Source: a virus. Taken from it: DNA of 29,620 nt. Made by a program: the position numbers and the translations under genes. Where the stretch lies: the IMG/VR virus record IMGVR_UViG_3300044701_002342, positions 1 through 29,620 of that record, one strand, 5' to 3'. The notes below the pieces were generated by a model. The model saw only the letters and a program-made list of their open reading frames with translations. It was not told where the DNA came from and made no database searches. Positions 1 to 29,620 of this stretch are shown here, piece after piece; position 1 is the first letter of the stretch, and each line of letters begins with the position of its first letter.

Positions 1-372
1 CCGATCACGCATACGCCCGAGGATCTGCCGGTGAGCATGTGGCAGGAGCTGGCCAGCCCTGTATGGATGCAGGTGAATCAGACGAAAGTGCTCAACGGGC
101 GGCAGGCCAGGGGCGAGCAGGACGAGCGTCACATCTGCCCACTGCAGCTGGACGTGATCGAGCGCTGCCTCACCCTCTACAGCAACCCAGGCGATCTGGT
201 GCTGGATCCGTTCAACGGCATCGGCAGCACCGGCTACCAAGCCGTGAAGATGGGCCGCCGCTACATCGGCGTGGAGCTGAAGCCGGAGTACGCCCGCCAG
301 GCTGCCCGCTTTCTGCAGCAGGCCGAGGGCCAGAGCGCGACGCTGTTTGACGTGACGGAGGCTGTGACATGA
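1..372 (+). CDS. DNA methyltransferase (N4-cytosine/N6-adenine type), C-terminal part
   Basis: The reading frame is open to the left edge, so only the last 123 residues are present. They hold the S-adenosylmethionine-binding motif I (LDPFNGIGSTG at about residues 72-82) and the following strand GRRYIGVELKPEY, as in class-beta methylases of the N6_N4_Mtase family, where motif I lies near the C terminus and the catalytic DPPY upstream. The DPPY motif is therefore expected outside the window. In phages such orphan methylases usually protect DNA from host restriction or change regulation. The TGA stop overlaps the next ATG (ATGA), so the gene starts a coupled operon. Base specificity cannot be told from this part. 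Confidence 0.9.
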   Translation, partial: PITHTPEDLPVSMWQELASPVWMQVNQTKVLNGRQARGEQDERHICPLQLDVIERCLTLYSNPGDLVLDPFNGIGSTGYQAVKMGRRYIGVELKPEYARQAARFLQQAEGQSATLFDVTEAVT

Positions 373-599
373 CCCCTGCCGACACCGCCCGCGCCATGGG
401 CCTGAACCTGGGCGACACCATCCGCGGCACGCAGGTCTGGGATGGTGGCTGGCATGAGGCTGAGCTGACGCTGATCTGGATTGGTGAGCATGTCTGCGTG
501 TGGCTGGAGCGCTGCCGCAGCTACAAGCGGCCGGACTGGAGCGCCGCCCGCGAGACGGCGACATGGAATGTCCGCCAACGTCAGTGGGTGAGGGCCTGA
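369..599 (+). CDS. Small hypothetical phage protein, 76 aa
   Basis: The start ATG overlaps the methylase stop (ATGA) and the stop overlaps the next start (TGATG), which supports translational coupling. The protein is Trp-rich, with a compact beta-rich look (GDTIRGTQVWDGGWHEAEL, then a hydrophobic strand) and a basic segment RCRSYKRPDW. I do not recognise a named domain; proteins of this kind are common in cyanophage accessory operons. No membrane segment or metal motif is seen. Confidence 0.75.
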   Translation: MTPADTARAMGLNLGDTIRGTQVWDGGWHEAELTLIWIGEHVCVWLERCRSYKRPDWSAARETATWNVRQRQWVRA

Positions 600-811
600 T
601 GGACAACACCCTGATCGGCCGCTGCATGCAGGCCTACACCGACGATGCCCCCGGCTGCGTCTGCAGCCGCGCCGGCACCCGCGCCACCCTGGAGCACCTG
701 GCCGCTGAGCTGACCGTCGCCGGCCACCAGTCCGCGGCAGCGTGGGTGCTGGGGCAGCTGCGGGCTGAGGTGATCCCGCTGCGGCCGCGCACACCGGAGG
801 ATGCGACGTGA
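599..811 (+). CDS. Small hypothetical protein, 70 aa
   Basis: I chose the ATG at 599 because it overlaps the upstream stop as TGATG; longer versions run antisense-like through the previous gene. The product is mostly helical, with three Cys near the N terminus (CMQAYTDDAPGCVC) and an amphipathic segment TRATLEHLAAELTVAG followed by AAAWVLGQLRAEV. The stop overlaps the next GTG start. No family is recognised. Confidence 0.65.
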   Translation: MDNTLIGRCMQAYTDDAPGCVCSRAGTRATLEHLAAELTVAGHQSAAAWVLGQLRAEVIPLRPRTPEDAT

Positions 812-1065
812 CCATCCCGAACCGCGACCACCAGCACGGCGGCGTCGAAGCCGTGGGGCAGCTGGCGCAGCAGATGAAGGGCTGCATGCGCTACGGCGGC
901 GCCAACTGGCCGCGCCTCACCCCAGGCGAACGCGAGGCCCTCGACATGATCTGCCACAAGATCGCCCGCATCCTGTCGGGCGCCGATCCGCACGACCACC
1001 AGCACTGGGAAGACGTTGCCGGGTATGCGCAGGCGGTGATGCGCAGCAGGGAGCCGCAACCATGA
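808..1065 (+). CDS. DUF6378-like phage protein, 85 aa
   Basis: The GTG start overlaps the previous stop (GTGA). The middle and C-terminal parts (LDMICHKIARILSG, then DHQHWEDVAGYAQAV) match the pattern I know from DUF6378 phage proteins, in which a short helix with KIARI and a terminal W-x-D-[IV]-A-G-Y segment are conserved. The biochemical role of that family is unknown to me. It lies in an overlapping operon, with the next ATG inside its end. Confidence 0.75.
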   Translation: MTIPNRDHQHGGVEAVGQLAQQMKGCMRYGGANWPRLTPGEREALDMICHKIARILSGADPHDHQHWEDVAGYAQAVMRSREPQP

Positions 1066-1295
1066 TCGACCCACCAACTCTGCCCCAGCTCTGGAATGCC
1101 GCCCACGTCTGCGACCCCTGCGGCCTCGCCTGGGGCAGCCCACTGCAGGGCGACTGCACCTGCTGGGAAGGCACCTGCCACCTGTGCGGCGCCGTCACTG
1201 GCGTGAGCCACGTCCGCAACTACGGCTACCTGCGTCGGGGGCTGGCGATCGTGGAGGGGCGCGATAGACAGGCCATCACCACCGACACGCCATGA
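1062..1295 (+). CDS. Small zinc-ribbon-like protein, 77 aa
   Basis: The start at 1062 overlaps the upstream stop and the stop overlaps the next ATG. The sequence has CDPCG, then CTCWEGTC and HLCG, giving two CxxC pairs plus extra Cys spaced as in a small zinc ribbon, followed by a basic segment YLRRGL. Metal binding is inferred from the spacing only. No enzyme motif is visible; a nucleic-acid- or protein-binding role is possible. Confidence 0.7.
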   Translation: MIDPPTLPQLWNAAHVCDPCGLAWGSPLQGDCTCWEGTCHLCGAVTGVSHVRNYGYLRRGLAIVEGRDRQAITTDTP

Positions 1296-1486
1296 CCACC
1301 GACTTCCGCGCACTGTGCGCTGAGCTGCTGCAGGCTTGGGATGACCTGCCGTGGGAATACGACTGGAAGGGCAACCCTGTCGGCCCACTCGCCGAGATTG
1401 ACGACACGCCGTTTGAGCATGCCCGCGCCGCCCTGGCCCAGCCGGCGACGATTGCCATTGCTGACGAACTGGAGGGACAGTCATGA
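1292..1486 (+). CDS. Small hypothetical protein, paralogue of the N terminus of the 1569 gene, 64 aa
   Basis: It begins MTTDFRALCAELLQAWD and later has HARAALAQP. The gene at 1569 opens in the same way (MTTDWKALCELLIDEWD, then RARTALAQPEP), so the two are probably duplicates. This ALCxELLxxWD...RARxALAQP pattern is one I associate with cyanobacterial phage-like islands; no function is known to me. Both ends overlap neighbouring genes. Confidence 0.7.
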   Translation: MTTDFRALCAELLQAWDDLPWEYDWKGNPVGPLAEIDDTPFEHARAALAQPATIAIADELEGQS

Positions 1487-1572
1487 AATGGGATGCCTGG
1501 GCAGTGTTTTGGATCTGCTTTTTTCTTTACGAGATTGTCATTCAACTTTATCCACACGGGATTAAGCCATGA
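1483..1572 (+). CDS. 29-residue single-pass membrane peptide
   Basis: An ATG at 1483 overlaps the upstream stop (ATGA) and the stop at 1572 overlaps the next ATG (ATGA), so this short frame bridges two coupled genes exactly. It encodes MKWDAWAVFWICFFLYEIV followed by a short polar tail ending HGIKP. The core AVFWICFFLYEIVI is a clear hydrophobic helix. Base use is richer in T than in the neighbours, as expected for a membrane segment. Small phage membrane peptides can be toxins, lysis modulators or exclusion factors, but nothing here decides among them. Confidence 0.6.
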   Translation: MKWDAWAVFWICFFLYEIVIQLYPHGIKP

Positions 1573-2243
1573 CCACCGACTGGAAAGCGCTCTGCGAATT
1601 GCTGATTGACGAATGGGATGCGGCTTCAGGAGATCCCGACATGATCTCCTTTGCGATCGCCATTGACCGCGCCCGCACCGCCCTGGCCCAGCCGGAGCCG
1701 GTGGGGCCGACGGATGAGGAGCTGCACCAGCTCTGGCTAGACCTCTATGCCTTCCATGACGGTCCCACCAGCGGCGATGTGGCGGAGATCGCCCGCGCCG
1801 TCCTCGCCCGCTACGCCCGCCCCACCATCACCCCCATCCCGGTGAGCGAGGCCCAGCCGGAGCCGGGGCCGACGGATCTGCGAGACGAGACGCTGCTAGT
1901 GGAAGCGGATGCCTATTTCCTGTACGGGGAAGGCAAGTACACGGCTTCCCTCGAGGAGGTTGTTGCCTTTGCCCGCCGGATGCTCCTGGCGGGGCAGCGA
2001 TACACCCACCCCACCCCTCCGCCCATCCCGGTGAGTGAGCGGCTGCCGGGGCCGGAGGACTGCGATGCGGAGGGGTGTTGCTGGTGGTGGCGGATGGATG
2101 GTGTAGAGGCGCACTGGGAGCTGATTTCACTAGGTGACCCAATCGGTCACAACGAGTCCTGTGCGCCACACGTCAGCTACGGCCCCTGGCTTCCCTTCCA
2201 CGCCCTGCCGCTGCCCACTGCAGTAGATGGCCCAGGAGGTTGA
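1569..2243 (+). CDS. DUF551-domain protein with internal duplication, 224 aa
   Basis: The N terminus repeats the ALCELLIDEWD / RARTALAQPEP pattern of the 1292 gene. Two tandem modules follow, each with a helix of the form ARAVLARYARP or ARRMLLAGQRY, then a Pro-rich linker (TPIPVSEAQPEPGPTD; PPIPVSERLPGPED). The C terminus, PIPVSERLPGPEDC...WWW...YGPWLPFHALPLP, is the DUF551 signature common in phages. The role of DUF551 is unknown. The end overlaps the next gene by 17 nt. The linkers with repeated PxPVSE look like the product of domain shuffling. Confidence 0.8.
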   Translation: MTTDWKALCELLIDEWDAASGDPDMISFAIAIDRARTALAQPEPVGPTDEELHQLWLDLYAFHDGPTSGDVAEIARAVLARYARPTITPIPVSEAQPEPGPTDLRDETLLVEADAYFLYGEGKYTASLEEVVAFARRMLLAGQRYTHPTPPPIPVSERLPGPEDCDAEGCCWWWRMDGVEAHWELISLGDPIGHNESCAPHVSYGPWLPFHALPLPTAVDGPGG

Positions 2244-2652
2244 CCCATCACCACCAGCGGCGATCGTGCTGGCGGGCCTGCTGCGCCTGATCGCCAGCGG
2301 GCTCGAGCGCATTGATGCCACACCATGGCGACCTGGTGCCACGTCATCAGTGATGACCGGGAGCGGCTGGTGGCTGGTGATCCGCGGGGATGACGAGGGC
2401 CAGCCGGTGGAGCTGCTGCATGCGCAGCCGCCATCGCTGCTGATGCCACCGTGGATCCATGGCGGGCAGCGTGATGACTGGACGCTGGGGCCGGAATCGA
2501 AGGTGGTGACACCGGTGCAGCTGTTGAGCGATGCGCAACGCGACAGGCTGCGGCATCGGCTGGAGTCAGCCCCAGCACCGTGGACCTTCAGGCCGCTGCC
2601 GGTGTGGGACGTGGACTGGAGCGGAGAGGGTGAGGAGGTGATCCTGGATTGA
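2227..2652 (+). CDS. Hypothetical protein, 141 aa
   Basis: Last gene of the left plus-strand operon; its ATG lies 17 nt inside the previous gene. It has a helical start (AAIVLAGLLRLIASGLERI), a beta-looking middle (GSGWWLVIRGDDEGQPVELL) and an acidic end. No family is recognised. It ends shortly before a hairpin and a convergent minus-strand array. Confidence 0.65.
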   Translation: MAQEVDPSPPAAIVLAGLLRLIASGLERIDATPWRPGATSSVMTGSGWWLVIRGDDEGQPVELLHAQPPSLLMPPWIHGGQRDDWTLGPESKVVTPVQLLSDAQRDRLRHRLESAPAPWTFRPLPVWDVDWSGEGEEVILD

Positions 2653-2677
2653 TGGCCAGGCCTTCGGTAGGGTTTCA

Positions 2678-2700
2678 GGCCAGCCCCATCGAAGCTGGCC
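2678..2700 (+). terminator. Possible terminator hairpin of the left operon
   Basis: A 7-bp perfect stem GGCCAGC/GCTGGCC with a 9-nt loop lies 26 nt after the stop of the last plus-strand gene. There is no T tract after it, so it is a weak or Rho-assisted terminator at best. Confidence 0.35.
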
Positions 2701-2747
2701 ACCCCGCCCCCCTTGCGGATGATGGGCCGACCTGGCCAGGGCACAGT

Positions 2748-2772
2748 AAAGCCCCGGTAGTGAGCCGGGGCT
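2748..2772 (-). terminator. Terminator hairpin after cassette A
   Basis: On the minus strand an 8-bp perfect stem AGCCCCGG/CCGGGGCT follows the stop of the 2780 gene. Only a short, broken T tract (TTTAC) follows. The stem is the same as in the two terminators at 3237 and 3588. Confidence 0.6.
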
Positions 2773-2779
2773 GGTGGGG

Positions 2780-3154
2780 TCAGGTCACAAGCTCAGTCAG
2801 GATCCCGAGCTGCTTTGCGTTGCGCCAGATCTCGCGGGCTTCATCTGCCGATTCAATGACCCGGTAGAAGCTGTCTCGGCCCCATTGCTTGCCGCGATAC
2901 GGGGCAACGCTCATCTTGATGTTCTTCCAGGTGCGACGACGCAGCTCGGCGCCACTGAAGGTGCCGTTGTTGACCCATACGGTCAGCATCAGGTCGGAGT
3001 TGTCTCCGATGAATGCGTTGATGTCGCGGAGCTTGCCGGTGGCGCCGCAGGCGAAGCAGTCGCCGTTCTGAATGTGGGAGAAGTGCGGCAGCTTGCCGGA
3101 TCCACCGCAGAAGGGGCAGGTGCAGGTGGCGTTGCGGAGCTTGGTAACGGTCAT
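2780..3154 (-). CDS. Cassette A: zinc-finger protein with DnaJ-like cysteine motif, 124 aa
   Basis: I chose the ATG at 3154 because it follows the conserved cassette leader; the upstream extension would translate through the promoter box. Residues about 11-42 hold CPFCGGSGKLPHFSH and then CFACGATGKL, two CxxCGxxG units like half of the DnaJ cysteine-rich zinc domain. The rest is basic and beta-rich (SVAPYRGKQWGRDSFYRVI) with a helix SADEAREIWRNAKQLGIL. I know similar small zinc proteins from cyanophages but not their function. The gene has its own promoter, 5' hairpin and terminator. Confidence 0.8.
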   Translation of the reverse strand: MTVTKLRNATCTCPFCGGSGKLPHFSHIQNGDCFACGATGKLRDINAFIGDNSDLMLTVWVNNGTFSGAELRRRTWKNIKMSVAPYRGKQWGRDSFYRVIESADEAREIWRNAKQLGILTELVT

Positions 3155-3171
3155 TGCCTGTCGATGGTTGC

Positions 3172-3187
3172 GCCGGGCCTCCCCGGC
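3172..3187 (-). promoter_or_regulatory. Cassette A 5' GAGG-loop hairpin
   Basis: On the minus strand the stem GCCGGG/CCCGGC encloses the loop GAGG. It starts 9 nt after the -10-like box, so it would be at or near the 5' end of the transcript, and lies 17 nt before the ATG. The spacer to the ATG (CAACCATCGACA core) is shared with cassette D. Confidence 0.6.
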
Positions 3188-3196
3188 TGTGAATCC

Positions 3197-3226
3197 ACCG
3201 TAGCGCACAGTCTGACGGCCTGGCAA
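3197..3226 (-). promoter_or_regulatory. Cassette A promoter-like box
   Basis: On the minus strand TTGCCA, an 18-nt spacer and TACGGT resemble a sigma-70 promoter. The spacer carries the repeated motif GTCAGAC followed by TGCGCTAC, which recurs in the other cassettes and could be an operator. Confidence 0.5.
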
Positions 3227-3236
3227 GCCTGCGCAC

Positions 3237-3263
3237 AAAAAAGCCCCGGTGGTTGCCGGGGCT
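3237..3263 (-). terminator. Rho-independent terminator after cassette B
   Basis: On the minus strand the stem AGCCCCGG/CCGGGGCT with loop CAACCA is followed by six T. It sits directly after the stop of the 3270 gene and ahead of the promoter of cassette A. Confidence 0.85.
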
Positions 3264-3269
3264 GGTGCG

Positions 3270-3503
3270 TCAGGCGACGGCGTTGGCTTCAGCGATGACC
3301 TGATCAATCCATGCGTGGTCGGCCTTGTATTCGGCCAGCCGCGCATCGTCGATCACGAGATCGTCCCAGTCGTTGCGCTCCAGGTCTGACGCGAGATCAT
3401 CAAGGTGAGCCTCGATGTCTCCGTAGACACAGGCGACGCGATCCCAGTTCGGGAGCGACTGCAGAAGCCTGATTGCCATCAGGGCCTGTGCGGTGTGATT
3501 CAT
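3270..3503 (-). CDS. Cassette B: small acidic protein, 77 aa
   Basis: A helical, acidic protein with many Asp (AHLDDLASDLERNDWDDLVIDDARLAEYKADHAWIDQVIAEA). The charge pattern would suit a DNA mimic or an adaptor binding a basic partner, but no family is recognised. It stands alone, with its own promoter at 3549, GAGG hairpin at 3525 and terminator at 3237. Confidence 0.75.
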   Translation of the reverse strand: MNHTAQALMAIRLLQSLPNWDRVACVYGDIEAHLDDLASDLERNDWDDLVIDDARLAEYKADHAWIDQVIAEANAVA

Positions 3504-3524
3504 TTGTCTAGGTGCGATGGGCGC

Positions 3525-3540
3525 CGGGGGCCTCCCCCCG
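3525..3540 (-). promoter_or_regulatory. Cassette B 5' GAGG-loop hairpin
   Basis: On the minus strand the stem CGGGGG/CCCCCG encloses the loop GAGG. It begins 8 nt after the -10-like box and ends 21 nt before the ATG. The stem sequence differs from the other copies while the loop is the same. Confidence 0.6.
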
Positions 3541-3548
3541 ACTCATCC

Positions 3549-3577
3549 AATGTAGCGCATAGGGTGACGGTGCGCAA
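3549..3577 (-). promoter_or_regulatory. Cassette B promoter-like box
   Basis: On the minus strand TTGCGC, a 17-nt spacer and TACATT form a plausible sigma-70 promoter. The spacer holds GTCACCC and TATGCGC, a variant of the shared motif. Confidence 0.55.
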
Positions 3578-3587
3578 CGGGCAGGCA

Positions 3588-3613
3588 TGAAAAAGCCCCG
3601 GACTGGCCGGGGC
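3588..3613 (-). terminator. Rho-independent terminator after cassette C
   Basis: On the minus strand the stem GCCCCGG/CCGGGGC with loop CCAGT is followed by five T, directly downstream of the 3631 gene and upstream of the promoter of cassette B. Confidence 0.85.
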
Positions 3614-3630
3614 GGTGGAGTTGGTTGGGA

Positions 3631-3876
3631 TCAGGCTGCGGCGTAGGTGTATTCGACGCCGATGATCCGCGGGTCGTGGTCCATCCAGAACTCGACGCGG
3701 CCGCCGACTGGGGAGATGTGGGTTACGGCGACGGCGCGTGCTGGCTCCATGTTGCGGATGGTTTCGCGGCTGACGACCGACGACCCGTCGCGGTAGTGGA
3801 GGGTTTCGATCTGGGTGAAATCCTTGGTGACATAGCCGATGGCGTTGTACCAGGTGCCGGATGTTTCGTCGTACAT
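3631..3876 (-). CDS. Cassette C: small hypothetical protein, 81 aa
   Basis: The ATG at 3876 (MYDETSGTWYNAIGYV) follows the conserved leader; an upstream in-frame ATG would sit in the hairpin region. The protein looks all-beta (TQIETLHYRDGSSVVSRETI, then RVEFWMDHDPRIIGVEYTY). No family is recognised. It is monocistronic, with its own promoter, GAGG hairpin and terminator. Confidence 0.75.
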   Translation of the reverse strand: MYDETSGTWYNAIGYVTKDFTQIETLHYRDGSSVVSRETIRNMEPARAVAVTHISPVGGRVEFWMDHDPRIIGVEYTYAAA

Positions 3877-3893
3877 GGCTTGTGATGGGTGGT

Positions 3894-3911
3894 GGGAGCG
3901 CCTCCGCCCCC
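3894..3911 (-). promoter_or_regulatory. Cassette C 5' GAGG-loop hairpin
   Basis: On the minus strand GGGGGCG pairs with CGCTCCC (one G-U wobble) around the loop GAGG. It begins 9 nt after the -10-like box and ends 17 nt before the ATG. The stem is one base pair longer than in A, B and D and different in sequence. Confidence 0.6.
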
Positions 3912-3920
3912 GATGCACAT

Positions 3921-3940
3921 AATGTAGCGCACAGTCTGAC
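3921..3940 (-). promoter_or_regulatory. Cassette C promoter-like box
   Basis: On the minus strand TACATT is preceded by GTCAGACTGTGCGC, identical to cassette A over that stretch. No good -35 is seen upstream (nearest is TGGCTG), so an activator or a different sigma factor may be needed. Confidence 0.5.
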
Positions 3941-3966
3941 GCGCAGCCACCTGCCAGCGGACCGGT

Positions 3967-4197
3967 TCACATAGCGTCACGCTTTCGTCTGGCCCTGCTG
4001 CGGGCCACCCGCTCAGCCTTGAACGCTCGGCCGGCTGGATCCAGTCGCTCCCAGCAGCGGCTGCACAGGATCCCGCGGGCACCACGATGCGCCAGCCCGC
4101 AGGCGGGGCAGATCGGCGGCTGTGGTGGTGGCAGCCGGCCTGCCTTGCGTTCGCGGTATCGGCGGCTGTATTCGGCAGCGCGTGGGTCGCTCACCAC
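3967..4197 (-). CDS. Small zinc-ribbon protein with basic tail, 76 aa
   Basis: A GTG start at 4197 overlaps the end of the 4191 gene. Residues about 29-48 hold CPACGLAHRGARGILCSRC, two CxxC pairs typical of a zinc ribbon; both flanks are rich in Arg and Lys (SRRYRERKAGR at the N side, RVARSRARRKR at the C side). A nucleic-acid-binding role is likely but not proven. It is the third gene after the cassette D promoter. Confidence 0.75.
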   Translation of the reverse strand: MVSDPRAAEYSRRYRERKAGRLPPPQPPICPACGLAHRGARGILCSRCWERLDPAGRAFKAERVARSRARRKRDAM

Positions 4198-4328
4198 TGG
4201 CCTTCCCGCTCGATGCGCAGGATGGTGGCGGTCGGTTCCAGCTCGGCAGCCGTGAGCCGAGCGGCCTGCAGCGACCGGGCCATGAGGCGCCAGGTGCCGG
4301 TGCTGCTGTGGACGATGTAGGTCTGCAT
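4191..4328 (-). CDS. Small hypothetical protein, 45 aa
   Basis: A short frame begins with ATG at 4328 (MQTYIVHSSTGTWRLMARSL), continues QAARLTAAELEPTATILRIE and ends just inside the next gene, overlapping its GTG start. The alternation of strand, helix and strand and the coupling to the 3967 gene support it as real. I have seen similar short proteins in cyanobacterial phage islands; the function is unknown. Confidence 0.65.
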   Translation of the reverse strand: MQTYIVHSSTGTWRLMARSLQAARLTAAELEPTATILRIEREGQW

Positions 4329-4350
4329 GGCGTGTCGTGCGGTGGGTAGT

Positions 4351-4369
4351 GCCGGGATGGGCTCCCGGC
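4351..4369 (-). terminator. Hairpin between cassette D and the 4191 gene
   Basis: The perfect 7-bp stem GCCGGGA/TCCCGGC with a 5-nt loop lies between the stop of the 4383 gene and the next ATG. No T tract follows, so it may be a partial terminator or mRNA processing/stabilising hairpin. Confidence 0.4.
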
Positions 4370-4382
4370 GGGCCGTGGTGGG

Positions 4383-4625
4383 TCAGGCGTCGGCCAGCGC
4401 GGCCAGCGCGGCCAGCGCGGCCTTCACGTCAGCAGCTTTGTAGGCGGCTGCGGCTTCTTCCAGGGAACCGAACTGCCTGCCCATCGACAGCCCAGACATG
4501 CCGTTGCGCTGGATGTACACGGTGATGCGGCCCCAAGGCCAGAAGCAGACGCCGATCTCCTTGCCTTTCTCGGTGGTCAGTGTGAAGAAGGTCTCGGACT
4601 CTTGCTGGATCAGGGTGGCGGTCAT
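4383..4625 (-). CDS. Cassette D: small hypothetical protein, 80 aa
   Basis: The ATG at 4625 follows the conserved leader; the longer frame to 4727 would read through the promoter and hairpin and is rejected. The protein has a beta-rich N-terminal half (FFTLTTEKGKEIGVCFWPWG, RITVYIQRNG) and an Ala-rich helical tail with the repeat ALAALAALADA, written at DNA level as a short GGCCAGCGC tandem repeat. No family is recognised. Two more genes follow with only a weak hairpin between, so this cassette may be tricistronic. Confidence 0.7.
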   Translation of the reverse strand: MTATLIQQESETFFTLTTEKGKEIGVCFWPWGRITVYIQRNGMSGLSMGRQFGSLEEAAAAYKAADVKAALAALAALADA

Positions 4626-4642
4626 GGCTTGTCGATGGTTGT

Positions 4643-4658
4643 GGCGGGCCTCCCCGCC
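4643..4658 (-). promoter_or_regulatory. Cassette D 5' GAGG-loop hairpin
   Basis: On the minus strand the stem GGCGGG/CCCGCC encloses the loop GAGG. It begins 9 nt after the -10-like box and ends 17 nt before the ATG. The following CAACCATCGACA is shared with cassette A. Confidence 0.6.
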
Positions 4659-4667
4659 GGTCTCCTT

Positions 4668-4687
4668 AATGTAGCGCATGGTCTGAC
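4668..4687 (-). promoter_or_regulatory. Cassette D promoter-like box
   Basis: On the minus strand TACATT is preceded by GTCAGACCATGCGC, matching cassettes A and C closely. As in C, no convincing -35 is present. Farther upstream a TGTGAACCG element is shared with the region upstream of cassette C. Confidence 0.5.
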
Positions 4688-4739
4688 GACCCGCGACCAC
4701 CAGCAAGGGCGGTTCACAGGTCGTCACATTGGCGGCCGC

Positions 4740-4928
4740 TCAGGCCTTGGCCAGTTCCGCCTCAAAGGCGGCAACGCAACGGCAGGCTTCTGCGTGAGCG
4801 ATCAGCAGTTCGCTGCGCTCGTGCAGGCTGTAGGTGGAGCGCAGCGCGGCGGCCAGCTGATCACGCTTGGCCTGATGGCACTCCAGCGCAGCGTTCAGAA
4901 GCTCAACCTGAGCGACGGTGATGGCCAT
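4740..4928 (-). CDS. Cassette E: small helical protein, 62 aa
   Basis: The ATG at 4928 is chosen; upstream residues would be encoded by the hairpin and promoter box. The sequence is almost entirely amphipathic helix (VAQVELLNAALECHQAKRDQL, LIAHAEACRCVAAFEAELAKA) with three Cys, so a helical hairpin or a dimer is likely. No family is recognised. There is no terminator before the cassette D promoter. Confidence 0.7.
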   Translation of the reverse strand: MAITVAQVELLNAALECHQAKRDQLAAALRSTYSLHERSELLIAHAEACRCVAAFEAELAKA

Positions 4929-4955
4929 GAACAAAACCGGCGACGTGGCCGGACG

Positions 4956-4989
4956 ATGGAGACCGGAGCGCCTCCGCCCCGGTCTCCAT
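4956..4989 (-). promoter_or_regulatory. Cassette E long GAGG-loop hairpin
   Basis: A 15-bp stem with a single G-U wobble encloses the loop GAGG, far more stable than the hairpins of the other cassettes. The outer pairs reach the -10-like box, so a transcript starting about 7 nt after it would contain only the inner part of the stem. The hairpin ends 27 nt before the ATG. Confidence 0.6.
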
Positions 4990-5019
4990 ACAGTAGCGCA
5001 TGGCCTGACGACCTGGCAA
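4990..5019 (-). promoter_or_regulatory. Cassette E promoter-like box
   Basis: On the minus strand TTGCCA, an 18-nt spacer and TACTGT form a sigma-70-like promoter, with GTCAGGCCATGCGC in the spacer, matching the shared motif. Confidence 0.5.
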
Positions 5020-5037
5020 CCATCGAGGCCGATCACG

Positions 5038-5223
5038 TCATGCCAGCGCCTTGCGCACCTGGTAGACGGTGATCCCGAGGCGGGTGGCGATGGCGCGTTG
5101 CGTCATCCCCGCGGCACGCAGGCGGCGGATCCGCTGCGGTTGTGATTCGAGCAGCCAGGCGAGGAACAGGGCAGGCAGCAGCAGCAGCGCCAGCGCCCAC
5201 GCCAGCAGGCAGGTGGTGGTCAT
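5038..5223 (-). CDS. Cassette F: membrane-anchored mini HTH protein, 60 aa
   Basis: Residues about 4-25 form a strong hydrophobic segment (CLLAWALALLLLPALFLAWLL). Residues about 31-59 read IRRLRAAGMTQRAIATRLGI followed by TVYQVRKAL, a good Hin/resolvase-type helix-turn-helix. A DNA-binding domain this small joined directly to a membrane helix is unusual; it could tether DNA to the membrane or act as a membrane-bound regulator. It is the first gene of the minus-strand array, facing the XRE regulator. Confidence 0.75.
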   Translation of the reverse strand: MTTTCLLAWALALLLLPALFLAWLLESQPQRIRRLRAAGMTQRAIATRLGITVYQVRKALA

Positions 5224-5307
5224 GGTGGTTTTCGGTAGTGCCGGCTGGAGCGCTCAGCCTCGACAGCGGGCGGAATGGTGCGTGCCGAACAGGCCGGCAA
5301 CAGGCTC

Positions 5308-5338
5308 ACCTTAGCGCATGGCATGCCTGCCGCTACAA
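5308..5338 (-). promoter_or_regulatory. Cassette F promoter-like box
   Basis: On the minus strand TTGTAG, a 19-nt spacer and TAAGGT, with CATGCGCTA as in the other cassettes. GTCAG is absent and is replaced by GGCAGGCATGCC. No GAGG hairpin follows, so this copy is diverged. Confidence 0.35.
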
Positions 5339-5340
5339 GG

Positions 5341-5368
5341 GGAAACCGTATGGAAACCAAAGGGTTTC
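5341..5368. promoter_or_regulatory. Candidate operator: GGAAACC direct repeat plus palindrome
   Basis: GGAAACC occurs at 5341 and 5352, one helical turn (11 bp) apart, and the second copy forms the palindrome GAAACC-AAAG-GGTTTC (5353-5368). It lies between the first minus-strand cassette and the XRE regulator, where a repressor would act on both directions. The base composition is visibly lower in GC than the surroundings. Confidence 0.5.
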
Positions 5369-5405
5369 GCCGTTAGTGTGTCGTTATCCCTTCTGAGTCT
5401 GAGCA

Positions 5406-6101
5406 GTGGTCTCCAGCCCCTCGTACTGGTCGTCTGATGCCGCCATCGCCCGCGCCGAGCGGTTTGGGCGGTTCCTGCTGGCATGGCGCAAGCGCTGCGG
5501 CTGGAGCCAGTACGAGTTCCCGCGGTGGGCGAAGGTCGCTGATTTCGTCGGGCCTGCCACCGGCAGCGTCTCGCAGCTCGAGCGCGGCACCGTCAAGACA
5601 CCAACCATGGAACTGTTTGCCGGCCTGGCGGAACTCAACCGCCGCCTAGTCGAGCAGGACTGGAACGGCATCACCGATCGCCGGCTGCTGGATCGCGTCA
5701 AAGCAGGCGTCCCGGTGCTTGATGCCAACGGCCTGCCGTGGGGCTTCCATGAGTTCGTGTCTGCGTTCCACCTGCCGCACCAGGTGAACGGCGAGATCTG
5801 GGACGCATCAGGCGGCACACCAGCGCCAACGCTCACCCGCGAAGACCTGGAGCGCGTGAATCACACACTGGCCACCGGCTTCCGCGAGCTGTCGCGTGAG
5901 GTGCGCCCACTGAGCAAGGCGCTGCAGCTGGCGGGGAGAGCTGCCCCACCATCAGAGCGCGAAGCGTATGAGGACGCACTGGGCGGCCTCGGGTATGACC
6001 ACCAGACATTGCAGCGGCTCTGGGATGCAGATGCGGGGCAATGGGCGCCCTTGGTCTGGTGGGAGGCGCTGCAGCAGGGGCGATCGCCAGGGGCGGCATA
6101 G
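5406..6101 (+). CDS. XRE-family-like transcriptional regulator, 231 aa
   Basis: Residues about 20-80 (FGRFLLAWRKRCGWSQYEFP... SVSQLERG ... LFAGLAELN) have the layout of an XRE/Cro-type helix-turn-helix domain: a first helix with a GWSQ turn and a recognition helix ending QLERG. The remaining part has a small-molecule- or oligomerisation-like region without a Ser-Lys protease signature, so it is not a typical LexA/CI-type self-cleaving repressor. The GTG start follows an in-frame stop closely. It diverges from the minus-strand cassette array and is its most likely regulator. A HIP1 octamer lies near the end. Confidence 0.75.
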   Translation: MVSSPSYWSSDAAIARAERFGRFLLAWRKRCGWSQYEFPRWAKVADFVGPATGSVSQLERGTVKTPTMELFAGLAELNRRLVEQDWNGITDRRLLDRVKAGVPVLDANGLPWGFHEFVSAFHLPHQVNGEIWDASGGTPAPTLTREDLERVNHTLATGFRELSREVRPLSKALQLAGRAAPPSEREAYEDALGGLGYDHQTLQRLWDADAGQWAPLVWWEALQQGRSPGAA

Positions 6102-6174
6102 CGTGAAGGGCGGGCCGGGCGGGAGAGGCTCAGAATCGCAGCGGTTGCTACTGGTCTGCAGCACTGTGAGTCGC

Positions 6175-6180
6175 TATGCT
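6175..6180 (+). promoter_or_regulatory. Possible -10 box for the rightward operon
   Basis: TATGCT lies 38 nt before the ATG at 6218 in the 116-nt gap after the XRE gene. No good -35 is at the correct distance; TTGCTA is 24 nt away. Tentative. Confidence 0.25.
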
Positions 6181-6217
6181 CCTGAGGTGCGGGGCGCGGT
6201 GCCCTGCCGACTACCCC

Positions 6218-6913
6218 ATGACTGATCCCTCTCCGATGCTGCCGGCTCTGCAGCGACTCAATCTCGAACGAGAGATGTTCACCCGTCTCTCAGAGTTCCA
6301 GCGGTCATCTATTGGCGTCAAGCCGGTGCGGCCTTCGCTGGATGCCCTGCTGCCTGCTGTGCTGCCGGCCCTCGAGGCTGGCTTCGCCTACACGGCTTCT
6401 CACTGGCAAGGGGAACTCACGGTGACCCTGCATTACCAGGGCGCCGAACTGGGCAGCTCTGCTGCCGCTTCTCTGGATTGCTGTAGTGAGACCACGGCCC
6501 GCCTGCTGGCTGGCCTGCTGGGTGTTCCGCTGCGTGAGCTCGAACATGCTTCTGAGCCTGAGCAGCAGGGCGATCCGCAAACTCCAGCCGTTGCGGTTGA
6601 AGCGGCGGCGCCAGTGGCGGCCCCAGAGGTTGCCCCACCTGCTGAGGACTTCGAAGAAGAGGAAGAGTTCGACGACGACCTTGAGCCATCGGAGGACGTC
6701 ACGCGATCCCTCAGCGACGCCGAGAAGAGCACCGCCGTGGAGATGGTCAAGGTGCTGCCGACCGAGCAGCGTCGTGCCTTCACCAAGGCATTCCGCGAGG
6801 TGTTCGAGGTGCCGGCTGAATCCAAGCAGATCGTGCCGTTCATCACAGAGCTGCGCCATCTGCAGTTCATTGACCGCTTCACCGTTGAAGCCAGCGGCGG
6901 CATCGCCGCATAG
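6218..6913 (+). CDS. Hypothetical protein with acidic linker, 231 aa
   Basis: I chose the ATG at 6218 (MTDPSPMLPALQRL); the longer frame starts within the promoter region. The N-terminal part is globular, with a beta segment (FAYTASHWQGELTVTLHY). A linker rich in Ala/Pro/Val (about 125-145) passes into an acidic stretch DFEEEEEFDDDLEPSED, followed by a helical domain (VEMVKVLPTEQRRAFTKAFR, then VFEVPAESKQIVPFITELRH). The family is not recognised. Its position before a ribbon-helix-helix protein and a possible ssDNA-binding protein suggests DNA metabolism, which is inference. Confidence 0.75.
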   Translation: MTDPSPMLPALQRLNLEREMFTRLSEFQRSSIGVKPVRPSLDALLPAVLPALEAGFAYTASHWQGELTVTLHYQGAELGSSAAASLDCCSETTARLLAGLLGVPLRELEHASEPEQQGDPQTPAVAVEAAAPVAAPEVAPPAEDFEEEEEFDDDLEPSEDVTRSLSDAEKSTAVEMVKVLPTEQRRAFTKAFREVFEVPAESKQIVPFITELRHLQFIDRFTVEASGGIAA

Positions 6914-6930
6914 ATCCATCCCATTCACAC

Positions 6931-7125
6931 ATGAAGAAAACCCGGCGCCAGCCGCGCATCGGTGACAGGCGGCACATCCAGATCTATGTCGACACCGCTC
7001 TGCATGAGCTGATCATGCGGATCGCAAGGCAGCAGAACATCAGCCGCTCCATGGCTGCACGGCAACTCATGGCGCAGGGTGCCTCATCCCTTTCCACTAC
7101 TGACATCCAATCCCATGCCGATTGA
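6931..7125 (+). CDS. Ribbon-helix-helix (CopG/Arc-like) protein, 64 aa
   Basis: After a basic N terminus (MKKTRRQPRIGDRR) comes a strand HIQIYVDTALHELI and two helices (MRIARQQNISRSMAARQLMAQ), the usual ribbon-helix-helix pattern in which residues of the strand contact DNA as a dimer. It probably represses its own operon or acts as a small DNA-binding cofactor. It overlaps the next gene by 11 nt. Confidence 0.75.
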   Translation: MKKTRRQPRIGDRRHIQIYVDTALHELIMRIARQQNISRSMAARQLMAQGASSLSTTDIQSHAD

Positions 7126-7699
7126 ACTTCCCGATACAGGTTCCACATCCACACCGGTCATCAAGTCTCAGAAGATCGGTGAGGTGGCCCGCCTGGCGCT
7201 GGTGCGCTGGGAGCAGCGGGCGATGAAGCGCGACGGGCAGGAGGTGATCAACCCCCGCACCGGCAAGCCGCGCAATGAGCTGATCGTTCATGGCCTGGCG
7301 CTGCCTGGCACCACGGCGCTGGCTGGCATCGGCGACATGCAGGAGGTGCCGGCTCCTGGCACTCCGTGTCGCTTCATCCTGCGTGGTGGCGGCTTCGGGC
7401 AATGGATCGAAGCCCGCAAGGCGCATCGCAACGGCAAGCTCTGCGTTGGTGACGTGGTGGTGCGCACCGTCGACTTTGCGCAGGCGTACGACGCGCAGGG
7501 TGCCCCGAGGAACGGGCGGATCACGACGCAGGCGGAAGTCGACAAGCTGCCGCGCTCCACCACGATCGGCTTCTACGGGCCGATCAGCCTGGAGGTCGCA
7601 AACGACGACGCGATGGTGGCGCAGGCCGAAGCGGCGTACAAGGTCTGGCAGGACAACCAACGCACCGAGCTACCTGACGACGACGACGAATTCGCCTGA
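7115..7699 (+). CDS. Hypothetical protein with acidic tail, possible ssDNA-binding protein, 194 aa
   Basis: The ATG at 7115 (MPIELPDTGSTSTPV) is preferred over a start within the previous gene. The middle is rich in beta segments (LIVHGLALPG, PCRFILRGGGFGQWIEARK, VGDVVVRTVDFAQAYD, RITTQAEVDKL, TIGFYGPISLEV). The protein ends ELPDDDDEFA. An acidic tail with a near-terminal Phe is the hallmark of phage and bacterial ssDNA-binding proteins, which use it to recruit replication enzymes. I cannot identify an OB fold with certainty, so the assignment is an inference. Confidence 0.6.
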   Translation: MPIELPDTGSTSTPVIKSQKIGEVARLALVRWEQRAMKRDGQEVINPRTGKPRNELIVHGLALPGTTALAGIGDMQEVPAPGTPCRFILRGGGFGQWIEARKAHRNGKLCVGDVVVRTVDFAQAYDAQGAPRNGRITTQAEVDKLPRSTTIGFYGPISLEVANDDAMVAQAEAAYKVWQDNQRTELPDDDDEFA

Positions 7700-7771
7700 T
7701 CACTGCCGCTCAGGCTCACAGTGCCTTGCCTGTGTGCCTGGGCTTCCCATCACCTATTGCCAGCTCTGCCC

Positions 7772-8125
7772 ATGAACTCCGCCACCTTCGACGCTGAAGC
7801 GACCATGGCCACCGCGGTTCTTGAAGCCGCTCGAGCCGCAATCCAGTCATCACCTCAAGGGATCGCCGCCAGCTACTGGCAGCCCGCTGGTGTGAAGAAC
7901 CAGCCATTGCTGCCGCTGCTGCATGGCTTGATCTGCGCCACGTCGGCAACCGCCGCGGCCATCGCCGACAACGCATGGGATGACTGCCTGCCGATCCCCG
8001 CTGCTGGCGCCAAGGGCCTGGCCGAAGCGCTGCACAAGATCGCCGACACCATCACCGCCGCCGCGTCGGCGCCGGATGCCACCGGCTGGAGCCTGCCGAG
8101 CTGTACCGGCAAGGAGCTGGTGTAA
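7772..8125 (+). CDS. Hypothetical Ala-rich helical protein, 117 aa
   Basis: The ATG at 7772 (MNSATFDAEATMATAVLEAA) is chosen; the upstream extension has no start context. The product is helical and Ala-rich (LICATSATAAAIADNAWDDC, GLAEALHKIADTITAAASA) and could be a helical bundle. No family is recognised. It begins 72 nt after the previous gene, a gap in which I see no clear site. Confidence 0.65.
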   Translation: MNSATFDAEATMATAVLEAARAAIQSSPQGIAASYWQPAGVKNQPLLPLLHGLICATSATAAAIADNAWDDCLPIPAAGAKGLAEALHKIADTITAAASAPDATGWSLPSCTGKELV

Positions 8126-8128
8126 GCC

Positions 8129-8299
8129 ATGCCGCCCGTCTTTCTGATCACCTACACCACCCCACGCACCGATGCAATCACCTACGAAACCGAATGGATC
8201 TGTGACTCCAGCTACGACTGCGATCGTGCTCGCGCGTCGTTCCAAGCCCAGTTCCCCTCAACTGCCATCGTTCGTGTCGAGGAGCTTGACCCGTGCTGA
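8129..8299 (+). CDS. Small hypothetical protein, 56 aa
   Basis: Starts 3 nt after the previous stop. The sequence begins MPPVFLITYTTPRTDAITYE, then TEWICDSSYDCDRARASFQA and IVRVEEL, alternating strand, helix and strand (a small alpha/beta fold). I have seen similar short frames in cyanobacterial phage islands. Function unknown. The end overlaps a GTG frame at 8293. Confidence 0.7.
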   Translation: MPPVFLITYTTPRTDAITYETEWICDSSYDCDRARASFQAQFPSTAIVRVEELDPC

Positions 8300-8427
8300 T
8301 CGCCCTGCTGCCGCTGGTGGGCATCGGCATCGCGTGGCGCAACAGCTGGATCAACGCCACAACCTGCAGCAACATCAACGGCGAATTGAAGCTGCTGCCC
8401 AGGCCAATGGCGGTCTGCGAGCCATAG
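8293..8427 (+). CDS. Possible short membrane protein or first part of a frameshifted gene, 44 aa
   Basis: A GTG overlapping the previous gene opens a frame with a hydrophobic N terminus (MLIALLPLVGIGIAW). After about residue 16 the sequence looks arbitrary. The neighbouring frame (8334-8531) then carries the natural-looking continuation, so this may be the start of one gene broken or shifted by -1. See findings. Confidence 0.35.
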   Translation: MLIALLPLVGIGIAWRNSWINATTCSNINGELKLLPRPMAVCEP

Positions 8428-8531
8428 GCAACATCACGGTGATGCTGTTTGTGGCGCTCACCTGCCTGATGGCTGCTCATGCGCTGCACGCCGAGCAGCA
8501 GCAGATGCAGCAACTGCAACAGCTGCGGTGA
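8334..8531 (+). CDS. Small single-pass membrane protein with coiled coil, up to 65 aa
   Basis: From the GTG at 8334 this frame reads VAQQLDQRHNLQQHQRRIEA, a polar helix, then NITVMLFVALTCLMAAHAL, a membrane helix, then a Gln-rich end. The GTG has no good ribosome-binding site, which leaves open a fusion to the hydrophobic start in the frame opened at 8293. The stop overlaps the ATG of the next gene (TGATG). Confidence 0.5.
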   Translation: MAQQLDQRHNLQQHQRRIEAAAQANGGLRAIGNITVMLFVALTCLMAAHALHAEQQQMQQLQQLR

Positions 8532-8707
8532 TGACTGTCTGCGCCAGTTGCCGGCATGCACGGCACGGTGATCAGCTCCGTTGCGGGCTGACCGGTGCGG
8601 TGGTGACGCCGAGCAACTGGTGCGAACACTGGAGCCATTCCGATGAACCGAACCCACCATCCCGAAGACGACCTGCCAACGGGCGAAGGCCTGACCAGGA
8701 CCAGTGA
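8531..8707 (+). CDS. Small Cys-rich protein, 58 aa
   Basis: The ATG overlaps the previous stop. Residues 4-33 hold CASCRHARHG...RCGL...NWCEHW, four Cys plus His in a spacing typical of small metal-binding phage proteins; the C terminus is basic and Pro-rich. The last part overlaps the next gene by 65 nt in another frame, so its true end might be conserved only up to the CEHW motif. Confidence 0.6.
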   Translation: MTVCASCRHARHGDQLRCGLTGAVVTPSNWCEHWSHSDEPNPPSRRRPANGRRPDQDQ

Positions 8708-8867
8708 TCCGAAGGCCAAGCTCTGGCCGGTGACGATCACCTTCAGCTCTGGCGCCAGGCCGATGAAGACCACGATCAGGGCCACTGGCCCAACCCAGGC
8801 GGAGCAGTTCGCCAGGAATCGCCATCCCTATGTGCGCTCAGTGAGCGTGGAGCGGAAGCCGGTATGA
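8643..8867 (+). CDS. Small hypothetical protein, 74 aa
   Basis: The core LWPVTITFSSGARPMKTTIR and AEQFARNRHPYVRSVSV resembles a small protein family I know from cyanobacterial phage islands (pattern W-P-V-T-I-x-F-S-S-G, then FAxNRHP). Function unknown. The first 20 residues overlap the previous gene; a later start is possible. The stop overlaps the next ATG. Confidence 0.7.
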   Translation: MNRTHHPEDDLPTGEGLTRTSDPKAKLWPVTITFSSGARPMKTTIRATGPTQAEQFARNRHPYVRSVSVERKPV

Positions 8868-9145
8868 GCGAGCTGATCCTGAGCTTCGCCGGCACTGCCG
8901 CCGCGATCACGTTCTGGGAGATGGTCAAGCAGGTGGGCGTGAGGCTGACCCAGGCCTACGTCCCACCAGCCGTCGCTGCTGGCCTGCTGGCACTCGATCG
9001 CCTGCTACCCCAGCTGCTGGCCGATGGCGTCACCGGCGCCGAGCTGGAGCAGCGACTGCGCACCGAGCTGGGCCAGCTGACCGGCAGTGAGTGGCGGGCG
9101 ATCCGTCAACGCTTCGACCCTGCAATCTTTCTCGACCACCAATGA
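8864..9145 (+). CDS. Hypothetical protein, 93 aa
   Basis: The N terminus is fairly hydrophobic (ELILSFAGTAAAITFWEMVK; VPPAVAAGLLALDRLLPQLL), possibly membrane-associated. It then has a helical pair GAELEQRLRTELGQLTGSEW ending in RAIRQRFDPAIFL. Start and stop overlap neighbours (ATGA). No family is recognised. Confidence 0.65.
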   Translation: MSELILSFAGTAAAITFWEMVKQVGVRLTQAYVPPAVAAGLLALDRLLPQLLADGVTGAELEQRLRTELGQLTGSEWRAIRQRFDPAIFLDHQ

Positions 9146-9297
9146 CCGACTCAGAGATGGAAGTTCTTCTGCGCACCTGGTGGCAGCAGTCGTACCCGAC
9201 ACCACCAGGCCCGCATGCAGTGATGACCCACTTGGGATGGGGGCGATTCCTGCTCCAGATGATCGAACAACAGCAGCAACAGGAGCAGCAACGATGA
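9142..9297 (+). CDS. Small hypothetical protein with Gln-rich end, 51 aa
   Basis: The ATG at 9142 overlaps the previous stop. The protein reads MTDSEMEVLLRTWWQQSYPT, then PPGPHAVMTHLGWGRFLLQM and a run of Gln. The WWQxSYP...GPHAVxTHxGxxRFL pattern recurs in phage islands of cyanobacteria as I know them. The stop overlaps the next ATG. Function unknown. Confidence 0.7.
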   Translation: MTDSEMEVLLRTWWQQSYPTPPGPHAVMTHLGWGRFLLQMIEQQQQQEQQR

Positions 9298-9563
9298 ACC
9301 ACTCACTCCGCGTGGCCCTCTGCCGCAGCATCACCGCCCGCGCCCACCTGGCTGGGGCTGAGGCGGCGGAGCTTCAAGACACACTGCGCAAAGGCTCCAT
9401 GAGCTGGCCGATGCACCCCGATCAGTTCACCCTCAACGAAGCCGAGCGGTTAATGCGAGCCCGCGACGCCGCCCGCCGCCGCTACTGGCGAGAGCAAGCC
9501 GCCTGCGAGCTGCTGACGGGCCGCCGCTGGGCCGAAGCCGAAGCGCTGGGGGTGGAGCCGTGA
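9294..9563 (+). CDS. Hypothetical helical protein, 89 aa
   Basis: The ATG at 9294 overlaps the upstream stop and the stop overlaps the next GTG, supporting this start over the longer frame. The product is helical and Arg-rich (ERLMRARDAARRRYWREQAA). No known motif. Confidence 0.65.
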   Translation: MNHSLRVALCRSITARAHLAGAEAAELQDTLRKGSMSWPMHPDQFTLNEAERLMRARDAARRRYWREQAACELLTGRRWAEAEALGVEP

Positions 9564-10075
9564 TACTCCCCGACCACGAGATCCGCCGCCTGTGCATTGC
9601 AGGCATGGTGACCCCATTCGACGACCCATCCCTGGTCAACCCCGCCAGCCTGGATCTCAGGCTCGGTGGACAGCTGCTGATCGAGAGCTGCGAGTCGCCG
9701 CAGCTGGTCCCCTACCCGCTGGATCAGCACAGCGAAGCCGATCCGTATCTGCTCCAGCCGGGGCAGTTCGTGCTGGCTCAGACGGTGGAGACATTCCACC
9801 TGCCGCCGACCGTGGCGGCTCAGTTCGTGCTCAAGTCGAGCCGCGCCAGGGAAGGCCTGGAACATCTGCTCGCCGGCTATTGCGATCCCGGCTGGTCCGG
9901 CTCGGTGCTCACCATGGAGCTGCACTGCAGCCGCCAACTGCACCCAGTGCGGCTATGGCCCGGCATGAAGATTGGCCAGATGGTCTTTCACAAGATGTCG
10001 GCCAGACCTGAACGCGACTATTCGCTGACCGGCCGCTACAACCGGGACACCACGGTGATGGGGTCGAAGGGATGA
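9560..10075 (+). CDS. dcd: dCTP deaminase-like protein (dCTP deaminase/dUTPase superfamily), 171 aa
   Basis: The family motifs are in order: LDLRLGG (about 31-37), PGQFVLAQTVETFHLP, the phosphate-binding KSSRAR (about 93-98, usually RSSxAR), the active-site segment DPGWSGSVLTMELHC with the catalytic Glu, and PGMKIGQMVFHKM. Dcd turns dCTP into dUTP, feeding dTTP synthesis during phage replication; some members also hydrolyse dUTP, and I cannot tell which applies. The segment before DPG reads AGYC, where bacterial enzymes usually have TAHRI, so substrate details may differ. The C-terminal GRYNRDTTVMGSKG fits the flexible lid. GTG start overlapping the previous gene. Confidence 0.88.
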   Translation: MILPDHEIRRLCIAGMVTPFDDPSLVNPASLDLRLGGQLLIESCESPQLVPYPLDQHSEADPYLLQPGQFVLAQTVETFHLPPTVAAQFVLKSSRAREGLEHLLAGYCDPGWSGSVLTMELHCSRQLHPVRLWPGMKIGQMVFHKMSARPERDYSLTGRYNRDTTVMGSKG

Positions 10076-10488
10076 CCGGAGGCGTCACCTGCCCCGCCTG
10101 TGGTGAGACCGCTCGCGCCGTGCTGGAGAGCCGGCGCCTGACCGATCGGATTCGCCGCCGATGCCGTTGCACCGCCTGCGGTGAGCGCTTCACCACCCTG
10201 GAGCTGCGCCAGGATCAGCTCACCGCCCAGGCCAACCGTGCTGCCGCCGCCAGGGCCAGCCGGCTGCTGAGCCGCTTCCACCAGCTGGAGCAGGCCATCG
10301 CCACGCTACGGCAGCTGCTTGATGCCGAGCTGAGCGCACCGGATGCACCGGACCTGCAGGCGCTGGACGCCACCTGCGAAGACTGCCGCCACTGGGCCGG
10401 CCGCTGCGGGCTCGGGTTCCCGGACCCGGTGGAGGAAGGCACCACCTTTGCCCAGGAGTGCAGCAGCTTTGCGGGGGTGGCGGCATGA
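10072..10488 (+). CDS. NrdR-like zinc ribbon protein without ATP-cone, 138 aa
   Basis: Residues 6-44 (CPACGETARAVLESRR, IRRRCRCTACGERFTTLE) match the N-terminal zinc ribbon of NrdR, the repressor of ribonucleotide reductase genes, with all four Cys present. The ATP-cone of NrdR is missing; instead there is a coiled-coil helix (RLLSRFHQLEQAIATLRQLL) and a C-terminal Cys cluster CEDCRHWAGRCGLGF...ECSSF. It overlaps the dCTP-deaminase-like gene and so lies in a nucleotide-related neighbourhood. It may bind NrdR boxes or only use the ribbon for DNA binding; both are inference. Confidence 0.75.
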   Translation: MTGGVTCPACGETARAVLESRRLTDRIRRRCRCTACGERFTTLELRQDQLTAQANRAAAARASRLLSRFHQLEQAIATLRQLLDAELSAPDAPDLQALDATCEDCRHWAGRCGLGFPDPVEEGTTFAQECSSFAGVAA

Positions 10489-10700
10489 GCGCCGACCTGG
10501 CCACGATCATCGCCAACGTCACCGCCAGGTATGACGCCGCTATAGCCGCAGGTCAACGGCGGTCGGTTCCTGTCTGGCAACAACAATCCGAGACACGACA
10601 GCGCGAAGCATCGCGGCAACTTCATCCTCGCGGGCTTCATCCCACCACGCAGGATCCGCCAGCTTGCGTGCCAGCTCACCATCAATCGCCGGCCGCGTAA
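10485..10700 (+). pseudogene. Probably truncated small gene, 3' end running into the recombinase
   Basis: The ATG overlaps the previous stop (ATGA). The start MSADLATIIANVTARYDAAI and AAGQRRSVPVW looks like a real small phage protein. From about 10540 on, the frame is simply antisense to the serine recombinase (low-complexity Pro/His-rich end), so the original 3' part seems to have been replaced. The junction lies at or near the last codons of the recombinase gene. Confidence 0.5.
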
Positions 10701-11820
10701 GCACCTGCTCCAGTCGCTGCTGCTTCGCGGCGATCACCGGCGCCAGGTCCGGGTCAGCCAGCTTCTGCAGTGATTCGATCTGCCGCCGTAGTTCTCGGGC
10801 TTCCGGCGGTTCGCCTTGCGTGGCCAGTGCCGCCAGCCGCTCGGTCGCATGCTCCCTGATGGCGTCGATCGCATAGGCGACGATCACCGCTTCCCTGGTG
10901 CCCTTGTAGACCTGGCTGCACAGGTCGCCGTAGCAGCGCAGGCTCGGGATCGTCCGGCCGGCGATGTACTTCATCACGCAGCCGCATTCGGCGCAGACCA
11001 CCAGCGAGGTGAGGATCCGCGGCTTCCTGGTGACGTTGCTGCCCCACAGGCGGCGGTTCTGCTGCACCTGTCGCTCGAACTCCGCGAACTGCGCATGGGT
11101 CAGCAGCGCCGGATGCTGATCCCAGTGGACATCGGCAAAGGTGTGGTTCTTGCCCTGCTGATACCCGATGCCACCGCGCAGCGTGGGGTTCAGCAGCCAG
11201 GCCCGTACGCCCCGTACAGACTTGAACGGCACTGTCTCCCGGTGCGCCTGCAGCGCCGGCAGCATGCGCCAGCCGCCAGCCTGCAGGGCATCAATGAACC
11301 GCTGAGCCGGCAGCCATGCTTCCGGGTCGGGCTCCAGTGCCAGCCGGTCCGCTCGCAGCCGGTAGCCCCAGCAGGGCTTGCGCATGGGCTTGCGCATCGC
11401 CCGGCCCTGCTCAAGACCGCGGCGCACCCGCTGCGAGATCCGCATGCTCTCGCCTTGGTTCAGGCTGCCCCTCATGCGCGTGAGCAGCAGTCCCTCGGGT
11501 GTCGCCATGGACAGCTGCCCCTCGTCCCTGGTGGTGACGACCACGCCGCGGGCATCGCAAAGCGCCACGAACGCATCCGACTCGGCGGCATCGCGGCCCA
11601 GGCGGCTCAGCGATGTGGCCAGCACCGTCTCCACCTGCCCGCGCTCCACCATCGCCCGCAGCTGCTGGTAGTTGGCGCGGCTGACGACCCTGCCAGACTC
11701 CACATCTGAGAGCAGCACGTCCGGCCCTTGGCTTTCGAGCCAGGCGATCTGGGCATTGAGTGCGCTCAACTGCTCTCCTGAGGCGGTGGATACCCGGGCA
11801 TAGGCGACGGTCAGGGGCAT
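10540..11820 (-). CDS. Large serine recombinase (XisF-like phage integrase), 426 aa
   Basis: The N-terminal resolvase domain has the nucleophile motif YARVSTASGEQ (Ser about residue 11) and the conserved TSLSRLGRDA. A recombinase domain follows (KPCWGYRL ... RGVRAWLLNPTLRGGIGYQ, about 150-215), then a zinc ribbon (VCAECGCVMKYIAGR ... RCYGDLC, about 275-300) and a long helical coiled-coil region. This is the order of large serine recombinases; the moderate length and LNPTLRGG segment recall XisF, which excises the fdxN element in heterocystous cyanobacteria. It probably integrates and excises this phage; the att site is not identified. It diverges from the sigma factor gene across 94 bp. Confidence 0.92.
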   Translation of the reverse strand: MPLTVAYARVSTASGEQLSALNAQIAWLESQGPDVLLSDVESGRVVSRANYQQLRAMVERGQVETVLATSLSRLGRDAAESDAFVALCDARGVVVTTRDEGQLSMATPEGLLLTRMRGSLNQGESMRISQRVRRGLEQGRAMRKPMRKPCWGYRLRADRLALEPDPEAWLPAQRFIDALQAGGWRMLPALQAHRETVPFKSVRGVRAWLLNPTLRGGIGYQQGKNHTFADVHWDQHPALLTHAQFAEFERQVQQNRRLWGSNVTRKPRILTSLVVCAECGCVMKYIAGRTIPSLRCYGDLCSQVYKGTREAVIVAYAIDAIREHATERLAALATQGEPPEARELRRQIESLQKLADPDLAPVIAAKQQRLEQVLTRPAIDGELARKLADPAWWDEAREDEVAAMLRAVVSRIVVARQEPTAVDLRL

Positions 11821-11914
11821 GGGTCAGAATGTAGCCCGTGAGCCACTGACCCTCGCCTTAGTGTATTAGGGGTCATATCCGTCAGAACACGCGCCAACAC
11901 TGCGATCTGAGCCC
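11821..11914. promoter_or_regulatory. Divergent intergenic region between recombinase and sigma factor
   Basis: Ninety-four base pairs hold the control signals of both genes. A minus-strand TACATT (11828-11833) lies only 7 nt before the recombinase ATG, so a transcript from it would be nearly leaderless. GTCAGAA occurs twice (from 11823 and 11881). The centre (TTAGTGTATTAGGGGTCATAT) is AT-rich compared with its surroundings and could hold the sigma gene promoter. No clear -35/-10 pair is found for either gene. Confidence 0.4.
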
Positions 11915-12916
11915 ATGACCACCACCACCGACCAACTTGCCTGGTGGCGCGAACGCGCCGGTGCCCATCCGCTGCTCACGCCCAAACAGGAGCTGGTCCT
12001 GGGGCGGCAGGTGCAGGCCTGGCAGGCTGACCCAGCAGCGGCCGATGCCCGCACCGAGCGCCGCGGCCGGCGGGCTCGCGATCGACTGGTCGCTGCAAAC
12101 CTGCGGCTGGTGATCGCGGTAGCTCGCCGCCATCAACGGCACGTCACCGCCGGCTGCGGGTTGGACGACCTGATCCAAGGCGGCAACATCGGCCTGTGCC
12201 GGGCGGCAGAGAAGTTCGACCCGAGCCGCGGCTACCGGTTCTCCACCTACGCTTACTGGTGGATCAGCCAAGGTGTCCGTGCCGTTGTGGACCGGGACAG
12301 CCGCACCATCCGCATGCCGACGACGTTTGCGTCAAGGCTTCACGCGATCCAGGCGGCGACACAGACGCTGGTCCTGCGGTTGGGCCGTGAGCCGCGACAC
12401 GACGAGCTGGCAGCTGAGCTGGGCATCCACCGCGGCGCATTGGATGCGCTGCTGACGATCGGCGGACGCTGCGCCAGCCTGGACCGGCTGATCAGCGACA
12501 GCGGCGAGACAACGTTCGTCGAGGCCCTCGCGGCACCAAGCAATCCTGAGGACGACGATGAGCAGCTACAGGATCTCCGCAGCCGAATCGAAGCGCTGCC
12601 TGACCACCTGGCCCGACTGGTGCAGGCCCGTTACCACCACAAGGTGCCGGCAGCGGAGATCGCAGCACAGGAGCGGCTGACGCCATTGGAGCTGAGGCGC
12701 CGGATGAGGACCGCCATTGGGATGCTCAGTGGCCTGCCTGCTGCTGCTGCACCGCCGTGCCAGGAGGGCTTGATCACAGGTGATCAACTGGCCCTGTTTG
12801 CGCTGACAGCACCTGCGCAGCGAAGTGATGCCAGTCGGAAGGCGGCGGCACGGCGACACCATCGGCCATCATCTGATGAGCCTCAAGCTCAGCAATTCGC
12901 TTTGCTGCTTGCTTGA
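11915..12916 (+). CDS. Phage-encoded RNA polymerase sigma factor, sigma-70 group 2-like, 333 aa
   Basis: Region 1.2 is seen at about residues 17-34 (AHPLLTPKQELVLGRQVQ), region 2 at about 60-125 (RLVAANLRLVIAVARRHQ, LDDLIQGGNIGLCRAAEKFD, GYRFSTYAYWWISQGVRAVV, SRTIRMP) and region 3 after it (LGREPRHDELAAELGI). The core-binding and -10-melting segments are well kept. Region 4 (PAAEIAAQERLTPLELRRRM) lacks the usual TLEEIG...RERIRQIE signature, so -35 recognition is probably altered or lost. It resembles the cyanobacterial group 2 sigma family. The C-terminal tail overlaps a convergent gene. It could redirect host RNA polymerase to phage promoters. Confidence 0.9.
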   Translation: MTTTTDQLAWWRERAGAHPLLTPKQELVLGRQVQAWQADPAAADARTERRGRRARDRLVAANLRLVIAVARRHQRHVTAGCGLDDLIQGGNIGLCRAAEKFDPSRGYRFSTYAYWWISQGVRAVVDRDSRTIRMPTTFASRLHAIQAATQTLVLRLGREPRHDELAAELGIHRGALDALLTIGGRCASLDRLISDSGETTFVEALAAPSNPEDDDEQLQDLRSRIEALPDHLARLVQARYHHKVPAAEIAAQERLTPLELRRRMRTAIGMLSGLPAAAAPPCQEGLITGDQLALFALTAPAQRSDASRKAAARRHHRPSSDEPQAQQFALLLA

Positions 12917-13067
12917 TGATCTGCTGGTAGGCCAGCAGGCTATCGGCGATCCGCTCGGTGATCGGCAGCAGCTCTGCATGGCTCAGACTGCGCAGCTTCC
13001 GATGGATGCATTCTCTGGCGAAGTCAGTCTCAGCAGACTTTTCCAGGAGCAGCCAACTGGCATCCAT
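12774..13067 (-). CDS. Hypothetical helical protein, convergent with the sigma factor, 97 aa
   Basis: Starting with ATG at 13067 (MDASWLLLEKSAETDFAREC) it encodes amphipathic helices (RKLRSLSHAELLPITERIAD, YQQIIKQAAKRIAELEAHQM). A longer frame would use TTG at 13124. It overlaps the sigma factor 3' end by 143 nt, where the sigma tail is low-complexity, so the overlap region appears shaped by this gene. Its ATG shares the tetranucleotide CATG with the plus-strand ATG at 13066. Antisense transcription could affect the sigma gene. Confidence 0.6.
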   Translation of the reverse strand: MDASWLLLEKSAETDFARECIHRKLRSLSHAELLPITERIADSLLAYQQIIKQAAKRIAELEAHQMMADGVAVPPPSDWHHFAAQVLSAQTGPVDHL

Positions 13068-13257
13068 GAGTGAGCCTGCCGATGATTCCCCACAGTCTGA
13101 TGAAGTCAGATTGACTGTCGTCAATGTTGATGATGGCGCCCAGTGGCAGGCGTGCCTGGGCGGCTATTGCGTCCGCAGCGGCAGCGGCACCAGGTTGTTG
13201 GAGGAACTGCGGGCACTGCTCAGGAGCAAGGGAATTGAGCCGCCGCGGCAGGGTTAG
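13066..13257 (+). CDS. Small hypothetical protein, 63 aa
   Basis: Begins MSEPADDSPQSDEVRLTVVN and continues VDDGAQWQACLGGYCVRSGS and LLEELRALLRSKGI, a plausible small alpha/beta protein. Divergent from the 12774 gene with overlapping start codons; its stop overlaps that of the convergent HNH gene. No family is recognised. Confidence 0.5.
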   Translation: MSEPADDSPQSDEVRLTVVNVDDGAQWQACLGGYCVRSGSGTRLLEELRALLRSKGIEPPRQG

Positions 13258-13520
13258 CGGATCCAGTCCAGCAGCCGCTGCTCACGCACGCTGGACCAGC
13301 CGGGGTGAGCCCTAAACCACTCCAGTGCATCGCTGTGCCCCTTGGCCAGATTGCAGGCCGAGCATGCCGGCACCAGGTTCTCGCGGGCGGTGACGTCGCC
13401 ACGGGCCAGCGGGCGGACGTGGTCGAGCGTGTCGGCAGCGGCGCCGCAGTAGGCGCAGTCGGTGCCCCAGTCGGCGAAGATGCCGCGGCGCAGCCTGGCC
13501 TTCCCTTCGCGTTTCGTCAC
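13254..13520 (-). CDS. HNH endonuclease, 88 aa
   Basis: The frame is open farther upstream through the endolysin gene; I prefer the GTG at 13520 (TKREGKARLRRGIFADWG). The HNH signature is CAYCG ... LDHVRPLARGD ... ENLVPACSACNLAKG, with the metal/catalytic DH and two CxxC pairs for structural zinc. Phage HNH proteins next to the terminase help DNA packaging; here it lies beyond the endolysin, so it might instead be a homing or stand-alone nuclease, or sit next to the packaging genes if the phage genome is circularly joined. Length is typical of small HNH proteins. Confidence 0.85.
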   Translation of the reverse strand: MTKREGKARLRRGIFADWGTDCAYCGAAADTLDHVRPLARGDVTARENLVPACSACNLAKGHSDALEWFRAHPGWSSVREQRLLDWIR

Positions 13521-13558
13521 CAGCTCGGGCCGTCGATGTGGTGGTGGAGCACGCCGTA

Positions 13559-14629
13559 TCAGTAATCCCAGCGCATGCGCGGCCGGCCCTTGCGGATGCC
13601 CAGGTGGACGAAGCCCTTCGGTGCGCCGTAGCCCAGGCTGTAGGACCACTCCTTGTCGCACCAGTCCTGCACGACCCGGATCGGTGCACCATCGACGTAG
13701 AAGTCCACAGCGCCGACACCCGGCGCGTCGTAGAGGTGCTCGCTGCTGCTGGCGCCGCCCACGCTGCGATTGATCGCCGGTGGCCGGTAGCCGCTGGTGA
13801 TGATCACCGGCTTGCCAAACCGTAAGCGCACCCGCTCCATGAATGCCGCCAGCTCAGCGGCAGTGTCCACCTGATGTTGAGCGGTGAATCGCCGCGCCTC
13901 CTGACCCAGGGCGAACTCACCGAGCGTGAAGTGCGCGCTGAGCCTGGTGCCGAACGGATCGCTCGGGCGGACGCGGCCCGGCTGCGGCGCCTGCTGCTTG
14001 CCGGTGAACAGCGCCACCTCTGCCGCCCGCCGCCGTGTCAGGCCTGGCAGCACGCCGCTGCCGCCCTTGTTCCAGCGTGGCAGCTCCTCACGCACCACCA
14101 GCGTCGGATCCTCACCGCGGATCAGCCGCTTGCGCAGGGTGCTCTCCTGCAGGGCGCCAATGCCGACGTTGTAGGCAAAGCTCGTGAGCGCCGCCTGGCG
14201 GTTGGCATTCCAGTCGGCTGCCATCGGCAGCGCCGTCAGCATGCCGTGGTGGAACTCGCGCACATCCCGCAGCAAAGCATCATCGGCCTGCTGCTGCGTC
14301 CAGACAGTGCCGGGTCCGATGCGAAAGCCGGTGCTGCCCCATCCGATCGTCCACGGCTCACCGCCGGTGCCGGGGTCCGGGTAGGCCTTGAGCTTGCAGC
14401 CCTCAAACTCACGCACGATGGCCAGGCATGGCGTCAGCCAGTCAATGCCGGGACTGGGTGACGGCTCGGGCTTCGCCGGCGGATCGGCGCGGAACAGCTC
14501 GGCGAACTCCACCAGGGCGCCCGGGTCGTTGGTGCTCAGCCGCTGCTGCAGCTGCCGCCAGGCGCTGATCTGGTGACTGAGATCCTTATGCGCCCTGGCT
14601 GCACTCAGCAGTTGAATCGGATCAGCCAT
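13559..14629 (-). CDS. Two-domain endolysin: GH24 muramidase plus M15 peptidase, 356 aa
   Basis: Start chosen at ATG 14629; an alternative GTG is 9 nt upstream. After a helical N-terminal region, residues about 66-205 form a T4-type lysozyme (REFEGCKLKAYPDPG ... EPWTIGWGST ... AALTSFAYNVGIGAL), with E76, D85 and T94 matching the catalytic Glu-Asp-Thr triad. Residues about 235-356 form an M15_3-type carboxypeptidase/endopeptidase (FTLGEFA ... VIITSGYRPPAINRSVGG ... SEHLYDAPGVGAVDF ... FVHLGI) with His, Asp and His as zinc ligands; the spacing between the first His and Asp is longer than the usual SxHxxGxAxD. No signal peptide, so a holin is needed for export. It cuts both glycan and peptide bonds of the host wall. 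Confidence 0.9.
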   Translation of the reverse strand: MADPIQLLSAARAHKDLSHQISAWRQLQQRLSTNDPGALVEFAELFRADPPAKPEPSPSPGIDWLTPCLAIVREFEGCKLKAYPDPGTGGEPWTIGWGSTGFRIGPGTVWTQQQADDALLRDVREFHHGMLTALPMAADWNANRQAALTSFAYNVGIGALQESTLRKRLIRGEDPTLVVREELPRWNKGGSGVLPGLTRRRAAEVALFTGKQQAPQPGRVRPSDPFGTRLSAHFTLGEFALGQEARRFTAQHQVDTAAELAAFMERVRLRFGKPVIITSGYRPPAINRSVGGASSSEHLYDAPGVGAVDFYVDGAPIRVVQDWCDKEWSYSLGYGAPKGFVHLGIRKGRPRMRWDY

Positions 14630-14675
14630 CACACCCACAGCTTCAGTAGAAACCTAGTGATGCCGCCAGCCACGG

Positions 14676-14978
14676 ATGACAGCACCATCATTGGCATGGA
14701 GTGACGTCAACCTCTACAAGCTGCCCAGTGGTGATCATCTGTGGGGACGAGAGTTTGAGCTGCTGCCAGCAGGGACGATGTTTGCCGCAGCCGCAATCCT
14801 GCGCGGGCTGATTGGCGTCGAGGCGCAACCACTGGATGAGCAGCGTTGTCAGATCTACGATGGCGCGCTGCTGGTGATCTACGGGCTGGATGACACCGAG
14901 ACCCGCGAGCTTGATGCCTACCGTGACGAGATCCTGGAGGGCTTCCGTCTGCGCCAGCTGCAGGATGCTCAGGGCTGA
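14676..14978 (+). CDS. Hypothetical protein opposite to the lysis operon, 100 aa
   Basis: Starts MTAPSLAWSDVNLYKLPSGD and carries a fold with strands and a helix (LLPAGTMFAAAAILRGLIGV, YDGALLVIYGLDD, RDEILEGFRLRQLQDA). It lies alone on the plus strand between the endolysin and the holin-like genes; its stop overlaps the convergent 14969 gene by 10 nt. No family is recognised. A plus-strand gene inside a leftward lysis operon is odd and suggests a moron gene. Confidence 0.6.
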   Translation: MTAPSLAWSDVNLYKLPSGDHLWGREFELLPAGTMFAAAAILRGLIGVEAQPLDEQRCQIYDGALLVIYGLDDTETRELDAYRDEILEGFRLRQLQDAQG

Positions 14979-15202
14979 TCGGTGAAGCGGCCGCGGGAAT
15001 CACGCCGGCGCCGCGGTCGGTTGGCTCTGGTGGCCGGCTCGCGGCGCTTGACCTCGTAGGGGAACAGCTCGGAGCCCATGTGCAGCAGCAACTGCAGCAC
15101 ACTGTTATCCCGTGCCTTGCTCATCCCGATCAGCTCGGAGAGCACGAACAGCCCGAAGCCAATCCAGACCTCAAGGTTCTCGGGTGGTGCAGGCATGTTC
15201 AT
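14969..15202 (-). CDS. Small membrane protein, holin/lysis-associated candidate, 77 aa
   Basis: Residues about 10-24 form a hydrophobic helix (EVWIGFGLFVLSELIGM), followed by an amphipathic stretch (VLQLLLHMGSELFPYE) and a strongly basic tail (RREPATRANRPRRRRDSRGR). One membrane segment with a basic C terminus between endolysin and tail genes fits a holin or a regulator of lysis, but no family match is certain. Its ATG overlaps the stop of the next upstream gene (ATGA). Confidence 0.6.
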   Translation of the reverse strand: MNMPAPPENLEVWIGFGLFVLSELIGMSKARDNSVLQLLLHMGSELFPYEVKRREPATRANRPRRRRDSRGRFTDQP

Positions 15203-15435
15203 TTCGTCGCCTCCAGTCGAATGATTCGATCGCCATGGTTGTCAACTTCGCGTTCAATCCGCTCCAGTCGGCCACGGAACTGGGCCTGGTTTTCAATCAC
15301 GCGATCCAGCTGGGCCGGCACCCGGTGGATCAGGTAGCCGATTCCGCCCAACGTGCTGGCGGCGACCACCACCAGCGTGCCTGCGATGGCCTGGGCCTTG
15401 ATCTCGCGCCATAGTGGTATGGGCGTTGGAGCCAT
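15199..15435 (-). CDS. Membrane protein with coiled coil, holin/spanin-like candidate, 78 aa
   Basis: Residues about 13-36 are a membrane helix (AQAIAGTLVVVAASTLGGIG), followed by a coiled coil (RVIENQAQFRGRLERIEREV DNHGDRIIRLEATK when read on). The arrangement of a short N-terminal membrane helix with a coiled coil resembles inner-membrane spanins and XhlA-like hemolysin/holin proteins. It is translationally coupled to the 14969 gene, forming a likely lysis pair with the endolysin. Confidence 0.6.
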   Translation of the reverse strand: MAPTPIPLWREIKAQAIAGTLVVVAASTLGGIGYLIHRVPAQLDRVIENQAQFRGRLERIEREVDNHGDRIIRLEATK

Positions 15436-15461
15436 CGCGCTGCACTGGCCGGATATCTACC

Positions 15462-15938
15462 TCAGGCTAGGTATGGGCTCGGTCCCAGCAGTGCGCTATT
15501 CCATTGCGCGATCAGCTCTGCTGTATCACGGGCTGATTCAATCGCTGGATCTGCCGGCGCATCACGCAGTGCCTGCTTGGCGGCGGTGATCGCCGCGGTA
15601 TCACCACCGGTCTCCAGTGCCCGGACGAACTGCACATCCAGCTGCTGCAGCACCCAAGCCCTGGCGTTGCGGATCGCATCACGGAAGATCTCACGAGCAG
15701 CTGCCATATCAACGACGATCGGCAGGTCGTCATCGTCGCCGTACCGCCATGCTGCGATGAACGCGAAGTGGGCCGGCAGCTGGGCACGACTGATGATCCG
15801 ATGCTCACGGCTCGGCGGCACGTCCTTGGCGGCGATCCCCTCGATCGTCAGCCCGCAGTCAGGTGCAGGCAGAAGTAGCACCGCTTGGCCGGCGTCACCG
15901 TGATAGACGATCAGATGGTCAGCGAGTGAAAGGGCCAT
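15462..15938 (-). CDS. Tail fibre-associated protein, possible assembly chaperone, 158 aa
   Basis: The N-terminal half is beta-rich (SLADHLIVYHGDAGQAVLLL; LPIVVDM). The C-terminal half is helical (AREIFRDAIRNARAWVLQQL DV..., DTAAITAAKQALRDAPADPA, ELIAQWNSALLG); its AAKQALRD segment, followed by DPAIESA, is typical of small tail proteins next to fibre genes, often annotated as fibre assembly proteins. The start codon overlaps the fibre stop, which supports joint production. Confidence 0.65.
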   Translation of the reverse strand: MALSLADHLIVYHGDAGQAVLLLPAPDCGLTIEGIAAKDVPPSREHRIISRAQLPAHFAFIAAWRYGDDDDLPIVVDMAAAREIFRDAIRNARAWVLQQLDVQFVRALETGGDTAAITAAKQALRDAPADPAIESARDTAELIAQWNSALLGPSPYLA

Positions 15939-16996
15939 CAGCAGAAGGTAGCGATGTTGATAACAGACCGACCGATCAGTGCGTTAGATGTATTAAAAGC
16001 AGCAAGATCGACATAGCTCGCGCTGTCGCTGTCGCCGTCTGAATAAAGGTTGATGATGCCAGCAGTTGACATACCAGAGCAGGTCGCAACCGTAGTGTGC
16101 TGAGCACTGGGCATCGCCGTGGTAAAGTTCACGCGAAACACCTGCGTTGCAGGAGTGTTTACCTGAATGGATGACACATTGAAGGCACGGATCACCGTCA
16201 GCGCATTGGCCTTGATCTTCGCGTAGGCCCTTGCTGTATTCGTTGCATACACCTCGCCAGTGGATTCATTCGGCGTCGTGCCGCCTACGCAGACCTGTCG
16301 GCTTGAGTTGATGCGCAGCGCTTCGGAAACGCCAGATGTTGTGCCAACACTGATGACAAACCGACCCGGAAGGTTTGAACCTGACGGAGCACCATCGACA
16401 TCGCAGCGGATTATGCCGGCATTGCCATAGGTGGTTGAGTCGCTGACTGTACCCTGCCAGGCAATTTGCCCAATGGTGTCACCTGACTCCGACGCCAGCG
16501 GAGCGGACTCAGTTCCGCGAGATGCGGCGAAGATAAAATCGGTCCGGCTCGTAGCTGCTGTTTGCCAGCCAAAGATCCCAAAGCTAGAGGCCTGGCCGCT
16601 GTCGCCTCTAATCTGCTGTTTGCCGCGGAGGATCATCAAGGTGGCGGTAAGCGACAGGCGCGTCGCTCCGTTGGCAGCCAATCCCACCGTGTTCGCCGCC
16701 GGCAGGAACATCCCGTTGGCAGGGATCGCAGATGAAGTAGGGACGAACCCAGGCGACTGAATCGCGCTGGTGGTCGTCAGGCCGGTTAGGTTATAGGTGG
16801 ACGCCAGCTCACCCCAGGCCGTGCCGCTCCATTTCTGCCAGCGACCGACGCCACTGTTCCAGCGGATCGTGCCGGTCGGAATGTTGCTGCTGGTGGTGCC
16901 GTCAAACTGCAGCGCCAGGTCGTCGTCACGGCCCTTTGTCTCCGCCACGAAGTTGACGTAGGTGCTGGCCAGTGTTGGGTTCGCCCAGTTCGCCAT
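15938..16996 (-). CDS. Tail fibre protein, 352 aa
   Basis: The N terminus (MANWANPTLASTYVNFVAET, then DDDLALQFDGTTSSNIPTGT, RWQKWSGTAWGEL) is the conserved attachment part of a fibre family in cyanobacterial siphophages. It is followed by repetitive beta-rich, Ser/Thr/Ala-rich sequence (ANTVGLAANGATRLSLTATL) that resembles intramolecular-chaperone-free fibre shafts, and a variable C-terminal domain with lower GC. It likely binds the host surface. Its end overlaps the start of the gpJ-like gene by one base, and it lies immediately downstream. Confidence 0.8.
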   Translation of the reverse strand: MANWANPTLASTYVNFVAETKGRDDDLALQFDGTTSSNIPTGTIRWNSGVGRWQKWSGTAWGELASTYNLTGLTTTSAIQSPGFVPTSSAIPANGMFLPAANTVGLAANGATRLSLTATLMILRGKQQIRGDSGQASSFGIFGWQTAATSRTDFIFAASRGTESAPLASESGDTIGQIAWQGTVSDSTTYGNAGIIRCDVDGAPSGSNLPGRFVISVGTTSGVSEALRINSSRQVCVGGTTPNESTGEVYATNTARAYAKIKANALTVIRAFNVSSIQVNTPATQVFRVNFTTAMPSAQHTTVATCSGMSTAGIINLYSDGDSDSASYVDLAAFNTSNALIGRSVINIATFC

Positions 16997-19900
16997 CAGA
17001 CTCCTCTAGCACTCCAACTGAATGGCCCGCTGACCCGGTTGCCTGCTGTGTCGAACAACAGCACCTTGAACGTAGTCGGGTTTGGTGTATCCACAAAATC
17101 ATAAACAGCAATCACTGCAGACGTCCCTAGCGGCGTGACCGAGATCGCCTGCACGTCAAGGAACGCAACGTTGAACGTGACCGTCGTGCCACCGCTATCG
17201 GCCGCAGCGGCGGTGCCGTTGCCGAAGTCATTGCGCAGCTTGGTTTCAAGCCGCACATTCAACGACGACGCAGCCATCAGGCCTTTGTCATCCGTCGCGC
17301 TGAACTGGTACAGGGTCTTGACGTACCTGAAGTTCGAAGCAAACACCGAAGTGACGCCGGCATAATCAGTCCATACATCGCCGGTGGTGGCACGAACGCT
17401 GATTGTTGGTGTCGCCGTGACTGTGCCGGTGATCGTCTGCCTGGTCAGTGTTGCTGTGACCTTGGAGCTTGAGATCAGACTGCCGAGATCGATTGTCTCT
17501 TCATAGCTGGCACTGGTGGCTGATGGCAGCGCGTAGAAGGTGTAGCCAGCATCAATATGATCCTGCAACGTCGTCCAGCTGCGAGACGTGAAGTGTTGCT
17601 CAAACGTCTCGGTTGTGTTCACTGGTCCGTACAGGATGCCGCTTTCGACGACGACATTGCTCTTGCTTCCGGCAAAGTTGCTGTTGCTGTCAGACTGCAG
17701 CTGGTAGTCCGGCGGCTGGTTCACGACTGCCGCCACCGAACCAGGTGTGCCGACATTGCCGGCGCTGTCGATGCCAGCCAGCCAGTAGGTGTAAGTCCCG
17801 CTGACGACCTCAAACACCGATGTGAATGTTCCCTGCTTGACACCGATCACCGTGGCGCCTGCCCACGTTGCACCACGCCGCAGTTCATAGCCGGTGACTG
17901 GCAGCGTGCGGGTGCAGTCGTTCCAGCGCAGCAGCACATTGTTATCAACTACCTGCTGAGTGATGGACGGCTGCGATGGCGCCTGGATCACGCCCTGCCA
18001 GCTGCCGGCGGCACCTAGCCCGCCGAGCGTATCAACAGCAGCGACGAACCAGGTCCGCTGGCCAGTCCATGCCGCTTTCGTCGAGAACGTCGTCCCCTGC
18101 ACACTGGCGACCACCACACCGGCGCCGAACGATGCGCCGTAGCGGATCTCGTAGAACTGCGTCGTCAGGCTGCCGGACACCGCTGTCCACGACAGCTCCA
18201 CCTGATCAGCCTTGAATGATCCGGTTACCGCTGGTGCGGGCGCACTAGACACCGTTGCAGTCGCACTGGCTGCATTGGCGCTGTAGCGGCCTGATGTATC
18301 CAGCGCCTTGATGGTCCAAGTGGTGGCATTGTTCGGCACCGTATCCACCTGGATCGAAGTGGTCTGAAACAGGCCCAGTTTCTTGTCGTTGCCAAAGATC
18401 ACGCCTTCCCAGATCTCGTAACCGGCCAGATCAAGATCAGGGACAGGATTCCAACGCAGCGTGGCACCTAGGTTTGGATCCACAAAGGCCGTGAAGCCGG
18501 TCACATTTGATGGCGGCAGCAGCTTGCCTTGCGTCGAGTAGGTGAGCCGTGCAGGCAGCGCTGATGGGATCAGCTGTGCCCTGATGCTGTAGACCTCGAT
18601 CTCATAGACGCCGATACCGGCATCCTGGATTTCGTAATCCAGCGAGTTCTGTACGGTTTGATTCCAGCTGCCGCCTTGGAACCGCCAGCGCACGCGGTAT
18701 GTGTTGACGCCTAGCACCGCAGGCCAGCTAATGATCAGCTTCGACAAGATCTTGCCGGTGTTTTCGTACAGCGCTTCCCGAGCGTTGATACTGCTCGGTG
18801 GACTCGGCACTTCATTCAGCAACGTCACCGACGGCTCGATCAACGGCTGATCGCGTTCAATGAAGTTGTACTTCGACGGATTATGGGCGACTGCCGTGAC
18901 GGCATAATTCACACCATCCTGCTCCTGAACCGTCAGCACCCGCCAAGTGGTCGCCTGAATGGCAGGTGTCTCAAAGATCCAGATGCTGTTGGCATTTGGT
19001 GCTGTCGTGAATGGAGTGGTGACATTCACCGTCGCGCCGCCAGATGTTGACGTGTTGACGGGACGACTTTGCACAGTGCCATCCGGCAGGATCACCGAGA
19101 TCGTCGAACCCGCTGCATAGTTGATGTCCTGCGAGCTATCCAGCCGGATGCTGGTGGTCGTGGCTGATGCAATCCGCCCACCACGACGCACACCAGCGCG
19201 CACCGGGTCGGCGATCTCAATGATCTGCCCAGGCCTGACCTGCACGCCTTCCGCCAGCGCTGTCGTGAAGCTCACGACCTCTGACTCGTTCCATTCGGAA
19301 TACAGCAGCCATTCGCCGACTCGTTGCGCCTGGCCGCGGGATGTGCAGGCGAAAGCCGTCACCTCACGGGTGACGACGCCATAGCGGGTGATCTTGTCGC
19401 GATCTTCGACGACCTGATAGTCAATGTCACGCTTGGTGATGTTGAAGAATCCAACGATCGCCACCGTCGGGCGATTCTTCAGGCTGCCGGACTCATAGCG
19501 GAAGCCTTCTTCGGTGACGTTCGCCAGCGTGAACAGGCACGCCGGATCAGTCGGCCGATCCTGGCTGATCGTCAGCGACCCAGCAGACCAATACGGCATG
19601 GCGCGGAACACTGACGCCATGTCGTTGATCAGCCTGTACGCATCCTGCTGGGTCTGGATGTTGACGTTGCAGGAGAATCGTGGCTCGGTGCCGCCGAAGC
19701 CACTTGGCACCAGTGCGCTGCAGTATTGGCTGGCGGAATAGAACGCCCACTTGTCCAGCTGTGATGCATCCAGGTGGTCACCCAGTCCATACCGCTTGGA
19801 TGTGAGCAGGTCCCAGAGAATCCAGGCGGGATCTGTCGTCCATTGCGCGGCACCGAAGTTGCCATTCCAGATGCCGCTGTAAACCAAGCGGCCATTGGTG

Positions 19901-20688
19901 CTGTTGACCGTTGCATTGTTCGGGATCCGTACCTTGATGCCACGGATCAGGTAGGCACGATCCGGCACCGAGCTGAACTGCGATGCATCCACCCGTAATG
20001 CCACCAAGGCGCTGTTCGGGTAAGCCAGGCGGTTGTAGATGACCTCGGTGTAGCTTGACCAGTTGAACGCATTGTTCTTGCGTACATCCGTGCTGTCTAC
20101 ATTGGTCCGGCGGAGCCGCACGCTGACCGGGAACGGCCTGGTTTCATCCAGGTTGATTGTATAGCTGCGGCTGAACTCATCACCGCTGCGGCCACGAACA
20201 CGCTCATCCAGCTCCTGCTCCCAGCTGCCACCAGTGCCGTACTGCACTTCGACGATGAACGTAAACTCACTGCCGTTGATGTCGCCTTTATCGGTGACTT
20301 CCTGCAATGCTGGGCAGATGATGGTGATGACAATGGCATCAACATCTGAGTTCGTGATGGTACGGGTGATGTTGACATTGAACAGCGCCGTCACCCCAAC
20401 AGGGATCTGGTTGCGGGTGCCAGACACCAGCGACAGCGCCGACTGGTTCTGCGTGCCATTGCGCGTCTGAACATTGACGCCTTGAAAGTTGAAGCTGCCG
20501 TCTTCGTTCTGTAGTGGCGTGCCGTCAATGAAAATCGACTTATTGCCGTTCTTGAGTCCCTGGATCTCGCCTTCGCTGATCAGGTCCAGCACCGTGGCGT
20601 ATTCGGTGCTATTCAGGTTGTCCTTGGCTTCCTTGGGTGTATAGGTCTTCGGCTTGGACCCACCACCAGCCCCACGGATAGACGTCAT
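16996..20688 (-). CDS. Tail tip / host specificity protein (lambda gpJ-like), 1230 aa
   Basis: The N terminus (GAGGGSKPKTYTPKEAKDNL, LDLISEGEIQGL, KSIFIDGTPLQNEDGS, FNFQGVNVQTRNGTQNQ) is the classical gpJ start. The gp27-like hub and phage-tail_3 parts follow up to about residue 600 (SQYCSALVPSGFGGTEPRFS; RLINDMASVFRAMPYW). From about residue 610 there are four fibronectin-type-III-like modules (PSPPSSINAREALYENTG..., LPPSNVTGFTAF, SSAPAPAVTGSF, PSQPSITQQVV), then a C-terminal region of adsorption type. It closes the tail tube and determines host binding together with the fibre. The length is close to lambda J (about 1130). Confidence 0.95.
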   Translation of the reverse strand: MTSIRGAGGGSKPKTYTPKEAKDNLNSTEYATVLDLISEGEIQGLKNGNKSIFIDGTPLQNEDGSFNFQGVNVQTRNGTQNQSALSLVSGTRNQIPVGVTALFNVNITRTITNSDVDAIVITIICPALQEVTDKGDINGSEFTFIVEVQYGTGGSWEQELDERVRGRSGDEFSRSYTINLDETRPFPVSVRLRRTNVDSTDVRKNNAFNWSSYTEVIYNRLAYPNSALVALRVDASQFSSVPDRAYLIRGIKVRIPNNATVNSTNGRLVYSGIWNGNFGAAQWTTDPAWILWDLLTSKRYGLGDHLDASQLDKWAFYSASQYCSALVPSGFGGTEPRFSCNVNIQTQQDAYRLINDMASVFRAMPYWSAGSLTISQDRPTDPACLFTLANVTEEGFRYESGSLKNRPTVAIVGFFNITKRDIDYQVVEDRDKITRYGVVTREVTAFACTSRGQAQRVGEWLLYSEWNESEVVSFTTALAEGVQVRPGQIIEIADPVRAGVRRGGRIASATTTSIRLDSSQDINYAAGSTISVILPDGTVQSRPVNTSTSGGATVNVTTPFTTAPNANSIWIFETPAIQATTWRVLTVQEQDGVNYAVTAVAHNPSKYNFIERDQPLIEPSVTLLNEVPSPPSSINAREALYENTGKILSKLIISWPAVLGVNTYRVRWRFQGGSWNQTVQNSLDYEIQDAGIGVYEIEVYSIRAQLIPSALPARLTYSTQGKLLPPSNVTGFTAFVDPNLGATLRWNPVPDLDLAGYEIWEGVIFGNDKKLGLFQTTSIQVDTVPNNATTWTIKALDTSGRYSANAASATATVSSAPAPAVTGSFKADQVELSWTAVSGSLTTQFYEIRYGASFGAGVVVASVQGTTFSTKAAWTGQRTWFVAAVDTLGGLGAAGSWQGVIQAPSQPSITQQVVDNNVLLRWNDCTRTLPVTGYELRRGATWAGATVIGVKQGTFTSVFEVVSGTYTYWLAGIDSAGNVGTPGSVAAVVNQPPDYQLQSDSNSNFAGSKSNVVVESGILYGPVNTTETFEQHFTSRSWTTLQDHIDAGYTFYALPSATSASYEETIDLGSLISSSKVTATLTRQTITGTVTATPTISVRATTGDVWTDYAGVTSVFASNFRYVKTLYQFSATDDKGLMAASSLNVRLETKLRNDFGNGTAAAADSGGTTVTFNVAFLDVQAISVTPLGTSAVIAVYDFVDTPNPTTFKVLLFDTAGNRVSGPFSWSARGV

Positions 20689-21248
20689 GTTGCCACCGTC
20701 TCGATGGCAGCAGAGATCACAACAGAACCCACCAGCATCTCGCCGTAAACGACTGGCACCGGCACGCCGGCCCGACTGGTCTGCTGGATGCCACTGAAGC
20801 TATAGCTCTTGCGTGGATCGTTTTGGGTGTCTTCACCACTCGGCACCCGCGGCACGGGACTGATCAGCTCAGAGATGCCACCAAGCGCCAGGCTGGCGCC
20901 GACTCCGAACGCCAGCTGGGCGCCAAATGTACCGATCACTGGACCCGCGAAAAACGACAGCGCGATCAGGCCGATGCCGGCGATGATCCGGCCAGCGGTT
21001 CCAGCGCCAACGATCACCGGGATGATCTTCACCTCCTGGCTGCCGCTTGGATCGTGCAGCTCCTGTTCCGACAGCTCGTAATCTCCGACCACCACCTTGT
21101 AATGCTGATCGGCCATGTGGCGCTCCAGCTGGGGGAAGTTCGTCACCAGAAACCGCACTGCTTCTGCAGCACTGGAGATCGCCGCCTCAAACTTCCGGCG
21201 CTTCAGGAACTTCGCCAGCGGCCCATATACCCGGATGGTGCGCAGCAT
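20685..21248 (-). CDS. Tail assembly protein (lambda gpI-like), 187 aa
   Basis: The ATG at 21248 overlaps the K-like stop (TGATG). It begins [20 protein letters not shown], a beta-grasp-like region with AAEAVRFLVTNFPQLERHM, then VEIIPVIVGAG-like text (KIIPVIVGAGTAGRIIAGIG), a Gly/Ala-rich hydrophobic region, and PRKSYSFSGIQQTSRAGVPV ending in VYGEMLVGS. This order is typical of gpI. It is needed for tail tip assembly with K, L and J; the 3' end overlaps the J-like start. Confidence 0.92.
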   Translation of the reverse strand: MLRTIRVYGPLAKFLKRRKFEAAISSAAEAVRFLVTNFPQLERHMADQHYKVVVGDYELSEQELHDPSGSQEVKIIPVIVGAGTAGRIIAGIGLIALSFFAGPVIGTFGAQLAFGVGASLALGGISELISPVPRVPSGEDTQNDPRKSYSFSGIQQTSRAGVPVPVVYGEMLVGSVVISAAIETVAT

Positions 21249-21970
21249 CAACCCAGCATCAGCCTGTTTGCATCGTAGTGACGCAACATCCGCCCCGTAC
21301 AACGCTGCAGCCACTCGCCGTACACATCACGGCTACTGAGCCGGCCGCGTACATGATGCAACAGCAGCTGATCACCGAGATACACACCGCAGTGATTCAA
21401 GCCGCTGTTCTGAATCGCCATCAGGATCAGATCTCCCGGCTGCAGTGCCGCCAGGTCGCTGATCTCGCGGAAGCCTGTCTGCCGCCAGCAGTCGTCAAAC
21501 ATTGGCCGCTGCTCGAATTCCGCGATCGTCGCCGGTCGCTCCCAGTCGCGCAGCTGCAGGCCATGCTGCCCATACCAGTCGCGGGCCAAGGTCCAGCAGT
21601 CCATCAGCCCCCAGGCCCACTCCCGGCCGATCAGCGGCGCCTGGTAGCCGGTGGGGCGCAGCTCATCGCTCCATGCGCCGGTGGCTGGATTGACGATCCA
21701 CCACGGCAGGCCGCTGCGCTCAATCGCCACCAGATCAGCCGGGCTCGGGATCGGTGGCGTCAGCGGATGGCTGTGCACCACCGCCACGACCTCACCAGCA
21801 TCCTCGGCTGCCGCGTAGTCCAGTGGATCCAGGTGGAACTGCTCAGCCGCTGGTGACAGGTTGCGGCAGGGCCAGTAGCGCTCACGGCCTTTGATGATCA
21901 CCACCAGCCCACAGGCTTCCCGTGGTGCATCCTGCTGCGCATGAGCCAGCGCCGCCTCGCGCCAGGTCAC
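21248..21970 (-). CDS. Tail tip protease/hydrolase (lambda gpK-like, JAMM plus NlpC/P60), 240 aa
   Basis: The N-terminal JAMM/Mov34 domain has Glu in REACGLVV and the metal motif [14 protein letters not shown] (H-x-H-x10-D). The C-terminal NlpC/P60 domain has the catalytic Cys in [12 protein letters not shown] and the His in LNHCGVYLG, with a third polar residue in LLLHH. In lambda gpK takes part in tail tip assembly and probably opens the cell wall during entry. GTG start, overlapping the L-like stop (GTGA). Confidence 0.93.
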
Positions 21971-22689
21971 GTCAGGTAGCTGCCGATGCCCGGATAGGCC
22001 CCGAACGGCAGCTCTGCTTTAGAGCTGAACCGCGCTACACAGGATGTGAACCGCTTACCGCATACATCCTGTCCAGCGGAGCCGACTGGGCTGTCGTTCT
22101 CGTCGAAGTAGTTGGTGCCGGTGTAGCCGCACTCCGCAGAGCGGTAGACCCACTGGCAGACATTGCCGGTCACCTGCCGCTTCGGGGCACGGACACCAGC
22201 AAGGTCGAATGCAGCCGCCAGCTCAAACTCCACCGCATCACGCGTCTCGGCTGACTTTCGGTCGATGAAATACACCTCTCGCGGAAACTCAGCCGTCGGG
22301 TCTGGTGTGCCGTAGGGGTTGACGTTGTTGGTGAAGTTCACCGCATCCAGGTAACGAGCGAGCGTGCGGATGCGCGTGACCTTTGCGCCTTCCAGGCCGC
22401 GTGGCAGCGTCAGGATCAGTGCGGTGATGGTGCCGAGAATGTTCGACACCCGCAGCCGTGGCCGCGGCAGCTGGCCGGTGCCGTTGTACTCGAAGCCGTC
22501 CGCTTCGATCGGCAGGCGGCTGTAAACGGTGCCGGCCCAGACCAAGGCATTGCCGTTTTTCTCGTTGGTGCCAGCGTGGAAGTTGTAGGTTTCGCTCACG
22601 CCATGGCGGTTCACATCAAGCTGCAGCTGAAACAACTCGATCACCGAACCTGGCGTCAGGCTCTGCAGTGCTGAGACGGGAACAGCCAT
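21967..22689 (-). CDS. Minor tail protein (lambda gpL-like, Fe-S cluster type), 240 aa
   Basis: The N-terminal part ([54 protein letters not shown]) and the [20 protein letters not shown] segment are typical of gpL. The C-terminal domain has four Cys (NVC ... AEC ... DVC ... TSC) that in lambda gpL bind a 4Fe-4S cluster. It connects the tail tube end to the tip. It overlaps the M-like gene by one base. Confidence 0.93.
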
Positions 22690-23021
22690 CAGGCGGGCAC
22701 CTGCCTGAATGTTGCTCTGATCGTATTGAAGTTGCAGGCCCGCAACGTCACCTGCCAGTCTTCGCAGACATACTTGCCCGCGGTGCCGCGTGGTGGCGTC
22801 CAGTCAAACGACTCGCTGCCATTGCGGGCATCGAAGAACGCGCAGATGGCATCACGCTGCTGGTCCGTGCGTTCGGAGAACACCAGCTGCCATTCCTTTA
22901 GGTTGGAATTGAGGCCGAACGTGATGCGCTGTTCGTAGCTGTCACCAAACTGCGTCTTGCGCACCTTGGGTCGGCTGATCTCAGTGGCCTCGAATGAGGG
23001 CTTAAATTCGAAAACCGCCAA
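22689..23021 (-). CDS. Minor tail protein (lambda gpM-like), 110 aa
   Basis: The sequence EFKPSFEATEISRPKVRKTQ, FGDSYEQRITFGLNSNLKEW and SFDWTPPRGTAGKYVCEDW carries the phage minor tail M pattern. Length (110) equals that of lambda M (about 109). Lies between tape measure and L, as in lambda. Confidence 0.93.
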   Translation of the reverse strand: MAVFEFKPSFEATEISRPKVRKTQFGDSYEQRITFGLNSNLKEWQLVFSERTDQQRDAICAFFDARNGSESFDWTPPRGTAGKYVCEDWQVTLRACNFNTIRATFRQVPA

Positions 23022-23025
23022 TGTC

Positions 23026-26000
23026 TTACCTCGTCAGAATGCCGCCAGGTCGCTTCTGCTTGACCAGCTCGGACTGCACTGCAGCAGCGATGACGCGGCC
23101 CAGTTCGCGGCCTTGCTGATCGTCTGACTGAACGTTAGAGCCAGTCGCGTCAACATTGACCGTCACGTTGTTGGTGGTGACGCTGCCACCGCCACCGCGC
23201 ATCGCCACCGGAATGCGCCGACCGTCGGGGAGCGGCACAAAGGCTTCAGGCTGGCGGCCTTCACCGAACAGGGCCAGCTGCGGGCTGGACGCAATGCCAC
23301 CGCTGGCGTAGGTGCGGAGCGGCAGCGGGCCATCCGGCGTCATGATGCCGCCGTTGGCGAAGGCGCCGGTGATCACAGGCACACCGCTCAGCATCGGTGC
23401 CGTGAGCGGGCTGAAGCCGCCGCCGGCTGCAGCAGCAGCCACGCCACCACCACCGGGGAACAGGCCACCCAGCAGGCCCTGAATGCCCTGCGTCGCCGGC
23501 TGGATCAGGTAGATCTGCGCCAGCTGGCGGGCGATGTCCTTCAGCACCGTGCTGGCAATCGTGCGCAGGCTGTCGCCCCAGCTCTCGGTGCCGTCGATCA
23601 GCGCATCCATCACGGAGGTGAGGCCATTGCCGATGGTGCCGCTGATGCCGTCGATCAGCTGCTGGCGGTCAGCCTCCAGGTCGCGGAGGCGTTCGAGGGC
23701 CTGCTGCTCCAGAGTGAGGCCTTCGATGATGGAGCCCTGCGATGACAGCCGATCGCGGACCCACCGGGCCTGCGCCTCGTACTCGGCGCGAGCCTCAGCG
23801 GCCAGGTCCTTGTCCTTCAGGATCAATTCGTAGGAGTCCAGGCGGCGCTGCAGTTGTTTCGCCTCAAGCACCGCCGCACGCTCGGCCTCTACCCGCTGCT
23901 GAGCGATCTCAGGGCTGAGTCCATTGCGCTGCAGCACCAGGAGTCGCTGGTAGTCCTCTACCTGGTCACGGATTGACTTGTTCTGCGCGTCAAGGTCTCT
24001 GGTGATGTCCGCCAGTGCGCTGCGTTGAGCAACGGCATTTTCTGCCGTGATGCCCAGTCGCCCTGCATTGCGGCTGGCGTCAATGGACCGACCAAACGCC
24101 GCAGCGCCGCTGTTGATGCCCTCCATCCCAGGCACCTGCAGCGATGACGGATCCATCGGCTGCATGGCCGTGGCGGGCCGGAGCGCAGCAGGCAGGGAGC
24201 GGATGGAGTTGGCGGGTCCAGCTGGGCGGCGGACTGAGTTTGGTGACAGGTGCAGAAGGCGCATCGGACCTTCCGGCGTCATGATCTCCACCGCATAGCC
24301 GCCAGCGCCGGTGTTGCCCAGGTCGCGGCCGAACGTGGCGCCACCGGTCAGGCTGATCGGTGTGCCGGATGGCGTGCCAACGTCAACGCCAGCGTGGAAG
24401 CTGCGGCCGAACAGGCGACGCGGACCGTAGCCGCTGGTGACGCCGAAGCTGCTCGGTGTGCGGCCACCCACCCTGACGTAACGGTCCAGGTCTGCCACGG
24501 TGATCGGCCGGCGATCGGCCCACCTGCCATCAAGGTGCGGGCCGGTGCTGTCGCCGGTGCTGCCGGTGCGAGCGATGACTCCACCAGGCTTGGCCCCATT
24601 AAGCGTCGCCGCTGCAGCAGTGGCACCTTGCCGCATGCGATCTTCCAGCGCCTGTCCGGCGTCATCCAAGATGTCGGCAATGCCCCGCGCCACGCTCAGC
24701 CGGTAGGCCTCAACCGAGCGGTCCAGCGTGATCCGACGATCGTTTGCCTCCTGATCGTTGCGCAGGATCTCCTCGGCAACCCGCCGCCGCTCCTGGTTGA
24801 TCTTCAGCTGTTCTTCTAGGCCGCTGGGATCGCCGCCTCCGGCGCGGACCGTGGCGATCTGGCCCATGAGCGCTGCGTCCTGCAGCTGACCCATCGCCCG
24901 GCGGCGCCGCTCTTCTGTTGTGCGCTCCAGCTCCAGTCGCTGATCCGCCAGGTCGCGCTCCATCTGCTTGGCACGTTCCAGCGACTGCTCGCGGAAGTCG
25001 CGCAGGCGGCGTTCGGCGTTTAGGCGGATGTTGAACAGGTCGTTCTGGTAGTCGAGTTCAGCCTTGCGTTGCTTTTCTGCTTCCTGCTCTGCTTTCTTCC
25101 TTTCCTTTTCGGCTTCCTTGTTGGCCTTGTCTGCTGCTTCTTGCGCAGAACGGTTGCGGGCTGCATTGCGCTCAGATGCGGCGGCGTCGCGTTCTTCCTG
25201 TTGCTGCTGGTTGCCGCCAGCGGCGCCATCCACTCGCGACAGGCGGTTCTGCATCAGCTCGAACAGCACCTTGTCGAACGGCTGCCGGCGAACACGCGAA
25301 AGCTCCCGCGCTTCTGCTTCCAGTCCCGTCAGGCCAACACCACCTGCGCCGCTGGTCCCCTTGAACAACTCGCCGGCGCCTCGCAGGAACACGCTCTGGG
25401 CGGCTGCAGTGCCAGGCATCCGCCCATCGCGGATCACTTGCGCAGCTGTTGCCGCGGTCGGATCACGGAAGGCGACGGTGGCGTCGTTTAGGCGCTTAAT
25501 GGCTTCAGTGAAGATCCGAACCGCACTGACTGCCGTCGGACCGAAAACCTTTGCGATCGTTCGACCCAGATCCTCGGTGGCGATCTTCAGACCCGCCATT
25601 GCCTGAGCACTGGTGTTGAACTGCGCATTTAGCTGATCCAGCTTCTCGTTCTTCAGTTTCGCAAGCGCACGCAGCACGATGTCGGTCGTGATCTGGCCTT
25701 CGCTGCCAAGCTTCTTCAGTTCGCCGATCGTGACGCCCATCTCACGGGCGATGGCCTGCCCCACCGCTGGCGCCTGTTCACGGATGGAGCGGAGTTCATC
25801 ACCCTGCAGCACGCCGGAGCCGAGCGCCTGCTTGAGCTGCAGCAGTGCCGCAGAGCTTTCTGTTGCGGTCGCGCCACTGGCGCGGGCGGCCGCGGTGAAG
25901 CCAACGAACGCATCCTCGATCTCCTGCAGCGTCACACCCGTGGGCCTGAGCGCCGCGTAGAGCTTGCCGAAGCCGTCCTGCGCTTCGACTGTGCTGATCC

Positions 26001-26616
26001 TCAGCGTGTCTGAGATGCGTGCTGCCGCGGACTGCGCCTGGTTGTATTCCCCGAACTGGTCAGTAAGCGCCTTAAGGCGCACCTGCGCCGTCTCCGCTTC
26101 AACGCCGACACGGGCAGCAAGGGCAGTAGCACCGCCAATGACGGTGATCCCACCAGCCGCTGCAAGTGCGCCGGCGGAGCCGGAGAACGCCAGCCCACCA
26201 GCCAGCGCACCCACCGCACCCTGCACGCCGCCGCCGGTCGCCAACGTGCCGAGCGCACCGCCGACGGCTTGGCGGCCGATGCCTTGACTGGGAGACCTGC
26301 GTGATGTTTGGTTAAGACGCGATAATCTTTCTTCCGCCGCTCTTATGTCATTTGACAAGATGCGAAACTGGCGACTGCCAAGTTGCGCTTGATCTCTAAG
26401 ACCACGCAGTGCGGCAACTTGCCTTTCAAGTCCGCGAATTGTGTTGCCCGATGCCGTGCCAGTGAGAACTTGGGTTGCCGTGTACAGACGGTCAAGCTCT
26501 CGCCTGCTTAGTGTTGTCTGCTGCGCAAGACCTTGTAGATTTCTGCGAACTTCATCAAGACCTCTGCCTGTAAAGTTTGCGCTGATCCGAATAGCAGTGT
26601 CTAGGTTCATCGCCAT
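23026..26616 (-). CDS. Tape measure protein with internal M23 peptidase domain, 1196 aa
   Basis: The N-terminal third has the tape-measure domain (AQDGFGKLYAALRPTGVTLQ, LQLKQALGSGVLQGDELRSI, REQAPAVGQAIAREMGVTIG). Residues about 460-640 are a long charged coiled coil. Residues about 725-810 form an LytM/M23 peptidase (FGVTSGYGPRRLFGRSFHAG, VDVGTPSG..., LLHLSPN) with the zinc ligands H-x3-D; the last motif reads LHLS rather than HxH. The C-terminal part has hydrophobic Gly-rich segments and the TTNNVTVNVDATGSNVQ motif of lambda H-like proteins. It fixes tail length and probably enters the cell, where the peptidase can cut peptidoglycan. The first ~110 codons are lower in GC. Confidence 0.94.
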   Translation of the reverse strand: MAMNLDTAIRISANFTGRGLDEVRRNLQGLAQQTTLSRRELDRLYTATQVLTGTASGNTIRGLERQVAALRGLRDQAQLGSRQFRILSNDIRAAEERLSRLNQTSRRSPSQGIGRQAVGGALGTLATGGGVQGAVGALAGGLAFSGSAGALAAAGGITVIGGATALAARVGVEAETAQVRLKALTDQFGEYNQAQSAAARISDTLRISTVEAQDGFGKLYAALRPTGVTLQEIEDAFVGFTAAARASGATATESSAALLQLKQALGSGVLQGDELRSIREQAPAVGQAIAREMGVTIGELKKLGSEGQITTDIVLRALAKLKNEKLDQLNAQFNTSAQAMAGLKIATEDLGRTIAKVFGPTAVSAVRIFTEAIKRLNDATVAFRDPTAATAAQVIRDGRMPGTAAAQSVFLRGAGELFKGTSGAGGVGLTGLEAEARELSRVRRQPFDKVLFELMQNRLSRVDGAAGGNQQQQEERDAAASERNAARNRSAQEAADKANKEAEKERKKAEQEAEKQRKAELDYQNDLFNIRLNAERRLRDFREQSLERAKQMERDLADQRLELERTTEERRRRAMGQLQDAALMGQIATVRAGGGDPSGLEEQLKINQERRRVAEEILRNDQEANDRRITLDRSVEAYRLSVARGIADILDDAGQALEDRMRQGATAAAATLNGAKPGGVIARTGSTGDSTGPHLDGRWADRRPITVADLDRYVRVGGRTPSSFGVTSGYGPRRLFGRSFHAGVDVGTPSGTPISLTGGATFGRDLGNTGAGGYAVEIMTPEGPMRLLHLSPNSVRRPAGPANSIRSLPAALRPATAMQPMDPSSLQVPGMEGINSGAAAFGRSIDASRNAGRLGITAENAVAQRSALADITRDLDAQNKSIRDQVEDYQRLLVLQRNGLSPEIAQQRVEAERAAVLEAKQLQRRLDSYELILKDKDLAAEARAEYEAQARWVRDRLSSQGSIIEGLTLEQQALERLRDLEADRQQLIDGISGTIGNGLTSVMDALIDGTESWGDSLRTIASTVLKDIARQLAQIYLIQPATQGIQGLLGGLFPGGGGVAAAAAGGGFSPLTAPMLSGVPVITGAFANGGIMTPDGPLPLRTYASGGIASSPQLALFGEGRQPEAFVPLPDGRRIPVAMRGGGGSVTTNNVTVNVDATGSNVQSDDQQGRELGRVIAAAVQSELVKQKRPGGILTR

Positions 26617-26619
26617 ATT

Positions 26620-27263
26620 TCAGCTCTCCTTTCTAAAAAGAGAAAGCGCCTCGATTTCCATGACTTGCATGTCCTCTAGGAGCTGGCGTGGATCTTCAAC
26701 TTTATACATGCTAAAGAACCAAGGCAGCACGGAATAGTCTAGTCCGCAGACGCCCATAGAAGTAGTTCGCCACTGCGTCGCAACGCGCATAAACATTATC
26801 ACCGCGTCCCAGTTTTCATCCCATACCTCAAACTCCGGCGGCGCTGATGGCTCAACGAGCCCGCCAAAAGCGGCTGCATCAGCCCGGGCCTGTGCGTCGT
26901 CATCGCCGGCGCCGGCCCAGAACTGCGCAGCCTCTCTCAGTTTTTTTGCTTGCCGCCGTGCACCATTTCCAGATAAGCAGCAATAACACCCTGGGTCCAC
27001 TGGTAATCATCCAGTTGATCTTTGAGAGCTGACGCAGAGAAGGCAATATCTTTTCCATCATCATCACTCACGTCTTCCCATCCAACCAGGACAGTTTCGA
27101 TCAAAGCGTCGTCACCTTGGGCAGCGAGCTTGCTGAACTCGGCGCGACCTATGTTGCGGAAGTGAGCAGTGAATTTCTCCTCGGTGAAATCGCCGCCATC
27201 AACGGCAATGCTGACGGCGACAGGCCACTTGACAGTGGTGGAGCGCTTGCGAACAAAAGTCAT
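26620..27263 (-). CDS. Tail assembly chaperone GT-like fusion made by -1 frameshift, about 214 aa
   Basis: The upstream G-like frame (27263 to 26937) and a downstream frame meet at the heptamer A AAA AAC (minus strand, 26946-26940), followed at once by TGA. A -1 shift gives ...KQKK-LREAAQFWAGAGDD and reads on to 26620. The downstream part is DUF1799-like (PPEFEVWDENWDAVIMFMRV, GVCGLDYSVLPWFF), the usual T partner in this position. In lambda a fraction of G translation shifts to make GT, which binds the tape measure while the tube assembles. The join is 27263-26940 plus 26940-26620. Confidence 0.88.
26937..27263 (-). CDS. Tail assembly chaperone G-like, 108 aa
   Basis: Reads MTFVRKRSTTVKWPVAVSIA, FTEEKFTAHFRNIGRAEFSK and later VLVGWEDVSDDDGKDIAFSA, LDDYQWTQGVIAAYLEMVHG. 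The FTAHF and VLVGWEDV pattern is typical of G-like chaperones between tube and tape measure. It ends KQKN-stop right on the slippery heptamer described for the GT fusion. Confidence 0.88.
   Translation of the reverse strand: MTFVRKRSTTVKWPVAVSIAVDGGDFTEEKFTAHFRNIGRAEFSKLAAQGDDALIETVLVGWEDVSDDDGKDIAFSASALKDQLDDYQWTQGVIAAYLEMVHGGKQKN
26940..26946 (-). promoter_or_regulatory. Slippery heptamer A AAA AAC for -1 ribosomal frameshift
   Basis: On the minus strand the zero frame reads CAA AAA AAC TGA, so the heptamer is in the correct phase and the stop follows immediately. This is among the most efficient -1 slippery sequences known for bacterial ribosomes. A downstream stem or an internal SD-like site was not clearly identified. 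Confidence 0.88.
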
Positions 27264-27269
27264 GAGAGA

Positions 27270-28199
27270 TCAGTTAAACAGCAGGCTGAACTCGTTATTG
27301 CCCGCGGTGGTGGGCGTCGCGACGTAGGGGATGTTCAGCATGTGAACACCGTCCATGTCCGCATAGGTGACGTTCGTGATGTCCGTCTGCGGGCTGCTGA
27401 ACACTGCACGGTTGCCGGCGACGGTGCCGTGGGTGAAGCCCAGGTTGCCGGTGGTGGTGCCAAGGGCCAGGGTGAAATAATCCTTGGTGGCGATGGTCGG
27501 CGCCTCGATCTGCACCTCACCAGCAGGCCGGCGATCGGTGATCAGGACTTCCTTCGTGCAGCCGATCAGCTCGCGGTAGATGACCTGGTTGGCCATCTGG
27601 AAGCTGACGTTGCTGAGGCAGCCGCTGTAGCTGAACAGGGAGAAGCTGCTGGTGTTGCCCTCCTTGAAGATCAGCGGCGTGGCGGCGACGTAGGTCACGG
27701 CCGATTGCGCGGTGTCAGTCGGCGAGTTGTAGATGCCCGTCATCTCAAACGAGAGCGTCGGGATCTGGCCCAGCTGGCAGTTCATGGACCAGGTGCCGCG
27801 GCAGCCGGTCAGCAGGTGCTGCACACCGTCGATGTTGTAGACGATGGTGCAGGAGCTGAATGCAGACGACACCGGCGCATAGGTGTTCGACGTGCTGGCG
27901 ACGGTCGTCAGCGCCATGCCGCAGGCCTGCAGCAGCGGGTCGAACTTGGGCGCAGTGCCGGCAGTGCCGGAGCCAGCCAGCTCGACCTCGCACGTCACGC
28001 GAACGCGGGTCTGGCTCAGCAGCTGATCACTGTTGCCCATGTAGGGGCGGATCAGATCACGGCTGACGACATCGGAATCAAGAGGCGTGATTTCGAGATT
28101 GCGGACCAGAACCGCGTCAGTCCCCGCTGGGTTCGCGCTCTGGCCGTACTGCGTCTCCTTCTTCGCCAAGATCAGGCGTTTCCTCGAAAGCAATGGCAT
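27270..28199 (-). CDS. Major tail tube protein, 309 aa
   Basis: Reads MPLLSRKRLILAKKETQYGQ, then VLVRNLEITPLDSDVVSRDL, IRPYMGNSDQLLSQTRVRVT and VELAGSGTAGTAPKFDPLLQ, the pattern of the Phage_tube_2 family. Two similar beta-rich halves are visible. It forms the hexameric rings of the tail tube. The G-like start lies just 6 nt downstream. The first 28 codons overlap the end of the 28117 gene in another frame. Confidence 0.92.
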   Translation of the reverse strand: MPLLSRKRLILAKKETQYGQSANPAGTDAVLVRNLEITPLDSDVVSRDLIRPYMGNSDQLLSQTRVRVTCEVELAGSGTAGTAPKFDPLLQACGMALTTVASTSNTYAPVSSAFSSCTIVYNIDGVQHLLTGCRGTWSMNCQLGQIPTLSFEMTGIYNSPTDTAQSAVTYVAATPLIFKEGNTSSFSLFSYSGCLSNVSFQMANQVIYRELIGCTKEVLITDRRPAGEVQIEAPTIATKDYFTLALGTTTGNLGFTHGTVAGNRAVFSSPQTDITNVTYADMDGVHMLNIPYVATPTTAGNNEFSLLFN

Positions 28200-28329
28200 C
28201 GGTCAGAGCCTCATCATGTGCAGGGGATTCGGCCGGCTCAGTGCGGCTGATCAGAGTCCGCTTGCCGGTTTTGGGGTTCAGCAGGTATTCCCCGCCTTGG
28301 CCCTCGTATTCATCAATCACGCTAGGCAT
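28117..28329 (-). CDS. Small acidic protein overlapping the tail tube gene, 70 aa
   Basis: Reads MPSVIDEYEGQGGEYLLNPK, TGKRTLISRTEP, then an acidic, Pro/Glu-rich tail. The N-terminal part EGQGGEYxLNPxTGKRxL is one I associate with the same position in cyanobacterial phages. The last 83 nt overlap the tube gene start. Function unknown; the disordered tail could be an overprinted extension. Confidence 0.6.
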   Translation of the reverse strand: MPSVIDEYEGQGGEYLLNPKTGKRTLISRTEPAESPAHDEALTDAIAFEETPDLGEEGDAVRPEREPSGD

Positions 28330-28330
28330 T

Positions 28331-28759
28331 TCAGCTGGACGCCAGATTCGTCAGCGCCGTGCGGTACATCACACGGTAAAGACATTGGATCTCACCAGCG
28401 GCGCCATCGGCGTCGGTCATGATGAACTTCGTCTTGCCGGGCATGATGTCCATTGCGATGCCGCCGAGCGTGTAGTCAGCCATCAACTTGCTATGCAGGC
28501 TCTCAATGATCGGATCTGCCAGCTGGTCAGGAATCGGCCCGCGCACGATCACCGTCACCAGCACCGTGAGGGTCCAGGTCAGGGTTGAGAGGTGCGTTTC
28601 GATCGCCGGGTCATCCTCCACCGGCTCGACGACAATGGCGGGCGATTCTTCGCGGGCGACTGGCTCGACCCTGGAGCGGTAGATCCGCGTGCCGACGCCG
28701 GTGGTGTTGGTCAGCTGTGTGCGGATCGCGGCAAGGATCTGCTCGCGTTTGGTGGCCAT
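28331..28759 (-). CDS. Putative tail terminator/completion protein (gpU-like), 142 aa
   Basis: The ATG at 28759 (MATKREQILAAIRTQL) is chosen over a longer frame. The layout, with an N-terminal helix, a long beta region (AIVVEPVEDDPAIETHLSTL, TVLVTVIVRG), a helix (ADPIIESLHSKLMAD) and C-terminal strands, together with its place just ahead of the tube gene, fits the gpU/tail-terminator fold. The stop of the 28759 gene overlaps its start (TGATG). Confidence 0.7.
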   Translation of the reverse strand: MATKREQILAAIRTQLTNTTGVGTRIYRSRVEPVAREESPAIVVEPVEDDPAIETHLSTLTWTLTVLVTVIVRGPIPDQLADPIIESLHSKLMADYTLGGIAMDIMPGKTKFIMTDADGAAGEIQCLYRVMYRTALTNLASS

Positions 28760-29190
28760 CAGGGCGCCTCCACCCACGCTTCGTCAATGTCAAGCGTCGT
28801 CGGGTCGTCACCGACGAACTGGCCGAACGAATCACGGGCGCGAACCAGCACGGTGCCATCGGCAGTGGTTTTGGTTTCGGGCTGCGGTGCCGTGGCAAAC
28901 ACGCGGCTCGGATGCTCGGGGGTGACAATGTAGTCCTCCCATTCTTCGGGAAGATCTCCGACGTAGTTGACGTGCCAGCCGTAGAGCGGGGTGGGCGGTG
29001 TGATGACTTCGCCAGTCTCGGGGTCGTATTCGCCGCCAATGGAGATGGGGCCGATGAGGTCCAGAGCGTGGGTGTGGCTGGCGGTGATCACGACGGTGTT
29101 GTCGTCCTCGTCGGTGGCGGTGAAGCCGGCCACCTGCAGGGCGGCCATGCCGGTGGCCTCGTCGGGGAAGCGGAGGTAGGTGGTGGTCAT
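28759..29190 (-). CDS. Hypothetical phage structural-region protein, 143 aa
   Basis: Begins MTTTYLRFPDEATGMAALQV and includes TDEDDNTVVITASHTHALDL, GGEYDPETGEVITPPTPLYG and HVNYVGDLPEEWEDYIV. It is beta-rich and acidic. I do not recognise a named family. Its place between a lectin-like fibre/capsid-decoration end and the tail terminator suggests a virion-related role. Confidence 0.65.
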   Translation of the reverse strand: MTTTYLRFPDEATGMAALQVAGFTATDEDDNTVVITASHTHALDLIGPISIGGEYDPETGEVITPPTPLYGWHVNYVGDLPEEWEDYIVTPEHPSRVFATAPQPETKTTADGTVLVRARDSFGQFVGDDPTTLDIDEAWVEAP

Positions 29191-29223
29191 GGATTCAGAA
29201 GAGAGGGTGGTTAGTGTTGCCGA

Positions 29224-29620
29224 CTATTGGGTTATGGATTGCAGCGTGGAGTTCGGGAGGCGGGTGGGCCAGTAGGTGAGGCGGCGGATGGTGCCGTTGA
29301 TGCGATCTACGCTGTCTTGAGAACCAATGCTTAAGCGATCTACAGTTGATGGCACAGCTCCTGACGTATCAGTTCCAGCCAGCAAACCGCTGGCAGCATA
29401 AGCAAAGTCATCTAGTGCGTATCCGGCAGCAGATTGAACAAATCCGGTAGCGGTAACGCTTGAGGGGATTGATGCCGTAATAGTACCAGACGCAGATGAC
29501 AAGAGCTGAGGATTGTTTGTTGAATTAAACAAAATCCCAACCCGGTTATTGCCTGTCCCGTCTGTTGCAAATGCAATTCGGCGGTTACCGCTTGAAGGCT
29601 GAGGAGCACTGGCTGACACA
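29224..29620 (-). CDS. Virion protein with LamG/concanavalin-like end, C-terminal part only
   Basis: The frame is open to the right edge, so only the last ~131 residues are seen. They read NRRIAFATDGTGNNRVGILF, then DDFAYAASGLLAGTDTSGAV and end DRINGTIRRLTYWPTRLPN plus STLQSITQ. The INGTIRRLTYWPTRLPNxxLQ ending is the standard last strand and helix of phage LamG/concanavalin-like domains found in fibres and other surface proteins. The first part is lower in GC than the neighbours. It could be a fibre, tail spike or decoration protein. Confidence 0.75.
   Translation of the reverse strand, partial: VSASAPQPSSGNRRIAFATDGTGNNRVGILFNSTNNPQLLSSASGTITASIPSSVTATGFVQSAAGYALDDFAYAASGLLAGTDTSGAVPSTVDRLSIGSQDSVDRINGTIRRLTYWPTRLPNSTLQSITQ

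Follow-up and report, generated by a model that had tools for sequence, protein, structure and literature searches.

Five small minus-strand genes of a cyanophage record each stand behind a promoter followed closely by a hairpin, and our analysis suggests that this hairpin is, on balance, probably a promoter-embedded 5'-terminal cap, built into each small transcription unit, that protects short mRNAs. The position, fold, covariation and spread of the element and the exchange of its loop were observed in silico. The principle of a cap hairpin is already known from systems of the ompA/papA type; the multi-cassette phage form did not appear in Rfam or in the literature searched.

Results

The record and its cassettes

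The window, that is, the whole stretch of DNA analysed, is the complete IMG/VR record IMGVR_UViG_3300044701_002342 (29,620 bases). It has tail genes of the lambda type and an endolysin gene, its serine integrase shows 57-58% identity to proteins from two Cyanobium genomes, and the ortholog of its ORF A is gp099 of the cultured Synechococcus phage S-CBS4 (59% identity). From the integrase identity, the tail genes and endolysin, and the gp099 orthology, we conclude that the record is most likely a temperate siphovirus infecting the freshwater cyanobacterium Cyanobium, so the original guess of a cyanophage holds. The cassettes (Table 1) are mostly short monocistronic units with their own promoters, several of which end in a terminator of their own.

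Table 1. Features of the cassette region, together with the sigma factor gene (positions in the window)
Feature	Position	Strand	Description	R1 (bits)
ORF A	2780..3154	-	124 aa, Cys-rich (CPFC...CFACG)	
Hairpin A	3172..3187	-	GCCGGG/GAGG/CCCGGC; -10 TACGGT 3197-3202; predicted +1 A3190	47.6
Promoter element, cassette A	3200..3216	-	GTCAGACTGTGCGCTAC; pattern search	
Intrinsic terminator	3242..3263	-	between ORF B and promoter A	
ORF B	3270..3503	-	77 aa; relatives in contigs L054 and L057 behind the same hairpin element	
Hairpin B	3523..3542	-	GTCGGGGG/GAGG/CCCCCGGC; -10 TACATT 3549-3554; predicted +1 A3543 or G3542	20.8
Intrinsic terminator	3595..3613	-	between ORF C and promoter B	
ORF C	3631..3876	-	81 aa; no known family	
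Hairpin C	3894..3911	-	GGGGGCG/GAGG/CGCTCCC, one G-U; -10 TACATT 3921-3926; predicted +1 A3914	40.9
Promoter-less hairpin	4351..4369	-	GCCGGGA/GCCCA/TCCCGGC; between ORF D stop codon and ATG at 4328	
ORF D	4383..4625	-	80 aa; no known family	
Hairpin D	4643..4658	-	GGCGGG/GAGG/CCCGCC; -10 TACATT 4668-4673; predicted +1 A4661	57.1
ORF E	4740..4928	-	62 aa; no known family	
Hairpin E	4956..4989	-	15-bp palindrome, GAGG loop; -10 TACTGT 4990-4995; predicted +1 A4983	44.3
Promoter elements, other cassettes	3552-3568, 3924-3940, 4671-4687, 4993-5009	-		
Phage sigma-70-type factor	11915..12916	+	regions 1.2, 2, 3; region 4 degenerate; candidate reader of cassette promoters	

All five minus-strand GAGG hairpins of the original prediction were found where it had placed them, each following closely on a TACNNT -10 box. 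The 29.6-kb record holds five GAGG hairpins with a stem of at least 6 bp, all behind a TA[CT]NNT box, compared with a mean of 0.94 (0.025 in promoter context) in Markov-simulated sequence that kept the dinucleotide make-up of the record. The conserved GTCAGRCYRTGCGCTAC element, allowing up to two mismatches, matched five times in the whole record, once per cassette, and a control pattern gave 0 matches. The stem begins 9 nt after the -10 box in A, C and D and 6-8 nt after it in B. The palindrome of hairpin E extends into the untranscribed spacer, and about 9 bp of its stem would be transcribed from the predicted +1. The distance from the element to the ATG is mostly 22-28 nt, and that from the loop to the ATG clusters at 23-24 nt.

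Predicted transcription start and transcript fold

A promoter scan that took no account of hairpins returned 62 sites, 51 of them with an A at +7 after the -10 box, and a hairpin lies behind nearly all of the family promoter sites found in this way. The family alignment likewise has an A 7 nt beyond the end of the -10 box; this A is invariant in A4. We infer that this conserved A is the predicted transcription start, with the stem beginning at +4. Predicted transcripts fold as three free nucleotides and the stem-loop, with the A/C-rich linker and the AUG unpaired in most of them. For most copies the folding energy is not lower than that of shuffled sequence, because their base make-up is in itself rich in G+C; this counts against a cap function.

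Spread and covariation

Scans of viral contigs gave about 45 distinct copies of the promoter-hairpin unit in related cyanophage contigs, so that the further copies looked for in related genomes do exist. Their stems include GGAGGG/CCCTCC, GCAGGG/CCCTGC, GGCGGG/CCCGCC, GCCGGG/CCCGGC, GGGAGG/CCTCCC and GTCACCGG/CCGGTGGC. Among 24 distinct hairpins, 97% of cells are paired (72 ± 2.5% when shuffled) and the covariation score is 0.62, against 0.14 for shuffled and at most 0.17 for slid controls; part of the copy set was gathered with a pattern demanding some pairing, and promoter-first scans without such a demand agree. For 21 aligned family sequences the corresponding values are 100% versus 80.3 ± 2.2% paired, and 0.50 versus 0.11 for the score. 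Compensatory changes are seen in 4-5 of the 6 stem pairs, and the closing G-C pair is constant across the 24 distinct hairpins. The 48 proteins encoded behind the element fall into 28 clusters without detected mutual similarity, and orthologous proteins carry different stems; pairing has therefore been maintained through independent changes. The covariation proposed from the five copies is thus real, and with the fixed position, the 28 unrelated gene families and the many related phages it gives good support to the idea of a functional RNA structure near +1.

A host element was considered and rejected: the strict pattern gave 0 matches in 84,980 genomes, and a covariance model run against 251 host-family genomes found a single genome, with the match on an 8.1-kb contig that is possibly phage. 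Matches of the L013/L020 type, from the first scan, proved to be a terminator-like site past the stop codon in other phages and were set aside. Contigs L126, L151, L156 and L254 gave no match when compared by BLAST with annotated phages.

Loop sequence across the lineage

One point had been overstated: the loop, called invariant, is so in the five hairpins in the record but not in the family. Of about 56 real sites in the lineage, 43 retain GAGG while the stems vary. Other loops occur with matching promoter, spacing, linker and ATG, namely GAGA (L064), GGAA twice (L129), GAAA (L145 and the Cyanobium contig L411), GAA (L357), GAAACG (L355, L393), an AGG triloop (L106) and a bulged GAGA (L411); L355, L393 and L357 were located by way of the sigma factor gene and without use of the hairpin. 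In S-CBS4 there are four cassettes, one with GAGA and three with GCGA, which stand before gp099, gp104 and two further reading frames. Some of the non-GAGG loops share one phage with GAGG cassettes. Since the loop is replaced in relatives including S-CBS4, the GGAGG core is dispensable; within one lineage the loop is nearly fixed but not invariant, which weakens the loop-based part of the earlier argument. A loop control, AGGG with the same promoter pattern, returned 3-bp stems (one of 5 bp) and no clear promoter-hairpin-SD-ATG unit.

Discussion

A probable cap at the 5' end of short transcripts

Based on these features we can outline how the element might work. The conserved A, 7 nt past the TACNNT box, would be the first base of an RNA that opens with three unpaired nucleotides. 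A stem of at least 6 bp would come next, its loop short and rich in purines (GAGG in this record, GNRA-like or GGAA among relatives), and between it and the AUG would lie an open linker, A/C-rich and about 17 nt long. Such a hairpin would leave hardly any single-stranded 5' end and would hinder 5'-end-dependent decay by pyrophosphohydrolase, RNase E 5' tethering and RNase J; the short mRNAs would then persist longer, and the hairpin might also hold the region of the start codon unpaired. The stabilising effect of 5' structures is explained by the need of RppH and RNase E for single-stranded 5' ends (PMC3997798). Among the options raised in the original prediction a 5' cap hairpin fits best, with the stabilisation itself, and the enzymes concerned, being what we infer. 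Being short and individually promoted, and in several cases ending in a terminator of their own, the cassette transcripts are of a kind that would profit from capping. The weak point of this reading is the near-fixed GAGG, as a plain stabiliser needs no fixed loop; thermodynamics or descent may be the cause of its retention.

These phages also have a second class of hairpin, without a promoter, which is represented in the window (Table 1) and in L011, L064 (two), L078, L094, L115, L355, L357 (two) and L377. Hairpins before an AUG in these phages are thus not solely start-site features, which counts against the cap reading.

Alternative explanations

The most interesting alternative to a cap is a loop-specific partner: the GAGG hairpin could be a sequence-specific tag through which a phage or host protein controls all cassettes as a regulon, via decay or translation. 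We consider this unlikely, although the retention of the loop despite stem change, the constant closing G-C pair and the sharing of one element by unrelated genes all point towards it, because GGAA, GAGA, GAAA, GAA and GCGA loops occur in otherwise identical cassettes, some of them in a GAGG-bearing phage, and a candidate RNA-binding protein was not identified. There is perhaps a small chance that one factor reads the near-fixed GAGG tag on dozens of unrelated small genes and that sister phages use tags with other loops. A role in translation seems rather improbable to us; here the 30S subunit would be recruited or positioned by the loop GGAGG, or by the hairpin together with its open linker, on mRNAs without a normal Shine-Dalgarno (SD) sequence. 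In favour of it, GGAGG is the SD core, no SD stands close to the ATG in the cassette genes, the distance from loop to ATG is clustered and the linker and AUG are unpaired; against it, an SD is likewise absent from the majority of the phage's other genes, a tetraloop held by a strong stem makes a poor anti-SD partner, L126, L130, L151, L155 and L156 carry the same GAGG hairpin plus a separate SD, and S-CBS4 and other relatives do without GGAGG. The relatives with GCGA, GGAA, GAAA or GAGA loops and the phages with a separate SD rule out the loop as an obligatory SD in general, and the sequestered or standby SD of the original prediction is, as a general function, contradicted by the same phages.

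That prediction had also raised a put-like antiterminator RNA, which would modify RNA polymerase at the transcript start and allow read-through of the cassette terminators. The PUT RNA acts without a phage protein, and HK022 put is a longer antiterminator with two stem-loops that heads long, terminator-containing operons. Like put, the present element is an RNA structure near the start of a phage early transcript, indeed at the predicted very start of the RNA, and there are terminators between the cassettes; PUT RNA is moreover known to contact the zinc-finger region of RNA polymerase (PMC4499122). Unlike put, it is a single short hairpin in the copies folded (L411 and L145 have a second one), its loops vary among phages and the units are mostly monocistronic, often ending in their own terminator. 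With a promoter for each cassette and terminators directly ahead of the next promoter, read-through would gain little, and we find this explanation a poor fit and very unlikely. Finally, the inverted repeat could act in the DNA, as an operator or part of the promoter, possibly read with the phage sigma factor. The tight spacing to the -10 box would suit this, as would the sigma factor encoded in the window and in 10 of the 29 related records tested, but the arms change compensatorily, whereas an operator would retain its half-site letters. Among 80 sigma loci located independently, GAGG cassettes lie within reach only in two already-known records, and three more of these loci carry cassettes with other loops; a link between sigma factor and cassette, which had at first seemed promising, is not supported by this count, and we regard a DNA element as extremely unlikely. 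In S-LBS1, S-CBS1, S-CBS3 and KBS-S-2A a sigma factor is present and a convincing cassette of this kind was not found.

Relation to known elements

A protective cap has its nearest precedent in the 5'-terminal stabilising stem-loops of E. coli ompA and papA (Emory 1992; Bouvet and Belasco 1992; Arnold 1998; Bricker 1999; as cited in PMC3997798). They too lie a few nucleotides from the 5' end (here the stem begins at +4, counting from the predicted start A) and are independent of the downstream gene, and what is kept in the phage element is likewise a structure, to judge from covariation and loop exchange, not one exact sequence. Unlike them, the phage hairpin belongs to a repeated promoter cassette, has a loop that is near-fixed per lineage and precedes dozens of unrelated genes.

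STAB-SD and the aprE leader, both from Bacillus (Agaisse and Lereclus 1996; Hambraeus 2002; as cited in PMC3997798), are a further comparison. STAB-SD has a conserved SD-like sequence close to the 5' end and well away from the start codon. An exposed SD is taken to be the binding site of the 30S subunit there. In the phage GGAGG consists of the loop plus its closing pair; such a sequence is present in the GAGG copies and lacking in relatives such as S-CBS4 (GCGA) and L129 (GGAA). The SAS/ESAS elements of cluster K mycobacteriophages are near-constant 13-bp sequences, GGGATAGGAGCCC, whose usual place is 3-7 bp ahead of the start codon (PMC3203893). They resemble the phage cassettes in being repeated before many unrelated non-structural phage genes and in their GGG...CCC flanks and AGGAG core (PMC3203893); our element differs from them in sequence, in being a hairpin that covaries and sits where the transcript is predicted to start, and in its distance of mostly 22-28 nt from the ATG. 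Rfam gave 0 matches in the window, a search of positions 2700-5400 gave only matches below the gathering threshold, and the element is not described in the literature searched (open-access papers).

If protection is the true function, a phage lineage would carry mRNA protection as a fixed part of its promoter, and any small gene entering a cassette would be expressed with a capped 5' end. The anatomy is shared with the cultured S-CBS4, which makes the system testable. The promoter-hairpin unit also provides a rule by which small genes and their true starts can be located in phage genomes that lack annotation.

Similar hairpins in other phages

A scan downstream of TTGAC..TANNNT promoters, in which the stem was fixed and the loop left free, gave 98 distinct sites with many loops, among the commonest of which were GCTT (6), GTCA (5) and GAAA (4), and GAGG occurred once. 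On the same contigs, with the discovery hairpins removed beforehand, 18 of 128 promoters have a hairpin that starts 5-9 nt after the -10 box, compared with 6 at 0-4 nt and at most 3 in each later 5-nt bin; these promoters were ascertained through one hairpin per contig, and the enrichment thus describes these phages and not phages generally, while the set of promoters not chosen through a hairpin is small (n=28). Many such units in other phages carry a separate SD before the ATG, a pattern that speaks for the cap reading, and L254 has several such promoters with differing loops and a normal SD ahead of each ATG. The occurrence of promoter-embedded 5' hairpins with many loops in several phage groups suggests a possibly common, overlooked phage expression device.

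A second class of hairpin, with a near-constant stem and GCCCA loop, lacks a promoter and has a stop codon directly 5' and the next ATG 20-29 nt downstream; it is also carried by the viral contigs L011, L064, L078, L094, L115, L355, L357 and L377, and may mark processing sites or insulate cistrons within operons. In five other viral contigs (L254, L197, L202, L227 and L273), several promoters per contig are each followed by a 5' hairpin, with GCTT, ACTT, ATTT or CGTT loops, and these units are accompanied by a strong GGAGG Shine-Dalgarno site.

The terminator-like hairpin in the ORF E leader is a possible attenuator. The position of GGGCTACATT, just 7-8 nt before the integrase ATG, suggests that the integrase mRNA would be leaderless, made from a similar -10 box. 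In the cultured Synechococcus phage S-CBS4 (L407), one promoter-hairpin cassette lies in front of a reading frame that is missing from the annotation (ATG at 42171); the other lies in front of position 42622, where an ATG occurs upstream of the start annotated for gp101. This suggests missed or mis-started genes. The phage-encoded sigma factor has homologs in S-LBS1, S-CBS1, S-CBS3 and KBS-S-2A.

Coordinates of additional features in the window and in S-CBS4
Feature	Position	Strand	Remarks
Promoter-less hairpin, CCACGGCCC	window 4351-4369	-	GCCGG(G)A-GCCCA-T(C)CCGGC
Terminator-like hairpin, CCGGCCACGTCGCCGG-TTTTG	window 4937-4952	-	between hairpin E and ORF E ATG
GGGCTACATT	window 11820-11840	-	before integrase gene
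Sigma-70-type factor	window 11915-12916	+	region 4 degenerate
Two promoter-hairpin cassettes	S-CBS4 42123-42549 and 42570-42622
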